From the NCBI GenBank assembly GCA_017525915.1, contig JAFXSC010000022.1, positions 62,001-126,000 on the forward strand: 64,000 nucleotides of DNA. The letters are read 5' to 3'. Shown piece by piece: positions 1 to 64,000 of the stretch (positions are counted from its first letter, which is position 1; each line of letters opens with the position of its first letter). This DNA comes from Ruminococcus sp. (GTDB lineage: Bacteria; Bacillota; Clostridia; Oscillospirales; Ruminococcaceae). Position numbers and translations under genes: made by a program. The notes under the pieces are model-generated. The model did not search any database, had not been told where the DNA came from, and worked only from the letters and a program-made list of their open reading frames with translations.

Positions 1-118
1 CGCCGTCAACATACTTTCCCTCTGCATCGGGACCTCTGTGACGTATCCTGTCCATCATTTTTCCGAGTATCTCACCCGAATTATTGTCTGTATTCGTAAA
101 ACCAACTATTCCGCACAT
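1..118 (-). CDS. asnB: Asparagine synthetase B, N-terminal fragment
   Basis: Only the first 39 codons lie in the window; the gene runs off the left edge. The product begins MCGIVGF and contains RHRGPDAEG, the signature of the N-terminal glutaminase (class II amidotransferase) domain of AsnB. Cys2 becomes the N-terminal nucleophile after Met removal. The family makes asparagine from aspartate, glutamine and ATP in the cytosol. The start is fixed by the conserved MCGIVG and by an AAGGAGG ribosome site 8 bases upstream. It is divergent from the antiporter gene. The synthetase domain cannot be inspected, so a related class II amidotransferase is not fully excluded. Confidence 0.9.
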   Translation of the reverse strand, partial: MCGIVGFTNTDNNSGEILGKMMDRIRHRGPDAEGKYVDG

Positions 119-146
119 AGTCTTAGCCTCCTTACTCTAATAGATT

Positions 147-175
147 ATTATACTACATCTTACAGATTTTTGCAA
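147..175 (-). promoter_or_regulatory. Sigma-A promoter of asnB
   Basis: On the minus strand a -35 box TTGCAA (170-175) is followed after 17 bases by TATAAT (147-152), about 29 bases upstream of the asnB start. Confidence 0.7.
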
Positions 176-227
176 CATCAACAGCAAAATTTCTTTGCAT
201 TTTTTTACACAAACGCCGCTCTTGTTC

Positions 228-256
228 TTGCAATTTCCGTTTCCGGGTGTTATAAT
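228..256 (+). promoter_or_regulatory. Sigma-A promoter of the antiporter gene
   Basis: -35 TTGCAA (228-233), 17-base spacer, -10 TATAAT (251-256) preceded by TGT, giving an extended -10. It uses the same -35 box as the divergent asnB promoter. Confidence 0.7.
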
Positions 257-300
257 ATCATTCGGAGTATTTTTACGATATTATTTCCGGGGGTATTTTT

Positions 301-1494
301 TTGGACAGAATTGATTTTTTTCGCGATCTTTCGATAATCATTGTTTCGGCTAAGCTTTGCGGTCTGCTCGCACAGAAGCTCCGCGCTCCGCAGGTGGTCG
401 GCGAGATAATCGCCGGACTGCTCATCGGTCCCTGCTGCTTTGGCTTTGTCGGAAATTCGGACTATCTCTCGCTCATTGCCGAAATAGGCGTGGTCATGCT
501 GATGTTCAGCGCCGGTCTGGAGACCAATATGCGCGACCTGCTGAAAACCGGACCGAAGGCGTTTGCAATCGCCTGTACCGGCGTTTTCGTGCCGCTTGCC
601 GGAGGAACTCTGTTGTACAGCTGTTTCTACGGCTTTGCTTCGGTCGGGAGCGACAGCTTCTACCGGGCAGTGTTCATAGGAACGATAATGACCGCGACCT
701 CGGTCGGCATCACCACCCAGACCCTGAAGGAACTCGGGCATATCAAGGAGGAGGTCGGCACTCTCATCATGAGCGCCGCTATCATCGACGACGTTATCGG
801 CATCATCGTCCTGACCTTCGTCATAGGCTTCAAGAACCCAGATTCCAAGCCAACTGATGTACTTGTCAACACGGGACTTTTCATCGTCCTGAGCATAGCT
901 GCCGGCTTCATAATGTACTACGTCTTCAAGTTCATCGACAAGCGTCACCCGCGTCAGAGAAGGATCCCGATACTCGGATTTGCGATGTGTATGTTCATGG
1001 CGTTTGCGGCGGAGGAGTTCTTCGGTATCGCCGATATAACGGGCGCTTACGTTGCCGGACTTATCCTTTGCAGCCTTAACGATTCCGACTACATAGCGCG
1101 TAAGATAGACATTAATTCGTATATGCTGTTCGGCCCCGTGTTCTTTGCGAGCATCGGTCTCAAGACCACGCTCAGCGGCTTTGACCGCGAGCTTGCACTC
1201 TTCTCGGCAGGCTTCGTGGCAGTTGCACTTCTCACCAAGGTCGTCGGCTGCGGACTTTGTGCGAAGCTCATGAAGTACCGTCTTCGTGACAGTCTCAAGG
1301 TCGGCGTCGGCATGATGACACGCGGCGAGGTCGCACTTATCGTCGCCCAGAAGGGCTTGTCCGTGGGAATGCTCGACGAGAAATACTTTGCGTCCGTCAT
1401 CGTTCTGATAATCATTTCGTCGATATCAACACCGATACTGCTCAAACTGCTTTACAGCGACCATTCCCCTGCCCCGGCGGAAAAAACTGAGTGA
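301..1494 (+). CDS. Cation:proton antiporter, CPA2 family
   Basis: A 397-residue polytopic membrane protein with about 12 hydrophobic segments spread over its whole length. N-terminal RAPQVVGEIIAGLL and GIVMLMFSAGLE-like text match the Na+/H+ exchanger domain of CPA2 (KefB/NapA-like) antiporters, which swap Na+ or K+ for protons across the cytoplasmic membrane. There is no C-terminal TrkA-type nucleotide-binding domain, so this is the short form. The start is TTG at 301 behind a GGGGG-rich ribosome site; no in-frame ATG near the start fits better. It is a single-gene unit with its own promoter and ends in a strong hairpin. The exact ion cannot be read from sequence. Confidence 0.85.
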   Translation: MDRIDFFRDLSIIIVSAKLCGLLAQKLRAPQVVGEIIAGLLIGPCCFGFVGNSDYLSLIAEIGVVMLMFSAGLETNMRDLLKTGPKAFAIACTGVFVPLAGGTLLYSCFYGFASVGSDSFYRAVFIGTIMTATSVGITTQTLKELGHIKEEVGTLIMSAAIIDDVIGIIVLTFVIGFKNPDSKPTDVLVNTGLFIVLSIAAGFIMYYVFKFIDKRHPRQRRIPILGFAMCMFMAFAAEEFFGIADITGAYVAGLILCSLNDSDYIARKIDINSYMLFGPVFFASIGLKTTLSGFDRELALFSAGFVAVALLTKVVGCGLCAKLMKYRLRDSLKVGVGMMTRGEVALIVAQKGLSVGMLDEKYFASVIVLIIISSISTPILLKLLYSDHSPAPAEKTE

Positions 1495-1502
1495 AACAAA
1501 AA

Positions 1503-1538
1503 CAGCAGCGTCCATTGCGGACGCTGCTGCTGTTTTTA
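1503..1538. terminator. Bidirectional intrinsic terminator
   Basis: An 11-base-pair stem CAGCAGCGTCC/GGACGCTGCTG (1503-1513, 1519-1529) with a 5-base loop is followed by a T run on the plus strand and by A-rich sequence that reads as T on the minus strand. It lies between the convergent antiporter and AlbA_2 genes. Confidence 0.85.
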
Positions 1539-2228
1539 CAGTTGATCTTTCATTTCATAGGTCGGTTTCATTTCGGCAGGAGTGCGCCAGTCGATGCCGT
1601 AGCGGTCGTGCAGGAGGCGCTTCTTTATATCCCAGAAGGCATAGCACCAGCTGAAATATACCCCGTCCGGCGAGTCTTTGGCAGCGTGTGAATTGCTCTC
1701 GAGTTCGCTCTGTGCAGCGATATCCACTTCCTCGACCACCTTCCTGTAACGGTCGGTGTCTTCGACCGGGTCATAGATGCGGCTCTCGCTCATGAGAGCT
1801 TCGACCTCCGCACGCGAGCAGCGGTAGTCGCCGTCACCGTTGCGCCGGTAAGTACCCGTGAACGGGTCGCTGCCGATATACACGGGCTTGCACCGCCTGT
1901 CAGCACGCGGCACTCTCATGCAGACGATATCCCTCCCCTGAGTATTGTGCAGGAAAACGTCGTCCTGCGTGAGGATATTGCAGCTCACCTTCGTCCTGTC
2001 GCGGAGGACGTCCCTGATGTCCATGATGAGCCATTCGGGGTCCGGCAGCTCGATAGCGTGGAGCGAACGGTCGCTCAGCTCCTCCACGCCGAGAAGGATT
2101 ATCCCTCCGAGAGTATTCGCAAATGCAGAATAGGTCTCCCAGAGGCTCTCCGGCAGTCCGCCGACTGCTTTTTTAGCCTCTATACGGTTGTTTTCACGGT
2201 ATTTACCGATGTTTTCAAGGTCAAACAT
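1536..2228 (-). CDS. AlbA_2 (Schlafen-type) domain protein
   Basis: A soluble protein of 230 residues. Its first 100 residues match the AlbA_2 pattern: EN..IEAKKA near residue 10, then FANTLGGIILLGVEE, as in bacterial putative DNA/ATP-binding proteins of this family. The rest (YRRNGDGDYRCSRAEVEALM) matches the usual AlbA_2 continuation. The longer reading frame upstream is ignored: ATG at 2228 has a GGAGGGAAGG ribosome site directly before it. AlbA_2 proteins are often called transcriptional regulators, but their biochemical role is largely unknown and I cannot assign a target. It lies downstream of the GGDEF/EAL gene but is separated from it by a terminator. Confidence 0.75.
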   Translation of the reverse strand: MFDLENIGKYRENNRIEAKKAVGGLPESLWETYSAFANTLGGIILLGVEELSDRSLHAIELPDPEWLIMDIRDVLRDRTKVSCNILTQDDVFLHNTQGRDIVCMRVPRADRRCKPVYIGSDPFTGTYRRNGDGDYRCSRAEVEALMSESRIYDPVEDTDRYRKVVEEVDIAAQSELESNSHAAKDSPDGVYFSWCYAFWDIKKRLLHDRYGIDWRTPAEMKPTYEMKDQL

Positions 2229-2255
2229 TTCCTTCCCTCCTGATAAAGCGTAAGG

Positions 2256-2295
2256 AAAAATGCACAGTCCGCGCCGCTGTGACATGGACTGTGCA
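2256..2295 (-). terminator. Intrinsic terminator of the GGDEF/EAL gene
   Basis: A perfect 10-base-pair stem TGCACAGTCC/GGACTGTGCA (2261-2270, 2286-2295) with a 15-base loop is followed on the minus strand by TTTTT. It sits just after the stop codon at 2306. Confidence 0.8.
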
Positions 2296-2305
2296 GGATA
2301 CGGTA

Positions 2306-5300
2306 TTATTTGTCTTTGCCGGGCTTCCATGCGATGAAGTCCCTGAGTTCGAGCGGTTTTGCGTAGTAATAGCCCTGGAAGCTCTGAATGTGGAAGTCCT
2401 GAAGGATATCCTTCATGCCCTCGGTCTCTATGCCCTCAACGCAGACCTTTGCGCCGAAGGTCGAAGCTACGCTGACAAACGACCTGATGAGCTCGCGCTC
2501 CTTGTCGTCCTCCTCAATTTTGAGAACAAAGCTGCGGTCTATCTTTATCGTGTCGAACGGCAGGTTCTTGACGAGACCTATTGACGAGAAGCCTGTTCCG
2601 AAGTCGTCGAGTGCTATCTGCACTCCCCTGCCGCGCAGGTTGATTATGACGTTTTTCAGCAGGTACATATCGAGCAGTCGGCACCTTTCGGTTATTTCAA
2701 GGCAGAGCTTGTTGGGCGGGTAGCCCTCCTCCTTGAGCGTCCTGAGCACCATGTCCACGAAGTCCGGTTTTTCGAGCTGTGTATAGGAGAGGTTGACGTT
2801 TATCACGAAATCCGGATTCTCCTCCATTATGAGCTTAGCGCAGTTTATAGCAGTGCGGAGCACCCATTGTCCGAGCTCGCAGAAAAGCGGGTCCTTTTCG
2901 AGGATAGGTATGAAGTGGTCGGGCGGCACCATGCCGTATTCGGGACTGCGCCATCTGAGAAGCGCCTCTGCGCCTATGAGCTTTTCGGTCTTTGCGTCCA
3001 CGACGGGCTGATACATCAGATAGAAGCCCTTGTAGTTCTGCATTATGGAGGCGCGGATAGCATAGAGCTTTTCAATGCGCTGCTTGTTCTCGTCGTTTAG
3101 GTTGTTGTAGAACTCTACTATCTCACCCTGTCTGCGGAGCTTGGACTCGCCGTATGCGAAATTCAGACAGGCGTAGACAGTCTGGTGGTCTATCGTATAA
3201 TTGTCAACGGTCATGAGACCGGCGTTCAGATCGAGGATAACGTACTTGTCGTCGAGTGACAGGCCCTTTCTTGCGTACACTCTCAGCTCGTCATAGACCT
3301 CGCGCATATCGCCGGACGAGCGGCTCGACGAGAGTATAGCGAACTTTGTACCGTCAAGGCGGTAGACGTTGCCCATATTTCCGATGTGTTCAAAGAGATG
3401 CCTTCCGAACTTCTGGAGGACGAGATTGCCGAACTGGTAGCCGTAGACCTCGTTTATCTCGGAGAATTTGGATATACCTATCATGCATATTCGCATAGCG
3501 CACTTTCTTAAAATATTCGACTGGAGGTCGTCGAAGAAGCCGTACTGGTTCCTGAGACCCGTTAGCGCATCAACGTGTACCTGAACATTGTGGTTCCTTA
3601 CAGCGCCGCAGAAATACTCCGGTTTGCCGTTTGTCCCTCTGAGGACTACGCCGCGGCAGGTGCAGACATCATACTCTCCGTTGACCTTCCGGGCTCTGTA
3701 CTGCATATCGTGGCTGGAACCGTTCCCGGCGAAGATATCGTAGATTCCCGAATTATAGGTATCCCTGTCCTCGGGGTGAACGTGTTCGCCCCAGACGTCC
3801 TTGGTGTTGTAGATATACTCACCGGGAAGTCCGAATACTTCGACAGCCTCCTTTGACCATCTGGTATAGTCGTACTTCATGTCGCAGATGTAGACGTATG
3901 AGCCCTCTGAAACGAGTGAGAAGGCGTTGAAAAGCTGATCGAGCTTTCTCTTGTGTTCATCACGTATAGGTTCAAAGGTGAAGGTGCCGGTGATATCCGC
4001 TTCTTTGAGACGGGTCTTGTCAGCGTACATCATGGCGTCTGCACGGTCGAAAACGTCGGATACGCTCTGGTCGGTATTATGGTCGTAGGTGGCGATTCCG
4101 GCAGCTACTACGGGACCGTCGTTTTTCTGCATATTGTCGTGGACCTGATCGCGGAGCCTGTCAAAGAGCTCATCTCTGTTCTGGAAGTCGCCGCTTCCGA
4201 GGAATGCCACGAACTCATCGCCGCCGATACGGAAAACGGGGCTGTGGGTGAAAACGTTGCAGATAAGGCGGCTTGCGGCGCGGATATACTCGTCGCCCGC
4301 CTTGTGACCGAGATTGTCGTTGATGTTCTTGAGGTTATTGATATCGCATACTACGATAGCGAACGGCACGAAATCAGAGCCCTTGTCCATTTTCTGCTGG
4401 ACGGATTTCTCGAGCTCGTGGTATGCGTTCTTGTTCTTGGTGCCGGTGAGCTCATCTCGCCTTGCAAGCTCGTTTGCCTGGTTGAGTGCCTGCACCTGAG
4501 CCTTTTCCTTGCGTATCTCCTCGTCGATGTTCGCTACACCGATGATTAGGTGTACCCTGTCGCTCGACCACATTATGTTCATGCGCGTGAAGTGCTGTGT
4601 ACCGCTGACGAGAAGGCGGTAGTCGGTGCTGTAAAGCTTTCTGTCCTCGAGGATAGTGATGAGGTGGTCCTTGGAAATAAGGTTGAGAATACGCGACTTG
4701 TCCTCCGGGTGGAGAACTATTTCGGCGTTCTTTTTTACGTCATTGAAGAAATCCGTGCCCTTTTCCTTTATCTCAAGACTGCCGTAGAGGTTGTTGGCAG
4801 TGAATGTCATATAGGATTCGTCGTTGATGTCAACGTAATAGATAGCGTCGTAGTGCGAGGCAAGGCTTTCGGCGATATTGCTGTAAGTTATCGTCTTTCT
4901 GCGTTCCTCCTCGAACTTTGCCTTCTCCTCGACCTCACTGTTTATATTCTCGATGCAGACGATGATATGCTTCTTGTCGCTCGCCCATATCTGTGAGCCG
5001 CGCACGTTCATGGTCTTGCCGTTGATGATGAGGCGGTACTCTATCTTGAAAAGATTGCTCTTTTTGAGGTTTCTGAGGACACCCTTCTTCGTAAAGTATG
5101 GCGTAACGCGCTGCAGGTCATCAGGGTGAAGGAATGTGCGGAGGTTCTTGGCGCTTTCGGTGAAGAAGTCATCGCCGGAAACGGGTATGTGCATCTGCTT
5201 GTAGACGTCAGTTGAGGAATACTCAAAGTAGCCGTTGGTCTCCATATCTATGTAATAGAGAGTATCGTACCGCGCAACAAGGCTTCCGGCGATCTGGTTG

Positions 5301-5746
5301 TAGATCTCGCGCTCCTTTTCGAGCTTTTCGACCTCAAGCTTGTGCCTTACCTCCTTATCGACATTGAGAACGCCGAGAATGAAGTACTCCGAGCTCTCAC
5401 GCACTCCTCTGATGAGCCTGAGGGTATGGTAGACCGGCTTGCCGTCGATCATAAGGCGATATTCGATGCTGTGCATCTCGCCCTTCCTCATCTGGGCAAG
5501 GAGGTTTTCCTTGGTCATATCCCTCATGAAGATGTGCTTGTCTTCCTCATAGACGACCTTGTCGGCATCGCGGACGAGGTCGATGAAGAAATCCTTCCCT
5601 GACGGTTCTAATTTGAGGGAATGGAATTCCGGGCTTATCGAATACCACTGATACTCGTTCGTAACGGCATTCACATAGTAAACGCTGGTGTAATCAATGA
5701 GCAGAGCCTCTGCTATCTTGTTGAAAATAGTGTCGTTGCTTAGCAT
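2306..5746 (-). CDS. Multidomain c-di-GMP protein: three PAS-like units, GGDEF, PAS, degenerate GGDEF, EAL
   Basis: A cytosolic protein of 1146 residues. Three tandem units of about 135 residues (1-410) share the pattern YD.lYYVD..., DFF, HP(E/D)D and EYRL(M/I)I.G and look like PAS folds. A GGDEF domain follows (DELTG near 434, intact GGDEF near 509; the RxxD inhibitory site is absent). Then come another PAS (about 610-720), a second GGDEF fold whose motif has decayed to LDGTKF (near 800), and an EAL domain (about 900-1140). The EAL domain keeps EALLRW, NVNLS, EITE, DDFGTG, KIDRSF, EGIET and QGYY, so both synthesis and hydrolysis of c-di-GMP are possible. The start at 5746 puts GGAGGG eight bases upstream; ATG at 5752 is too close to it. 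It is a single-gene unit with its own promoter. Confidence 0.9.
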   Translation of the reverse strand: MLSNDTIFNKIAEALLIDYTSVYYVNAVTNEYQWYSISPEFHSLKLEPSGKDFFIDLVRDADKVVYEEDKHIFMRDMTKENLLAQMRKGEMHSIEYRLMIDGKPVYHTLRLIRGVRESSEYFILGVLNVDKEVRHKLEVEKLEKEREIYNQIAGSLVARYDTLYYIDMETNGYFEYSSTDVYKQMHIPVSGDDFFTESAKNLRTFLHPDDLQRVTPYFTKKGVLRNLKKSNLFKIEYRLIINGKTMNVRGSQIWASDKKHIIVCIENINSEVEEKAKFEEERRKTITYSNIAESLASHYDAIYYVDINDESYMTFTANNLYGSLEIKEKGTDFFNDVKKNAEIVLHPEDKSRILNLISKDHLITILEDRKLYSTDYRLLVSGTQHFTRMNIMWSSDRVHLIIGVANIDEEIRKEKAQVQALNQANELARRDELTGTKNKNAYHELEKSVQQKMDKGSDFVPFAIVVCDINNLKNINDNLGHKAGDEYIRAASRLICNVFTHSPVFRIGGDEFVAFLGSGDFQNRDELFDRLRDQVHDNMQKNDGPVVAAGIATYDHNTDQSVSDVFDRADAMMYADKTRLKEADITGTFTFEPIRDEHKRKLDQLFNAFSLVSEGSYVYICDMKYDYTRWSKEAVEVFGLPGEYIYNTKDVWGEHVHPEDRDTYNSGIYDIFAGNGSSHDMQYRARKVNGEYDVCTCRGVVLRGTNGKPEYFCGAVRNHNVQVHVDALTGLRNQYGFFDDLQSNILRKCAMRICMIGISKFSEINEVYGYQFGNLVLQKFGRHLFEHIGNMGNVYRLDGTKFAILSSSRSSGDMREVYDELRVYARKGLSLDDKYVILDLNAGLMTVDNYTIDHQTVYACLNFAYGESKLRRQGEIVEFYNNLNDENKQRIEKLYAIRASIMQNYKGFYLMYQPVVDAKTEKLIGAEALLRWRSPEYGMVPPDHFIPILEKDPLFCELGQWVLRTAINCAKLIMEENPDFVINVNLSYTQLEKPDFVDMVLRTLKEEGYPPNKLCLEITERCRLLDMYLLKNVIINLRGRGVQIALDDFGTGFSSIGLVKNLPFDTIKIDRSFVLKIEEDDKERELIRSFVSVASTFGAKVCVEGIETEGMKDILQDFHIQSFQGYYYAKPLELRDFIAWKPGKDK

Positions 5747-5780
5747 ACGCATATCCCTCCGCTTGTTGGTATCTGAATAT

Positions 5781-5809
5781 ATTGTAACATATTTTGTGTT
5801 GAATGTCAA
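5781..5809 (-). promoter_or_regulatory. Sigma-A promoter of the GGDEF/EAL gene
   Basis: TTGACA (5804-5809), 17-base spacer, TACAAT (5781-5786) on the minus strand, 35 bases upstream of the start codon. Confidence 0.8.
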
Positions 5810-5841
5810 CAAAAATATTACGAATGCTGCTGCATTTTTAA

Positions 5842-8800
5842 TTATTTTGCGCTGTCTGAGCCGGCTGACTTCTTTCCGCCGCTGTCAGCAGGCTTTGCAT
5901 CGGTGCTGTCCGCGTCTGCGCCGGATTTCTGCTTCTTGTGGATATTGTCGATATCCTCGGTAGTTCCGCCGCCCTCGTCGTCCGGAGCACGGAACTCGCC
6001 CTTGTCAACAAGCCGCAGGAAGGCGTCAACGACGTCCTCCGCGAGCTGAGTTCCCCTGACCTCCTTCATAATGGAGACCGCCTTGTCGAAGTTCATTCTC
6101 TTGCGGTAGGGACGGTCGGAGTACATCGCGTCGAATGTGTCCGCGACCGCGATTATCTGGGCAACGCGCGGTATCTCGTCGGATTTGAGCCCCTTCGGAT
6201 AGCCCTTGCCGTCCGGACGCTCATGGTGAGCGCCTGCTCCGACTGCGAGCTCGGGCATTATGCTGATATCCTTCAGCGTGTTATATCCGAGCGCGGAATG
6301 TGATTTGATGATATTGAACTCGGTATCGGTGAGTTTTCCTGGCTTGTTGAGGACCTCCGGAGGTACGCCGACTTTTCCGATATCGTGGAGAAGTGCGATG
6401 TTGTGGTACTTGTCAACTGTCTCCTCATCGCAGCCGAGCTCTCTCGCAAGCATACAGGTATACTCCGCAACTCGCGTAGAATGGCCGTTCGTGTACTTAT
6501 CCTTCATATCAATGACCTTGGCGAAGGCTTCGACTATCTCACGGGTGAGCATTTTCTGCTCCTGCTCCTTCTTTCTGAACTTCTTTATCCTCATGCGGAT
6601 ATAGAAGAAAACTGCCAGACCGATAAGGAGGAGTATCCCGACTATGCTGAGTACTCTGAACCATGTTTTTTCGTAGAGCGATTTTTCCTTGATTATCTTT
6701 ATGGTGAGCGTCTTTGAACTGCGTCCCTGATCGTCAGAGACCTTCATGACGAACTTGTAGCTGCCGCCCTTGAGGTTGGTATAGTTTATCGGGTCGAGCT
6801 CGCTGCGCTTAACTGAAGTGCCATTGTCGTCGAAGCCCTCGAGCCAGTAGGTGACCTGCGGGTTTATGAGCGAGTAGTTGTAGACATAGCCGTAGATCGT
6901 CACCTTCTTGACGTCTGAGGATATCCTGAAATTTCCTGCTTCGTCAGGGTAGAGCTTATCGCCGTCAGCCTCAATGAAGGGAACGGCTATTTTAAGGTCT
7001 GCAATGTCCTCGATAGAGTTGTCTATGTTCACCTTTGCGATGCCTGTCGTACCGGAAATGTAGAGGTCGCCGGCAGCAGTGTATTCGCTGTATGAATTTG
7101 AGGTCGCAATGCAGGGCAGACCGTCGTCCCTGCCGTAATAGATAGTGGTTATCTCATCGTTCGCGATGAGCTGTTCGACATCCGCAACGTAGATGCCGTT
7201 GCTGCTGAGCACCCACATCTGACCGGAGCTGTTCTCGTAGAGGTCGAAGTTGTTAGAATAAGGAAAATTCTGTATCGTTGTTATATTGAAGCTGCTGTCC
7301 ATATAGGCAATGGAGTTGCTCGTGACTATCCAGAAGATATCGCGCGAGCGGTCGCGCTTCACCCTCATCACAACGTCAGAGCAGAGCCCGTCGTCAGTGC
7401 CGAAATGCAGCGTGTTTCCGTTCTTTATGACGTAGATGCCGTCACCGTCTGTACCGATGATAATTTCGCCGTTCACGCCCTCACAGACGGTCAGTATCTC
7501 CGTATTGGTGATGCCGGAGGATTCGCCGTAGACCTCTGTGACCCTGTCGCCGGTAATGTGAGCGACGCCGCCGGTGCAGGCAACGATGAACGAACCGTCA
7601 CTGCACTCATGCACAGTTCTCACGCGCTCGGAGGGCAGACCGTCCGCAGTCGTGAAGCGGAGTACCTTGCCGTGGTCGTATCTGACGAGCGCAGCCGTTC
7701 CGAAGGTCGAGAACCAGAGGCGGTCCTTGCTGTCACGAATTATCGAGCGTATCTTGCTTCCGCTGAGTATCTTTATAAGGTCGGTGCCGCCGCAGTCACT
7801 TCCGGAAGCGGTTTTGTCCTCAGTCACGTTTATCTGTGCAAGGGTGCCGTTTGCGCTGATGACTTTGAGACCGCTGTTCTTTGTACCGATAAAGAGCTTG
7901 CCCTCGGAAATGCAGGTCGAATAGACGACCTCGTCGGAAATGTAATATTTGTCGAAGATATCGGTGAACTGGTTCGGGACTATCTTCATAACGCCCTGCT
8001 GCGAGGAAACGAACCAGAGGTTGCCCTGATAATCTACCATTATGTCCTCAACGGAGGTCGTCATGGGGATATTCTCGATGTGTGTGAACTCTCCGCCGCT
8101 GAAAAATCCGATGCCATTGTCAGTGCAGACCCATGTCATATCGCCGATGCGTTCAATTGAATTGACGTAATAGAGCGGCGCTACGGACTGTTCCTCAAGG
8201 ACCGTGAGACCTTCCGCGATATTGCCGTGATACAGACCGGATTCCTTGTTTCCGATGTAGACCCAGCCGGGATTGTCCGGGTCGGGAAGGATAGAGTGTA
8301 TGTCAACGATGCCTGTCTTTTTGGCATTGAAGAAATTTGTGAGCCTGCCGTCCTTCACAGTGAAGATGTCGCCTTCTATGGTTATGCCGTAGATAACTCC
8401 GTCCGCGCCGGTTTTCAGCATTCTTATGTATTCGTTGTTTATCTGCGGCTCGTCCATCGTCTTCATCTGCATATCCGTACCGATAACGGCGATACCGCGT
8501 GTGGTCGCAACATATATGCTTCCGTCCGGAGCTTCCGTGACGGAGCGTACGGACAGTGCTTTCAGTCCCTCAGCCTTTCCGTAGTGGCGGTATTCACCGT
8601 TCTCCATAACTGCGAGACCGCTGTCGTTGGTGCCGATCCAAAGCCTGTTGCGGCTGTCAACATACAGGCTCACGACGCTAGAAAGGACGTAATTTGAGTC
8701 GATACGCACGAACTGGCTGCCGTCATAGCGGATAAGACCGCTGTAACTTCCTATCCAGATGAAGCCCTCCTCGGTCTGGGCAACAGCGTTTGCCTCAGCA

Positions 8801-9015
8801 GTAGGGAGACCGTTCGTGTTGTCATAAAGGTAAGCTGAATAGCCGTCTCCCTTGCCGGTAGGGTCAACGGAGATCTCTGTTTCTGATAACTCATCGGGAG
8901 CGCTGTCATCTGCAAATGAACTGAATCCGCTCATGGTCAGCATCACGGCAGACGAAGCCGCTACGCAAAGCAGCGCTCTGAGCTTTGACGATATTCCCTT
9001 TAGAAATTCCCTCAT
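5842..9015 (-). CDS. Transmembrane receptor with beta-propeller sensor, Y_Y_Y domain and HD-GYP output
   Basis: A protein of 1057 residues. A signal peptide (1-35) leads into about 660 residues of repeated propeller blades of the Reg_prop type (FIWIGSYSGLIRYDG, RLWIGTNDSGLAV, NLWFVSSQQGVMK). A Y_Y_Y domain (about 700-770) and one membrane helix (about 786-808) follow. The cytosolic HD-GYP domain has HDIGK near 873 and HHERPDGKGYP near 927, the metal-binding and GYP motifs of c-di-GMP phosphodiesterases. The last 60 residues are charged and disordered. In Bacteroides hybrid two-component systems the same outer domains sense glycan fragments but drive a histidine kinase; here they are fused to c-di-GMP hydrolysis. 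The start has an AAGGTGAT ribosome site. It lies next to the GGDEF/EAL gene, suggesting one signalling unit. The ligand is unknown. Confidence 0.9.
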   Translation of the reverse strand: MREFLKGISSKLRALLCVAASSAVMLTMSGFSSFADDSAPDELSETEISVDPTGKGDGYSAYLYDNTNGLPTAEANAVAQTEEGFIWIGSYSGLIRYDGSQFVRIDSNYVLSSVVSLYVDSRNRLWIGTNDSGLAVMENGEYRHYGKAEGLKALSVRSVTEAPDGSIYVATTRGIAVIGTDMQMKTMDEPQINNEYIRMLKTGADGVIYGITIEGDIFTVKDGRLTNFFNAKKTGIVDIHSILPDPDNPGWVYIGNKESGLYHGNIAEGLTVLEEQSVAPLYYVNSIERIGDMTWVCTDNGIGFFSGGEFTHIENIPMTTSVEDIMVDYQGNLWFVSSQQGVMKIVPNQFTDIFDKYYISDEVVYSTCISEGKLFIGTKNSGLKVISANGTLAQINVTEDKTASGSDCGGTDLIKILSGSKIRSIIRDSKDRLWFSTFGTAALVRYDHGKVLRFTTADGLPSERVRTVHECSDGSFIVACTGGVAHITGDRVTEVYGESSGITNTEILTVCEGVNGEIIIGTDGDGIYVIKNGNTLHFGTDDGLCSDVVMRVKRDRSRDIFWIVTSNSIAYMDSSFNITTIQNFPYSNNFDLYENSSGQMWVLSSNGIYVADVEQLIANDEITTIYYGRDDGLPCIATSNSYSEYTAAGDLYISGTTGIAKVNIDNSIEDIADLKIAVPFIEADGDKLYPDEAGNFRISSDVKKVTIYGYVYNYSLINPQVTYWLEGFDDNGTSVKRSELDPINYTNLKGGSYKFVMKVSDDQGRSSKTLTIKIIKEKSLYEKTWFRVLSIVGILLLIGLAVFFYIRMRIKKFRKKEQEQKMLTREIVEAFAKVIDMKDKYTNGHSTRVAEYTCMLARELGCDEETVDKYHNIALLHDIGKVGVPPEVLNKPGKLTDTEFNIIKSHSALGYNTLKDISIMPELAVGAGAHHERPDGKGYPKGLKSDEIPRVAQIIAVADTFDAMYSDRPYRKRMNFDKAVSIMKEVRGTQLAEDVVDAFLRLVDKGEFRAPDDEGGGTTEDIDNIHKKQKSGADADSTDAKPADSGGKKSAGSDSAK

Positions 9016-9086
9016 TAGATCACCTTCATAGCTGTATTTGAGAAGTCAGACGTTCAGAAAGATCCTGAAGTTCCGGACGTTTGATT

Positions 9087-9117
9087 AAAAAACAGGAGGA
9101 GAAAAAACTCTCCTCCT
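9087..9117 (-). terminator. Intrinsic terminator after the SDR gene
   Basis: A perfect 9-base-pair stem AGGAGGAGA/TCTCCTCCT (9094-9102, 9109-9117) is followed on the minus strand by GTTTTTTAAT. It ends the operon 14643-9186. Confidence 0.75.
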
Positions 9118-9185
9118 TCATTATATCACAAATATCATTTTACGGACAGTGCCAATTATGAATTTTCTGTAAATTTTCCGGAAAT

Positions 9186-9992
9186 TCAGCCCTCTCCGCC
9201 GTATATCCTGTAAAGGATAAAGTTCTTCAGCCTTGCCGGTACCGCCCTGTCGAGAAGGCATATCGCCTTGTACTGCACACCGACCGTGTAAAGCGGTTTA
9301 AGGCGTCTGCGGCTGAGTGCGATGGCGACTATCTTCCGTGCAACGCTTTCGGGAGAAGCTCCGCTCTGCTCGTCCTTTTCCATAACGGCGACGGAACGTG
9401 CTATCCTTCCGCGGTAAACATCATCGCCCTGCACCGAAGCCTTCCGCGCTGCCGTGAAGCCGGTCCTTGTGTCGCCGAGCATCACCGCGCAGACCTCTGT
9501 CCCGAAGGGTCTGACCTCGTTCGCAAGTGCGGCAGTATAGCAGTTCACGCCAGCCTTGCTCGCGGAATACCACGCCTGAAACGGTATCGGCATGACTGCC
9601 GCGACACTGCTGATATTGACTATCCTGCCGTGTCCGCGCTTCCGCATATATGGTACGACCGCACTGCAAACGTTTGCTGTGCCGACAAGGTTGACGGCAA
9701 GCTGATGCGAAGCATCGGTGCTCCCGGTGAATTCCGCCGCGCCCGAAATGCCGTAGCCGGCGCAGTTTATAAGCAGGTCGATGTTCCGCTCGCGCCTCCA
9801 TACCTCTGCAACAGCCTTCCTTACGGCTGCTTCGTCCGTTACGTCCGCCGGAATGTGGAAAACTCCCTCCGCTCCGGTCTCACGCCGTGAAAGCTCGTAT
9901 ACGGTCCAGCCGAGAGCGCTGAGCCTGCGGACGGCAGCGCGACCTATCCCGCTGCTGCCGCCGGTAATAATTGCTGTTTTACTCATTCTCAT
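9186..9992 (-). CDS. Short-chain dehydrogenase/reductase
   Basis: A 268-residue classical SDR oxidoreductase. TGGSSGIG near residue 11 is the NAD(P)-binding glycine motif, NCAG is the structural motif, and Ser in NISSV with YSASK forms the catalytic Ser-Tyr-Lys set. Such enzymes interconvert alcohols and ketones with NAD(P)H in the cytosol; the substrate cannot be inferred. Two start codons, 9992 and 9986, are both possible behind AGGA. It starts 6 bases after the stop of the 970-residue secreted protein, so it is the last gene of that operon although its enzymology looks unrelated to the membrane proteins upstream. Confidence 0.85.
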   Translation of the reverse strand: MRMSKTAIITGGSSGIGRAAVRRLSALGWTVYELSRRETGAEGVFHIPADVTDEAAVRKAVAEVWRRERNIDLLINCAGYGISGAAEFTGSTDASHQLAVNLVGTANVCSAVVPYMRKRGHGRIVNISSVAAVMPIPFQAWYSASKAGVNCYTAALANEVRPFGTEVCAVMLGDTRTGFTAARKASVQGDDVYRGRIARSVAVMEKDEQSGASPESVARKIVAIALSRRRLKPLYTVGVQYKAICLLDRAVPARLKNFILYRIYGGEG

Positions 9993-9998
9993 ACTTCC

Positions 9999-12911
9999 TT
10001 AATCTTTATCAATGTGCTCGTTGCCCTTTTCGGAGGGGTCGGGAGTGCCGTACTCAAATTCATATACCTGCGTTCTTCCGGAACCAGCCTTCTTGTTGAA
10101 GACCTTCTTCTTGCCCTCGACCTCGACAACTACCACGAACGGCGAGTCTGAATCCTTGGTCCTGTCGGTGTAGTTCACGACACTTACGGAATACTTTCCG
10201 GGCTTAGGATTTGCGAAGTCAATGTGTTCGGCAGGATTTGAAACGATCTCGGACACCTGCATATCAACGTCGAGAACGCCGCCGTCTGCGGACCTGTTAG
10301 AGTAGTATATCTCGTTTCCGTTCGGAGTTATAACGTGGAGGTCAAGGTCATCGTCGGACTGCCAGCCGAGAGAGAAGTTTATCTTGCCCTTGCCTGCGCC
10401 CATTCTCTCGAGGGTATCGTTCATGGTGTCGAGAATGCTGTTTGAAGGGTCGGATTCGGGACCGAAGGTCTTCTGCTTGTCCTTGTCCTTGATGTATTCG
10501 CACACGCTGACGTGGAAGGCTGCTTCCTCGAGCTTTGTATCCTTGTCCTTGTAATTCTCGGCTTTCAGGGAGATCTCCTTACCTGCACCGCTTATCTTGT
10601 AGAACTTCTCGGTTTTCTTTTCACCGCAGGTGATAGTCACGCGGTAGCCGTCGATATAGCCCTTCTCAGCGACTTCCGACTTCTCCGGGAGCGTGAAGTT
10701 TATCATTCCGTCCTTGACTATGACCTCGCCTATCGGCTTGGGAGCAAACATCGTCCAGACCGTATAGCCGCTGGTAACGCTCTTGGTATTCGCGCCGCCG
10801 TCTATTTCGAGGGTGTAGGTATTTTTGCCGATAGTCTCATACGCCGCCGGCTTGTACATTATGCCGCTCCGGGTTATTGTGTAATCCTTGTTACCTATGG
10901 GGATAAGCTCAAAGTCAGTGAGCTCCTTGTAGTTTTCGTCGTAGGCGAGGAGGACGCTCACCTGCTGCTGACGTCCCTGAGGCGGCCTTACCGGATATAT
11001 CCTCCGGACAGTCGTCTGATATGCCTGATTCTTGATGACCGCGTGCTCGCCCTGTACGGTACCCTTGCGGCTCAGCGCCCAGCTGCTCTCCGTACCCGGA
11101 TTCTGGTACCACCTTGCGGCAAGCTTATAGAATATGATCTGGTTAGCCTTTATGAAGTTCCTGTACTGCTTCGTCAGCTCAACCTCGTCCATGTCGAAGG
11201 CTTTCTTCAGAGTCGGAGTAAAGCCGCCTGCTTCTCCGTAGGCTGTCAGCAGTTCGCCGAATGTCAGCGATTTCTTGTGCTTCAGCAGATAATCGACAAA
11301 GTGACAGAGAGGATAACCCTGATCTCCTGCGCCGAATTTCTCAGGTGGGTTGCCTTCAAGCATCGGCGATACACTTATGCCGTCAATATAGGTCGAGGTG
11401 GAATCAATAGGTACGAAATATGTCTGCCACCTTTTCGAGTTTTCCTCTGAGACCGAAGTTATCTCCGAAAGTGCATCGCGTGCCTTGAACTCGATAAGCT
11501 GTGCCGTCGCCTCATCGAACTTAGTATTGGCCGTTGCCTTCCCGCGGTATTCTCTCTGGCTGACATGAAGCAGCTCGTGGATAAGAGTAGCAAGTGTCTG
11601 CCCGGTCGTATCCGAACCGGTCATTATGGGCTCTCCCTTGACAACAACGTAGTAGTTGCCCAACAGGTCAAACTGTGTAACTCCGCCTTGTGTGTAATTA
11701 TAGTCAAGATATACGTCAATGACCTGATTCGTGACAAAGTCATACCAGCCAACCTCTTTTTCGTCCGGGACTTTTACCTTCGCCTGCTCCTTCAGGTATT
11801 TATTGGCAATGCGGCAGTAATTGCCGAATTTCTTGTAGAAAGTGAAATCAAGGGGCTTTCCATTTTCATTCTGCTTTACCGTTTTATCAACATTGGCAAG
11901 AGCATCTGTATACCTCGAATCACTGCAAAGGATCCTATTTTCCTCCTGAATATACATCTGGTTAAATATTGCCATTTCCTTGGAATTTTGCGGGTCGGGA
12001 ACATCATTGTATTTTTTCTTATATTCTGCGTTTACAGTTTTTCTTATTTCCTTCTGTACATCATTGGTCAGTATCTCGGCTCTTAACGGATTAAGCTTTT
12101 TCATTTCTATTTCAACTGTTTGAGAGAACTTTACTCTTACCCTGTAAAGTTTTTTGCCGAGGTTTTTTACGTCACCGTCATTCGACACGTCATTCTCATA
12201 GACATACATTTTATCAAAGCCGCCGAGATAAACTCCCGTTCCAAAGTATTCAAAGCCGGCAGCCAGTGAGGGCATAAAGACTCCCCATACAAAAATGCTT
12301 ACTGCTGTCGAGAGCGTGATAGGACAGTTCTTGTTAGAATCAAAGCTCAGATGCCCGTTCTCTATCGTTATCGCATACTCGTTCCACACGCCTGTATCGG
12401 AGACACGGTAGACACTGAGATACGGATAGTTCTCCTCGAAAATACCGAGTTCTTCAAGGTCAAGGTCAACGTGGAACGTGCCGGGAAGCACTTCGTTCTC
12501 GGCAAGCCCTGCGTCGAGGTCCCACGCATACAGCACCCTTTCATCTGGCTCGATCTGCTGTATCGCTTCATTGAAATGCGTGAACTGTTCTTCAGTGCAG
12601 GGCGTCAGTGTGAACGTCCTGTCGTGGTCGAGGGCGTTTTCCTCCGCGGAAATGGTAACTCCCGGCTGAGGATTTATCGAGAATGGCTGACTGTTTCCCT
12701 GCGGGAGCACGATCTCCTGCTCCTGTTCGTTTTCTGTCTCAATGCTGCTGAGGAGGGAGTCCGGGGTTATGATGACAGGCTCGGGATCGTCCTTTTTTAT
12801 CAGCGGTATGAGGAAGCCTGGTGCGCCGAAGCCTGTAAACAGCAGCGCAAGGACTATCGCAGCAGATGTGAGCGCGATGCCTCGCCGTTTGTTGCTTTTC
12901 TTCGAGATCAT
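9999..12911 (-). CDS. Secreted or membrane-anchored protein with HExxH motif and YfaP/DUF2135-like C-terminus
   Basis: A protein of 970 residues with a basic N-terminus and one hydrophobic segment (about 13-35) acting as signal peptide or anchor. A central region contains HELLHVSQ near residue 443, followed 18 residues after the second His by FDEA; HExxH plus a downstream Glu is the zinc site of gluzincin metallopeptidases. The C-terminus (about 840-950) has DDDLDLHVITPNG and GGVLDVD, resembling DUF2135/YfaP-type beta domains. Its ATG follows the stop of the zinc-ribbon gene by one base, so the two are translationally coupled. The rest matches no family I recognise. Peptidase activity is inferred from the motif only. 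Confidence 0.65.
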   Translation of the reverse strand: MISKKSNKRRGIALTSAAIVLALLFTGFGAPGFLIPLIKKDDPEPVIITPDSLLSSIETENEQEQEIVLPQGNSQPFSINPQPGVTISAEENALDHDRTFTLTPCTEEQFTHFNEAIQQIEPDERVLYAWDLDAGLAENEVLPGTFHVDLDLEELGIFEENYPYLSVYRVSDTGVWNEYAITIENGHLSFDSNKNCPITLSTAVSIFVWGVFMPSLAAGFEYFGTGVYLGGFDKMYVYENDVSNDGDVKNLGKKLYRVRVKFSQTVEIEMKKLNPLRAEILTNDVQKEIRKTVNAEYKKKYNDVPDPQNSKEMAIFNQMYIQEENRILCSDSRYTDALANVDKTVKQNENGKPLDFTFYKKFGNYCRIANKYLKEQAKVKVPDEKEVGWYDFVTNQVIDVYLDYNYTQGGVTQFDLLGNYYVVVKGEPIMTGSDTTGQTLATLIHELLHVSQREYRGKATANTKFDEATAQLIEFKARDALSEITSVSEENSKRWQTYFVPIDSTSTYIDGISVSPMLEGNPPEKFGAGDQGYPLCHFVDYLLKHKKSLTFGELLTAYGEAGGFTPTLKKAFDMDEVELTKQYRNFIKANQIIFYKLAARWYQNPGTESSWALSRKGTVQGEHAVIKNQAYQTTVRRIYPVRPPQGRQQQVSVLLAYDENYKELTDFELIPIGNKDYTITRSGIMYKPAAYETIGKNTYTLEIDGGANTKSVTSGYTVWTMFAPKPIGEVIVKDGMINFTLPEKSEVAEKGYIDGYRVTITCGEKKTEKFYKISGAGKEISLKAENYKDKDTKLEEAAFHVSVCEYIKDKDKQKTFGPESDPSNSILDTMNDTLERMGAGKGKINFSLGWQSDDDLDLHVITPNGNEIYYSNRSADGGVLDVDMQVSEIVSNPAEHIDFANPKPGKYSVSVVNYTDRTKDSDSPFVVVVEVEGKKKVFNKKAGSGRTQVYEFEYGTPDPSEKGNEHIDKD

Positions 12912-12912
12912 A

Positions 12913-13503
12913 CTAATTCGCCTCCTCTTCCTCCGGATAGTTCATCCACTCATATGGTCCGTAGATATCCTCGTAGTATTCGACCGTTTCGCCCTCAGTC
13001 GTGGGCTGGATGTTATCGTATTCGCCGGCGAAAATGGCAGCGTTTATCCTGTCGTACTCAGCTGCCTGCTCCTCGCTTGTGGTGTCCTCGGGAACAATGT
13101 ACTCGCCGGGGTCCTCGACGTCTCTTGCGTCCTTTATCTTTCCGGGGATCACGATTATGCTCGCTGCAATAAGCCCCACACAGGCAGCAGCAAGGAGGAT
13201 ATTGCGTATAACTGCGCCCTTTGAAGCCTCGGCAGGCATAACAAGTCCCTTGAATGCGGCAAACGGTGACTGCGTTTTCGGAGCAGGTGCAGCAACTGGT
13301 GTGCCGTCAGCAGATGCGCGGCATTTCGAGCAGAACTTCGCACCGGGAAGCAATACCGCTCCGCACGAAGCGCAGAGTTTTTCCTCAGAAGCTTCAGGGA
13401 CAGCGGCAGGCGCCTCAACTGTCACGGCAGTTCTGCATTTTGAGCAGAATTTGGCACCGGGCAGAAGTTCTGCACCGCATTTCTTACAGATGTTCTCAGG
13501 CAT
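12913..13503 (-). CDS. Membrane protein with two zinc ribbons
   Basis: A protein of 196 residues. Two N-terminal zinc ribbons have ligands C6, C9, C20, C23 and C44, C47, C58, C61; both share the text LLPGAKFCSKC, showing recent duplication. A Pro/Ala-rich linker and one membrane helix (about 98-118) follow. The last 75 residues are strongly acidic, with no known domain, and would be outside the cell if the ribbons are inside. It lies between another zinc-ribbon membrane protein and the HExxH protein, with one base separating it from the latter. The function is unknown. Confidence 0.75.
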   Translation of the reverse strand: MPENICKKCGAELLPGAKFCSKCRTAVTVEAPAAVPEASEEKLCASCGAVLLPGAKFCSKCRASADGTPVAAPAPKTQSPFAAFKGLVMPAEASKGAVIRNILLAAACVGLIAASIIVIPGKIKDARDVEDPGEYIVPEDTTSEEQAAEYDRINAAIFAGEYDNIQPTTEGETVEYYEDIYGPYEWMNYPEEEEAN

Positions 13504-13533
13504 AGTATCGCTCCTTTCTTCAGCAAAGCCGGA

Positions 13534-14643
13534 TCATTTTCTCACGAGTGCTATATAGTTGGAAGTTCCGTCGGGGAGGTAGAGAGTTCCGAAGCCGTAC
13601 TGTTTTCCGTCAGCTCTCCAGAAGGTGTGGAGGTCGATGGTGACGACATCTCCGGAAATATTAGCGGTTGTGTGCATCTCGGTATTGCCGAGGTTCTTGT
13701 TTACACTGCCGGTGAACTGTGTAATATCCGAATCATCGTAATAATAAGGCTCGGAATAGGGCGGCTCAGCGTAGTACCAGTCAACTGTCAGAGTTACCCT
13801 GTCGCCGTCGAAGAAAAGCTCGATATTGTCTATCTCACGGGTTGAACCGATGTCCTTGGTGTCCTCGAATATTATCATATCCTTCCAGCCGCCGCCGAGT
13901 GCGTAGTAATTGTCGATAAGTTCTGCGCCCTCCGGAGGTGTCATGATTAGTCCGTTCTGACCGTAGCACCACTCGAATTCATCAAAGGTCGGGCGGTTGC
14001 GCGTTGAGTAGAACGCCGCTTCGCTCTTTGCTGCAGAATCGTCGGAAAGACCGCTCTGTGTGGTCGTCACTGGCTGGGTAGTGGTCTCCGCGGTAGTGGC
14101 AGTGGTCACAGTCGTAGTAGCAGTGGTTTCCTCAGTGGTGACCTGTTCAGTTTCAGTGGCTTCGGTCGGTGCAGCAGTCGTCGTTACGAGTGTTTCGGTC
14201 GTGGACGCAGCTGCGGTTGCGGTCGTATCAGTGCTGTCAGAGCTGCTTCCACTGCCGTTTTTCTTCACAAGGAGGAATATCAGCAAGCCTATCGCTGCCG
14301 CAAGGAGAACGCACAGAACTGCAATGATCGCTGCCATTCCTCCGCCCTTCTTACCGCCTCCGGAGGGCTGCTGCGGCGCCATATACGGCGGCTGTGGCGG
14401 ATAGCCATAATTATCCGGCGGCGGATAAGCCGGAGGTACAGGCTGCGAAGCATATTGGGGCTGGACAGGTGCAGTCGGATAAGCCGGCGGAGGTGCGGCA
14501 GGATACACCGGAGGTTCCGTAGACGGTACAGGTGCAGAGCCGAAAACAGGTTCGGTCGGAGCTGCCGGAGTTATTGTCTCGCCGCAGTAGGCACAGAAAA
14601 CGTCATCGTTTTTTATCATCTTTCCGCATTTAGGACACAACAT
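13534..14643 (-). CDS. Zinc-ribbon, Pro-rich, single-pass membrane protein
   Basis: A protein of 369 residues. One zinc ribbon (C3, C6, C17, C20) is followed by a Pro/Tyr/Gln-rich segment, a membrane helix (about 101-128), a linker of about 60 residues made almost wholly of Thr, Ser, Ala and Glu, and a folded C-terminal domain of about 150 residues rich in Tyr and Asp. The Thr-rich linker suggests a surface-exposed, possibly glycosylated stalk. The start at 14643 is preceded by GAGGTGAT; a longer frame upstream lacks a ribosome site. It is the first gene of the operon and directly follows a consensus promoter. I do not recognise the C-terminal domain. Confidence 0.75.
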   Translation of the reverse strand: MLCPKCGKMIKNDDVFCAYCGETITPAAPTEPVFGSAPVPSTEPPVYPAAPPPAYPTAPVQPQYASQPVPPAYPPPDNYGYPPQPPYMAPQQPSGGGKKGGGMAAIIAVLCVLLAAAIGLLIFLLVKKNGSGSSSDSTDTTATAAASTTETLVTTTAAPTEATETEQVTTEETTATTTVTTATTAETTTQPVTTTQSGLSDDSAAKSEAAFYSTRNRPTFDEFEWCYGQNGLIMTPPEGAELIDNYYALGGGWKDMIIFEDTKDIGSTREIDNIELFFDGDRVTLTVDWYYAEPPYSEPYYYDDSDITQFTGSVNKNLGNTEMHTTANISGDVVTIDLHTFWRADGKQYGFGTLYLPDGTSNYIALVRK

Positions 14644-14702
14644 ATATATCACCTCTTGATTATACAGCAAATTGTAGAAAAATTTGCTTTCTGTTTGAAG
14701 CA

Positions 14703-14731
14703 ATTATATCACATTAAGTATATAATGTCAA
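14703..14731 (-). promoter_or_regulatory. Consensus sigma-A promoter of the zinc-ribbon operon
   Basis: A perfect TTGACA (14726-14731), 17-base spacer and TATAAT (14703-14708) on the minus strand. This is the strongest promoter match in the accessory region, implying high constitutive expression unless repressed. Confidence 0.85.
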
Positions 14732-14796
14732 TGATTTGGGTGGATTTTGTTATAATTATTTAATGTTAGTTCACACTCTGTTCACAACTGAAATGC

Positions 14797-14830
14797 AAAA
14801 AAGCACCCCGCAGCTATTGCCGCGAGGCGC
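14797..14830 (-). terminator. Intrinsic terminator of the beta-galactosidase gene
   Basis: On the minus strand GCGCCTCGC pairs with GCGGGGTGC (14822-14830, 14803-14811; two G-U pairs) around a 10-base loop, followed by TTTTTT. Confidence 0.8.
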
Positions 14831-14845
14831 TCATAAACTATATCA

Positions 14846-19219
<4,374 letters not shown>

Positions 19220-19239
19220 TTAAAGGAGGACTTGAAAAA

Positions 19240-19716
19240 ATGAAAAAGATACTCTTAACATTCATGGCTGTCATCACAGCGGCACTGTGTCTCACGGGCT
19301 GCGGTTCTTCCGAAAAATCAAAGGAAGACCTTAACAAGGAAGCAAATTCGCTCTACAAGGCGGCTTCCGCTGCATTGGTCGATCTTGACGCGCAGGGCTG
19401 CAAGTTCCCGAAGGACAGGTACTTCATCGACAGTGACATGAACGTTGTCTGCGAGTCAGATAAGGACAGCGCGGCCTCCGTAAAGTCGAAGCTTTCCGGT
19501 TTTATAACCGCGGCAAAGACCTACGCAAAGGACAGCGTTGACATTGACGGCATGAAATGGATCCTCGTCTGCCGGAAGAACGATGTGGAACAGGTCTATA
19601 TCGCAGAAGCCAAGAACACCAAGACTATCGGCACTTATCCGGACAGCATAAAGATCGACTCCAGCCTCAATTTTGAAAGGCTTATAGTTGACCTTGAAGG
19701 CTCACGCGCTCAATAA
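19240..19716 (+). CDS. Small lipoprotein of unknown function
   Basis: A protein of 158 residues. A basic, hydrophobic leader ends in the lipobox LTGC, so it should be lipid-anchored at Cys21 on the outer face of the membrane. The mature part is Lys/Asp-rich with predicted alpha and beta segments (KEDLNKEANSLYKAASAALVD near the start, KWILVCRKND later). I recognise no domain; the size and layout resemble small pilin-like or substrate-binding lipoproteins but that is only a visual impression. It has its own consensus promoter, an AAAGGAGG ribosome site and its own terminator, so it is a single-gene unit. Confidence 0.75.
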   Translation: MKKILLTFMAVITAALCLTGCGSSEKSKEDLNKEANSLYKAASAALVDLDAQGCKFPKDRYFIDSDMNVVCESDKDSAASVKSKLSGFITAAKTYAKDSVDIDGMKWILVCRKNDVEQVYIAEAKNTKTIGTYPDSIKIDSSLNFERLIVDLEGSRAQ

Positions 19717-19722
19717 CAGGAG

Positions 19723-19747
19723 ATCACCTCTGCGGAGGTGATTTTTC
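19723..19747 (+). terminator. Intrinsic terminator of the lipoprotein gene
   Basis: A perfect 8-base-pair stem ATCACCTC/GAGGTGAT (19723-19730, 19735-19742) with a TGCG loop followed by TTTTTC. Confidence 0.85.
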
Positions 19748-19759
19748 TTATAAAAAGGC

Positions 19760-19788
19760 TTTACAAACCTCCTCAAATCTGCTATAAT
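19760..19788 (+). promoter_or_regulatory. Sigma-A promoter of the lepA-hemW operon
   Basis: TTTACA (19760-19765), 17-base spacer, TATAAT (19783-19788), 43 bases upstream of the lepA start. Confidence 0.75.
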
Positions 19789-19831
19789 TATAATGATATA
19801 TTATGCGAAAGCAAAGAAATGAGGTATAGCT

Positions 19832-21634
19832 TTGGCTAACGAAAAGATCAGAAATTTCTGCATTATTGCACATATAGACCACGGCAAGTCCACTCTCGCC
19901 GACCGTATCCTCGAAAAGACCGAGACTGTTGCGATACGCGATATGGAGGATCAGCTCCTCGACAACATGGACATCGAGCGCGAGCGCGGCATCACTATCA
20001 AGGCTCGTGCGGTACGTCTCAAATATACCGCGAAGGACGGAGAGGATTACATATTCAACCTCATCGACACCCCCGGTCACGTTGACTTCAACTACGAGGT
20101 CTCGCGTTCACTTGCCGCCTGTGAGGGCGCAATACTGGTCGTGGACGCTTCTCAGGGCATCGAGGCTCAGACCCTTGCAAACACTTACCTTGCCATTGAG
20201 CACGACCTTGAAGTCGTTCCGGTCGTAAACAAGATAGACCTCCCCTCCGCCGACCCCGAAAGAGTCTGCAATGAGGTCGAGAACGTCATAGGTATCCCTG
20301 CTATGGATGCTCCCCGTATCTCCGCGAAAATGGGCATTAACATCGAAGAGGTGCTCGAGAGGATCGTCACTGATATCCCTGCACCTAAGGGAGACCCGGA
20401 AAAGCCCCTCAAAGCCCTTATTTTCGACAGCTATTATGATTCCTACAAGGGCGTTATCATCTACGTCCGCGTCAAGGAAGGCACGGTCAGAGTCGGCGAC
20501 AATATCCGCCTCATGGCTACCGGTTCGGTCTTCTCTGTCGTTGAGGCAGGCTTTATGGACGCCAACTCCCTTGTGAACAACGGCTCGCTCGAAGCCGGTG
20601 AAGTTGGATATATTGCCGCTTCTATCAAGTCTATCGGCGACACACGGGTCGGTGATACGGTTACGAATAACGAACGTCCCTGCGACGAGCCGCTTCCCGG
20701 CTACCGGAAGGTCAATCCTATGGTCTTCTCCGGTATCTATCCGGCGGACGGCGCCAAGTACGGCGACCTCCGCGACGCCCTCGAAAAGCTCCAGCTCAAC
20801 GACGCTTCGCTCTCTTTCGAGCCTGAGACATCTATCGCTCTCGGCTTCGGTTTCCGCTGCGGCTTCCTCGGACTTCTCCACATGGAGATAATACAGGAGC
20901 GTCTCGAACGTGAATACAACCTTGACCTCATTACAACTGCTCCCTCCGTTATCTACAAGGTCACTATGACCAGCGGTGAGGTGCAGTATATCGACAACCC
21001 GACCAACTACCCCGACCCTGCGCTCATTCAGGTCGCTGAGGAGCCTATGGTCAAGGCGTCTATCCTCTCCCCTTCCGAATATGTCGGAAATATCATGGAG
21101 CTCTGTCAGGACAGACGCGGCGTTTTCAAGGATATGAAGTACCTCGATGATACCCGTGTTGAGCTCCACTATGAGCTGCCGCTGAACGAGATAGTATACG
21201 ACTTCTTCGATGTGCTGAAATCGCGCACGAAGGGCTATGCTTCGTTTGATTACGAGATGATGGGCTACGTTCCCTCGAAGCTCGTAAAGCTTGATATCCT
21301 CCTCAACGGCGAAGTGGTTGACGCTCTCTCGTTCATTATCCACACCGAAAAGGCTTACCCCAGAGCGCGTAAAATAGCCGAAAAGCTCAAGGAAAACATT
21401 CCGCGTCAGCTCTTTGAGGTGCCGATACAGGCTGCCATCGGCGGCAAGATAATCGCCCGCGAGACCGTCAAGGCTATGCGTAAGGACGTTCTTGCAAAGT
21501 GCTACGGCGGCGACATCACCAGAAAGAAAAAGCTGCTCGAAAAGCAAAAGGAAGGCAAGAAGCGTATGCGCCAGCTCGGTACAGTAGAAGTGCCGCAGGA
21601 GGCGTTCATGAGCGTTCTGAAGCTCGATTCCTGA
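19832..21634 (+). CDS. lepA: Elongation factor 4 (ribosomal back-translocase)
   Basis: A 600-residue GTPase, the usual family length. G-motifs [17 protein letters not shown] and NKIDLP are present near the start, followed by EF-G-like domains and the LepA-specific C-terminal domain ending in [17 protein letters not shown]4 acts on stalled or mistranslocated ribosomes and in ribosome assembly. The start is TTG at 19832, placed by the conserved N-terminus ([19 protein letters not shown]) and a GAGG ribosome site 7 bases upstream. It is the first gene of an operon with two small membrane-protein genes and hemW; lepA-hemW linkage is common in Firmicutes. Confidence 0.97.
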
Positions 21635-21646
21635 CAGGAGGTTATT

Positions 21647-22111
21647 ATGTTCAACTATATCGTTCTGTGGTTCCTCGCTGCACTGTTCACAGTCTCCGTT
21701 ATCACGGTACTGGCTGAGTTTGTGACGGCGCGGAATTCCGGCGCAGGAAGGTTCTTCCGCGCGATAAGGATAAGGCTCCGCGAGCTTTCGATAGTGAGAG
21801 TGTGCGTGACCTCGATAATGCTCCTGCTGTTCGGTCTTGCTATCGGCGACGATACTTTTTCCGGCATATGGGCTGCCATCGCGCTGCTGTTCGGAACGCT
21901 TGCCGTGCTTCACCCCGAGGAGCTTATGTACTATGACAAACACAGAAAAAAGGCAAAGCTCAAAAAAGGCTTGCTGCCGCTCACGCCGGTGCTTGCAGAA
22001 AATCCCGGCACTCCGCTGAGAGAGCTTCCGGAAACGCCTCTCCTGCATGAGCTTGCGCCGATGGAAACAGAGCCGGAGGAAGACTGCGGCGAGGAACAGA
22101 AAGGTCGATAA
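21647..22111 (+). CDS. Small membrane protein of unknown function
   Basis: A protein of 154 residues with three hydrophobic segments in the first 85 residues: two long membrane helices, and a third WAAIALLFGTLAVL. A basic stretch (KHRKKAKLKKG) then leads into a Pro/Glu-rich tail that is probably cytosolic. I recognise no family. It lies 12 bases after lepA with a good AGGAGG ribosome site and 2 bases before the next gene, so it is cotranscribed with lepA and hemW. Confidence 0.7.
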   Translation: MFNYIVLWFLAALFTVSVITVLAEFVTARNSGAGRFFRAIRIRLRELSIVRVCVTSIMLLLFGLAIGDDTFSGIWAAIALLFGTLAVLHPEELMYYDKHRKKAKLKKGLLPLTPVLAENPGTPLRELPETPLLHELAPMETEPEEDCGEEQKGR

Positions 22112-22113
22112 GC

Positions 22114-22446
22114 ATGAGTATTTACAATTGTCCCGCCTGCGGAAAAAAAGGCTTCAACCCATACACTAAGGGCATGGCAGGAAAGATGAACTCGAAGGGA
22201 AGACCCTGCAAATACTGCGGAAGGCTCTGCGTCAACGGCAAGGGCGCGACTATATTCAACGCGATATTCAGCCTTATCATCTTCGCCTGCTTCATACTGC
22301 TTTTCCTCTTTGCACAGAGCTATACATTCCTTGCGATACGCGAGGTGCCTCTCTATCTTCTCATGCTGTTAGCCGAATTTCTCGTTCCGAAGCTCGTGAA
22401 CGCATTCTTCTTCCGCATGACCGAATCCATAAGGCTCGATATATGA
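22114..22446 (+). CDS. Zinc-ribbon protein with two membrane helices
   Basis: A protein of 110 residues. Cys pairs CPACG near residue 6 and CKYCGRLC near residue 33 form a zinc ribbon; two hydrophobic segments (about 48-70 and 78-98) follow. No known family. The stop overlaps the hemW start by 4 bases (ATGA), so the two are translationally coupled. Confidence 0.7.
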   Translation: MSIYNCPACGKKGFNPYTKGMAGKMNSKGRPCKYCGRLCVNGKGATIFNAIFSLIIFACFILLFLFAQSYTFLAIREVPLYLLMLLAEFLVPKLVNAFFFRMTESIRLDI

Positions 22447-23540
22447 CGGAAAGCCTCGGGCTCTATATCCATGTCCCGTTCTGCGGGAAAAAATGCCCCT
22501 ACTGCGACTTCTATTCCGGGAGCTATTCAAAAGCTGCTGCGGAAGGCTACGTCAGTGCCGTTATACGCAATATAAGGCACTTTTCTCTGCCGGAGCTGTG
22601 TGCTGATACCGTCTATTTCGGCGGGGGAACTCCTTCCTTGCTGAGTGCCGCACAGATATCGCAGATACTTTCTGCGATAAGGGAAAGCTTCCGGCTCGAC
22701 GGTGATGCCGAGATAACGCTCGAAGCAAATCCCGGCACTGTCAATTCGGAAAAGCTCGCCGCTCTCCGTGACGCTGGCGTGAACAGGCTCTCGCTCGGCG
22801 TGCAGTCGATGATACCGGAGGAGCTTGCTTTCCTCGGCAGGAGCCATACTCCAGAAAGGGCTGCAAAGGCAGTTCTCGATGCACACGATGCCGGTTTTGA
22901 AAATATCTCCTGCGACCTTATGACTGCCCTGCCGCATCAGACTTGTGCCGATATAAGGCATTCCGTGAACGCTCTCGCGGAGCTGCCGGTCAGCCATGTT
23001 TCCGCCTATATCCTGAAAATCGAGGAAGGCACACCCTTCGCGCTGAACGGTACTGCCGATATCGTACCGGACGATGATGCGTCTGCGGAGATCTACCTTG
23101 AAACAGTCAGAGCGCTTGAAGAAAAGGACTTCATGCAGTACGAGATATCGAATTTTGCGCGTCCCGGCGCTGAGAGCCGCCACAACTGCCGCTACTGGAA
23201 ATGTCAGGACTATCTCGGTATCGGACCGGCGGCACATTCATGCTTCGGCGGAAAAAGATACTCTGTTCCGCGTGATACTGCAGCTTTCATCGCCGCTGAC
23301 ACACAGGAGATGACCGTAACGGACACCTCACCGTATGGATTTGAGGAGCGTGCGATGCTTCGCCTGCGCCTTGTGAGCGGTCTTGACCTGCGTACCGAAC
23401 CGGAGCACCGTGCTCGTATCGAAAAAAAAATCCCTGCACTTCTTAATGCAGGGTACGTCCGGTTTGACGGCAACACCGTTTCCCTCACGCCCGAGGGATT
23501 TCTCGTGTCCAATGCCGTTATAAGCCGGCTGATATTCTAG
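22443..23540 (+). CDS. hemW: Radical SAM heme chaperone HemW
   Basis: A 365-residue radical-SAM protein beginning GLYIHVPFCGKKCPYCDF; C14, C18 and C21 form the CxxxCxxC site for the [4Fe-4S] cluster. YFGGGTPSLL, NPGT and LSLGVQSM follow in the usual HemN-like order. The family was long annotated as oxygen-independent coproporphyrinogen oxidase, but the short HemW group acts as a heme chaperone. The length and position after lepA favour HemW. It is the last gene of the lepA operon and its stop overlaps the 3' end of convergent sigF. Confidence 0.9.
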   Translation: MTESLGLYIHVPFCGKKCPYCDFYSGSYSKAAAEGYVSAVIRNIRHFSLPELCADTVYFGGGTPSLLSAAQISQILSAIRESFRLDGDAEITLEANPGTVNSEKLAALRDAGVNRLSLGVQSMIPEELAFLGRSHTPERAAKAVLDAHDAGFENISCDLMTALPHQTCADIRHSVNALAELPVSHVSAYILKIEEGTPFALNGTADIVPDDDASAEIYLETVRALEEKDFMQYEISNFARPGAESRHNCRYWKCQDYLGIGPAAHSCFGGKRYSVPRDTAAFIAADTQEMTVTDTSPYGFEERAMLRLRLVSGLDLRTEPEHRARIEKKIPALLNAGYVRFDGNTVSLTPEGFLVSNAVISRLIF

Positions 23541-24187
23541 CCAAGGAGCTCCTTTCGCAGCTGCGCGAGGAGCTTTTTTTCGCGCCGCGAGACCTGTACC
23601 TGCGTCATGCCGAGTATTTTTGCCGCTGCCGACTGAGTGAGTTCGCGGAAGTATCGCAGTTCGAGGAGCGCCCTGTCCTGTGCCGGAAGTCTGCTCATTA
23701 CCTGCCGAAGCGCGAGGGTATCGACTATCGCGCCGTCCGGAGCTTCCGAGGGGATATCTATCTGGCTGTCGTCCTCCTCAGATGTCAGCGAGAGCGCCGG
23801 TTGTATGACGCAAAGTGCCTCTGAGACGTCGGAAACGCTCTCTCCCGAGAGCTCTGCGAGTTCTGAGACCGTTGGTTCTCTCCCCTCCTGTGCACGGAAG
23901 TTTTCGCACATCTTCTGTATCCGCTGCGAGAGCTCTTTCAGTCCGCGGCTCACACGGACAGTTCCGCCGTCACGGAATAGCCGCTTTATCTCGCCGAGTA
24001 TGACCGGTACAGCGTAGGTCGAGAACTTCACTCCGCGTGAGGTATCAAATGCGCGGATTGCCTTCATCAGTCCCATGCAGCCGGCGGAATACAGCTCCTC
24101 ATACTCGATGCCGCGTCCCCGGAACCTGTTCGCGCAGAGATGTATAAGACCTAAATTTTCCTCGGCAAGCGGAGTTTTAGTCTCCAT
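23537..24187 (-). CDS. sigF: Forespore sigma factor F
   Basis: A 216-residue sigma-70 family protein with region 2 (YEELYSAGCMGLMKAIRAFD, then KFSTYAVP) and a region 4 helix-turn-helix (TQSAAAKILGMTQVQVSRREK). KRLFRDGGTVRVSR is typical of sigma F/G. Identity as sigma F rather than G or B rests on context: it is the third gene of spoIIAA-spoIIAB-sigF. Sigma F directs the first forespore transcription after asymmetric division and is held inactive by SpoIIAB. The start overlaps spoIIAB by 11 bases. Its last codons contain the terminator of the opposing lepA operon. Confidence 0.93.
   Translation of the reverse strand: METKTPLAEENLGLIHLCANRFRGRGIEYEELYSAGCMGLMKAIRAFDTSRGVKFSTYAVPVILGEIKRLFRDGGTVRVSRGLKELSQRIQKMCENFRAQEGREPTVSELAELSGESVSDVSEALCVIQPALSLTSEEDDSQIDIPSEAPDGAIVDTLALRQVMSRLPAQDRALLELRYFRELTQSAAAKILGMTQVQVSRREKKLLAQLRKELLG
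23547..23580 (+). terminator. Intrinsic terminator of the lepA operon inside sigF
   Basis: AGCTCCT (23547-23553) pairs with AGGAGCT (23568-23574), with an inner CGCAGCTGCG dyad, followed by seven T. The whole hairpin lies within the 3' coding part of convergent sigF. Confidence 0.75.
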
Positions 24188-24614
24188 GTGCAGCGAGCCT
24201 CTTACGCATAGTCACGACCGTACCTTTTCCGGCAGCGCTGTTTACTTTGAGCTTGTCCATGAATGAGCTCATGACCGAAAATCCGAGACCGGAGCGTTCC
24301 TCCTCCGGGGCAGTCGTAAAGAGCGGCTCCATTGCCTTTTCAACATCTGCAATGCCGCACCCTCTGTCTCTGACTTTTATGTAAATCTCCCGGTCCTTCA
24401 GCAGCTTGACGGTCAGCTCGATGTTTCCGACCGTGCCACGGTAGGCGTGGACGACTGCGTTCGTGACTGCTTCCGAGACCGCAGTCCTGATGTCGGAAAG
24501 CTCCTCGACTGTCGGGTCGCACTGGATAATGAATGACGATACGACTGCCCTCGCTGCGCTCTCGTTCACGGAAAGCGACGGCATCGTGAATTTTATTGAA
24601 TTTACTGTGTCCAT
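24177..24614 (-). CDS. spoIIAB: Anti-sigma F factor, serine kinase
   Basis: A 145-residue GHKL-fold protein. The N box EAVTNAVVHAY, G1 box RDRGCGI and G2 box RSGLGFSVM make the ATP site. SpoIIAB binds and inhibits sigma F and phosphorylates SpoIIAA, which switches partners when dephosphorylated by SpoIIE. It sits between spoIIAA and sigF, with a GGAGG ribosome site in the 12-base gap after spoIIAA and an 11-base overlap with sigF. Length and motifs are normal. Confidence 0.95.
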   Translation of the reverse strand: MDTVNSIKFTMPSLSVNESAARAVVSSFIIQCDPTVEELSDIRTAVSEAVTNAVVHAYRGTVGNIELTVKLLKDREIYIKVRDRGCGIADVEKAMEPLFTTAPEEERSGLGFSVMSSFMDKLKVNSAAGKGTVVTMRKRLAAHGD

Positions 24615-24626
24615 ACCTTACCTCCG

Positions 24627-24932
24627 TTAAGTTATCTTTACTATTCGTTCAACTCCGGCAAGCTTCAGGACGCGCTTAATGTAGGGCTGGGCGTTCCTGA
24701 CCTCAAGCCTTCCGCCGCACTCCTTCATAAGCTTGCTCCTGCCCATTATAAGCCCTATGCCCGAGCTGTCCATGAACGTTATTCCGCCCATGTCTATGGC
24801 GAGCGTCCGCGGCTGGGTATTGATGATGTAGCGGTCAAGCTCGCTGCGAGCAGTCCGGGCGCTGTGGTGGTCTATTTCTCCGGTTATTGCTGCAACAGCG
24901 CCGCCGTTTTCGTTTCTGATGTCTACTTTCAT
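24627..24932 (-). CDS. spoIIAA: Anti-sigma F factor antagonist
   Basis: A 101-residue STAS-domain protein. MDSSGIGLIMGR contains the serine phosphorylated by SpoIIAB. Unphosphorylated SpoIIAA pulls SpoIIAB off sigma F. The start at 24932 is chosen for the GGAGG ribosome site 9 bases upstream and the usual MKVDI-type N-terminus; a longer upstream frame has neither. First gene of the spoIIA operon, divergent from the flavin reductase gene. Confidence 0.94.
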   Translation of the reverse strand: MKVDIRNENGGAVAAITGEIDHHSARTARSELDRYIINTQPRTLAIDMGGITFMDSSGIGLIMGRSKLMKECGGRLEVRNAQPYIKRVLKLAGVERIVKIT

Positions 24933-24956
24933 GATTCTGACCTCCGTTCTGTTGAG

Positions 24957-24962
24957 ATTATA
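24957..24962 (-). promoter_or_regulatory. Possible extended -10 promoter of spoIIA
   Basis: TATAAT preceded by TGG on the minus strand, 25 bases upstream of the spoIIAA start, without a good -35. I found no full sigma-H-type promoter, which drives spoIIA in Bacillus; a lone -35-like GCAGGAATAT further upstream lacks the matching GAAT. Confidence 0.4.
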
Positions 24963-25031
24963 CCACGCCGGGAACGTGAAATTTGTCATAAACGGTCAGC
25001 TGTGAAAATTTTCTGCAAAGACTTCCTGCTC

Positions 25032-25060
25032 TTGAAATATCCGCAGTCTTGTGGTATAAT
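25032..25060 (+). promoter_or_regulatory. Sigma-A promoter of the flavin reductase gene
   Basis: TTGAAA (25032-25037), 17-base spacer ending TGG, TATAAT (25055-25060). Confidence 0.75.
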
Positions 25061-25091
25061 CAGTATATGAATATTCCTGCGAGGTGAAATA

Positions 25092-25670
25092 ATGTCCAAA
25101 CAATTCTGGAAGGGCAGCGCTCTGCTCGCTCCCGTACCTGCCGCACTTGTAACCTGCGGCACTCCCGATGCCCCCAACGTCCTCACTGTCGGCTGGACCG
25201 GCATAGTCTGCACAAGACCTCCGATGACATATATCTCCGTCCGCCCAGAAAGATACTCCCACGATATCATCATGAAGAACGGCGAGTTCGTCATCAACCT
25301 GACGACCGAGTCAATGTGCCGCGAGACCGACCTCTGCGGCGTAAAAAGCGGCAAGGATACCGATAAATTCGCGCTCTGCGGCTTTACCCCCGTTCAGGCG
25401 CATGAAGTCGATGCGCCGCTCATCGAACAGTGCCCCGTATGCCTTGAATGCCGCGTGACCGAGCATAAGCTCCTCGGCTCGCACACGATGTTCCTTGCGG
25501 AGATAGTCGGAGTTGACGCTGACGAGCAGTTCATCGACGGCAAGGGCAGGCTCGACCTCCGGAAATGCGGTCTTATGGCATATGCCCACGGTGAATACTT
25601 CGCGCTCGGACGCAAGCTCGGAGATTTCGGATTTTCCGTCAGGAAGAAGAAAAAGCGCATCAGGAAGTGA
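25092..25670 (+). CDS. Flavin reductase-like FMN-binding protein
   Basis: A 192-residue split-barrel protein. PVPAALVTCG, NVLTVGWTGIV and SVRPERYSHDII follow the flavin reductase-like FMN-binding pattern of bacterial proteins in this family, with a conserved region FVINLTTESM. The family binds FMN and moves electrons from NAD(P)H or serves as a flavin carrier; the partner is unknown. The C-terminus is very basic (RKKKKRIRK). GAGGTGAAAT precedes the ATG. Its last 11 bases overlap the end of the convergent BofC-like gene. Confidence 0.85.
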   Translation: MSKQFWKGSALLAPVPAALVTCGTPDAPNVLTVGWTGIVCTRPPMTYISVRPERYSHDIIMKNGEFVINLTTESMCRETDLCGVKSGKDTDKFALCGFTPVQAHEVDAPLIEQCPVCLECRVTEHKLLGSHTMFLAEIVGVDADEQFIDGKGRLDLRKCGLMAYAHGEYFALGRKLGDFGFSVRKKKKRIRK

Positions 25671-25998
25671 TATCGCTGATGTAGCTTTTCAGCTCGCTTT
25701 CACTGTAAAAGTCTATCCCCTTTTCAAGCCTTTCCCTGTCGAGCTCCGGCATGAGCCAGATGTCGGCGTCGATGTAGCGGAAGGGCTCTTTTCTGCCGTA
25801 GAGGAAGACCGCTATCCTTCCGCAGTATTCCTCCACCCGGTAAGCCGGCTGGACTACATGGCTCTCCGCCTCTGCGACCTTTGCCTCGGTACGGCGCACC
25901 CGGTTTGCATTCCCCATTGAGCAGAGCATTATCGTGCCGGAAGCCGAGAGCCCTGCAAAAAGTGTGAGGAATATCCGTTTTTTCATGTTTTTCTGCAT
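25660..25998 (-). CDS. Small secreted BofC C-terminal-like protein
   Basis: A protein of 112 residues. A signal-like hydrophobic N-terminus is followed by a short alpha segment and by YRVEEYCGRIAVF, EPFRYIDADIWLMPELDRERLEKGI and ESELKSYISDITS. This last region follows the BofC C-terminal pattern (KEYnGKI.VF, L.ee.q..L..GI, E.eL..ll.d.tS). In Bacillus, BofC is a forespore-secreted inhibitor of the SpoIVB protease in sigma-K checkpoint signalling; short proteins with only this domain are common in Clostridia and their role is unproven. The start at 25998 has GGAGG eight bases upstream. It is one gene away from spoIIA. The assignment is by eye. Confidence 0.65.
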   Translation of the reverse strand: MQKNMKKRIFLTLFAGLSASGTIMLCSMGNANRVRRTEAKVAEAESHVVQPAYRVEEYCGRIAVFLYGRKEPFRYIDADIWLMPELDRERLEKGIDFYSESELKSYISDITS

Positions 25999-26032
25999 AT
26001 TACTGACCTCCCTGTTGATGATTTGTTATAAA

Positions 26033-26061
26033 TATTCTTTCCGTTTTTTTCTATATTATGC
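26033..26061 (-). promoter_or_regulatory. Candidate forespore (sigma F-type) promoter of the BofC-like gene
   Basis: On the minus strand GCATA (26057-26061) is followed after 14 bases by GGAAAGAATA (26033-26042), which fits every position of the Bacillus sigma F -10 pattern. The spacing is one base shorter than usual. Confidence 0.3.
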
Positions 26062-26087
26062 AGTTTGACGTTTTTTTTCGAAATCTA

Positions 26088-26116
26088 TTAACAACAGGCG
26101 GCAGATGTGGTATAAT
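26088..26116 (+). promoter_or_regulatory. Sigma-A promoter of the PBP operon
   Basis: TTAACA (26088-26093), 17-base spacer ending TGG, TATAAT (26111-26116). It leaves a 5' leader of about 110 bases. Confidence 0.75.
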
Positions 26117-26193
26117 ATATTTTGTATAGGCAGCTCTGCAAGGCGGGATTTCGCGTTTCCCATGCCGCTCCGTCAGACTGCTGCAAATTCACG

Positions 26194-26222
26194 AAAGGAG
26201 CCTTCGCCGCACTCCGCGGCGA
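26194..26222 (+). promoter_or_regulatory. Hairpin between ribosome site and start of the PBP gene
   Basis: AAAGGAG (26194-26200) is 31 bases from the ATG, too far for normal initiation. Between them TCGCCGC (26204-26210) pairs perfectly with GCGGCGA (26216-26222). With this stem looped out the distance falls to about 12 bases. Confidence 0.45.
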
Positions 26223-26231
26223 GCTGAAAAA

Positions 26232-28865
26232 ATGAACGAGAACAATAACGATATACAGCCGAATAACGACAGCTCCCATCAGCCAGGCACAATCAGACCG
26301 CTCAGGTCGCTGAACAGGATAAGGCACGATGCACCGCCTGTCACTGAGCAGCCTCCGCAGCCTTCCGACCCGCTCATCTCCGATGCCCCGTATGTTCCGG
26401 AACATGAGAGCTTTACCGATGACCCCGGATTTCCTACGCGTGATATGCTTCCCCCGGAGGAGGACTACCCCGGTGCGCCGCAGGAGGCACTTCCCGAGGA
26501 TGCTGCACTTCCCCCGAAACGCCGGAAGAAGAAAAAGAACAAGCTGCTCCTTGTCATAAAGAAACTGTTCGCAGTCATACTCACGACTGCACTTTCGCTT
26601 TTCCTCGTTATGATAATCACCGGTACGATAGTCGCGACCGCTCTCACTGTGTACGTCCTCAACTTCATGGAAGCCACGACGAGCATTACGCTTCAGGAGC
26701 TCGAATCCGGAAGCGACACTTACTTCTACTCGACCAACGTTGATGAAAACGGCAACGAGAAGCTTACTGTTATCCATAGAGTAAAGACCGACGTTCAGCG
26801 TATCCCTGTCTCTATCGACAGGATACCCCAGCACGTCCGCGATGCCTTCGTATATACCGAGGACGAGAGATTCTACTCGCACGACGGCGTTGACTATAAG
26901 CGTACCTTCTCTGCATTCGTGAATATGTTCCTCCATATCTACGACACCGAGCAGGGCGGTTCGACCATTACCCAGCAGCTCATCAAGAACCTCACCGGCG
27001 ATGACGAGCATTCTCCGCAGCGTAAGATACGAGAGATATTCAGTGCGATGCAGCTCGAAAAATCCTACTCCAAGGACGAGATACTCGAGGAATATCTCAA
27101 CTATATCGGTTTCGGCGGCGCTGTAAACGGCATACAGCTCGCTTCACTCACCTACTTCGGAAAGAACGTCGAGGAACTTACTACCCCGGAAGCTGCTGTT
27201 CTTGCGGCGATACCAAAGAGCCCGGAGGAGTACGGTCCGTTCACTGAGTACGTCAATAAGTACGGCGAATTCGTAAGCGGCAGAGATGTCAACCGCGAAC
27301 GTCAGAAGTACGTTCTCAAGAAGCTCTACGACAACGGCGCGATAACCTACGACCAGTATCAGGAATACAGAAGCACTCCCCTTATCTATGCCGATTCCGA
27401 CGAATACAAGGCTCTCCACCCGGAGACTACCGCTGAGGACCTTATCGACGTTGAGAAGGCTCAGTCATGGGAAGTCGATGCAGTTTACCGTGAATTCATT
27501 GCCTTCATGAAGAAGGAATATGACATCGATGACGAGCAGGAGGCTATCCGCCGCATAAACAAGGGCGGCTACAAGGTCTACACCACTATTGACCACAAGA
27601 TGCAGGACTACGTTACCAACAAGTTCCTTGACCTCGGAAATATGCTCAACGTCAACGGCGTCACAAGATATGCCGACCTTGACGGCGACGGCAAGACCGA
27701 GCAGTACCTGCCGCATCTCGCCTTCGTTGCTCTCAATTATGACGGCACTATCCGTGCTACTGTCGGTCAGTGGGGCGAAAAGAAACATTCTCTCGTAACG
27801 AGCTATTCCGACCACGACAAGCGTCCGATAGGTTCAACTGTCAAGCCTATCTCCGGTTACAGCTACGCTATCGAGCATAACCTCGTTCACTACGGCACGA
27901 TACTGAATGATACTGCACCGTATGTCTTTGACGGCAAGCCATGGCCTATGAACTATGAAGGTTCGGTTTCCGGCAATCCATACCCACTCTGGTACTTCCT
28001 CCAGAAGTCTATCAATACCGCATCCGCGCAGCTTGTAAAGATGGGCGGAGAAAGTAATGTCTACAAGCACCTCACCGAGAACATGGGTCTCGATCTTAAT
28101 CCTGACTACGATATCAACCCCTCACCTCTTTCGATCGGTCAGTTCCGTGTCGGCGTTACCCTTGAAAATCTCGTAAATGCCTATATCCCGTTCGGTAATC
28201 ACGGTATCTACAACGAAGCTCATATCATCACGCGCATTGAGGACTCCAACCAGCGTGTCATCTATGAGAACGACGGCAACGGCAGAAGGGCTATCAGCGA
28301 TGAGACTGCATGGATCGTCAACAGAATGATGAAGAACGTTATCGACGGCGGTACCGGTACGGCAGCAAGACTCTCGAACAAGGTCGTTGTCGGCAAGACA
28401 GGTACTACCGAGAACCACTGGGACCTTACATTCGTGGGCCTCACACGAGATTTCGTAAGCGGTATCACTATCGGTTACGATGTCAACAGTCCGTACACTG
28501 AACTTCCCAGTTCCCTCAGCTCCGCACAGCTCTGGCGCGATATCATCGGCGATTACGCTAATACAGAATTCCCCGATACGGGAAGCGATTTCGACCCGTG
28601 CGAGAGCGTCATCGTACAGCCGATGTGCTCCGTGACCGGCATGGTCGCAGGTCCTAACTGTCCTCGCGGCAATATGGGCTACTGGAAATCCGACTACGCT
28701 CCTCCCTGCAGCGGCGGTCATTATGTTGCTCCTCCCGACGGCGGCGGTGATGATGACGGCGGCGGAGACAACGGAGGCGGTGATGCCCCTGTTGATAACG
28801 GAGGCGGAGACAACGGAGGCGGCGGCGATAACGGCGGCGGTTCTCCCGGTGAATACGGCAACTAA
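26232..28865 (+). CDS. Class A penicillin-binding protein (transglycosylase/transpeptidase)
   Basis: A protein of 877 residues. A disordered cytosolic head (1-100) and one membrane helix (about 105-140) precede the GT51 glycosyltransferase (YTEDERFYSHDG with catalytic Glu near 209, GGSTITQQLIKN, LEEYLNYIGFG). The transpeptidase has active-site Ser in GSTVKP (near 535), SIN (near 594) and KTGTT (near 721). The last 45 residues are a Gly/Asp/Asn repeat tail. It polymerises and cross-links peptidoglycan outside the membrane. It is the first gene of an operon with the methyltransferase and rmuC. Nearest to PBP1A/PonA; the exact paralogue is not resolvable from one locus. Confidence 0.93.
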   Translation: MNENNNDIQPNNDSSHQPGTIRPLRSLNRIRHDAPPVTEQPPQPSDPLISDAPYVPEHESFTDDPGFPTRDMLPPEEDYPGAPQEALPEDAALPPKRRKKKKNKLLLVIKKLFAVILTTALSLFLVMIITGTIVATALTVYVLNFMEATTSITLQELESGSDTYFYSTNVDENGNEKLTVIHRVKTDVQRIPVSIDRIPQHVRDAFVYTEDERFYSHDGVDYKRTFSAFVNMFLHIYDTEQGGSTITQQLIKNLTGDDEHSPQRKIREIFSAMQLEKSYSKDEILEEYLNYIGFGGAVNGIQLASLTYFGKNVEELTTPEAAVLAAIPKSPEEYGPFTEYVNKYGEFVSGRDVNRERQKYVLKKLYDNGAITYDQYQEYRSTPLIYADSDEYKALHPETTAEDLIDVEKAQSWEVDAVYREFIAFMKKEYDIDDEQEAIRRINKGGYKVYTTIDHKMQDYVTNKFLDLGNMLNVNGVTRYADLDGDGKTEQYLPHLAFVALNYDGTIRATVGQWGEKKHSLVTSYSDHDKRPIGSTVKPISGYSYAIEHNLVHYGTILNDTAPYVFDGKPWPMNYEGSVSGNPYPLWYFLQKSINTASAQLVKMGGESNVYKHLTENMGLDLNPDYDINPSPLSIGQFRVGVTLENLVNAYIPFGNHGIYNEAHIITRIEDSNQRVIYENDGNGRRAISDETAWIVNRMMKNVIDGGTGTAARLSNKVVVGKTGTTENHWDLTFVGLTRDFVSGITIGYDVNSPYTELPSSLSSAQLWRDIIGDYANTEFPDTGSDFDPCESVIVQPMCSVTGMVAGPNCPRGNMGYWKSDYAPPCSGGHYVAPPDGGGDDDGGGDNGGGDAPVDNGGGDNGGGGDNGGGSPGEYGN

Positions 28866-28881
28866 CAGTAAAGGTGATATT

Positions 28882-29997
28882 TTGAACGATAGATTAAGGC
28901 TCTGCTGCCCGTGCCATTTCGGGCTTGAGAGCGTACTGAAATACGAAATACAGAAAATCGGCGGCGAAGACCTCAGGGTCAGCGACGGCAGGATAAGCTT
29001 CAGCGGGGACTGGAACGTCCTCGCAAGGGCTAACCTCTGCCTTTCAACAGCAGAGCGTGTGCTGATCGAGCTCAGCGAGTTCAGGGCTGTGACCTTCGAG
29101 GAGCTCTTCCAGGGTGTCCGTTCGATTGCGCTGGAGGAATTCATCTCGCGCGAGGACGCCTTCCCTGTCAAGGGATATTCACTCAATTCCGCGCTCCACA
29201 GTGTTCCGGACTGCCAGTCTATAATCAAGAAGGCAGCCGTTGAAAGGCTGAAGGAAAAGTACGGCATAGGCTGGTTCAGCGAGACCGGTCCGACCGTGCA
29301 GATACAGTTCAGCATACTGAAGGATATTGTTACCGTTTACCTTGATACGAGCGGTGCAGGTCTTCACAAGCGCGGTTACAGGCGCAATTCCAATGCCGCG
29401 CCCATTAAGGAAACTCTTGCCGCCGGAATTATCGACCTCGCAAGGGTGCGTCCGGGCTCAACGGTCTGCGACCCGTTCTGCGGAAGCGGTACTCTCCTCA
29501 TTGAGGCGGCTCTCAAGGCTCTGAAAATAGCTCCTGGCATAAACCGAAGGTTTGCAGCAGAAAAATGGGGCTGCATCGACGCTGGTATCTGGCGTGAGGA
29601 ACGAAGCAGGGCTATCGAAGCTGTTGACCGCAAAGCTGAATTCCGTGCGATCGGCTCTGACATTGACGATGCCGCTGTTGCACTTGCCCTCGACAATGCT
29701 CACAAGGCTGGCATAAAGTCAAGGGTGACTATCGAACAGGCGGATATCTCGTCGTTCAGACAGCCTGAGAACTCCATCGTTATCTGCAATCCCCCATACG
29801 GTGAAAGGCTTCTTGAACTCCGCGAGGCTGAGGAGATATACAAGGTCATGGGAAAGGTCCTCGGCAAGGGCGGCGACCGTCAGTCCTACATAATCTCGCC
29901 GCACGAGCAGTTCGAGCAGTTCTTCGGCGCAGAGGCTAAAAAGCGCCGCAAGCTCTACAACGGCATGATAAAATGCCAGCTTTATATGTACTTTTAG
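28882..29997 (+). CDS. THUMP-domain 23S rRNA methyltransferase-like protein
   Basis: A 371-residue protein. An N-terminal THUMP/ferredoxin-like part (CPCHFGLESVLKYEI) precedes a Rossmann methyltransferase with CDPFCGSGTLLIEAAL and NPPYGERL (near 304). The NPPY motif marks N-methylation of a base. The family is RlmL/YpsC-like and modifies guanines in 23S rRNA. The start is TTG at 28882: it has AAAGGTGAT upstream and matches the N-terminus of the family, while the longer frame would overlap the PBP tail. It follows the PBP gene by 16 bases and precedes rmuC by 6, so the three are cotranscribed. Confidence 0.88.
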   Translation: MNDRLRLCCPCHFGLESVLKYEIQKIGGEDLRVSDGRISFSGDWNVLARANLCLSTAERVLIELSEFRAVTFEELFQGVRSIALEEFISREDAFPVKGYSLNSALHSVPDCQSIIKKAAVERLKEKYGIGWFSETGPTVQIQFSILKDIVTVYLDTSGAGLHKRGYRRNSNAAPIKETLAAGIIDLARVRPGSTVCDPFCGSGTLLIEAALKALKIAPGINRRFAAEKWGCIDAGIWREERSRAIEAVDRKAEFRAIGSDIDDAAVALALDNAHKAGIKSRVTIEQADISSFRQPENSIVICNPPYGERLLELREAEEIYKVMGKVLGKGGDRQSYIISPHEQFEQFFGAEAKKRRKLYNGMIKCQLYMYF

Positions 29998-30003
29998 GTG
30001 ATT

Positions 30004-31251
30004 ATGGACATTGTTATTATTTTGATGTGTGCCTTTATTATTGCACTTCTCGCTGTCATTATTGTCAGGTCAGGCGGTGCGAAGAACAATGATACTGCTG
30101 AACTGAAACGCCTTCTCGAAGCTTCACGCACCGAGAATGCGGCTTCTGACAGACAGCTCCGCGAGGAGGTCTCTGCAAATGTTCAGCTAAGCGTGAAGAA
30201 CCTCGGTGAGCTTCTGAGCGCCGGTCAGCGCGACAGCGGAAGCTCAATGACCGAGCAGCTGAAAGTCCTCGAAAACCGCTTCAAATCACTTGAAGCCGCT
30301 AATGAACAGAAGCTCGAGCAGATGCGCGTTACCATGACGAGACACCTGACTGGTATTCAGGAGGAAAACTCCAGAAAGCTCGAAGCGATTCAGACTGCGG
30401 TCAACGAAAAGCTCGAGAGCAAGATGAACGAATCGTTCCGGCTCGTCAGCGAAAGGCTCGAACAGGTCTACAAGGGGCTTGGTGAGATGCAGACCATAGC
30501 TACCGGCGTCGGTGACCTCAAAAAGGTGCTCTCCAATGTCAAGAACCGCGGTATTCTCGGCGAGATACAGCTTGGCTCGATACTTGAAGATATACTCATT
30601 CCCGAGCAGTATGACCGCGAGACGGCAACTGTTCCCGGAAGCACCAACAGGGTCGAATTTGCAGTTAAGCTTCCCGGCAGCGAGAACGGCAGCTATATTT
30701 ACCTGCCGATAGATTCTAAGTTTCCCGGTGACACATATGCCGCCTTGCAGGATGCCTATGAGACCGGCGATCCGGTGACTGTCGCTGATGCGAAGAAACA
30801 GCTAATCTCTGCCGTTAAGAAGTCGGCGAAGGATATCCGCGACAAGTACGTCCAGCCGCCTTATACGACCAATTTCGGAATCATGTTCCTGCCATTCGAG
30901 GGGCTTTACTCCGAGGTCGTGAACAGCGGCGTCACTGAGACGCTCCAGCGTGAATTCAACGTGAGCGTTGCAGGTCCCTCCACAATGGCAGCTATGCTCA
31001 ATTCCCTGCAAATGGGTTTCCGCACGCTTGCCATACAGAAAAAAAGCAATCAGGTCTGGGAGATACTCGGAGCTGTTAAGTCCGAATTCCTCACGTTCAG
31101 CAAGGTGCTTGAGGAGACACAGAAGCATATAAAGAAAGTGGACGATGACCTCGAAAAGCTGGTCGGCGTCCGCACTAGGCAGATCAACCGCAAGCTCAGC
31201 GCTGTCGAGGCTGCTGGAGTTCCCGATGAACTGCCCGATGACGAATTATGA
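30004..31251 (+). CDS. rmuC: DNA recombination protein RmuC
   Basis: A protein of 415 residues. An N-terminal membrane helix (1-23) is followed by a coiled coil of about 130 residues (repeated EQLKVLE, QKLEQM, RKLEAIQ, RLEQVYKGLGEM) and the conserved RmuC domain (LGEIQLGSILEDIL, YLPIDSKFP, FLPFEGLYSE). RmuC limits inversions and structural DNA rearrangements; the domain resembles restriction-type nucleases. ATG at 30004 is preferred over GTG at 29998 because the AGGTG next to the previous stop then serves as the ribosome site. It ends in a hairpin. Confidence 0.92.
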   Translation: MDIVIILMCAFIIALLAVIIVRSGGAKNNDTAELKRLLEASRTENAASDRQLREEVSANVQLSVKNLGELLSAGQRDSGSSMTEQLKVLENRFKSLEAANEQKLEQMRVTMTRHLTGIQEENSRKLEAIQTAVNEKLESKMNESFRLVSERLEQVYKGLGEMQTIATGVGDLKKVLSNVKNRGILGEIQLGSILEDILIPEQYDRETATVPGSTNRVEFAVKLPGSENGSYIYLPIDSKFPGDTYAALQDAYETGDPVTVADAKKQLISAVKKSAKDIRDKYVQPPYTTNFGIMFLPFEGLYSEVVNSGVTETLQREFNVSVAGPSTMAAMLNSLQMGFRTLAIQKKSNQVWEILGAVKSEFLTFSKVLEETQKHIKKVDDDLEKLVGVRTRQINRKLSAVEAAGVPDELPDDEL

Positions 31252-31257
31252 ATGACA

Positions 31258-31294
31258 AAAGCTCCGTTTTAGCGGAGCTTTGACTTTTGTTGAG
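31258..31294 (+). terminator. Probable intrinsic terminator after rmuC
   Basis: A perfect 9-base-pair stem AAAGCTCCG/CGGAGCTTT (31258-31266, 31273-31281), then GACTTTTGTTG. The T run is interrupted, so readthrough into the comF-like gene 20 bases on is likely. Confidence 0.6.
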
Positions 31295-31301
31295 GTGCAA
31301 C

Positions 31302-31985
31302 ATGGATTTCACGTCTAAACGCAGGATACTGCACTTTTTCTTTCCCACGCGATGTCCGGTATGCGGTGAAGTGATAGGCGCTATGGACTGTTTCTGTACA
31401 GAATGTTCCGGCAGGCTCACGCCGTTCGTGGGAAGCTTCCGCATCAGCGGGGCGGACGGCACTGCCGCCGCTTTTGTCTACGACAGGAACATTTCCCCTG
31501 CTGTTATCCTGCTCAAAAGAGGCATTTGCGGCAACGCTGCCTATGCGCTCGGAAAAGCACTTGCAGAGCGACTGAGAGCTTCCGGAATAGCAGACAAGGC
31601 TGATTTGATCGTTCCCGTTCCTCTCCACAGGCTTGACCGCAAAAAGCGCGGTTTCAATCAGTCTGAGCTCATCGCTGCGGAGGTCTCACGCGAGCTCGGT
31701 CTGCCTGTAAATTCCCGTCTGATAATCAAGTCCCGCCGGACTGCCGAACAAAAGCATCTTGACCGTTTCCGAAGACGGCTGAACCTTGACGGTGCTTTTA
31801 CTGCCGCTGCTCCTCAGAATATCGCCGGCAGGAGAATAATACTTATCGACGATGTCTCCACGACCGGAACTACCCTCGAAAGGGTAACTGCTCTGCTCAA
31901 AGTCTGCAGTGCAGAGGCGGTCTACTGTGCGGCTTGCTGCAAGACTGCACCGCCTTCTGCTAAGATCGGGCGAGAAAATGATTGA
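31302..31985 (+). CDS. ComF family phosphoribosyltransferase-like protein
   Basis: A 227-residue protein. Two Cys pairs near the start (CPVCG and CFCTEC) form a zinc finger, and IILIDDVSTTGTTL is the PRPP-binding loop of type I phosphoribosyltransferases. VPVPLHR..RKRGFNQ is the ComF signature. ComFC is needed for DNA uptake in competent Bacillus, and the family is related to DNA processing elsewhere. GAGGTGC precedes the ATG. It has no partner comFA here. The lack of comFA leaves the role in uptake open. Confidence 0.88.
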   Translation: MDFTSKRRILHFFFPTRCPVCGEVIGAMDCFCTECSGRLTPFVGSFRISGADGTAAAFVYDRNISPAVILLKRGICGNAAYALGKALAERLRASGIADKADLIVPVPLHRLDRKKRGFNQSELIAAEVSRELGLPVNSRLIIKSRRTAEQKHLDRFRRRLNLDGAFTAAAPQNIAGRRIILIDDVSTTGTTLERVTALLKVCSAEAVYCAACCKTAPPSAKIGREND

Positions 31986-32010
31986 CAAAACTCATGAATT
32001 ACGGTATAAT
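31982..32010 (+). promoter_or_regulatory. Consensus sigma-A promoter of the amidohydrolase gene
   Basis: TTGACA (31982-31987), 17-base spacer, TATAAT (32005-32010): perfect hexamers. The -35 overlaps the last codons of the comF-like gene. Confidence 0.85.
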
Positions 32011-32030
32011 TATTTTTTGGAGGTAATTTT

Positions 32031-32840
32031 ATGGACAATGAGAAATTCAGCAGATACAGGATAATCGACGCTCACGCGCATATTTTTCCCGAGAAGATCG
32101 CCGAGAGCGCTACCGTTAACATCGGACATTTTTACGGTATACCTATGACCGGCTGCGGCATCAGTGAGAAACTGCTTCAAAGCGGCAGAAAGATCGGAAC
32201 TTTCCGCTATCTTGTCTGCTCAACTGCGACCGCTCCTCACCAGATAAGCGCAATCAACAGCTTTATTGCCGGAGAATGTGCCAGAAATCCTGAGTTCTAT
32301 GGCTTCGGCACTACCCATGCAGATTCGGAGGATGTTCGTGCGGACGTTGAACAGATAGTATCCCTCGGTCTCCACGGCATCAAGCTCCACCCGGATTTTC
32401 AGAAGTTCAATGCCGATTCCCCTGAGGCTTATAAGATATATGAGGCTATTGAGGGAAGGCTTCCCGTGCTTATACACTGCGGCGACAACCGCTATGACTT
32501 CTCCGCGCCCCAGAGGATCGCTAATATCCACAGGGATTTCCCGAAGCTCAAGATACTCGCTGCTCACCTCGGCGGCTATCAGCGCTGGGACGATGCGGAA
32601 AAATGTCTTAACGGCGACGATACTCTCAAATTTGACGTCAGCAGCTCACTTGCATTCATAACTCCCGAGCGCGCCGCTCATATGATCAGAAAGTACGGCG
32701 TTGAGAATTGCTTCTTCGGTGTGGATTTCCCCATGTGGAGCCACGAGGACGAGCTCGAACGCTTCTTCGCCCTCGGTCTCACCGATGAAGAGAACCGCAG
32801 GATCCTCGCCGATAACATCATCGAATACATTGGTATATGA
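32031..32840 (+). CDS. Metal-dependent amidohydrolase
   Basis: A 269-residue TIM-barrel hydrolase. DAHAHIF near residue 14 is the HxH metal site; later IHCGDN, AAHLGG and GVDFPMW supply the remaining His and Asp ligands, in the order of the amidohydrolase 2 family. Members hydrolyse amide or C-C bonds or decarboxylate; the substrate is not predictable. GGAGG ends 8 bases before the ATG. Single-gene unit with consensus promoter, sharing a terminator with the convergent aminopeptidase gene. Confidence 0.85.
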   Translation: MDNEKFSRYRIIDAHAHIFPEKIAESATVNIGHFYGIPMTGCGISEKLLQSGRKIGTFRYLVCSTATAPHQISAINSFIAGECARNPEFYGFGTTHADSEDVRADVEQIVSLGLHGIKLHPDFQKFNADSPEAYKIYEAIEGRLPVLIHCGDNRYDFSAPQRIANIHRDFPKLKILAAHLGGYQRWDDAEKCLNGDDTLKFDVSSSLAFITPERAAHMIRKYGVENCFFGVDFPMWSHEDELERFFALGLTDEENRRILADNIIEYIGI

Positions 32841-32843
32841 TAA

Positions 32844-32873
32844 AACCGCCGCAGTGCTCTGACTGCGGCGGTT
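32844..32873. terminator. Bidirectional intrinsic terminator
   Basis: A perfect 12-base-pair stem AACCGCCGCAGT/ACTGCGGCGGTT (32844-32855, 32862-32873) with a 6-base loop, followed by TTATTCTT on the plus strand and TTTTATC on the minus strand. Serves the amidohydrolase and aminopeptidase genes. Confidence 0.85.
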
Positions 32874-32883
32874 ATTCTTATGC

Positions 32884-34287
32884 TTAATCTGCCATGAATA
32901 CTGAAAATGCCTTATACGCCATATATGTATCGATTTTTGATACGACCTCATACGGGGCGTGCATACAGAGAACGGGTACGCCCATATCTATCGTATCGAC
33001 GTTGAGGTTAGCGATATAGGCTGCGACTGTACCGCCGCCGCCCTCGTCTACCTTTCCGAGCTCGCCGGTCTGCCAGATGACATTGTTTGCGTCCATGAGT
33101 ATTCTGATACGTCCTGCAAATTCCGCGGAGGCATCTGATGTGCCGGACTTTCCGCGTGCACCGGTGTACTTGGTAATGCATACTCCCCTGTTTATGTAAG
33201 CACAGTTGTTGCGCTCGTTGACTTCGGGGAAATTCGGGTCGAAAGCGGCGTTTACGTCCGCAGAGAGACACTCAGAAGCGGAGAGGACTGTTCTTCCGTC
33301 AGAACCGAGAGCCTCAGCGAGGTCATAGATGAAGTATTCGAGGTAGGACGAGCAAAGTCCGGTATTTCCGTTACTTCCGGTCTCCTCCTTGTCAGTGAGT
33401 ACCGTTACTGCGGTATGCTTCGGGGCTTTGCAGTCTATCGCTGCGGTGAGTGCAGGATAAGCGCACACTCTGTCGTCATGACCGTAAGCGCCGATGAGAC
33501 TGCGGTCAAAGCCGATGTCCTTCGCCTTGAAAGCAGGAACAGCTTCAAGCTCTGCGGAGATGAAATCAGCCTCGATAATGCCGTACTTCTCGTTGAGAAT
33601 CTTCATGATATTGAGCTTGACTGCACTGCTTGCCTCGTCGTCACGGAAAGGACGCGAGCCGATGAGGATATTGAGATCCTCGCCCTTGATTCCCTGTGCG
33701 AGCGGACGCTTCATCTGCTCTGTGGCAAGGTGCGGAAGGAGGTCTGTGACGCAGAAAACCGGGTCGTTCTCGTCCTCGCCTACGTTTACAGTAACGGAGG
33801 TGCCGTCAGCTCTGATGATGACGCCGTGGAGGGAGAGCGGTATCGTAGTCCACTGATATTTCTTGATGCCGCCGTAGTAATGGGTCTTGAAGAAGGCAGT
33901 CTCGTTGTCCTCGTAGAGTGGATTCTGCTTGAGGTCGAGCCTCGGAGAGTCGATATGCGCTGCACAGAGGCGGACGCCTGCGCTTATAGGTTCAGTACCG
34001 ATAACGGCGATGAGCAGAGCCTTTCCGCGGTTCACGCGGTATACCCTGTCCCCTGCTGCAAGCTTCATACCCGGCTTGTACTCACAAAAGCCGTTCTTTT
34101 TGAGCATATCAACTGCTGTGATGACAGCTTCGCGCTCAGTCTTTGCGGCATTCATGAAGCTCTTATAGCCCTCGCAATAGCTGTCGCACTCAGCAAGCTC
34201 ATTGTCTGTAAGTTTAAACACAGCATTTTTCCTGTTCAAGAGGAGCTTTTCCTTGAGCTCCTTTGCTGCACTGTTTTTTTCTGACAT
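32884..34287 (-). CDS. M18 family zinc aminopeptidase
   Basis: A 467-residue cytosolic metallopeptidase. AAHIDSPRLDLK, YGHDDRVCAYP, DKEETGSNGNTG and MHAPYEVVS hold the His, bridging Asp, catalytic Glu pair and final His expected for M18 enzymes. The family removes N-terminal residues, often Asp or Glu, from peptides, and forms large tetrahedral complexes. The start at 34287 has an AAGGAG site; a longer frame upstream overlaps coaE and has none. Last gene of the DUF951-prfA-tsaC-coaE operon, 19 bases after coaE. Confidence 0.9.
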   Translation of the reverse strand: MSEKNSAAKELKEKLLLNRKNAVFKLTDNELAECDSYCEGYKSFMNAAKTEREAVITAVDMLKKNGFCEYKPGMKLAAGDRVYRVNRGKALLIAVIGTEPISAGVRLCAAHIDSPRLDLKQNPLYEDNETAFFKTHYYGGIKKYQWTTIPLSLHGVIIRADGTSVTVNVGEDENDPVFCVTDLLPHLATEQMKRPLAQGIKGEDLNILIGSRPFRDDEASSAVKLNIMKILNEKYGIIEADFISAELEAVPAFKAKDIGFDRSLIGAYGHDDRVCAYPALTAAIDCKAPKHTAVTVLTDKEETGSNGNTGLCSSYLEYFIYDLAEALGSDGRTVLSASECLSADVNAAFDPNFPEVNERNNCAYINRGVCITKYTGARGKSGTSDASAEFAGRIRILMDANNVIWQTGELGKVDEGGGGTVAAYIANLNVDTIDMGVPVLCMHAPYEVVSKIDTYMAYKAFSVFMAD

Positions 34288-34306
34288 AATACTGCTCCTT
34301 CCGGTT

Positions 34307-34966
34307 TCATTCTGCACAAGCGCTTGAAACGCTTTTATGCTCACGGCTCATATAGAGCTCTCTTATCTTGTCGGATACCTCCTTGGATATCGCACTGACT
34401 GTTGAAAGCTCGCCGTCGTTATGTATTATATAGTCGGAATGGCTCTCAAAGAACGCATCATCTAGCTGTGAATTCATTCTGCGCTGAGCCTGTTCCGGTG
34501 TAAGACCGTCGCGTGAGATTATCCTTTCCTTCCTTATATCCGGGTCGGCAAGTACGGAAATGATTATCTCGCAGAAATCGTCCGCGCGGCTCTCGAAAAG
34601 TGTCGGCGCGTCAAGGAGTATCAGCTTGTCGCCGTGTATCGAGTATCTGCGGATGCTTCTGAGTATCTCTCCGGTGATATAGGGGTTAACTATGGTGTTA
34701 AGGGCTTCGAGCTTGGCCTTGTCGGAAAAGACTATCGCTGCGAGCGCACGGCGGTCAAGAGTTTCGTCCTCTGTGAGAATGCCCTTTCCGAAGAAATTGA
34801 CTATCTCGCCGAGACATTTCGAGCCCTTTTCCACAACGCTCCTTGCAACGCTGTCCGCGTTTATCACAGCAAAGCCGTTATCGGCAAATACGCGCGATAC
34901 CGTGCTTTTTCCGGCGCCGGTCTGTCCGGTCAGTCCCACGACCATTACTCCGTGCAGACTGTTCAT
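34307..34966 (-). CDS. coaE: Dephospho-CoA kinase
   Basis: A 219-residue P-loop kinase (GQTGAGKST at residues 14-22). INADSVAR and ILDAPTLFES-type motifs match CoaE. It phosphorylates the ribose of dephospho-CoA in the last step of coenzyme A synthesis. Its ATG overlaps the tsaC stop by 4 bases, so the two are translationally coupled. Confidence 0.93.
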   Translation of the reverse strand: MNSLHGVMVVGLTGQTGAGKSTVSRVFADNGFAVINADSVARSVVEKGSKCLGEIVNFFGKGILTEDETLDRRALAAIVFSDKAKLEALNTIVNPYITGEILRSIRRYSIHGDKLILLDAPTLFESRADDFCEIIISVLADPDIRKERIISRDGLTPEQAQRRMNSQLDDAFFESHSDYIIHNDGELSTVSAISKEVSDKIRELYMSREHKSVSSACAE

Positions 34967-35976
34967 ACCCTTATCACCTCAAATCCTGCCGCCCTGATGA
35001 GGCGGTTATATACTGCAAGTCCCATGCCTTCCGGAGAAGGGGCACGGACGTAGACTTTCTCAGCTCCGAGCTCGTCGAGCTCCCTGAGCTTCTGGAACAG
35101 GAGATGTGCCTGTTCCGCACTGTCAGAGCCGTAGGTCAGATGCCTGTACGGGAAGACTTCCTCATCGCCGTCGAAAATGAGAGAATACACACTGTCTCCG
35201 CCGCTGCGTCCTATAAGCTCTGTAAAGGCGCCGATACTGCCCTCGACCATGATAATATCCGCCTTCGGCGAATAATGCTTGTATTTCATACCCGGAGAAG
35301 ATACCTTTGCTCCGGCTTCGACCTCGTGGAGTATTGCAGGGTCTATAACGACACTGCCGCATACTTCGAGGAGCATTTCTCTTGTGACTGCACCCGGACG
35401 GAGTATCCTCACGGCATCTTTGCCGTCAAACGAAATAACTGTGGATTCAACGCCGAACTGTGACTGTCCGCCGTCAACAACGGCAGCTATCCTGCCGTTC
35501 ATATCCCTGAAAACGTGCTGAGCGGTAGTCGGGCTCGGATAGCCTGACGTATTGGCAGAGGGGGCGGCTATCGGACAGCCGGAAAGCTCAATTATCCTGT
35601 GCATTACCGTGTGTGAAGGCACTCTTATGCCTACCGTGTCAAGTCCGCCGGAAGTCACCATAGGTATCCTGTTGTTCTTGGGGAGCACCATTGTGAGCGG
35701 TCCGGGACAGAATTTCTCCGCGAGCTTCCATGCAAGCTCCGGTATCTCAGACGTATATTCCACAGCCTGAGAAAAATCCGCAAGGTGTACTATAAGCGGA
35801 TTGTCGGCAGGTCTGCCCTTTGCGGCAAAAATACCGCGAACGGCATTTTCATTCGCCGCATCTGCTCCGAGACCGTAGACAGTCTCAGTGGGTATACCGA
35901 CAATGCTGCCGTTCTTTATGAGCTCCGCCGCCTTTAAAAGGTCGGCTTCGCTGTCACTTAAAATAACTGTATCCAT
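34963..35976 (-). CDS. L-threonylcarbamoyladenylate synthase
   Basis: A 337-residue Sua5-type protein. IVGIPTETVYGLGADA, KGRPADNPLIVH and APSANTSGYPSPTTAQHV form the YrdC/TsaC core, and a C-terminal Sua5 extension is present (SSPGMKYKHYSPKA). It makes threonylcarbamoyl-AMP, the first step in t6A37 of ANN-decoding tRNAs. It is 5 bases after prfA and overlaps coaE. The other t6A genes (tsaB, tsaD, tsaE) are not in the window. Confidence 0.93.
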   Translation of the reverse strand: MDTVILSDSEADLLKAAELIKNGSIVGIPTETVYGLGADAANENAVRGIFAAKGRPADNPLIVHLADFSQAVEYTSEIPELAWKLAEKFCPGPLTMVLPKNNRIPMVTSGGLDTVGIRVPSHTVMHRIIELSGCPIAAPSANTSGYPSPTTAQHVFRDMNGRIAAVVDGGQSQFGVESTVISFDGKDAVRILRPGAVTREMLLEVCGSVVIDPAILHEVEAGAKVSSPGMKYKHYSPKADIIMVEGSIGAFTELIGRSGGDSVYSLIFDGDEEVFPYRHLTYGSDSAEQAHLLFQKLRELDELGAEKVYVRAPSPEGMGLAVYNRLIRAAGFEVIRV

Positions 35977-35981
35977 AAAAA

Positions 35982-37055
35982 CTACGCTTCCTGATTTGCG
36001 AGCTTTGCAGCCTGATCGGCAGTTGCAAGAGCGTCAAAAACCTCGTCAAGATTTCCGTTGAGAACGTCCTCGAGCCTGTAAAGCGTGAGACCGATACGGT
36101 GATCGGTAAGACGTCCCTGCGGATAGTTATAGGTCCTGATTCGTTCGGAGCGGTCGCCTGTGCCGACCTGCATTTTTCTCTCCGAAGCTATTTTTGCGTC
36201 CTGCTCCTCCTGCATAGCCTCATAAATTCTTGAGCGCAGAATTTTCATTGCTTTATCTTTGTTCTTATGCTGGCTTCTTTCGTCCTGGCACTCCACGACG
36301 ACATTGGTCGGGAGATAGGTTATCCTTACAGCGGACTCTGTTTTATTTATATGCTGTCCGCCTGCGCCGCTTGCGCGGAAATAGTCTATTTTCAGATCGG
36401 TAGGATCGATCTCGAGCTCAACCTCGTCTGCCTCGACGAGTACAGCTACGGTAACTGTGGAAGTGTGTATGCGTCCCTGCGACTCGGTCTCGGGAACACG
36501 CTGAACGCGGTGAACTCCGCTCTCGTATTTCAGCCTTGAATAAGCGCCGTCGCCTTCGATCGAGAAGCTTATCTCCTTGAAGCCTCCTAGCTCGGTGGGA
36601 TTGGCTGTGAGGACTTCCTGCTTCCAGCCGTGAGCCTCAGCGTACATCGTGTACATACGGTAAAGGGAATTTGCAAACAGCGATGCCTCCTCGCCGCCTG
36701 CGCCGCCTCTTATCTCGATAATTACGTTCTTGTCGTCGTTGGGATCCTTGGGCAGAAGGAGGACTTTGAGCTCCTCCTCGGCTTTCTCCATGGCTTCACG
36801 CGAGGTGTCGTATTCCTCCTGAGCCATGTCCCTGAAATCCCTGTCAAGACCGCCTGCGTCAAGAAGCTCCTTTGCCTCATCGAAGGAAGCTTTCGCCCTT
36901 TTGTAATCCCTGAACTTTTCAATTATAGGGTCAAGGCTCTTGTACTCCTTCATGAGCTGTGCGTAGAGCTTGTTGTCGCTTATGACCCCGGGGTCGGAGA
37001 GCCTTTCACTGAGCTCGCAGAAGCGACGCTCCATGATCTCAAGCTTTTCAAACAT
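35982..37055 (-). CDS. prfA: Peptide chain release factor 1
   Basis: A 357-residue class I release factor. GGQ at 232-234 within [11 protein letters not shown] is the hydrolysis motif, and [14 protein letters not shown] carries the PxT codon-recognition tripeptide of RF1. It reads UAA and UAG. AGGAG lies 7 bases upstream of the ATG. It is in an operon with an upstream DUF951 gene and downstream tsaC, an arrangement common in Clostridia (which often add prmC, absent here). Confidence 0.96.
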
Positions 37056-37103
37056 TTCTATACTCCTGATGCTGTATTATAATAAGTATAAATGTAGGAA
37101 AGC

Positions 37104-37292
37104 CTAACCCTCGTCGGCGTGCTTTACTGAACGGATACTCTTTTCAATCTTGTTGCGCGGGACCATGAATTCTCTTGAACAGCCGACGCATCTCAGGCGG
37201 AAGTCCATTCCGGAGCGTATCACGAACATCTGGTTTGCACCGCACGGGTGATTTTTTTTCATAGTGAGCACATCTCCCGGTCTTATGTCCAA
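37104..37292 (-). CDS. DUF951 family small protein
   Basis: A 62-residue protein. The text DVLTMKKNHPCG, CVGCSREFMVPRNK is the DUF951 pattern; three cysteines may bind a metal. The function is unknown. The start is TTG at 37292, supported by GGAGGGG 8 bases upstream; the in-frame Met codon at residue 11 would remove the conserved N-terminus. It is the first gene of the prfA operon. Confidence 0.85.
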   Translation of the reverse strand: MDIRPGDVLTMKKNHPCGANQMFVIRSGMDFRLRCVGCSREFMVPRNKIEKSIRSVKHADEG

Positions 37293-37342
37293 GCAGGTCC
37301 CCTCCTTCCGGTAAAGCTATCACAAAAAATCGTACATTTCAC

Positions 37343-37371
37343 ATTATACCTCAAACGCGGACATAAATCAA
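37343..37371 (-). promoter_or_regulatory. Sigma-A promoter of the prfA operon
   Basis: TTGATT (37366-37371), 17-base spacer, TATAAT (37343-37348) on the minus strand. Confidence 0.7.
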
Positions 37372-37457
37372 TATTTAGGCTGCATATTTTTTTGTTTTTG
37401 TGGAAAGATAATAAAAACCGGCACGCAAACATATTGAACTTTACTAAGGAGGGCATA

Positions 37458-37811
37458 ATGATAGCAAGAGTATCAGCTGATTTTGAAACTCCGGAGCTCG
37501 CCGAGCTTGCCATCGGGAAAGTGCGCGGGAAGGTCGGCAGTATCTATTCCTCCGGACTTATGTACAACAGGCGCTCCGACGAGGCTGTGAAGCTCGCAGG
37601 AGGCTGCATTTACACGGTCATACCGACCGCTGTCACAACCCACAACTATATTACTGCGGTCATGGAGTCACCGGCTTCTGCGGATCTTGTCCCGGAGCCT
37701 TCGAGGAGCAGAAAAGCTCATATCTACGTCATCTGCGACAAGTCGGACGTTCCGGCGGTCAGGGCAGTGTTCAACTCTCTCGGCGGACTGTCAGTCACTT
37801 CTCCGGAATAA
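37458..37811 (+). CDS. Small protein of unknown function with two similar halves
   Basis: A 117-residue soluble protein that I do not recognise. It appears to have two related beta-alpha-beta halves: VSADFETPELAELAIGKV followed by GKVGSIYS, and IYVICDKSDVPAVRAVF followed by GGLSVTS. The start at 37458 has an AAGGAGG site. Upstream, GCATA (37382-37386) and GGAAAGATAA (37402-37411) are spaced like a sigma F-type promoter but miss one key base, so I do not call it. It is 51 bases before the S1-domain gene and may be cotranscribed with it. Confidence 0.7.
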   Translation: MIARVSADFETPELAELAIGKVRGKVGSIYSSGLMYNRRSDEAVKLAGGCIYTVIPTAVTTHNYITAVMESPASADLVPEPSRSRKAHIYVICDKSDVPAVRAVFNSLGGLSVTSPE

Positions 37812-37862
37812 TCCGCCGCGCCTCCGCATAGACTGTACTATCAATCTGATGGAGGTACAAAT

Positions 37863-38783
37863 ATGAATTACAAGCCAGAAGGAGCACTCACAGGAACAGC
37901 AGAGAATATCCGCTTTATTTCGTCACCGGAGGGGCTTGCGGAAGCTCTTGAAACCGACGCTGTACTTGAAGCGAGAGCGGTCATGTGTACCAGCTCGCAC
38001 GACCTCATAGTCGAGCTTCCCTGCTGCAAGGGCATTATCCCGCGCGAGGAAGCTGCTCTCGGCATTGCAGAGGGTACAACTCGCGATATCGCTATTATAT
38101 CAAGGGTGAACAAGCCGGTAGCTTTCAGGGTCAGGGAGCTCTCTCTCGGTGCTGACGGCAGCGTTACTGCGGTATTATCGCGGCGTGCGGCACAGGAGGA
38201 CTGTATGCGCGGCTACGTTTCCGCGCTGCGTCCCGGTGATATCATAGACGCAAGGATCACCCACATCGAACAGTTCGGCTGCTTTGTGGATATCGGCTGC
38301 GGCATTCCCTCACTCATACCGATAGACGCTATATCCGTGTCGCGCATCTCCCACCCCTCCGACCGCTTCCGGTGCGGACAGTACATCAGGGCTGTTGTAA
38401 AGTCGTGTGATAACGGGAGAATATGCCTTTCCCACAAGGAGCTTCTAGGAACGTGGGCTGAGAACGCCGAACACTTTTCCGCCGGCGAGACTGTTTCCGG
38501 CATAGTGCGCTCTGTCGAGGACTACGGCATTTTTGTTGAGCTTGCACCCAATCTTGCCGGACTTGCCGAACCGCGTGAGAATGTCGTTCCCGGACAGTGC
38601 GTCAGTGCCTACATAAAGGCTATACTTCCGGACAGAATGAAGATAAAGCTCGTTATTGTCGATGTCTGCGAGGAGCATGATACACCAGCCGAGCCGGTCT
38701 ACTATATAAATGAGGGGCATATCTCAGAATGGCGGTACTCCCCCGAAAATGCCCCTAAAGCGATAACTACTGTCTTTGAATAA
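37863..38783 (+). CDS. S1-domain RNA-binding protein
   Basis: A 306-residue protein with S1-type OB folds. One begins near residue 125 (GDIIDARITHIEQFGCFVDIGCG) and another near 215 (GETVSGIVRSVEDYGIFVELAPN). The N-terminal 110 residues resemble a degenerate S1 repeat, with ELPCCKGIIPREEAA. Such proteins are often annotated as ribosomal protein S1-like but are shorter than true S1. It probably binds RNA. GGAGG precedes the ATG, and a bidirectional terminator follows. Confidence 0.85.
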   Translation: MNYKPEGALTGTAENIRFISSPEGLAEALETDAVLEARAVMCTSSHDLIVELPCCKGIIPREEAALGIAEGTTRDIAIISRVNKPVAFRVRELSLGADGSVTAVLSRRAAQEDCMRGYVSALRPGDIIDARITHIEQFGCFVDIGCGIPSLIPIDAISVSRISHPSDRFRCGQYIRAVVKSCDNGRICLSHKELLGTWAENAEHFSAGETVSGIVRSVEDYGIFVELAPNLAGLAEPRENVVPGQCVSAYIKAILPDRMKIKLVIVDVCEEHDTPAEPVYYINEGHISEWRYSPENAPKAITTVFE

Positions 38784-38787
38784 GAAA

Positions 38788-38812
38788 AGCGGCAGAATTA
38801 TCTGCCGCTCTT
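38788..38812. terminator. Bidirectional intrinsic terminator
   Basis: A perfect 9-base-pair stem AGCGGCAGA/TCTGCCGCT (38788-38796, 38801-38809) with an ATTA loop. The minus strand continues TTTTCTTATT, a good T run for pfkA; the plus strand continues CTTGTTAT. Confidence 0.75.
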
Positions 38813-38829
38813 GTTATATCCTTATCTTA

Positions 38830-39792
38830 TCAGAATGCGATCTCTTCTGCGATCTTGTGGAGCTTGATATCATAAGGCTTCTGCATTGAGAGAGCTTCCT
38901 GTATATCATAGTCAACAAGCTTGCTGTCCTTGATGCCGACTACACGGTTGCCGATGCCCTGCTCGAGCAGCTCAACAGCGTAATAAGCCATTCTTGTAGC
39001 CTCAACTCTGTCTCTTACAGTAGGTGAACCGCCTCTCTGAACGTGACCGAGAACTGTTGCTCTGGACTCGATATGTGTCTTCTCCTGGAGCGCAGTTGCG
39101 ATCTCCTGAGCGTGACCGATGCCCTCAGCTACGATAACAACGAAATTCTGCTTGCCCTTAGCCTTCTTCTCGAGCATTGTGTTTGCGATAGCGTCGAGGT
39201 CATAGGGAACTTCCTTGGTGATGATGTCAGTAGCACCGCAGGCGATACCTGTATTTACTGCGATATGTCCTGCACCTCTGCCCATTACCTCAACAACGGA
39301 GCAGCGGTCGTGAGACTGTGAAGTGTCGCGGAGCTTGTCGACCATTTCCATAGCTGTGTTCATAGCTGTGTCGAAGCCGATAGTATAATCTGTGCAGGCT
39401 ATATCGTTGTCGATAGTGCCGGGAAGACCGATACAGAGCACGCCCTGTGCTGAAAGGTCAGCTGCACCTCTGAATGAACCGTCGCCGCCGATAACAACAA
39501 GACCCTCGATACCGAGCTCATCGCACTTAGCCTTAGCCTTAGCAACGCCCTCTGCTGTTCTGAATTCGGGACATCTTGCGGTGTAGAGAACTGTTCCGCC
39601 TCTGTGGATAATATCAGAAACGCTTCTCTCGTCCATCGGGAAGATATCTCCGGAAATAAGTCCCGAATATCCTCTGCGGATACCATAGACCTCCATACCC
39701 TTGCTGATAGCTGATCTGACAACTGCTCTTACGGCAGCGTTCATTCCGGGAGCGTCTCCGCCGCTGGTCAGTACACCGATTTTCTTGATCAT
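38830..39792 (-). CDS. pfkA: ATP-dependent 6-phosphofructokinase
   Basis: A 320-residue protein, the exact length of bacterial PfkA. TSGGDAPGMNAAVR starts the ATP site, GTIDNDIACTDYTIGFDTA holds the catalytic Asp, and VMGRGAGHIA and GHVQRGGSPT are conserved. It commits fructose-6-phosphate to glycolysis. The start at 39792 has GGAGAA; the longer frame upstream has no ribosome site. Downstream of dnaE, as in many Clostridia, but with its own promoter. Confidence 0.96.
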   Translation of the reverse strand: MIKKIGVLTSGGDAPGMNAAVRAVVRSAISKGMEVYGIRRGYSGLISGDIFPMDERSVSDIIHRGGTVLYTARCPEFRTAEGVAKAKAKCDELGIEGLVVIGGDGSFRGAADLSAQGVLCIGLPGTIDNDIACTDYTIGFDTAMNTAMEMVDKLRDTSQSHDRCSVVEVMGRGAGHIAVNTGIACGATDIITKEVPYDLDAIANTMLEKKAKGKQNFVVIVAEGIGHAQEIATALQEKTHIESRATVLGHVQRGGSPTVRDRVEATRMAYYAVELLEQGIGNRVVGIKDSKLVDYDIQEALSMQKPYDIKLHKIAEEIAF

Positions 39793-39869
39793 AAAAATTC
39801 TCCATTCTGCACATGGCGTTATATTGTTCTTATACAGCTTTCGCTGTGACATAATTCCATACAATAATT

Positions 39870-39898
39870 ATTTTACTACTTTGTTGCAAAAATGTCAA
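39870..39898 (-). promoter_or_regulatory. Sigma-A promoter of pfkA
   Basis: TTGACA (39893-39898), 17-base spacer, TAAAAT (39870-39875) on the minus strand. Confidence 0.75.
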
Positions 39899-39943
39899 GT
39901 CCAAATCACAGACTTTTTCCTTTTTTCAGCAAAAAATATCATG

Positions 39944-42900
39944 TTACTGTATCAGACCGATCTGTTCAGCTCCGAAAAGTGCCGAAAGCTCAGCGCATGA
40001 AGCTTCATTCACGGCTAAAGACAGGCGCTGGCGCGGTGCAACGGACTTTTTGAGGTCGGTAAGGTAGAAGCATATCTGCGTATCGCCGGGGAATTTTCCG
40101 CATATCCGCAGAAGTTCAGGGCTTACCGCAGCTTTTCCGGAATCGGTCTTGATGCAGAGCTTCATCGAAGCAGCAAGTCTGGGGATATCCTCCTCCGGCG
40201 TTATGCTGCTGCATATCACGGTAACGCTCTCGTCCTTGACAGAGATCTTTCCCGAAACGGTAACGATGCAGTCGGGTACGAGCTTTGTTCCGAATATTGC
40301 GAACAGGTCCGGGAAGACCACAGCTTCTGTCTCGCCGGTCTCGTCTGAGAGCGTGAGGAAACACATCTTGTCTCCCTTTTTGGTGGTGTGCAGCTTCTTC
40401 TCCTGTACGGTGCAGAGGAGCCGTACCTTTTCGCCGTCACGGACACTCTCGGCATCGGATATTGCGGAGAGCTTCCGGGTGTGGAGCAGTGCTGCAATAT
40501 AGGCGTGGTCGTCGAGAGGACTTCCGGTGATATACATACCGGCAGCTTCCTTCTCCATTGCAAGGAGCCTTCGGCGGTCGAATTCCGGCTTGAAGGGAAT
40601 CTTCATGTTCATATCAGCGGTTTCCTGTGCTTCGAGGAAATTGAGCTGTCCCTCGATAACTCCGCGCGTACCTGCGCCGGAAAGCTCCATTATCCGCTCG
40701 AAGTTTTCGAGCATCTGCCGGCGGTTGAGCCCGAGACCGTCAAGTGCCCCCGCCTTTATAAGACTTTCAACAGCTTTGCGGTTGGCTTCCCTGCCTACTC
40801 TTTCGCAGAAGTTCTGCAAACCGGTGAACCTGCCGTTCACACTGCGTTCGTTGATTATCCCGGCGGCAAGTCCCTTACCCACATTTTTAACCGCAAGCAG
40901 ACCGAAGTACATTTTTCCGTCAGCGTATCTGAAATCCTCCGCGCTCATGTTTACGTCCGGACGGAATATCTCTATCCCAGAGCTACGACAGGCATTCATA
41001 TACTCGGCAAGCTTTCCGGTCATACCCATGACGCTCGACATCAGAGCCGCCATGTATTCGCCGCGGAAGTGGTATTTAAGGTAGGCGGTCTGGTACGCAA
41101 GATAGGCATAAGCTGCCGCGTGGGACTTGTTGAAGGCATACGAGGCGAAGCTCACCATCTCATCGAAGATGCCGTTCGCAGTATCCTCCGGGACGCCGTT
41201 CTTCACAGCGCCCTCAACGAAGCACTCGCGCTCCTTCAGCATTACATCGTGCTTCTTCTTTGCCATTGCCCTGCGGACGATATCAGCGTGACCGTAGGTG
41301 TAGCCTGCGAGCCTCCGGCATATCTCCATGACCTGTTCCTGATAGACCATGCAGCCGTAGGTATCGCCGAGTATCTCGCGCAGGAGAGGGTGCTTGTACT
41401 GCACCTTTTCAGGGGCTTTTTTGTTCTCGATATAGACCGGTATCGACTTCATAGGACCGGGACGGTAGAGCGATATCACGACGATGAGATCTTCAAGGCG
41501 CTCCGGACGCAGTTCCATGAGCCGCTGTGTCATTCCGGCACTTTCAAGCTGGAATACTCCCTCGGTATCGCCTGCGGAGAGCATACCGTAAACTCCGGCA
41601 TCGTCGAGCGGTATGGCGTTGATGTCGAAATCAGGCACTTTCCGGTGTATCTCAGTAACGGTGTCGCGGATAATGGTGAGGTTCCTCAGACCGAGAAAGT
41701 CCATTTTAAGCAGACCGAGCGATTCGAGCACTGTCATCGTGTACTGCGTAACGACTGTACCGTCGTTTTTCTGGAGCGGCACAAGATCGCTCAGCGGCAC
41801 AGCCGATATAACAACTCCTGCCGCGTGGGTGGAGGCGTGGCGCGGCATACCTTCAAGCTGCCTTGCAAGGTCGATAAGCTTCCGGACGGAACTGTCCGAG
41901 CGGCATAGCGCTGAAATTTCCTCAGAGCCGGCAACAGCCTCGTCAAGTGTACTACGGAAGTCTATCTGCTTCGCTATGCGGTCGCATATCTGGTAGGAAA
42001 CACCGAGCACTCTCCCGACGTCGCGTACAGCGGCACGGGCTTTAAGAGTATCAAAAGCGATTATCTCGGAAACATGGTCCGCACCGTACTTCCCGACAAC
42101 GTAGTCCTTGACGCGCTGGCGACCTTCGATGCAGAAGTCGATGTCGAAGTCCGGCATACTCACTCGCTCCGGGTTGAGGAATCGTTCAAACAGCAGGTCG
42201 AACTTCATGGGGTCGATGCCGGTGATGCCGATGCAGTAGGCGCAAAGACTGCCTGCGCCGGAGCCTCTGCCAGGTCCTACTGGAATGTTCTGTGAGCGGG
42301 CATAGCGTATGAAGTCCCACACAATGAGGTAATAGTCGGTGTAGCCCATTTTGTTGATGACCGAAAGCTCGTATTCAAGCCTTTCCGTGACTGCGGCGTC
42401 CGGGTGTTCACCGTACCTTTCGCGCATACCTTTCCGGCAGAGCTCGTTGAAATAGGAAACGTTGTCCGAAACACCTTCAATAGTGAACTTCGGCAGCTTT
42501 ATATTGCCGAATTCAAATTCAACATTGCAGCGTCCGGCTATCTCTGAGGTGTTGGTGACAGCCTCCGGGTGGGCAGTGAAAAGCTCTGCCATTTCATCGG
42601 CTGATTTGAAATAGAACTCGTCCGTCCCGAAACTGAGCGGATTCGGGTCGTCAAGGGTCTTGCCGGTCTGTATACAGATAAGGACGTTCTGCATGGCAGC
42701 GTCCTTCTTTTCGATATAGTGGCAGTCGTTCGTTGCCGCGAGGGGGATTCCGGTTTCCTCAGAAAGTCGGTAGAGCTGCGGCAGTATACGCAGTTCGTCC
42801 TTGATACCGTGATTCTGTACCTCGATGAAATAGTTGCCCCTCCCGAAAATGTCAAGGTGGTCAAGAGCAGTTTTTTTCGCAGCTTCATAGTCGCCCTCTG

Positions 42901-43348
42901 AGAGCTTTCGTGCAACTTCACCGGCGATACAGGCGGAAAGGCATATCAGTCCTCTGTGGTATTTTTTCAGTAGTTCCCTGTCAACGCGCGGCTTGCCGTA
43001 GAAGCCCTCGGTCGCGGCTATCGACACCAGCTTTACGAGGTTGCGGTAGCCTTCATTGTTCTCACAGAGGAGTATCAGGTGGTATGGCGATGCGTCTATC
43101 TTAGGGACGGTATCTGTATGCTTTCGCGGTGCAACATACACCTCGCAGCCGATGATCGGCTTGATACCGGCATTTTTTGCTTCCTTCCAGAACTCAACTG
43201 CGCCGTACATATTTCCGTGGTCGGTGATGGCAGCGGCAGTCTGTCCGAGCTCACCTGCCCTGCGGACGAGGTCCTTTATGCGGCAGGCACCGTCAAGAAG
43301 GCTGTACTCCGTGTGAACGTGGAGGTTTACAAATGAATCAGCTTTCAT
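39944..43348 (-). CDS. dnaE: DNA polymerase III alpha subunit, DnaE type
   Basis: A protein of 1134 residues. The N-terminal PHP domain has NLHVHTEYSLLDG and ITDHGNMYG. The polymerase core has PDFDIDFC (near 400) and GRGSGAGS, and a helix-hairpin-helix and an OB fold (VRLLCTVQEKKLHTTKKGD) follow. In Firmicutes DnaE works beside PolC, extending primers. There is no DnaQ-like exonuclease insert, so it is not PolC. GGAGG lies 8 bases upstream of the ATG. The first 11 bases overlap whiA. Confidence 0.95.
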   Translation of the reverse strand: MKADSFVNLHVHTEYSLLDGACRIKDLVRRAGELGQTAAAITDHGNMYGAVEFWKEAKNAGIKPIIGCEVYVAPRKHTDTVPKIDASPYHLILLCENNEGYRNLVKLVSIAATEGFYGKPRVDRELLKKYHRGLICLSACIAGEVARKLSEGDYEAAKKTALDHLDIFGRGNYFIEVQNHGIKDELRILPQLYRLSEETGIPLAATNDCHYIEKKDAAMQNVLICIQTGKTLDDPNPLSFGTDEFYFKSADEMAELFTAHPEAVTNTSEIAGRCNVEFEFGNIKLPKFTIEGVSDNVSYFNELCRKGMRERYGEHPDAAVTERLEYELSVINKMGYTDYYLIVWDFIRYARSQNIPVGPGRGSGAGSLCAYCIGITGIDPMKFDLLFERFLNPERVSMPDFDIDFCIEGRQRVKDYVVGKYGADHVSEIIAFDTLKARAAVRDVGRVLGVSYQICDRIAKQIDFRSTLDEAVAGSEEISALCRSDSSVRKLIDLARQLEGMPRHASTHAAGVVISAVPLSDLVPLQKNDGTVVTQYTMTVLESLGLLKMDFLGLRNLTIIRDTVTEIHRKVPDFDINAIPLDDAGVYGMLSAGDTEGVFQLESAGMTQRLMELRPERLEDLIVVISLYRPGPMKSIPVYIENKKAPEKVQYKHPLLREILGDTYGCMVYQEQVMEICRRLAGYTYGHADIVRRAMAKKKHDVMLKERECFVEGAVKNGVPEDTANGIFDEMVSFASYAFNKSHAAAYAYLAYQTAYLKYHFRGEYMAALMSSVMGMTGKLAEYMNACRSSGIEIFRPDVNMSAEDFRYADGKMYFGLLAVKNVGKGLAAGIINERSVNGRFTGLQNFCERVGREANRKAVESLIKAGALDGLGLNRRQMLENFERIMELSGAGTRGVIEGQLNFLEAQETADMNMKIPFKPEFDRRRLLAMEKEAAGMYITGSPLDDHAYIAALLHTRKLSAISDAESVRDGEKVRLLCTVQEKKLHTTKKGDKMCFLTLSDETGETEAVVFPDLFAIFGTKLVPDCIVTVSGKISVKDESVTVICSSITPEEDIPRLAASMKLCIKTDSGKAAVSPELLRICGKFPGDTQICFYLTDLKKSVAPRQRLSLAVNEASCAELSALFGAEQIGLIQ

Positions 43349-44255
43349 CGTGCATTCCTCCGGCTCTTATCTCAGCGGCTATTTTTGCGAGCTTCTGGAA
43401 GCGGTGGTTCACTCCTGAGCGGCTTATCGGCTCGCTGAGGCTCTCCCCTATCTCCTGAAGGCTCATTCCTGTGTTTTCAAGTCTCAGCTCTGCGACCTCG
43501 CGGAGCTCGGCAGGAAGGCTTTTCAGACCGGCAGTATTTGCGATGAGGCGTATATCCTCGGTCTGACGCATTGCCGCAGTCACTACCTTGTCGATATTGG
43601 CAGCGTCGCAGTTGGCTATGCGGTTGGCTTTGTTGCGGACGTCCTTGTATATCTTGACGTTCATCAGTTCAAGGGTACACTGCTGCGCGCCGATAAAGGT
43701 CAGCGTGTCCTCGATGTACTCGCTTCCCTTGATGTAGACAATATACTGACCGCGGCGTAGAACGGTCCCTGCGGTAACTCCTATATCACCGAGAAGTGTA
43801 CGGAGCTCGGCAGCAAGTGACTGGTCCGGGACTGAAAATTCAAGGTGATACTCCTTCTCAGGGTCGTTGACGCTTCCGCAGGCGAGAAATGCTCCGGCGG
43901 TCAGCACTCCGAGGCTCGTTGTCGCAATCATTCCGGTATCGAACGAGCGCTTTCCCTCTGTGAAACGGTACTTCTCAAAGACTTTGCCTGTCAGCACGGT
44001 GTCGGTTATCTCGAAGGCATACATGACCGTGCCGTTCTTCCTTACGCTTGACCTGCATTCGGGCACCGGACCGAATATCTTCCCGAAAAGCTCTGCGAAC
44101 ATATCAGCAGATACCTTGCTCTCGGTCTGAAAGCTGATGCGCCCGGGGCTGAGTTCGCGGCAGAACAGGAGCATACCGTAGAGACAGGCGAAGCGCTTTT
44201 CCTTGTCGTTTATAGTGCCTGTTATCTCGGCACGGACTTTATTTGAAAATGATAT
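43338..44255 (-). CDS. whiA: DNA-binding protein WhiA, apparently starting at ATA
   Basis: A 305-residue protein if read from 44255. The LAGLIDADG-like N-terminal half and C-terminal helix-turn-helix (MSLQEIGESLSEPISRSGVNHRFQK) identify WhiA, which controls growth and division genes. The first ATG (44174, MLLFCREL) would cut 29 conserved residues. The frame upstream encodes SFSNKVRAEIT and ACLYGMLLF, which match the WhiA start (MSFS..VK.EL), but the Met position is an ATA codon (44253-44255). No ATG, GTG or TTG lies between it and an in-frame TGA 6 bases upstream, while GGGAGTGAG sits at normal distance. It lies between rapZ and dnaE; yvcK, usually between rapZ and whiA, is missing. Confidence 0.88.
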   Translation of the reverse strand: MSFSNKVRAEITGTINDKEKRFACLYGMLLFCRELSPGRISFQTESKVSADMFAELFGKIFGPVPECRSSVRKNGTVMYAFEITDTVLTGKVFEKYRFTEGKRSFDTGMIATTSLGVLTAGAFLACGSVNDPEKEYHLEFSVPDQSLAAELRTLLGDIGVTAGTVLRRGQYIVYIKGSEYIEDTLTFIGAQQCTLELMNVKIYKDVRNKANRIANCDAANIDKVVTAAMRQTEDIRLIANTAGLKSLPAELREVAELRLENTGMSLQEIGESLSEPISRSGVNHRFQKLAKIAAEIRAGGMHDES

Positions 44256-44273
44256 CTCTGCTCACTCCCGTCA

Positions 44274-44298
44274 AAGGCTGCCCATTGCGGACAGCCTT
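44274..44298 (-). other. Hairpin in the rapZ-whiA gap
   Basis: AAGGCTG (44274-44280) pairs with CAGCCTT (44292-44298) around an 11-base loop with an inner CC/GG. On the minus strand it lies between the rapZ stop and the whiA ribosome site. No T run follows, so it is not a clear terminator; it may affect whiA translation. Confidence 0.4.
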
Positions 44299-44311
44299 CG
44301 CTAAATTATTA

Positions 44312-45187
44312 TCAGAACGGATTGTGGTCCTTGTTTATGTCGCGGTGGTACTTCTGGACGCGGTATTCCTTATCGGTGAGATGCTTTGCGATAAGCTCGG
44401 CAAAGGTTATCGAGCGGTGCTTTCCGCCTGTGCAGCCGAATGCGATGACAAGCTGGCTCTTGCCCTCATGGAGATAGAGCGGCAGTAGATAGTCTATCAG
44501 GTCGGTAAGCTTCTGAAGAAGGACCTGAGACTGCTCAAAGCTCATTACATAGTCCCTGACGCAGCTTTCAAGACCGGTATGCTCACGCAGCTCGTCAATA
44601 TAGTAAGGGTTGGGCAGGCACCTGACGTCGAAAACAAGGTCGGATTCGGTCGATACGCCGTACTTGAAGCCGAACGACATGATCTTGATAGTGAGCGAGT
44701 CCGTGGTCTTTGCGAGGAAGAGCTCCTTGACCTGTTCCTTGAGCTGAGATGACGAAAGCTCTGATGTTTCGATATAGTAGTCGGCGATCTCGCGGAGCTG
44801 TGCGAGCTGGTGGCGTTCATACGCTATCGCGCCGTGCATATTTCCGCTGAATTTCTCGTCGAGCGGATGCTTGCGGCGTGTCTCCTTGTATCGCTTTATC
44901 AGCACCTCGTCGCTTGCTTCGATGAAGAGTACCTTTACCGCAAGGTCCTCATATGCTTTGAGAGCCTTCCACGTGAGGAATATCTCCGCGAACATCTCAC
45001 CCGAGCGGATATCGACTGCAACTGCGACGCGGCTGAGCTGACTGTCTGTTTTCCTGCACAGGTCAATGAATCGTGATATGAGCTTCGGGGGCAGATTGTC
45101 GATACAGTAATAGCCTATATCCTCAAGAACGTTCATAACGCTGGACTTTCCCGAGCCTGACATACCTGTTACTATGAGCAGATCCAT
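44312..45187 (-). CDS. rapZ: RNase adapter / nucleotide-binding protein RapZ
   Basis: A 291-residue protein with a P-loop at residues 8-15 (GMSGSGKS) and VLEDIGYYCIDNLPP, the family signature; the C-terminal part contains FGCTGGKHRSI. In E. coli RapZ directs RNase E to the sRNA GlmZ and controls glucosamine synthesis; in Bacillus the homologue YvcJ affects competence. AAAGGAG precedes the ATG. It follows murB by 48 bases in the hprK-murB-rapZ-whiA run. Confidence 0.95.
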   Translation of the reverse strand: MDLLIVTGMSGSGKSSVMNVLEDIGYYCIDNLPPKLISRFIDLCRKTDSQLSRVAVAVDIRSGEMFAEIFLTWKALKAYEDLAVKVLFIEASDEVLIKRYKETRRKHPLDEKFSGNMHGAIAYERHQLAQLREIADYYIETSELSSSQLKEQVKELFLAKTTDSLTIKIMSFGFKYGVSTESDLVFDVRCLPNPYYIDELREHTGLESCVRDYVMSFEQSQVLLQKLTDLIDYLLPLYLHEGKSQLVIAFGCTGGKHRSITFAELIAKHLTDKEYRVQKYHRDINKDHNPF

Positions 45188-45235
45188 AAACTTCTCCTTT
45201 TTGCCGGATTTGACCGTGAATACGGTAACAATGCC

Positions 45236-46141
45236 TTATTTCAGTATCACCGGTTCGAGTTCGAGTGTATAACCGGTCTTTTCCTTAACTATGTCCTTAA
45301 CTTTTCCGCAGAGTTCAAGAACGTCAGCGCAGGTCGCGTAGCCCTTGTTGATAACGAAGCCGCTGTGCTTCTCGCTGACCATTGCACCGCCGCAGGTCAG
45401 TCCTTTCAGACCGCACTGCTCGATGAGGAGCGAGGCATAGCTGCCCTCCGGACGCTTGAAGGTACTTCCGGCACTCGGGTAGTCGAGGGGCTGTTTGGAG
45501 CTGCGCTTTGACATACATTCGGTCATGGCAGCTTTTATCGTGTCCGGGTCACCGGGGGCGAGACTGAGCGTTACTGCGGTTATTATGCTGCCGCTGCCGG
45601 TGAAAATGCTGTGTCTGTATGAAAGCTCCATATCCTCTTTGCTTATGGTGTGGAGCTCGCAGTCCTCGCCGATGTACTCGGCTGAGACCACTATATCCTT
45701 TATCTCGCAGCCGTAAGCGCCGGCGTTCATATAAAGTGCGCCGCCGACAGTTCCGGGTATGCCGAAAAGGTTTTCCATGCCGGTAAGTCCGGACTGCTGC
45801 GCGTGTACGCAGGCTGAGGCGAGCAGAGCACCTGCCTCGCAGCGCATAGTGCTGCCGTCTACCGTTATATCAGCGATGTCGCTGCCGAACAGGAGGATTA
45901 TCCCGTCGAAGCCGTCGTCGCTTGCAATTATGTTGCTTCCTCTGCCTATGATGCCGTACTTTATGCCGTTCTCCCTGAGGTATTTCACGAGAGCAGCGGC
46001 GCTTGCGGCGGAATTTATGCTTATCAGTGCGCGGCAGGGTCCTCCGAAGCGGAAAGTGATGTACTCCCTCAGAGGACATTCCGGAGTAATGCGGCAGCCA
46101 AGCTCTCCGCAGAGCTCCGTGAGCTTATCTATGTCTATCAT
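45236..46141 (-). CDS. murB: UDP-N-acetylenolpyruvoylglucosamine reductase
   Basis: A 301-residue FAD enzyme. YITFRFGGPC, IIGRGSNIIASDDGFDG and GIPGTVGGALYMNAGAYG form the FAD site; SAGSTFKRP holds the catalytic Ser and ELEPVILK the C-terminal Glu. It reduces the enolpyruvyl ether to make UDP-MurNAc in peptidoglycan synthesis. It follows hprK by 39 bases. Confidence 0.95.
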   Translation of the reverse strand: MIDIDKLTELCGELGCRITPECPLREYITFRFGGPCRALISINSAASAAALVKYLRENGIKYGIIGRGSNIIASDDGFDGIILLFGSDIADITVDGSTMRCEAGALLASACVHAQQSGLTGMENLFGIPGTVGGALYMNAGAYGCEIKDIVVSAEYIGEDCELHTISKEDMELSYRHSIFTGSGSIITAVTLSLAPGDPDTIKAAMTECMSKRSSKQPLDYPSAGSTFKRPEGSYASLLIEQCGLKGLTCGGAMVSEKHSGFVINKGYATCADVLELCGKVKDIVKEKTGYTLELEPVILK

Positions 46142-46180
46142 TGTTTCCCTCCTGCATCATTCTGTAATTCGGGCTTTGTC

Positions 46181-47140
46181 TCAGAAGGACTCGTAATCGC
46201 GGACTATCTCCTTTGAATCCGATTCCATGCCGAGCCTGTTGAGGAGCTCCTGAGCAGCATTGTAGCCCATCTTCTTCTGTCTGTTGTTCATCGCTGCGAC
46301 CTCCAGTATTACCGCAAGGTTACGTCCGGGCTTTACGGGTATCGTAAGGGACGGCACCTTTACGCCGAGTAGCGATACATATTCGGTATCAACGCCCATA
46401 CGGTCGTAGACCTTCTCGGAGTTCCACTGTTCGAGCTCAACAACGAGGTCGAGCTTCTCGGTCATCTTTACGGCACCGATACCGAACAGGCGGCGTGCAT
46501 TGATGATGCCGATGCCGCGGAGCTCAAGGAAGTGGCGGATATTGTCCGGTGAGCTTCCGACAAGGCTTATGTTGGACACCTTTCTTATCTCGACCGCATC
46601 GTCTGCAACGAGCCTGTGTCCGCGCTTTACGAGCTCGATAGCCGTTTCGCTCTTACCTACGCCGCTCTCGCCGGTGATGAACACACCTTCGCCGTATATC
46701 TCGATGAGTACGCCGTGACGGGTAACTCTCGGTGCGAGCGTGAGGTTGAGGAATGCGATAAGTCCGGACATGAAGTTCGATGTGCTCTCCTTGCTTCTGA
46801 GGAGCGGCACCTCAAATTCCTTCGCAAGCTCGAGCATTTCCGCAAAATACGGAAGCTCCCTTGTGATTATGAGCGCGGGAATGCGCTGCGAGAAAAGCAG
46901 CTGGAGCCTGTCGCGCCTTGTTTTTTCGTCGATAGTTGAAAGATAGGCAAATTCCATCTTTCCGATTATCTGTATGCGCTCCGGGTTGAAGTATTCATAG
47001 AAGCCCATGAGCTGGAGACCGGGACGGTTTACGTCGTTCTCCTCTATCATTACATCATTTGCGTCCTTGTGTATATATATTACCTCAAGCTTGAATTCGT
47101 CGATCACTTTCTGGAGCGATACCTTGAAATTTTCTGCCAT
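46181..47140 (-). CDS. hprK: HPr kinase/phosphorylase
   Basis: A 319-residue protein. The P-loop GESGVGKS (near 155), DDAVEIRKV and LELRGIGIINARRLFG are the HprK signatures. It phosphorylates or dephosphorylates Ser46 of HPr in response to glycolytic intermediates and so sets carbon catabolite control in Firmicutes. CGGAGAA precedes the ATG. It follows the DUF4015-like gene by 34 bases, probably in the same transcript from rpe. Confidence 0.96.
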   Translation of the reverse strand: MAENFKVSLQKVIDEFKLEVIYIHKDANDVMIEENDVNRPGLQLMGFYEYFNPERIQIIGKMEFAYLSTIDEKTRRDRLQLLFSQRIPALIITRELPYFAEMLELAKEFEVPLLRSKESTSNFMSGLIAFLNLTLAPRVTRHGVLIEIYGEGVFITGESGVGKSETAIELVKRGHRLVADDAVEIRKVSNISLVGSSPDNIRHFLELRGIGIINARRLFGIGAVKMTEKLDLVVELEQWNSEKVYDRMGVDTEYVSLLGVKVPSLTIPVKPGRNLAVILEVAAMNNRQKKMGYNAAQELLNRLGMESDSKEIVRDYESF

Positions 47141-47174
47141 AGCTATTCTCCGTTCCCCGATAATTCGGTATTTA

Positions 47175-48371
47175 TTATCCTATTACATATGATTTGAAGC
47201 CGTAGTCCTTTATCACTTCCTTTGCTTTGAGGAGCTCGTCGGTGCCTATGGACGTACCCGAAAGGCGGATCGCTGTGTCAGGGTACGCGCTCAACTTATT
47301 CTTGATGAGCTCGAGCATTTTTGCGGTCTTGTCTGCGGCGGTGCCGTTGAAATCGTAGACCGTTGTGTCGGTCGCAACTCCGCCGCTTATCTCGTCAATG
47401 TCTATTTTCACTATCAATGACTTAACGTTAAGGTAGAGCGGTTCGTTTATGATATCCGCATTGTCCCTCAGCAGGTCGGAAGCCGATATCTCTATCGACA
47501 TCGAAGCGCCGTTCGCAACAGCCCTGTCGTAGAAAAGGTTTGCCGCGGAGGTGAGTGCCTGAAAGCGCTTCTTCGAGCTGAGTTCTTCCGAAAGCAGTTC
47601 AAGGTCGCTCCTGCGGAAGTTCGGGAATACCATATCCGTACAGATTATCCTGTCAAATCCGGCTGATGATACCTCGGTAACGATATCACCGATGTAGTTG
47701 ACGGCGGTCGAAGAATAAGGCGTCATCCACGGCTTTCCGCCTGCGTCGAGGTCGTTGTCTATCCACTGCTCACCGGTCGCGTAGGTCACATATCCGGCAG
47801 TCGGGTCTATCGAAGGCACCCTGCTGTCGTTGAACGCGCTGATGAGCGCCGCAGGTTTGTAGCCAGCGCTCTCGATGATGTTCACCACTTCGGAAAGCGA
47901 GATGGTATTCTGTACCGCGCCTGAATTGACAGCGTACATCACCGATGATGTATAGTAGATATTTCCGCCGCTTATTTTCAGCGGTATTTCGATATATTCA
48001 AAGTTCTGACCGGAAGGTATGCGGTTTAACGCTGCTTTCAGCGAGTCAGTGCTTATGAGGTCGCCCACTCTGAAAGCGGCAGCCTTGTAGACGGCAGGCT
48101 CGCGCAGATCAGTTTCTGCCGGTGGAACGCTCGCGTCCTCGGTACTGATGATGTAGTCGGTCGCAGCTGCTGTGGTCGAAGCCGAAGTATCGTCGCCCTT
48201 CTTCTTTGTATAGTTGACGATAGGCTCTGCCACGCTGTAACCGATGAAGCCTATGCCGCCGATGAGCAGCACTGTCAGTGCTACGGAAAGAGCTTTTCCC
48301 ATAGGTGTCTTGCCGTAGTAATTCTTTTCCTTGGTCTTATAGATTTTCCTTCCCTGTGTTCTTTTTCCCAT
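47175..48371 (-). CDS. Membrane-anchored DUF4015-like putative glycoside hydrolase
   Basis: A 398-residue protein. A basic cytosolic head, one membrane helix (about 27-48) and a Thr/Ser-rich linker precede an extracellular domain. Text such as FEYIEIPLKISGGNIYYTS, YKPAALISAFND, WMTPYSSTAVNYIGDIV and GFDRIICTDMVFPNF follows a TIM-barrel layout seen in DUF4015 proteins, which are predicted but unproven glycoside hydrolases. Catalytic acids cannot be assigned with confidence. The start at 48371 has AGGAGA. It lies 24 bases after the rnfA-like gene and upstream of hprK. Confidence 0.6.
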   Translation of the reverse strand: MGKRTQGRKIYKTKEKNYYGKTPMGKALSVALTVLLIGGIGFIGYSVAEPIVNYTKKKGDDTSASTTAAATDYIISTEDASVPPAETDLREPAVYKAAAFRVGDLISTDSLKAALNRIPSGQNFEYIEIPLKISGGNIYYTSSVMYAVNSGAVQNTISLSEVVNIIESAGYKPAALISAFNDSRVPSIDPTAGYVTYATGEQWIDNDLDAGGKPWMTPYSSTAVNYIGDIVTEVSSAGFDRIICTDMVFPNFRRSDLELLSEELSSKKRFQALTSAANLFYDRAVANGASMSIEISASDLLRDNADIINEPLYLNVKSLIVKIDIDEISGGVATDTTVYDFNGTAADKTAKMLELIKNKLSAYPDTAIRLSGTSIGTDELLKAKEVIKDYGFKSYVIG

Positions 48372-48395
48372 TTTTCTCTCCTGTATCAACAGCGG

Positions 48396-48968
48396 TTATT
48401 TCAGCGACCAGACCGCCATAGAAATTATGCCTATATATATCAGCATTGCCGGACCGCCTCTGAAAGACTGCGGCACTTTTGAAGAATTGAGCCTTCTGTA
48501 AGCTGCCGTGAGTATCAGTGCGGCAGCGATAAATCCGAGTCCGGCTTCAAATCCGAATCTGACGTACTCCCCGAAGCTCATGAGCGAGCTGTCCTCCTCT
48601 GCCTTGCCGCTCATGGTGAAAAGAGTTCCCATAACGGCGCAGTTAAAAGCGGAGAGATGAACATACTTCCTCAGCTGTGCATAGTCTCCGGGACGCGCGA
48701 AATACAGCAGGACAAGCAGCAGGATGTAGAAAACGCTGACCGCTGCGGTATAGAGCAGGAGTCGGAATTCCGAAGCTCCGAAAGGAAGCACGGAGTCGAC
48801 GATATAAGCGCAGCCTGTTCCGAATGTCGTGAACAGCATTATGCAGAATGCGATGCCTGTGAGATTCTTTCTGCTCTGCGCGGCTATGAAAAGCGAGCTC
48901 GTGCCGAGAGCCTGACTCAGTATCAGATTTGCGGCAAGAAATGCTATTATGTCATTTACCAGATACAT
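48396..48968 (-). CDS. RnfA-like membrane subunit, one cluster cysteine lost
   Basis: A 190-residue polytopic protein of the RnfA/NqrE family: six hydrophobic segments, the conserved SAFNCAVMGT, and VPQSFRGGPAMLI near the end. In canonical RnfA two Cys, one in LGLCP and one in TNCAVLG, help bind a membrane [2Fe-2S] cluster. Here the second is kept (C110) but the first is Ser24 in LGTSSL. The start lies inside the rnfE-like gene (17-base overlap) with AAAGGTGAT upstream. Third gene of a D-E-A set without B, C or G. Confidence 0.82.
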   Translation of the reverse strand: MYLVNDIIAFLAANLILSQALGTSSLFIAAQSRKNLTGIAFCIMLFTTFGTGCAYIVDSVLPFGASEFRLLLYTAAVSVFYILLLVLLYFARPGDYAQLRKYVHLSAFNCAVMGTLFTMSGKAEEDSSLMSFGEYVRFGFEAGLGFIAAALILTAAYRRLNSSKVPQSFRGGPAMLIYIGIISMAVWSLK

Positions 48969-49587
48969 TCATATCACCTTTCTCAGCGGAGCGGCTGCTT
49001 TTCAGAGAAATGCGGAGCTTTCTGTAAAGACCGCACATCAGTCCGAGAAATATGAATCCGCCGAAAGGTTCTCCGAGTCCGCTTATGAGCACATCAACGT
49101 CGGCGATGCGGCTGTTGATAGTGCCGTATGCGAGCAGCTCCCTGATGACGGCAGTAATGAGCATGACGAGGTCAAAGCCGAGTATATAGAAGAACAGTGA
49201 GGCTGTCATGCGTAGCCTTCCCATTCTGAAAAATCTTGTCTCTGACTGAAAAACTATCAGAGAGTTCACTGCGAGGAGCGGAAAGTATATACCTATCCTT
49301 GCGATGGCGTCGGGATAGACCTCCTCTGCGGCTGCTCTCACCGGAACGTATATCGTTGATGAGATGAGGGCGCAGGTCATTACCCTGAGCGTGTACGGCA
49401 GTTCCTTCGGTACGAATGAGGATATCAGCACGGACAGGAAAGTTATCACCGAAAACGCCCATATGAGCGCCTGTGCGTTCTTTATGGTATCTCCGCAGAT
49501 TATGACGGGAGATATGACCATGAGCCCTGAGAGAACCGGATTGTCAGCGGCTATGCCGTCGAACACCGAGCCTTTTCGTTCATTCAT
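48952..49587 (-). CDS. RnfE-like membrane subunit, both cluster cysteines lost
   Basis: A 211-residue polytopic protein of the RnfE/NqrD family. DNPVLSGLMVISPVI aligns with NNPxLVQxLGLCPxLAV, and GIYFPLLAVNSLIVFQ with GIFLPLIVTNCIIIGRAE; the Cys of each motif is Ser here (S26 and S109). Typical RELLAYGTI and GLGEPFGGFIFLG follow. The start at 49587 has GGAGG 9 bases upstream and overlaps rnfD by 8 bases; the longer frame would extend deep into it. Charged and Ser-rich C-terminus. Confidence 0.82.
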   Translation of the reverse strand: MNERKGSVFDGIAADNPVLSGLMVISPVIICGDTIKNAQALIWAFSVITFLSVLISSFVPKELPYTLRVMTCALISSTIYVPVRAAAEEVYPDAIARIGIYFPLLAVNSLIVFQSETRFFRMGRLRMTASLFFYILGFDLVMLITAVIRELLAYGTINSRIADVDVLISGLGEPFGGFIFLGLMCGLYRKLRISLKSSRSAEKGDMNVSGK

Positions 49588-50566
49588 GGAGCTCAGCCTC
49601 CTCTCCGTCCGCAGGTGCCTTTTCGAGTTCCTTCTTCTTTTCGGCTTCAAGCTCGGAATCTATCTTTCTTTCAAGGGACCTGATAGCGAGCGCTGCCGGA
49701 GTGAACAGGACGGCTGCTGCGATTATCGGATTTTCCTTAGCAGTTGTGAGAGTGAGAATGTAAGCCGTCACAGCGATAAGGAAGCCATAGTAGAATGCGA
49801 AGATGTTGCGCCGGGGAGCTATCCTCCTGTCGGCAATTATATATACCGAAGCAAAAAGCACCATGTTCGTGACGACTGAGTAGCCGAGCGAATCGACCCT
49901 TGAATAGCCGACCGGCGAAAGGTAAGCCGTGAGCCCTGTTCCGAGGAGTGAACCGAGAAATGCACCGGCTGAGATATCGCCTCTGAATATCAGCATCAGC
50001 GCCGAAATTAGCAGCAGAAGGACGCTTGCACTTCCGGCAGGACCGCTGAAATTGCCCATGAGTATCTCGAGGTCGGTATATCTGAGCTTACCGGTTATAT
50101 TGAATGCGTGTGAAGCGGAATGTACGAGGACATCGGGCTTTTCAAACAATCCGAGCTTTGTATGAGGCTCGGGGTACATGAGCACTTCCCTGCTCCACGA
50201 AGTCAGCGCAAAAACATAAGCCGCCGCTGCCGGAGCGAATATCATGTTACGTCTTCCGCCGAAAACGTTCTTTGTGACAACTACAGCGAACAGGCAGGTA
50301 TAACCGGCTATCCTCAGATCTATCGAGACCGGCAGCATAAGTGAGATTATGAGCGCGTCCGATATGCAGGTGAGGTCGTCGGCGGTGAATTTTTTACCCA
50401 TCAGGCGCAGGGAGATGAACTCCGCTGCAAACGAAACTGCCATGCAGGTACAAGCTGATGCAACGGCTCTCATGCCATAGTAGAAATAAGCCATCAGCTC
50501 AAGCGAAAGCAGGGTTATCATTATATCAAGCCAGATAAGGCGCTCTTTTTTAGCCTTTTTCAGCAT
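49580..50566 (-). CDS. RnfD-like membrane subunit without the usual FMN motif
   Basis: A 328-residue polytopic protein of the RnfD/NqrB family. NVFGGRRNMIFAPAAAAY and LMGNFSGPAGSAS match conserved regions around the flavin site. The covalent-FMN motif SGAT is not present; the nearest equivalent is HSAS at 149-152. In normal Rnf complexes RnfD carries FMN on Thr and moves ions. It starts 2 bases after the rpe stop with an AAAGG site, so it is coupled to rpe. The C-terminus is a Lys/Glu-rich cytosolic tail. Confidence 0.82.
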   Translation of the reverse strand: MLKKAKKERLIWLDIMITLLSLELMAYFYYGMRAVASACTCMAVSFAAEFISLRLMGKKFTADDLTCISDALIISLMLPVSIDLRIAGYTCLFAVVVTKNVFGGRRNMIFAPAAAAYVFALTSWSREVLMYPEPHTKLGLFEKPDVLVHSASHAFNITGKLRYTDLEILMGNFSGPAGSASVLLLLISALMLIFRGDISAGAFLGSLLGTGLTAYLSPVGYSRVDSLGYSVVTNMVLFASVYIIADRRIAPRRNIFAFYYGFLIAVTAYILTLTTAKENPIIAAAVLFTPAALAIRSLERKIDSELEAEKKKELEKAPADGEEAELHE

Positions 50567-50568
50567 GA

Positions 50569-51219
50569 TCAGCCTTTCCTCAGCAAACCTGCCGCCTCTG
50601 ACATATCATCGGCTCTGAAAAGATAGCTGCCGGAAACGAGGACGTTTGCACCGGCGTTTATTACTGTGCCGGCAGTATCGGCATTGATGCCGCCGTCCAC
50701 CTCTAAATCGGTGTCAAGACCGAGCTCAGATATCCTATTGCGGATAAGTCTTACTTTGTCGGCAGTCTCGGGAATGAAGCTCTGTCCGCCGAAGCCGGGC
50801 TCGACCGTCATGACGAGCACCATGTTCAGCATTTCAAGGTACGGGTATACAGCCTCGGCAGGAGTTGCGGGCTTTATGGCGAGTGCAGGCTTTGCACCGC
50901 TTTTTCTTATAGCCTTGATAGTATCCGATATATCGCTGCTGCTTTCAGCGTGGAATGAGATAATATCCGCGCCGGCTTTTGCAAATCTCTCCGCATATCT
51001 CAGCGGATCGGCTATCATGAGGTGTACATCGAGAGTCATGCCGGTAGCCCTGCGGACGCCTTCAAGTATAGGCAGGCCGTAGGTTATGTTATCAACGAAG
51101 GCACCGTCCATGACATCGAAATGGAGCATATCTATTCCGTTTGTCTCGAGCCTTCTGATCTCGCTTTCAAGGTTGAGCATATCCGCACTCAGCACGGATG
51201 CTGAAATATAATTTTTCAA
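50569..51219 (-). CDS. rpe: Ribulose-phosphate 3-epimerase
   Basis: A 216-residue TIM-barrel enzyme. HFDVMDGAFVDN, DVHLMIADP, MTVEPGFGGQSF and VDGGIN contain the metal ligands and catalytic Asp pair. It interconverts ribulose-5-phosphate and xylulose-5-phosphate. The start is TTG at 51219, needed to keep the conserved N-terminus (ISASVLSADMLNLE). It is the first gene of the long minus-strand run that continues through rnfDEA to hprK. Confidence 0.95.
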   Translation of the reverse strand: MKNYISASVLSADMLNLESEIRRLETNGIDMLHFDVMDGAFVDNITYGLPILEGVRRATGMTLDVHLMIADPLRYAERFAKAGADIISFHAESSSDISDTIKAIRKSGAKPALAIKPATPAEAVYPYLEMLNMVLVMTVEPGFGGQSFIPETADKVRLIRNRISELGLDTDLEVDGGINADTAGTVINAGANVLVSGSYLFRADDMSEAAGLLRKG

Positions 51220-51294
51220 ATGATCACTTCTTCCGGGAATTGGACAGCGGCGAGCTTATAAAGCCGTTCTGCCGTGTGAGATCCACACACTTTT

Positions 51295-51323
51295 ATTATA
51301 TAATATTTAAGCCTGAACGTCAA
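51295..51323 (-). promoter_or_regulatory. Sigma-A promoter of rpe-rnfDEA
   Basis: TTGACG (51318-51323), 17-base spacer, TATAAT (51295-51300) on the minus strand, about 75 bases upstream of rpe. Confidence 0.75.
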
Positions 51324-51378
51324 TATTCTGGAATTGTTTTTTTTATTAATTTTTTGTGTATAAGCTCGTCTGCGGGAA

Positions 51379-51406
51379 ATATTGTTCAAGCCTGCCGTCA
51401 TAGTAT
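51379..51406 (+). promoter_or_regulatory. Candidate sigma E-type promoter of sigK
   Basis: ATATT (51379-51383), 15-base spacer, CATAGTAT (51399-51406), 29 bases upstream of sigK. This fits the mother-cell sigma E consensus (ATATT, 14-15 bases, CATAnnAT). In Bacillus sigma E starts sigK transcription. Confidence 0.5.
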
Positions 51407-51435
51407 ATCACAGCTGTATTAAGGAGTTGATCGTT

Positions 51436-52119
51436 ATGCTTTTTGATCTGATAAGAAGTCTGTTTTTCTTTGCGCTTCATGTCGAAAGCGGACCTGCTTT
51501 TCCGAAGCCACTCTCCAAGCGTGATGAGGACGAGTGCTTTGAGCTTATGGCAAACGGCGACAGACGTGCAAGGGACAGACTTATCGAACACAATCTCCGG
51601 CTCGTTGCCCATATCGTGAAGAAATACGCGCCCAATTACTCGGATCAGGACGAACTGATCTCTATCGGCACTATCGGTCTTATCAAGGCTGTTTCCTCCT
51701 TCGACCACTCAAAGGGCGCAAGGTTTGCCACCTACGCGAGCAAGTGCATAGAAAACGAGATACTGATGAATTTCCGGGCGGCAAAGAAGTCCGCCGGAGA
51801 TGTCTACATCAATGAGCCGGTCGAGACTGACAAGGATGGCAACGCGCTCACGCTCATGGACCTCATTGATGACGGCGTTGATATCCATGAGCAGGTCGAT
51901 ACCCTGATACGTTCGCGCCAGCTGTACGTCTTTCTGCGGAAGTGCCTCGATGAACGAGAGCTGGAGATAATCGTCCACCGCTACGGTCTTTATGGCAGAG
52001 ATCCGCATACCCAGAGTGAAACCGCGGAAATGCTCGGTATATCACGCTCTTACGTTTCACGCATCGAGAAGAAGGCTGTTGAGAAGCTAAGGAAAATGTA
52101 TGATACTACTCCGTTTTAG
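51436..52119 (+). CDS. sigK: Mother-cell sigma factor K
   Basis: A 227-residue sigma-70 family protein. FPKPLSKRDEDECFELMANGD, RLIEHNLRLVAHIVKKY, LISIGTIGLIKAV, KCIENEILM and ISRSYVSRIEKKA are closely SigK-like. A hydrophobic N-terminal 18 residues would be the pro-sequence. The gene is continuous, with no skin-type interruption. It directs late mother-cell transcription in sporulation (coat and lysis). ATG at 51436 follows AAGGAGTTGATC. Divergent from rpe, and preceded by a sigma E-type promoter. Confidence 0.94.
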   Translation: MLFDLIRSLFFFALHVESGPAFPKPLSKRDEDECFELMANGDRRARDRLIEHNLRLVAHIVKKYAPNYSDQDELISIGTIGLIKAVSSFDHSKGARFATYASKCIENEILMNFRAAKKSAGDVYINEPVETDKDGNALTLMDLIDDGVDIHEQVDTLIRSRQLYVFLRKCLDERELEIIVHRYGLYGRDPHTQSETAEMLGISRSYVSRIEKKAVEKLRKMYDTTPF

Positions 52120-52148
52120 TTGAAAAAACGTCCGTTTTGTGTTATACT
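52120..52148 (+). promoter_or_regulatory. Sigma-A promoter of the HD hydrolase gene
   Basis: TTGAAA (52120-52125), 17-base spacer, TATACT (52143-52148), starting one base after the sigK stop. Confidence 0.65.
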
Positions 52149-52176
52149 GAATATAACAATACTGAGGAGGTGCAGC

Positions 52177-52611
52177 ATGATCTATACCGAACTTACAAGA
52201 CGTGCGATGAACATCGCCTATCAGGCTCATCACGGACAGTACGACAAGTCTGGCGTGCCTTATATCTTTCACCCTTACCATCTTGCTGAGCAGATGGACG
52301 ACGAATACTCCGCCTGTGCCGCTCTGCTGCATGACGTCGCTGAGGACACCGATATAACGCTCGCCGAGCTTGCTTCGGAATTTCCTCCGGAGGTGGTAAA
52401 TGCTGTGAAACTCCTCACTCACAGCGATGATGAGGACTACTTCGACTATGTACGCAGGGTGAAGTCCGACCCTGTTGCGAGGAAGGTGAAGCTTGCCGAC
52501 CTGCGGCATAATTCCGATGCTTCGAGACTTCCCGGAAAGCATGATGCCTGCACTCTCAGCAGACTTGAAAAATACAGGAAAGCAATTGCCATTCTTGAAG
52601 GTTCAGAATAA
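52177..52611 (+). CDS. Small HD-domain hydrolase, alarmone hydrolase-like
   Basis: A 144-residue HD-superfamily protein with AHHGQ near residue 15, PYIFHPYHLA, ALLHDVAEDT and KLADLRHNSD. These are the motifs of RelA/SpoT hydrolase domains and of Mesh1-like small alarmone hydrolases. It lacks the synthetase and TGS domains. A (p)ppGpp hydrolase role is plausible but other nucleotide substrates are possible. ATG at 52177 is behind GAGGAGGTGC; own promoter, and a terminator shared with dnaI. Confidence 0.82.
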   Translation: MIYTELTRRAMNIAYQAHHGQYDKSGVPYIFHPYHLAEQMDDEYSACAALLHDVAEDTDITLAELASEFPPEVVNAVKLLTHSDDEDYFDYVRRVKSDPVARKVKLADLRHNSDASRLPGKHDACTLSRLEKYRKAIAILEGSE

Positions 52612-52614
52612 TTA

Positions 52615-52641
52615 AAGGTCCGGAAAAACCGGACCTTTTTT
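52615..52641. terminator. Bidirectional intrinsic terminator
   Basis: A perfect 9-base-pair stem AAGGTCCGG/CCGGACCTT (52615-52623, 52629-52637) with AAAAA loop and T runs in both directions. It sits between the convergent HD hydrolase and dnaI-like genes. Confidence 0.85.
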
Positions 52642-52643
52642 CA

Positions 52644-53603
52644 TTAGTTCTCGTTCCTGCGCTTCTGGAGACGGACGTCCTCCCCACGGAATTCAAGGTA
52701 TTTGTAAACTGCGGCAATGCGTGATACTATCCTTGCGTCATATCTTCCGGAAATGCCGTCAAAGCCAAGGTTCGTGCTGATTATAGTGGGCTTTCCGGAA
52801 TTCAGACGGGTGTTGATGATGTTGTAGACAGTCGAGTTGTAGAACGGCGTTTCGTACTCTGTGCCGAGGTCGTCAAGAATGAGCAGCTCGGCGTCCATGA
52901 CCGCATCTATCATTTCTGATGAGTGTTCGCGGCTGAAGTTTTCCTTCTCGATGTTCCGGAGGATATTTATTACCGAGTCGTAGATGACGCTGTAACCCTT
53001 TTCGAGCACCTTGTTCGCTATCGCAAGCGAAAGATGCGTCTTGCCGAGACCTGTGTCCCCTGACATGAAAACGCTCTCAGACGACGGCGAGAAGTTTTCA
53101 GCGTACTTCACGCAGAAGTCAAGTATCCGGCTCATTATGTCATATTCTTCGCCCTTGTAGTAGCTCAGGCTGAACGTTTCAAACGACGAAAGCGTGAGCC
53201 TTGCGTTTTTGTTGAGCTCGTCGGCACAGAGCTTGCCGCACAGCTTCCGCAGACATTCGCAGTAGCAGCCGTTCTTGTAGCCGGTATCTCCGCACTCCGG
53301 ACAGGTGTAGTGCATATCGAGATAGTCGGACGGATAGCCGTTTGATGTGAGAATGCTTCGTGCCATCGCCTGCGCTTCGAGGTTATCTTTTTTCAGCCGT
53401 TCGATGCGGTCGGAGATATCGGGAGTTTTGCTGCCGATGAGCTTCATGAGCTCTTTTCCGGTATTGAAAAGCTCGTTGTTAATTTCGCGTATCTGCGGTA
53501 TTTTTGCATTTATCTCGCTTATGCGCTCGTCGTTTTCCTGCACAGCCTTTACACGGCGGTTGTTTACGACAGCGAGCGCTTTTTCAAATACTTCGTTATT
53601 CAT
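52644..53603 (-). CDS. DnaI/DnaC-like helicase loader ATPase
   Basis: A 319-residue protein. An N-terminal coiled coil and a Cys cluster (CPECGDTGYKNGCYCEC, about 103-119) precede an AAA+ ATPase with Walker A GDTGLGKTH (near 181) and Walker B LLILDDLG. This is the DnaI layout of Firmicutes: zinc-bearing N-terminus for helicase contact, C-terminal ATPase loading the DnaB-type helicase. It follows the DnaD-type gene by 10 bases, which supports a primosome role. Confidence 0.85.
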   Translation of the reverse strand: MNNEVFEKALAVVNNRRVKAVQENDERISEINAKIPQIREINNELFNTGKELMKLIGSKTPDISDRIERLKKDNLEAQAMARSILTSNGYPSDYLDMHYTCPECGDTGYKNGCYCECLRKLCGKLCADELNKNARLTLSSFETFSLSYYKGEEYDIMSRILDFCVKYAENFSPSSESVFMSGDTGLGKTHLSLAIANKVLEKGYSVIYDSVINILRNIEKENFSREHSSEMIDAVMDAELLILDDLGTEYETPFYNSTVYNIINTRLNSGKPTIISTNLGFDGISGRYDARIVSRIAAVYKYLEFRGEDVRLQKRRNEN

Positions 53604-53613
53604 TGCTTACCTT

Positions 53614-54588
53614 TCAGAATTTGTTTATGATAGCCTTGTACTTCTCAACGTCGGTTGCAGGGAGCTTCCCTTTTCCGGTTGACCTGCGCTCGCTGCGGTA
53701 GCTGCTTTCGGCGTCCCTGACCTGTTTCGGAGTAGTGTATCCGCTCGCTTTCCACGACTGGAGTATCTTGTTCACATAGTCGAAATTCAGCTTGTTGATA
53801 TTGTCGAGCGTAGTCTCATATGCAAGCTTTATCATGTCGGCGGAGAAGCCGTCCCTCTGCCACTGGGAAATAAATCCGGCCTGCTTGGGCGTAGGACTTT
53901 TTTCCATTTCAAACAGGCGCATCACAACGTTTGTGAAATCCTTAGCGGTACGCAGACGCTCGACCTCGTTTTCAGCCGCGCTGATAGTATTTATATCGTT
54001 TTCTGCCCAGGAACAGGCTATCTTCTCGATATACCCTGCGGACGCTTTGTCGATGCTTATACAGTAGTAGATCAGAACGACGATAACTTCCTTTTTGAGC
54101 CCGAGGTAGCTGTACATCCATATCAGTGAGTTCTGCTGTGTGTAGCTGAGTTTACCGAGTGCTGATTCTGCGACCTTGAAAAGCTCGGAAATATCCGGAG
54201 TGGTTTTCATCATCTCTGTTATCTCGGACGGCGTGAAGCTCTGCTTCCTGCGCGGAGCGGCAGGCTCCTGTACTGCCGGCGGTTCCGGTTGAGTTACCGG
54301 AGGCTGTTCGCGGACAGGCTGTACCGGCATGACTGCTTCAGGAGCGGTGCCCTGCGGACTGAGGACGTTCACCTGCTGCCAGAACAACACGGCATCGGCT
54401 GCTTCCTGCGGTGAAACGCCTGTATTGCGCGATATTTCCTCGTCAGAGCAGGAGCGTCCCGAGCATCTGAGAAGATACAGCAGGACCTTCAGCTGCTCCC
54501 CGGTCGCAAGCTTGAGGAAATTATCCGCGACAACGAACGGAACTCCGAACATAGTTCCCCATACACCGCTGTTTGCTTTAAATTCCAT
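53614..54588 (-). CDS. DnaD-domain replication initiation protein
   Basis: A 324-residue protein. An N-terminal winged-helix part (LKVLLYLLRCSGRSCSDEEISRNTG), a Pro/Gln/Glu linker, then two DnaD/DnaB-II-type domains (VIVLIYYCISIDKASAGYIEKIACSW; FISQWQRDGFSADMIKLAYE with the YxxxI-type end). It is related to Bacillus DnaD and DnaB, which bring the helicase loader to the origin. The start at 54588 has GGAGG 8 bases upstream. First gene of a two-gene operon with dnaI-like; a long, dyad-rich leader precedes it. Confidence 0.85.
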   Translation of the reverse strand: MEFKANSGVWGTMFGVPFVVADNFLKLATGEQLKVLLYLLRCSGRSCSDEEISRNTGVSPQEAADAVLFWQQVNVLSPQGTAPEAVMPVQPVREQPPVTQPEPPAVQEPAAPRRKQSFTPSEITEMMKTTPDISELFKVAESALGKLSYTQQNSLIWMYSYLGLKKEVIVVLIYYCISIDKASAGYIEKIACSWAENDINTISAAENEVERLRTAKDFTNVVMRLFEMEKSPTPKQAGFISQWQRDGFSADMIKLAYETTLDNINKLNFDYVNKILQSWKASGYTTPKQVRDAESSYRSERRSTGKGKLPATDVEKYKAIINKF

Positions 54589-54625
54589 GTTCAGACCTCC
54601 GTTAAAATTCAAGAGTGTATCATCT

Positions 54626-54804
54626 ATTATACCACATAAGCGGGCGTTGTGGTATAATCGCCCGATTGCAGGAAGCAAATCTCTGATTTGCGTATCTGCA
54701 AGGGCATTTTAATAATTATAATGAATGCTTTTGCATTCATTATACCACAGATCGCTCCGGTTGTCCACCATGAAATTAGACAATCACGAACCAGAAATTT
54801 CATG
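54626..54804. repeat. Cluster of inverted repeats in the dnaD leader
   Basis: Four dyads in 180 bases: ATTATACCACA/TGTGGTATAAT (54626-54636, 54648-54658); GCAAATC/GATTTGC (54675-54681, 54685-54691); TATAATGAATGC/GCATTCATTATA (54717-54728, 54733-54744); CATGAAATT/AATTTCATG (54769-54777, 54796-54804). The 11-mer ATTATACCACA recurs a third time at 54739-54749. The region contains no gene. Confidence 0.75.
54739..54767 (-). promoter_or_regulatory. Upstream sigma-A promoter of dnaD
   Basis: TGGACA (54762-54767), 17-base spacer ending TGG, TATAAT (54739-54744) on the minus strand. A second extended -10 (TGGTATAAT) at 54626-54634 could form a nearer promoter. Confidence 0.6.
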
Positions 54805-54826
54805 TATTTTTTCCTATATTTATTAT

Positions 54827-54858
54827 ACAACAAAAAGGACGCACTGAATGCGTCCTTT
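54827..54858 (-). terminator. Intrinsic terminator of the thyX-U32 operon
   Basis: A perfect 10-base-pair stem AAAGGACGCA/TGCGTCCTTT (54834-54843, 54849-54858) followed on the minus strand by TTTTGTTG. Confidence 0.8.
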
Positions 54859-54860
54859 AA

Positions 54861-56078
54861 TTACTGTGCTTTTCTTATCACTGTTCCCGCAGGAAATACT
54901 ATATCCGAGCGGAATGAAAATTTCATCATTGCATGGTTTGCGGTCTCTATGCGTTCGCCGTTTTCGTCGAAAAGCTCGTCCAGCTTCATCTCGACCGGCT
55001 TCTGTGACGGTGACAGCAGCTCGACCGTATCGCCTGCGAAAAACCTGTTGCGTTGAGTGCAGTAGACCGTACCGCCATCGCACTTTTCAACTACCGCAAC
55101 GACGTCGTAATTGCGTATATAGCCGCTGTTCTCATAATACTGAGATTCCTCCGGCACTCCGAAGAAGAAGCCGGTGCAGTATTTCCGGTGGCTGACCTTG
55201 TATACCTCGTCGCGTATCCAGTCCGGGAGGCTGAAACGGTAGGGGTCTCTGTAATACTCGTCAACTGCCATACGGTAGGCGTTCGTGACGACAGCCACAT
55301 AGTAGGCTGACTTTGCCCTTCCCTCTATTTTCAGGCTTTTGACGCCTGCCTCGGCAAGCTTGTCAATGTGTTCGATCATGCACATATCCTTGGAATTAAG
55401 GATATATGTCCCCTTTTCGTCTTCAAAAACCGGGAAGTATTCGCCCGGGCGCTTTTCCTCCATGAGGTGATATCCCCAGCGGCAGGGCTGAGCGCATTCG
55501 CCGCGGTTCGCATCACGGTTCACGAGGTACTGTGAAAGCAGACATCTTCCCGAAAACGAAACGCACATCGCCCCGTGGACGAAGGTCTCGATGTCGAGGT
55601 CGGCAGGGGTCTTTGCCCTTATCTCGGCTATTTCGTCAAGCGTGAGCTCGCGGGCGAGGACTACTCTCTTTGCGCCCATGTTGTAGAGTTCGTTCGCTGT
55701 GACGTAGTTTACGATGCCGGTCTGGGTGGAAATATGTATCTCCATTTCCGGCGCAAACTTCTTTATCAGCGAGAGGAGTCCGATATCGGCAACTATCATC
55801 GCGTCAACTCCGGCTTCAACCGCTCCGCGCACAAAGCCCTCGAAATATGGTATCTCGTTGTTTCGCGGTAAGGTATTGCAGGTGAGATACACCTTCACTC
55901 CCCTTGCGTGGGAGTCCGCCACTGCTTTTACAAGCTGGGCATTGTCGAAATTCATCGGGGACGAACGCATACCAAACTGTTTTCCGCCGAGGTAGACGGC
56001 ATCAGCGCCGTAGCTCAGCGCCGCGCCGAGACGTTCTTCGTCACCGGCAGGCGCGAGCACTTCAAGCCTGTCAAGCAT
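54861..56078 (-). CDS. U32 family peptidase-like protein (TrhP-like)
   Basis: A 405-residue protein. VLAPAGDEERLGAALSYGADAVYLG and the signature E.FVHGAMCVSFSGRC, then RGECAQPCRW, are the U32 family core with its conserved cysteines. Bacterial members of this type (YrrN/YrrO, TrhP) are needed for 5-hydroxyuridine at tRNA position 34; the old peptidase label is doubtful. The start at 56078 has GGAGG 6 bases upstream; the longer frame lies within mltG. mltG followed by U32 genes matches Bacillus yrrL-yrrN-yrrO, though only one U32 gene is here. Confidence 0.85.
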   Translation of the reverse strand: MLDRLEVLAPAGDEERLGAALSYGADAVYLGGKQFGMRSSPMNFDNAQLVKAVADSHARGVKVYLTCNTLPRNNEIPYFEGFVRGAVEAGVDAMIVADIGLLSLIKKFAPEMEIHISTQTGIVNYVTANELYNMGAKRVVLARELTLDEIAEIRAKTPADLDIETFVHGAMCVSFSGRCLLSQYLVNRDANRGECAQPCRWGYHLMEEKRPGEYFPVFEDEKGTYILNSKDMCMIEHIDKLAEAGVKSLKIEGRAKSAYYVAVVTNAYRMAVDEYYRDPYRFSLPDWIRDEVYKVSHRKYCTGFFFGVPEESQYYENSGYIRNYDVVAVVEKCDGGTVYCTQRNRFFAGDTVELLSPSQKPVEMKLDELFDENGERIETANHAMMKFSFRSDIVFPAGTVIRKAQ

Positions 56079-56079
56079 A

Positions 56080-57441
56080 TCATTCCTCCTGATCGTCGTT
56101 GTTGTCGTTTGCGTGTTCAGCCTCATACTCCTTCTCGGCAGCGTGTATCTCATCAAGGTTCTGGAGGTGTTCCTCGTAGGTCTTGGCGAACTTTGTCTCG
56201 GCTGTGTAGATATTTGCTGCGAAATACCTGTACTCTGTCGGTATAGCGTCAAGAACTGCGTCGATAGCATCGATTCCGGGATTGCAGATCGCTCCGGGCG
56301 GCAGACCCTCGCCGACATAGGTATCGTAAGCGTCGAGCATAGCCTTGTTGCTTACTGCAAGTTTGGGCTTAATGGTAAATTTAGCATAGTTTTTTGTCGG
56401 GTCGGACTGGAGTTTTCCTGCGAATTCCTCGGGGTCCTTCAGACGGTTCCAGAATATCGAAGCGATAACGTTCATCGTCTCGGGTGAAGCGGCTTCCTTC
56501 TGGACGATAGATGCAAATGTTATGAGCTCGTCAAGTGTAAGACCGCGCTCCTTCATCTTTGCGTAGCGCTCAGTTGTCATCTTCTTGTCGAAGTTGTGGT
56601 ATATCTTGAAGCATACCTCGTCGATAGCCATATCCTCGGTGAACATATAGGTATCCGGGAATGCGTATCCTTCCATACGGCGGAATTTCAGGCTGTTGTC
56701 CACGTTCTTGAGTTCTTCCTCAAACTTCGTACCCATGTTTCCTGAGTTGAAGTTGAACAGGAAGTCGTTAGCCTTGCAGACCTTCTTCTCCTCGAGCTTT
56801 TCAGCGATCTCATCGAGAGTGATGCCCTCGGGGAAGGTTATCTCGACAGGCTCCTTATTGGCAGTCTCGGCGGTCGTGAGCTTCTGGATTATCGTCTCGT
56901 AAGCCATATCGCTCCTGAGCATATGCTCGCCGGGGATATAGGCTGTATCGGATTTTCTGAGCTTCGAGAACATAATGAAGGCGTCCGGGAAACGTATGAT
57001 TCCCTCGTCCTTGAGCATATGCGCGATATCGTCGGTAGTTGCGCCGTTTGCAACGACCACGTTTTTCGGAGTGCTGTCCTTGTCGATGCCGAGCATATCT
57101 TTGCCGACTGCTATGATAATAAGCGAGAGTATTATGGATACGCCGAAAATGAGCGTAGTGAGTATCAGAACGCCCGGTACTCTGCTGCGCTTTTTCTTTT
57201 TCTTCCTGTGCCTGTGCGGAACAGCTGCCCTTACCGGCACGGGTGCAGGCCTTTCAACAGGGGAGTCCTGAGGATAGGGCTGAAGTTCCGGCTCGGGATA
57301 GCCCCCCCCCTCCGGATAAGCTTCCTCAGCGAACATATCCTGCACCGGTTCTTCCGGCCTGGGAATCTCCGTATCGGAGGGGATTTCATTGCTTTCAAGC
57401 TCTTTCAGAATATCATTAACGAGATCATCGTTATTATTCAC
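56080..57441 (-). CDS. mltG: Endolytic murein transglycosylase MltG
   Basis: A 453-residue protein. An acidic cytosolic head and a membrane helix (about 90-113) precede an extracellular YceG domain with TLDEIAEKLEEKKV, catalytic Glu in ASIVQKEAA (near 312), IASIFWNRL and GLPPGAICNPG. MltG cuts nascent glycan strands and sets their length. The start is GTG at 57441, 8 bases inside the ligase gene. Within the head a run of nine G on the coding strand (57302-57310) encodes Gly-Gly and could slip. Confidence 0.93.
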   Translation of the reverse strand: MNNNDDLVNDILKELESNEIPSDTEIPRPEEPVQDMFAEEAYPEGGGYPEPELQPYPQDSPVERPAPVPVRAAVPHRHRKKKKKRSRVPGVLILTTLIFGVSIILSLIIIAVGKDMLGIDKDSTPKNVVVANGATTDDIAHMLKDEGIIRFPDAFIMFSKLRKSDTAYIPGEHMLRSDMAYETIIQKLTTAETANKEPVEITFPEGITLDEIAEKLEEKKVCKANDFLFNFNSGNMGTKFEEELKNVDNSLKFRRMEGYAFPDTYMFTEDMAIDEVCFKIYHNFDKKMTTERYAKMKERGLTLDELITFASIVQKEAASPETMNVIASIFWNRLKDPEEFAGKLQSDPTKNYAKFTIKPKLAVSNKAMLDAYDTYVGEGLPPGAICNPGIDAIDAVLDAIPTEYRYFAANIYTAETKFAKTYEEHLQNLDEIHAAEKEYEAEHANDNNDDQEE

Positions 57442-57991
57442 GACAGAGCACCGTCCTTTCTTCGGTAACGATCATATTTATTCTAAAGTCATGTCCGAGC
57501 TGCGGCAGTTCGTCAGTGACGAGTGCGCCGTAAGCCGGAGCGATTGTGTATATCTGCGGATAGTGCGGTAGAAAGCGGTCGTAATAGCCGCCGCCGTAGC
57601 CGAGTCTTGCGCCCTCAGCGGTGAATGCAAGTCCGGGAACGAGACATACCGTATCCTCTGTTATCACTGGCTGCGGAAGCTCTGCCGGCGGTTCGGGAAT
57701 GCCATAGCTTCCGGGAATGAGTTGCGAGAGATTCTCAACGGTGTGGAAGGTCATGCTGCTTTTCTCTCCGCACAGCGGATAGGCGATGGTTTTTCCGGCA
57801 GCAATGAGCTTCCGGGCAATATCCCATGTGTCGGTCTCAGTGCCGAAGGAGGCGTACATCAGAATAATATCCGCATTTTTTATCCTGTCAAGCGACAGGA
57901 GCCTTTCAGCGATAAGTGCGTCCTTTTCCGGTGAGCGCACAGACCATCTCAGCGCCGAAAAACGCTTTCTGAGAGCCTTTTTGTCCTCCAT
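57434..57991 (-). CDS. 5-formyltetrahydrofolate cyclo-ligase
   Basis: A 185-residue protein. LRKRFSALR near the start binds ATP phosphate, and GARLGYGGGYYDRFL is the family signature. It converts 5-formyl-THF to 5,10-methenyl-THF with ATP. It starts one base after the DJ-1 family stop, with no ribosome site of its own, so it is probably translationally coupled. It overlaps mltG by 8 bases. Confidence 0.92.
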   Translation of the reverse strand: MEDKKALRKRFSALRWSVRSPEKDALIAERLLSLDRIKNADIILMYASFGTETDTWDIARKLIAAGKTIAYPLCGEKSSMTFHTVENLSQLIPGSYGIPEPPAELPQPVITEDTVCLVPGLAFTAEGARLGYGGGYYDRFLPHYPQIYTIAPAYGALVTDELPQLGHDFRINMIVTEERTVLCRE

Positions 57992-57992
57992 G

Positions 57993-58535
57993 TCAGAAAC
58001 ACATTATTGCAGCACGGAGACGGTCGCTCTCTGCCTTCGATACGACCTTTTCAACGAGTGCAAGACCGAATTCAACGGCTGTACCTGCACCGCGTGAGGT
58101 GATGAACTGACCGTCGGCAGCGACCGGCTCTGTACCGGTAACTGCTCCCTCGAGCTGTGTCTCGAAGCCCTCGTAGCAGACCGCTCTCTTTCCTTTGAGA
58201 AGTCCCTTGTGACCAAGGATCGAGGGTGCGGCGCAGATAGCTCCGATGTATCTTCCGTTTTCAACGCAGAAGTCGATAGCGTTCTGAACGTACTGCGACT
58301 TTTCGAGGTTGAGGGTTCCGGGCATACCGCCGGGAAGAACTATCATCTCAAGCGCCTCTGTGAGCGGAGCTTCCTGAGCGATTGTATCGGTTATAACTGT
58401 CAGACCGTGAGAGCCTGCGATCATGTTGTCGCCGACGCCGACTGTAACTACCTTTTTGCCGGCTCTTCTGAGAAGGTCGATAGGTGCAACAGCTTCGGTC
58501 TCCTCGAAGCCGTCAGCAAGAAATACATAGATCAT
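57993..58535 (-). CDS. DJ-1/PfpI family protein
   Basis: A 180-residue protein. FLADGFEETEAV near the start and the nucleophilic Cys in AICAAPSIL, with LPGGMPG, mark the DJ-1/ThiJ group. Members act as glyoxalases, deglycases or redox-linked chaperones; the activity here is not predictable. The second ATG (58535) is preferred because AAAGGA then lies 8 bases upstream. It lies 13 bases after the DUF2156 gene in the thyX operon. Confidence 0.88.
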   Translation of the reverse strand: MIYVFLADGFEETEAVAPIDLLRRAGKKVVTVGVGDNMIAGSHGLTVITDTIAQEAPLTEALEMIVLPGGMPGTLNLEKSQYVQNAIDFCVENGRYIGAICAAPSILGHKGLLKGKRAVCYEGFETQLEGAVTGTEPVAADGQFITSRGAGTAVEFGLALVEKVVSKAESDRLRAAIMCF

Positions 58536-58548
58536 ATCCATTTTCCTT

Positions 58549-59439
58549 TCATCTGAATGTAAGCGTGTATTTGTCAAGGAGGAATGCCGGGCGGTAGGAG
58601 AGCTTCGATCTCCTCAGCCCTTCTATATCAAGATCCTCCTCTCGGTTGATATATCTCAGCCCTGCCGCAGCAGAGCGTGCAAAGCAATTGTTGATACCGG
58701 CGTATATGCCGTTGAACGAGGTGTCAGCCTTTTCGATGTGAACGCAGAAGGTATCGGAATTAAGCTGCTCGCCGAGAGCTATCGCGGCGACCTCACCGTC
58801 CTTCCTTATCACTCCGCCGACAAGTCCGAGCTCCCGGAAATTGCCGAAAAACGTGTTTATCGCAAACTGTTCGGCAACGAACGAACTGACCTCCGCACCT
58901 TCCCTGCTGTTGTAGTCCCTGACTGCAAAGGTAAGGCAGTCGTCAATGTCAGCTTCGGTCATGAGTGAAAACTCGCAGCCGAGCTCGTTGTATCTTGCAA
59001 GGTGGTTGCGCTTGGCGTGGTACTTCCTACCGGGAAGGTCTATAAGGTCATCTGTGCTGTAAATATAGTCGGCGCTTCCGCGGTCTGCTTCGGCATCAAA
59101 CTCTCCGCCGAAAAGCTCTTTCATCATCGGCATCGATGCCTCTGTTACGCCTGTGATGACAAGCGGACTGCCAAGACTTTCGCTGAAACGCTTCATCTCG
59201 GCGATGACCTCGGTGTAGCTTCCGGCGCCCGAAGGGAGTATGAAGTGCGGAGCACCGTCCGGTGTCTCGAATGCACAGCAAAGGTAGAAATCCTTGAAGA
59301 ACGCTATCTTTGAGCCTGCGAGCCGTCTCCATGCCATATTGTTGGCGAAGGAATACTCGCACCCCCTGAAATCCGAAGTTCTGAGGGCGCGTGTGATGCG
59401 TTCCTTGTCGGAAAGGGCTATATCTCTGAATTCAAGCAT
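58549..59439 (-). CDS. DUF2156/LPG synthase-like GNAT protein
   Basis: A 296-residue protein with two GNAT-like halves. LPGRKYHAKRNHLARY, INREEDLDIEGLRRSKLSYRP and LLDKYTL match the DUF2156 family, related to phosphatidylglycerol lysyltransferase catalytic domains but without the membrane part. It could transfer an aminoacyl group from tRNA, but soluble members are uncharacterised. Its ATG directly follows the thyX stop, and the AGGAGG site is inside the thyX end. Confidence 0.83.
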   Translation of the reverse strand: MLEFRDIALSDKERITRALRTSDFRGCEYSFANNMAWRRLAGSKIAFFKDFYLCCAFETPDGAPHFILPSGAGSYTEVIAEMKRFSESLGSPLVITGVTEASMPMMKELFGGEFDAEADRGSADYIYSTDDLIDLPGRKYHAKRNHLARYNELGCEFSLMTEADIDDCLTFAVRDYNSREGAEVSSFVAEQFAINTFFGNFRELGLVGGVIRKDGEVAAIALGEQLNSDTFCVHIEKADTSFNGIYAGINNCFARSAAAGLRYINREEDLDIEGLRRSKLSYRPAFLLDKYTLTFR

Positions 59440-60222
59440 TCAGACCTCCTGAGACCCCGTACCCAGAGCGGCGATGTGTTCCTTCATTTCCTGCATCTTT
59501 CCGCATGTCATCTTCCCCTCGGGACATCTTCCTGTTGCAACGCAGGGCGGACCTGCCTTTGCAAAGATATGCGGTGCGGTCATGCGGCAGAGCTTCAGCA
59601 TCTCATCAGCGACCGCCCTTATCTCCCACTGTGCGCGGTTGCAGCAGCGGTGACTGAAAAAGTTGAACAGTGAGCGGACGTTCATGCTAACGATTATTTT
59701 TGTCTCGCAGGCATTCGGCAGAAGGAAGCGGGCGTCCTCGTTGGCGAGCTTGCGTGCTTTTGAAGCGGCAGCCTTTTCGTCAAGCCCCTCAGCAATGAAG
59801 TCAGCTTTGTGCTTTTCAGTGAGCATATCGGCTATTTTTTCGTAGCCTTGCGTTATATCTGCGATTATGCGGTCAAACTCTGCCCTTGCCTCCGGAAGCC
59901 CGTCTATCGAAGGCGGAACGATGAATTCAAAGCCGTTTTCGTTGACGTAGCGCTGGCTTTTCTGGGAATATGAAGCTATCCTGTGGCGGACGAGCTGGTG
60001 CGAGCAGGCACGGGATATGCCCTCGATGCCGAATGTGAAGCTGACGTGCTCCATAACGCTCTCATGCCCGATAGAGACGAGCATATCTATAAAACTGGCT
60101 ATCTTTTCATCTGTGAGGCCCTCTCTCAGCGATCCGATGTCGCTGCTCGAATAGCAGAGCTTGGCAGCCGTTGCAGCAAGTCTTTCCGGATCGGGAGTAT
60201 GAGCAATGAGTTCGACTTTCAT
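59440..60222 (-). CDS. thyX: FAD-dependent thymidylate synthase
   Basis: A 260-residue protein. RHRIASYSQKSQR (about 77-89) is the ThyX motif, and HESVMEHVSFTF and MNVRSLFNFF are conserved. It makes dTMP from dUMP using methylene-THF and FAD. First gene of the operon that also holds a folate enzyme (5-formyl-THF cyclo-ligase). The C-terminus adds a Cys-rich piece (CVATGRCPEGKMTCGK) seen in some clostridial ThyX. Confidence 0.95.
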   Translation of the reverse strand: MKVELIAHTPDPERLAATAAKLCYSSSDIGSLREGLTDEKIASFIDMLVSIGHESVMEHVSFTFGIEGISRACSHQLVRHRIASYSQKSQRYVNENGFEFIVPPSIDGLPEARAEFDRIIADITQGYEKIADMLTEKHKADFIAEGLDEKAAASKARKLANEDARFLLPNACETKIIVSMNVRSLFNFFSHRCCNRAQWEIRAVADEMLKLCRMTAPHIFAKAGPPCVATGRCPEGKMTCGKMQEMKEHIAALGTGSQEV

Positions 60223-60252
60223 ACTATCCTCCTCATGGGTACATATATTAAT

Positions 60253-60281
60253 ATTCTATCATTTTTGGAGCATTAAGTCAA
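60253..60281 (-). promoter_or_regulatory. Sigma-A promoter of the thyX operon
   Basis: TTGACT (60276-60281), 17-base spacer, TAGAAT (60253-60258) on the minus strand. Confidence 0.7.
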
Positions 60282-60362
60282 GGAATTAGGAATAATTAAA
60301 TTATAAATAAAAGAATTAATATGATTTTCGTGTGAAAAATATGAGAAAATTTCATTTTTCTA

Positions 60363-60391
60363 TGGACAAACACGGAAATATGTAGTATAAT
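60363..60391 (+). promoter_or_regulatory. Sigma-A promoter of the foldase-like lipoprotein gene
   Basis: TGGACA (60363-60368), 17-base spacer, TATAAT (60386-60391). Leaves a leader of about 97 bases. Confidence 0.75.
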
Positions 60392-60400
60392 AATAAAGTG

Positions 60401-60460
60401 TCTGGAATGATGAAGCACTATTTCACGTTCCGGAGCCCGGTCCCCTACTTACATCCGGGT
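60401..60460 (+). other. Structured 5' leader of the lipoprotein gene
   Basis: Two stem-loops in a row: TCTGGAA/TTCCGGA (60401-60407, 60428-60434) and CCCGG/CCGGG (60436-60440, 60455-60459). No T run follows either. I recognise no known riboswitch class. Confidence 0.4.
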
Positions 60461-60494
60461 CATTATCTTTACTGTTATATCGGAGGAATCATAA

Positions 60495-61799
60495 ATGAAA
60501 AGAACCAGTAAATTCGTCGCAGCTGCTGTTGCCGCAGCACTCGCAGCCGGTACTGTCGGATGCAGCGCTCCGAAGGCTATCACTATCGGCGGCAATACAA
60601 GAGACGCTCTCACTGTTGACGATTACGACATACGCGCAGGTGTATTTATATATTACGAGCTCGTTTCTGTCGGTGATGCCGCTCAGAAAATGTACGATCA
60701 GGCTAATACCTACCCGTCTGTTGACGATATTAAGAAGGCTTCCTTCGAGGGTACTCCCTCTGAGGACTGGATCCAGGCAAGAGCTACCGACTACTGCAAG
60801 AAGTTCGTTGCTGTTGAGAGAGAGTTCGACAAGGTCGGCGGAGTACTTCCCGATGATTACATCAAGACTATAAAGACCAGCGTCAAGGAGTCCAAGGACG
60901 AGGATTACTACAAGGACAACGGCATCGGTGAGACTTCCCTCAGAGAAGTTATCACAAACGGCACCGGTTCTGATTCGTCCAGTTCTCTTTACCGCTTCTC
61001 GAAATACTACTACCTTTTCAAGCATTATTACGGCCTCGACAGTGAATTCGGCTGCACCGAGGATCAGCTCAAGGAATATTTCACCGACAACTACGCAAGA
61101 ATCAAGTACCTCAGCATCAGTCTTACAGACAGTGAAGGCAACAAGCTTGACGGTGATGAGCTCCGCGACCTCAATAACCTTGTCGATGACTATGTAAAGG
61201 AGATAAACTCTGCCGGAAGCGACGATGCAAAGTTCAAGAAGTTCGACGATATAAAGACCAAGTACGAGACCTATAAGGAAGAAAAGGCTGCAAAGGAAGC
61301 AGAGGAAGCTGCAAAGGCTGCTGCCGAGACTGCAACAGGTACTACTACAACAACCACCACAACAACTACTACCGCTACAACAGATCCTGACGAAACTACC
61401 ACAACGACCACTACCGATCCTCATGCAAATGAAAATATCCTGATGAAGAATACAACGACCGCTCCCACAGTCGGCGAGATAACAACAACTCCCGTTGAGA
61501 GCGATTCCGAGAAGGCAAACCGCCTGTTCAACGAAAAGGTATTCGGTGACCTTGACCCGTACAAGGCAGTTCGCTATGACTACGACGAGAATACGGTGTA
61601 TATCGTCATTAAGGCTGATATGAAGGAGCGTATGACCGAAGACGACCTCTGGACAGATACGGTAAAGGATTCGCTCATCGAAACACGGTACGCACAGGAC
61701 TTTGACGATATGATAAAGTCGCTCGGCGATACCTACTCTATAAGCAAGAACAGCAAATCCTATAAGAGATACGCACCGTTCAAGCTTGACCTTGAATAA
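60495..61799 (+). CDS. Foldase-like lipoprotein with Thr-rich insert
   Basis: A 434-residue lipoprotein with lipobox TVGC near residue 23. The N-terminal part looks like the helical region of SurA/PrsA-type chaperones: VAVEREFDKVG, then QLKEYFTDNYARIKYLSISL. Where PrsA carries a parvulin prolyl isomerase domain there is instead an Ala/Glu/Lys-rich helix and two poly-Thr blocks, with no clear parvulin core. It should be anchored outside the membrane. GGAGG precedes the ATG; own promoter and terminator. The foldase role is inferred from layout only. Confidence 0.65.
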   Translation: MKRTSKFVAAAVAAALAAGTVGCSAPKAITIGGNTRDALTVDDYDIRAGVFIYYELVSVGDAAQKMYDQANTYPSVDDIKKASFEGTPSEDWIQARATDYCKKFVAVEREFDKVGGVLPDDYIKTIKTSVKESKDEDYYKDNGIGETSLREVITNGTGSDSSSSLYRFSKYYYLFKHYYGLDSEFGCTEDQLKEYFTDNYARIKYLSISLTDSEGNKLDGDELRDLNNLVDDYVKEINSAGSDDAKFKKFDDIKTKYETYKEEKAAKEAEEAAKAAAETATGTTTTTTTTTTTATTDPDETTTTTTTDPHANENILMKNTTTAPTVGEITTTPVESDSEKANRLFNEKVFGDLDPYKAVRYDYDENTVYIVIKADMKERMTEDDLWTDTVKDSLIETRYAQDFDDMIKSLGDTYSISKNSKSYKRYAPFKLDLE

Positions 61800-61803
61800 C
61801 ACT

Positions 61804-61831
61804 AAAAGCCCTGCAATAGCAGGGCTTTTTT
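61804..61831 (+). terminator. Intrinsic terminator of the lipoprotein gene
   Basis: A perfect 11-base-pair stem AAAAGCCCTGC/GCAGGGCTTTT (61804-61814, 61819-61829) with AATA loop and a T run. Confidence 0.88.
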
Positions 61832-61844
61832 AACTTGTATGCAA

Positions 61845-61874
61845 AATATAAAGCGGGCGAACATTGTTCGCCCG
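61845..61874 (-). terminator. Probable terminator of the acyl-CoA synthetase gene
   Basis: CGGGCGAACA/TGTTCGCCCG (61854-61863, 61865-61874) forms a near-perfect palindrome; the minus strand continues CTTTATATTTTGC. Confidence 0.65.
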
Positions 61875-61902
61875 TTATCTTTGTGCAGTCTCCTGCTCTG
61901 TA

Positions 61903-63576
61903 TCACTTTTCGTTTTCCTCGTCCTTGTGACGGATCATCGCTCGCTTAATCTTTCCGCCGAGCGTCTTGGGAAGCTCGTCCACATACTCGATAACTCGCG
62001 GATACTTATAGGGCGCTGTCTCCCTCTTGACGTGCTCCTGAAGCTCCTTTGTAAGCTCAGGTGAAGGAGTGTAGCCCTTTGCAAGCACTACTGTCGCCTT
62101 TACTACCTGTCCGCGTATCGGGTCAGGTGCACCGGTTATTGCAGATTCAACTACTGCCGGGTGAGTGAGAAGTGCGCTCTCTACCTCGAACGGTCCGATG
62201 CGGTAACCCGAGCACTTGATAACGTCGTCATTTCTGCCTACAAACCAGTAATAGCCCTTGGAATCGCGCCATGCAACGTCGCCGGTATCGTAGTTCTCTC
62301 CGCCGAGAACAGCCTGTGTCAGTTCAGGGTTCTTATAATAGCCGCAGAAAAGTCCGGTCGGGTGGCTCTTGTTGATGCCGCAGGCCATTATGCTGCCTTC
62401 CTCACCGTCTTCGCACTCAGTTCCGTCCGGACGGAGAAGGTGAATATTGTATAGCGGTGAAGGCTTTCCGGTCGAACCGGGTTTGGGGTCTATCCACGGG
62501 AAATTAGCAATAAGAACGGTACCCTCTGTCTGTCCGAATCCCTCGCGCATCTTCTTGCCGGTGAGGTCGTAGATACGGTTGAAAACCTCCGGGTTGAGGG
62601 GCTCACCTGCGTTGCAGAAGTTCTGGATGCTCGAAAGGTCATACTGCGTCATATCCTCCTGGAGCATGAAGCGGTACATCGTAGGCGGAGCGCAGAATGT
62701 TGTAAGTTTATAGTGACTGATTACCTCGAGAATATCCTTGGCGTTGAATCTTCCGGTAAAGTCATAGGCGAACTGTATCGCGCCGCAGATCCACTGACCG
62801 TAGATCTTTCCCCAGCCGAACTTTGCCCAGCCGGAATCGGAAATGGACATATGGAGCTTGTTCTCCTGGACCTGATGCCAGTATTTTGCGGTGACTATGT
62901 GTCCGAGGGGGTGTGCGAAGTTGTGGCACACCATTTTCGGCATACCTGTCGAGCCGGATGTGAAGTAAATGAGCATCGTATCGGTCGCCTTGGTAGCCTC
63001 ATCACCGGTGGGACGCTCAAAGGTATCGGGATATTTTGCGATCTCGTCCTCAAAGTAGTCCCAGCCATCACGCGGCTCTGCAACGGCAATCTTCTTTTTC
63101 AGTGTCTTGATCTGCGGAGCTGCGCCGTCGATCTGTGTTCTTATGTACTCGTCATCGCAGGCGATGATAGCTGAGATCTCAGCCATATTGCCGCGGTAAG
63201 CGATATCGTGTGTCGTGAACAGGAGGTTTCCGGGGATAAGTATTACGCCGAGCTTATGGAGCGCGGTGGCTATTACCCAGTATTCCCAGCGACGGCGGAG
63301 GATAAGGAGCACGACGTCTCCCTTTTTCAGTCCGAGACTGCGGAAATAGTGGCAGGTCTGGTTCGAGAGCTTAGATATATCAGTGAATGTGAAGGTACGC
63401 TCCTGCTTATCATGACTGAGCCAGAGCAGAGCCTTCTTTTCGGGCTCCTGCTTTGCCCATTCGTCAACGATGTCCCAGCCGAAGTTGAAGTCCTCCGGAA
63501 CATTTACGCGGTAATTCTGTACGAAATCCTCGTATGAATCAAATTCGATACGCGGAAGATAACGGTCTAAAAGCAT
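61903..63576 (-). CDS. AMP-forming acyl-CoA synthetase
   Basis: A 557-residue ANL-family ligase. The P-loop YFTSGSTGMPK (near 203), EGFGQTEG and YDTGDVAWRDSKGYYWFVGR are the A3, A5 and A7 motifs, and GGKIKR near the end holds the catalytic Lys. It activates a carboxylate with ATP and joins it to CoA; it is closest in layout to acetyl- or medium-chain acyl-CoA synthetases. AAGGAG precedes the ATG. It lies 38 bases after the XRE-cupin gene, a frequent pairing that suggests the regulator controls it. Confidence 0.9.
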   Translation of the reverse strand: MLLDRYLPRIEFDSYEDFVQNYRVNVPEDFNFGWDIVDEWAKQEPEKKALLWLSHDKQERTFTFTDISKLSNQTCHYFRSLGLKKGDVVLLILRRRWEYWVIATALHKLGVILIPGNLLFTTHDIAYRGNMAEISAIIACDDEYIRTQIDGAAPQIKTLKKKIAVAEPRDGWDYFEDEIAKYPDTFERPTGDEATKATDTMLIYFTSGSTGMPKMVCHNFAHPLGHIVTAKYWHQVQENKLHMSISDSGWAKFGWGKIYGQWICGAIQFAYDFTGRFNAKDILEVISHYKLTTFCAPPTMYRFMLQEDMTQYDLSSIQNFCNAGEPLNPEVFNRIYDLTGKKMREGFGQTEGTVLIANFPWIDPKPGSTGKPSPLYNIHLLRPDGTECEDGEEGSIMACGINKSHPTGLFCGYYKNPELTQAVLGGENYDTGDVAWRDSKGYYWFVGRNDDVIKCSGYRIGPFEVESALLTHPAVVESAITGAPDPIRGQVVKATVVLAKGYTPSPELTKELQEHVKRETAPYKYPRVIEYVDELPKTLGGKIKRAMIRHKDEENEK

Positions 63577-63614
63577 TTCAGTAATTACTCCTTTGTATTG
63601 CAGTCAAAATCCGC

Positions 63615-64000
63615 TCATTCAGCGATGACTGTGAGAAATCTTGCCTTGCTGTCGCCTACGCAGCGCTGTCCGTGTGCATATGTCGGGTTGAAGTATATTG
63701 AATCGCCCTCGTTGAGGATGATTTCCTGATCCTCAAAGACGACAGCGATAGTGCCTCTCAGCACGAGGTTGAACTCCTGGCCGGCGTGCTTTACGAGCTT
63801 TGCAGGCTCGTCGGAGGGTTCGAGAGTAACGAGGAGCGGCTGCATTATCTTGTCTGCATAGCGGAATGCGAGGTCCTTGAACCTGTAACCCTCATATCTG
63901 CTGACGCTCCTGCCTTTGCCCCTGCGGACGACGTGGTAGGTGTCTATACGGCTCGGCTCACCTGTCACGAGCTCGTTGAAGTCAACACCGAATTTATTGG
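63615..64000 (-). CDS. XRE-cupin transcriptional regulator, C-terminal part
   Basis: At least 128 residues; the gene continues past the right edge. The visible part is a linker ending VDFNELVTGEPS, typical of the exit from an XRE helix-turn-helix, then a cupin domain with KHAGQEFNLVLRGT, LNEGDSIYFNPTYAHGQRC. GTG at 63968 is not the start because the frame stays open upstream (NKFGVDFNELV). Such regulators often sit next to acyl-CoA synthetase genes. The DNA-binding part is outside the window and is inferred. Confidence 0.8.
   Translation of the reverse strand, partial: NKFGVDFNELVTGEPSRIDTYHVVRRGKGRSVSRYEGYRFKDLAFRYADKIMQPLLVTLEPSDEPAKLVKHAGQEFNLVLRGTIAVVFEDQEIILNEGDSIYFNPTYAHGQRCVGDSKARFLTVIAE

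Follow-up and report, generated by a model that had tools for sequence, protein, structure and literature searches.

The window, a 64,000-nucleotide stretch of Ruminococcus sp. DNA, carries three adjacent genes for homologues of the Rnf subunits RnfD, RnfE and RnfA, which we call D′, E′ and A′ (Table 1). The first-pass annotation had named all three, and their overlapping coordinates and Pfam matches (PF03116 once and PF02508 twice, each above its cut-off) bear it out. The NCBIfam rnfD, rnfE and rnfA models match the same genes far under their cut-offs, at 69.5 of 207, 42.7 of 213 and 55.4 of 229 bits. The genes belong to a tightly packed minus-strand run, rpe-D-E-A-DUF4015-hprK-murB-rapZ-whiA, in which 2 bp separate rpe from D′; the rpe, DUF4015-like and hprK flanks are as first described, and murB, rapZ and whiA lie beyond them. 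By gene order, D′, E′ and A′ form a putative operon. The window's gene order recurs in a MAG of Ruminococcus flavefaciens (L038), whose D is 57% identical, and hprK lies downstream in this order there and at L040, L144 and L145. A second relative of D in named genome contigs, a distant Flavobacteriales match, was dropped.

Table 1. Genes of the D′-E′-A′ module and its neighbours in the window.
Feature	Coordinates	Strand	Domain match
D′ (RnfD/NqrB-like membrane protein, 328 aa)	49580..50566	-	PF03116, E 6.5e-36
E′ (RnfE-like membrane protein, 211 aa from inner ATG)	48952..49587	-	PF02508, 2e-21
E′, longer ORF (232 aa, TTG start)	49650 to 48952	-	
A′ (RnfA-like membrane protein, 190 aa)	48396..48968	-	PF02508, 1.9e-20
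DUF4015 protein gene	47175..48389	-	PF13200, 7.8e-10
rpe (ribulose-phosphate 3-epimerase), upstream synteny marker	50569..51219	-	PF00834, 2.7e-72
hprK, downstream neighbour in same gene run	46181..47140	-	PF07475/PF02603

The DUF4015 protein scores 38.8 bits against PF13200 (cut-off 27). It has a single N-terminal hydrophobic helix (29–64), behind which a structure model (pLDDT 87.5) places a glycosidase-like barrel; the best Foldseek matches of this model are to the PgaB glycosidase domain, with GH20 enzymes lower in the list. Inspection of a DUF4015 alignment led to no assignment of catalytic residues. The fold of D′ matches RnfD/NqrB first, and AmtB and urea channels next. Loop-charge analysis of E′ and A′ topology gave no clear pattern.

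In Acetobacterium woodii Rnf, a [2Fe-2S] cluster is held by C25 and C113 of RnfA together with C25 and C108 of RnfE, and RnfD carries FMN on T156 and binds riboflavin through N123 and D249 (PMC11889175). The C. tetanomorphum study, whose model has one iron between A and E, places Arg130 and Glu185 of RnfD in the FMN pocket (PMC9588780). We numbered ligand positions by A. woodii through HMMER alignments to the 9eri chains, and read those of the window's E′ and A′ by alignment to the canonical RnfE and RnfA of the same genome. RnfE Cys25 and Cys108 correspond to Ser47 and Ser130 of the 232-residue frame (S26 and S109 if translation starts at the inner ATG, 49587), and RnfA Cys25 corresponds to Ser24. 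RnfA Cys113 is retained as Cys110, the sole survivor of four; this alignment confirms the three serines and lone C110 of the first-pass annotation. A′ also has His104 where the canonical protein has Pro. The FMN loop of D′ reads VHSASHAF and has no SxAT, in keeping with the earlier observation of HSAS in place of the FMN-threonine motif. Which Ser occupies the Thr column differs between alignments and the register is unsure, so we counted motifs instead of columns for this loop. D′ has lost the FMN-pocket Arg and Glu and has Ala in place of riboflavin-binding N123; the riboflavin Asp (D249) is kept as D246.

The source genome, 99.9% complete, contains four PF02508 and two PF03116 matches. A separate, complete rnfC-D-G-E-A-B operon lies on another contig (C21), and all of its ligands are present, including the four cluster cysteines and SSAT in RnfD.

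To place the window genes among their relatives, we compiled homologous loci from related genomes. Of the 148 genomes in its family, 136 contain a match to the window's RnfE-like protein at E 1e-4, a figure that also counts canonical matches. We fetched the best locus of 60 of these 136 genomes, plus 20 and a further 20 loci at genus to class level; 30 short genus loci are the best 30 of the genus search. Loci with an RnfB match were classed as canonical and all others as subfamily, so that RnfB is absent from the subfamily by definition. Because best matches were sampled, the counts favour clear members; one in three subfamily rows comes from the window's genus, and separate counts were made outside it. 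A lone RnfE-like gene (L095) and two loci that are the window again (L039, L103) were excluded.

Across the subfamily, RnfE C25 is retained in 2 of 103 rows (L133, L134) and C108 in none of 103, against 28/28 and 27/28 canonical rows; no subfamily row keeps the two together. RnfA C25 is found in 0/101 rows (canonical, 27/28). RnfA C113 persists in 75 of 101, there without its partner cysteine, and in all 28 canonical rows. No other column of A′ has Cys in more than one-fifth of rows, and no conserved cysteine takes over at the ligand places. The FMN-pocket Arg and Glu of RnfD are each present in 0/102 subfamily rows and 27/27 canonical rows, and the loop motif [ST]xAT in 1/102 (L055) and 21/27, respectively. 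The riboflavin site D249 is Asp in 78 of 102 D′ proteins and Glu in 12 more, so non-covalent flavin binding is still conceivable. At the level of these alignments, the loss of the redox ligands is well supported.

Within the window's genus, the pattern is uniform: all 34 sequences (the window and 33 loci, mostly best-scoring) have Ser/Cys in A and Ser/Ser in E. Outside the genus, the residue at a lost ligand is often Ala, Thr or Gly rather than Ser. The expectation of serine in relatives therefore holds for the genus and only in part beyond it, and the possibility that the substitutions are limited to the window strain is refuted, as the ligands were lost before the window's lineage arose and are missing throughout the sampled subfamily in the order. 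As judged from these comparisons, the window set is a member of an old paralogous subfamily, not a strain oddity.

Beyond the order, we read 8 of the best class-level matches and 20 further best matches at phylum level, two of the latter coming from the class. None of those read was without both cysteines of RnfE, and wherever the flanks sufficed the operon is of canonical type; Cys-less sets may exist among other matches. One such operon outside the class (L182, genome G1005, RnfE at 1486–2136) has Cys108 replaced, with VVFAIILA for VVNCIILG. In another family of the order, an rnfCDGEAB operon (L142, at G163:C9:66000-80000, with RnfA at 6209–6865 and RnfE at 6792–7406; also L171) has Gly at RnfA Cys25 and RnfE Cys108 and keeps the other two cysteines and the RnfB and RnfG matches; this is a partial ligand loss on its own. 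The excluded lone PF02508 gene (L095, G068:C4:168500-184000, 7536–8141) is flanked by genes for a shikimate kinase and an OGG-like protein in a 0.7 Mb genome that is 97% complete, and neither RnfD nor RnfA has a match beside it.

Conserved positions remain in E′ and A′. Outside the window's genus, 62 of 69 E′ sequences have Arg or Lys at position 67, N107 is kept in 56, L103 in 53 and E115 in 42, and A′ N112 is kept in 65 of 67; within the genus, each of these five is found in 33–34 of 34. Among RnfE mutants of A. woodii, R67A, L103G and V106G did not grow, N107A was partly impaired, and E115A resembled wild type in growth (PMC11889175), so conservation of E115 weighs little. Most A′ positions linked to Na+ in A. 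woodii (T110, T111, P107, E88, Q85) carry other residues, indicating that the Na+ path is not simply kept; P107 is His in 70 of 101 A′ sequences (36/67 outside the genus). The subfamily also has residues of its own. Outside the genus, these include A′ Y81 (60/67, canonical 0/28) and Y178 (61/67, canonical 0), D′ F238 (66/68, canonical 1/27) and E278 (56/68, canonical 0), and E′ P103 (57/69, canonical 0/28). Together, the kept and the subfamily-specific residues look like those of a re-tuned rather than a broken protein.

The gene neighbourhood is conserved as well. All three genes are present at 70 of 72 subfamily loci, usually in the order rpe-(C′)-D′-E′-A′-DUF4015, and rpe lies at most 2.5 kb upstream of the module in 61 of 62 loci with room; the D-E-A set and its linkage thus recur in related genomes. 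C′ is a reduced RnfC-like gene found at 23 of the 72 loci, mostly on early branches. The earlier statement that B, C and G subunits are missing consequently stands for the window, where no homologue of RnfB, RnfC or RnfG was found at E 1e-4, but not for the subfamily as regards C. At two loci, a MecA-family gene (PF05389) on the opposite strand lies between rpe and D′ (L050, 6137–6787; L060, 9898–10461); PF05389 was tested at these two, and similar frames lie between rpe and the module at L041 and L085.

C′ raises the question of whether some electron transfer persists. In a remnant redox complex, D′ would hold non-covalent riboflavin and be reduced from a cytosolic donor through the [4Fe-4S] clusters of C′, with another reductase serving the window's lineage. 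All eight cluster cysteines, which make up two [4Fe-4S] motifs, are kept in the 15 C′ rows aligned, and D′ proteins accompanied by C′ retain the riboflavin Asn in 22 of 23 cases and the riboflavin Asp or Glu in 21 of 23. The RnfC-binding arm of D co-occurs with C′ as well: its Pro36, present in 27/27 canonical rows, is found in 18/23 subfamily rows with C′, 3/45 without it and 0/34 in the genus. However, none of the 15 aligned C′ rows has the GLGGAGFPT motif of RnfC, and many have a short N-terminal part. The riboflavin Asn falls to 27/45 in D′ without C′ and to 0/34 in the window's genus (Ser in 32, Ala in 1, a gap in 1), where C′ is absent from the loci read; the window's lineage appears to have lost C′ together with the RnfC-binding D arm. 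Moreover, without the A/E cluster, an FMN-bearing D and RnfG, no route for electrons across the membrane is left. We consider a remnant redox complex unlikely.

The position of the module bears on its origin. In two genomes of one related genus (L148, L150), a canonical rnf operon occupies the place between rpe and DUF4015; all six Rnf subunits were found at L150, and the RnfG match is missing at L148. This arrangement, seen in one genus only, suggests that an rnf operon was stripped stepwise. In a tree of D, E and A built with the ligand columns excluded, the 27 canonical rows fall on one side of a branch with SH-aLRT support of 100, and the forks where the subfamily joins the canonical rows are left open. 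The tree took 5 of the 29 other short genus loci. C′ changes at least four times on it, of which the starred branches force two (by a quick method, and with some long branches). Tree and synteny suggest an order of steps. With an rnf operon between rpe and DUF4015 as the starting point, RnfB, RnfG, the iron-sulfur ligands of RnfA and RnfE and the FMN site of RnfD would have been lost first, while RnfC was reduced to a shorter protein that keeps its two [4Fe-4S] motifs; later, in the window's lineage, RnfC, the RnfC-binding D arm and the riboflavin asparagine would have followed.

The DUF4015 gene is the most constant downstream neighbour, lying within 300 bp of the module at 57 of 66 subfamily loci with room. 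D′E′A′ could accordingly be a membrane scaffold or anchor that holds or regulates the extracellular DUF4015 glycosidase-like protein, with no need for transport, and the single hydrophobic helix and PgaB/GH20-like barrel of that protein would suit such a role. Against this, DUF4015 is missing from the other 9 loci, including six of the seven in one family (f22; L130–L133, L135 and L137, with DUF4015 present at L134). The gene also follows canonical rnfB within about 310 bp at 7 of 27 loci (L140, L146, L147, L148, L150, L153, L156), so the pairing of DUF4015 with Rnf is probably older than the loss of redox ligands. In addition, the conserved gate residues of E′ would be superfluous in a scaffold. 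A purely structural role is therefore improbable.

We then compared the distribution of the module with that of canonical Rnf. A divergent E (at least 180 bits; canonical proteins reach at most 135, and one second copy scores 173) is carried by 75 of 100 genus genomes. Among the 55 good genomes of the genus, 45 have both systems, 8 have neither and 2 are discordant, G342 with the canonical system only and G335 with the module only. One of the genomes scored as having both, G349, was so scored by its canonical RnfC only; it has one RnfE match and was not counted as module-only. Module and canonical Rnf still travel together in the genus, which may reflect a tie to Rnf or shared ancestry. One genus genome (L149, G353:C147:9500-23500) holds a second, very divergent module copy beside the usual one.

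Ten sampled genomes, chosen for a single RnfE-like gene in the search, have the module alone: each contains exactly two PF02508 genes, with RnfB not over the cut-off, whereas two control genomes have four PF02508 genes and RnfB. Four of the ten are at least 90% complete (G335, G299, G102 and G372, the last with 7% contamination). Module residues were read in six (G335, G372, G299, G076, G102 and G355, in G102 without A′), and G382, G391, G411 and G337 were classed from profile scores. The two PF02508 genes are adjacent in nine genomes and on two contigs in G102, a 1.0 Mb genome in which C′-D′-E′ lie together on C34 (L085) and the second PF02508 gene, presumably A′, on C22. Canonical RnfC over the cut-off was absent from all eight module-only genomes tested, G299 showing C′ alone. 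FMN_bind domains occur in five of these eight (not G382, G391 or G299) and ApbE in six (not G382 or G391); since most have FMN_bind or ApbE, we dropped missing flavinylation machinery as an argument.

These genomes bear on two ways in which the module might depend on canonical Rnf. Borrowing of B, C and G from the canonical operon is weakened by them. The module could also assist canonical Rnf in the same cell or serve as a decoy for it, for example through mixed complexes or assembly control, as its tracking of canonical Rnf in the genus might suggest. The ten genomes without canonical A/E and without RnfB over the cut-off argue against this, as does the loss of the RnfB-facing R154 of RnfA in 92 of 101 A′ sequences, and we regard it as quite improbable.

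Selection within the genus was estimated from pairwise dN/dS by a counting method, using pairs with dS below 1.5. Median values are 0.12 for D (14 pairs), 0.18 for E (50) and 0.19 for A (60), with maxima of 0.30 to 0.37. The A/E ligand places and A′ His104 are invariant in all 34 genus sequences, and synonymous change is free, with all four TCN codons in use at the two RnfE ligand sites. These values, low rather than elevated, agree with the earlier view that the genes are not simply decaying and indicate that the module is strongly constrained in the genus. A decaying paralogue retained by chance would account for the lost ligands, the distance between rows (terminal branches in the tree have a median length of 0.64 changes per column, all rows taken) and the absence of the module from some close relatives such as G135 and G370, but given the low dN/dS, the invariant sites and a single gene order in nearly all sampled loci, it is disfavoured and very improbable.

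What, then, might the module do? Its redox ligands are lost, yet it is kept under selection in many relatives, and it has therefore probably acquired a new, non-electronic job such as transport. The proposal of a repurposed non-redox membrane complex is supported by the loss of the ligand set across the sampled subfamily; that this complex is a transporter or channel is what we infer. We favour an RnfADE-like membrane complex that would work without electron transfer, as a gradient-driven or passive transporter or channel. As a whole, we hold this reading about as probable as its negation; its non-redox part is very probable, and its transport part somewhat less likely than not. Because the gate residues of RnfE are largely kept, E′ and A′ would retain the inverted pairing by which Rnf offers alternating access to Na+, and D′ would lie in the membrane with them. 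With the cluster gone, electrons would not drive movement, and the complex would most likely carry a small ion or solute down or up a gradient, as a secondary carrier or channel. Its partner, in place of RnfG, would be the DUF4015 glycosidase-like protein, tethered to the membrane and lying outside the cell.

The known systems nearest to the module differ from it in several respects. Homologues of RnfD, RnfE and RnfA are common to the window and the Rnf complex (RnfABCDGE; A. woodii 9ERI, C. tetanomorphum 7ZC6, A. vinelandii 8AHX), but the module has no B or G, its C′ is shortened in relatives and absent in the window, and the A/E cluster ligands, FMN-threonine motif and FMN pocket of D are lost. 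Na+-NQR, with its NqrBDE core, kept its flavins and A/E metal centre and gained NqrF, whereas the module lost its redox ligands, and no NqrA, NqrC or NqrF is found among the adjacent window genes (rpe, DUF4015, hprK, murB, rapZ, whiA). NQR/RNF-like two-subunit systems have been described in which an NqrB/RnfD homologue without the flavinylation Thr carries a fused NAD-binding domain (PF00175) and has a flavinylated NqrC-like partner, making two apparent subunits (PMC8238504; PMC10979944). D′ likewise has no flavinylation Thr; in contrast to those systems, the module contains A′ and E′, has no linked FMN-binding partner, and its D′ is PF03116 only. Finally, D′ resembles the ammonium and urea channels AmtB and dvUT in fold, with no sequence family match, and channels of that type are not known to have E/A partners.

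We found no description of a redox-stripped D-E-A set in the mainly open literature, searched by title and the start of the abstract, and the module is apparently an as yet undescribed variant of the Rnf-type membrane core. A bolder claim, which we think possible but doubtful, is that it represents a new transporter class: an Rnf-derived D-E-A complex without any electron carrier, in which E′ and A′ would use alternating access as a secondary carrier or channel, with a glycosidase-like protein as partner outside the cell. Members of this class would occur across the order to which Ruminococcus belongs, in some genomes on their own.

The route of Na+ through Rnf, by the A/E pair or by RnfD, is disputed between structural groups (PMC11889175 versus PMC9588780). 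A family that lacks nearly all redox parts and largely keeps the gate on the E side is a natural experiment on this route, and if the module conducts ions, the ion path would be separable from the electrons. For annotation, RnfA, RnfD and RnfE calls alone are no proof of an energy-conserving Rnf in genomes of this kind: in the ten module-only genomes PF02508 exceeds its cut-off and RnfB does not. If our reading is true, the module would stand next to NQR as a second outcome of rnf operon evolution.
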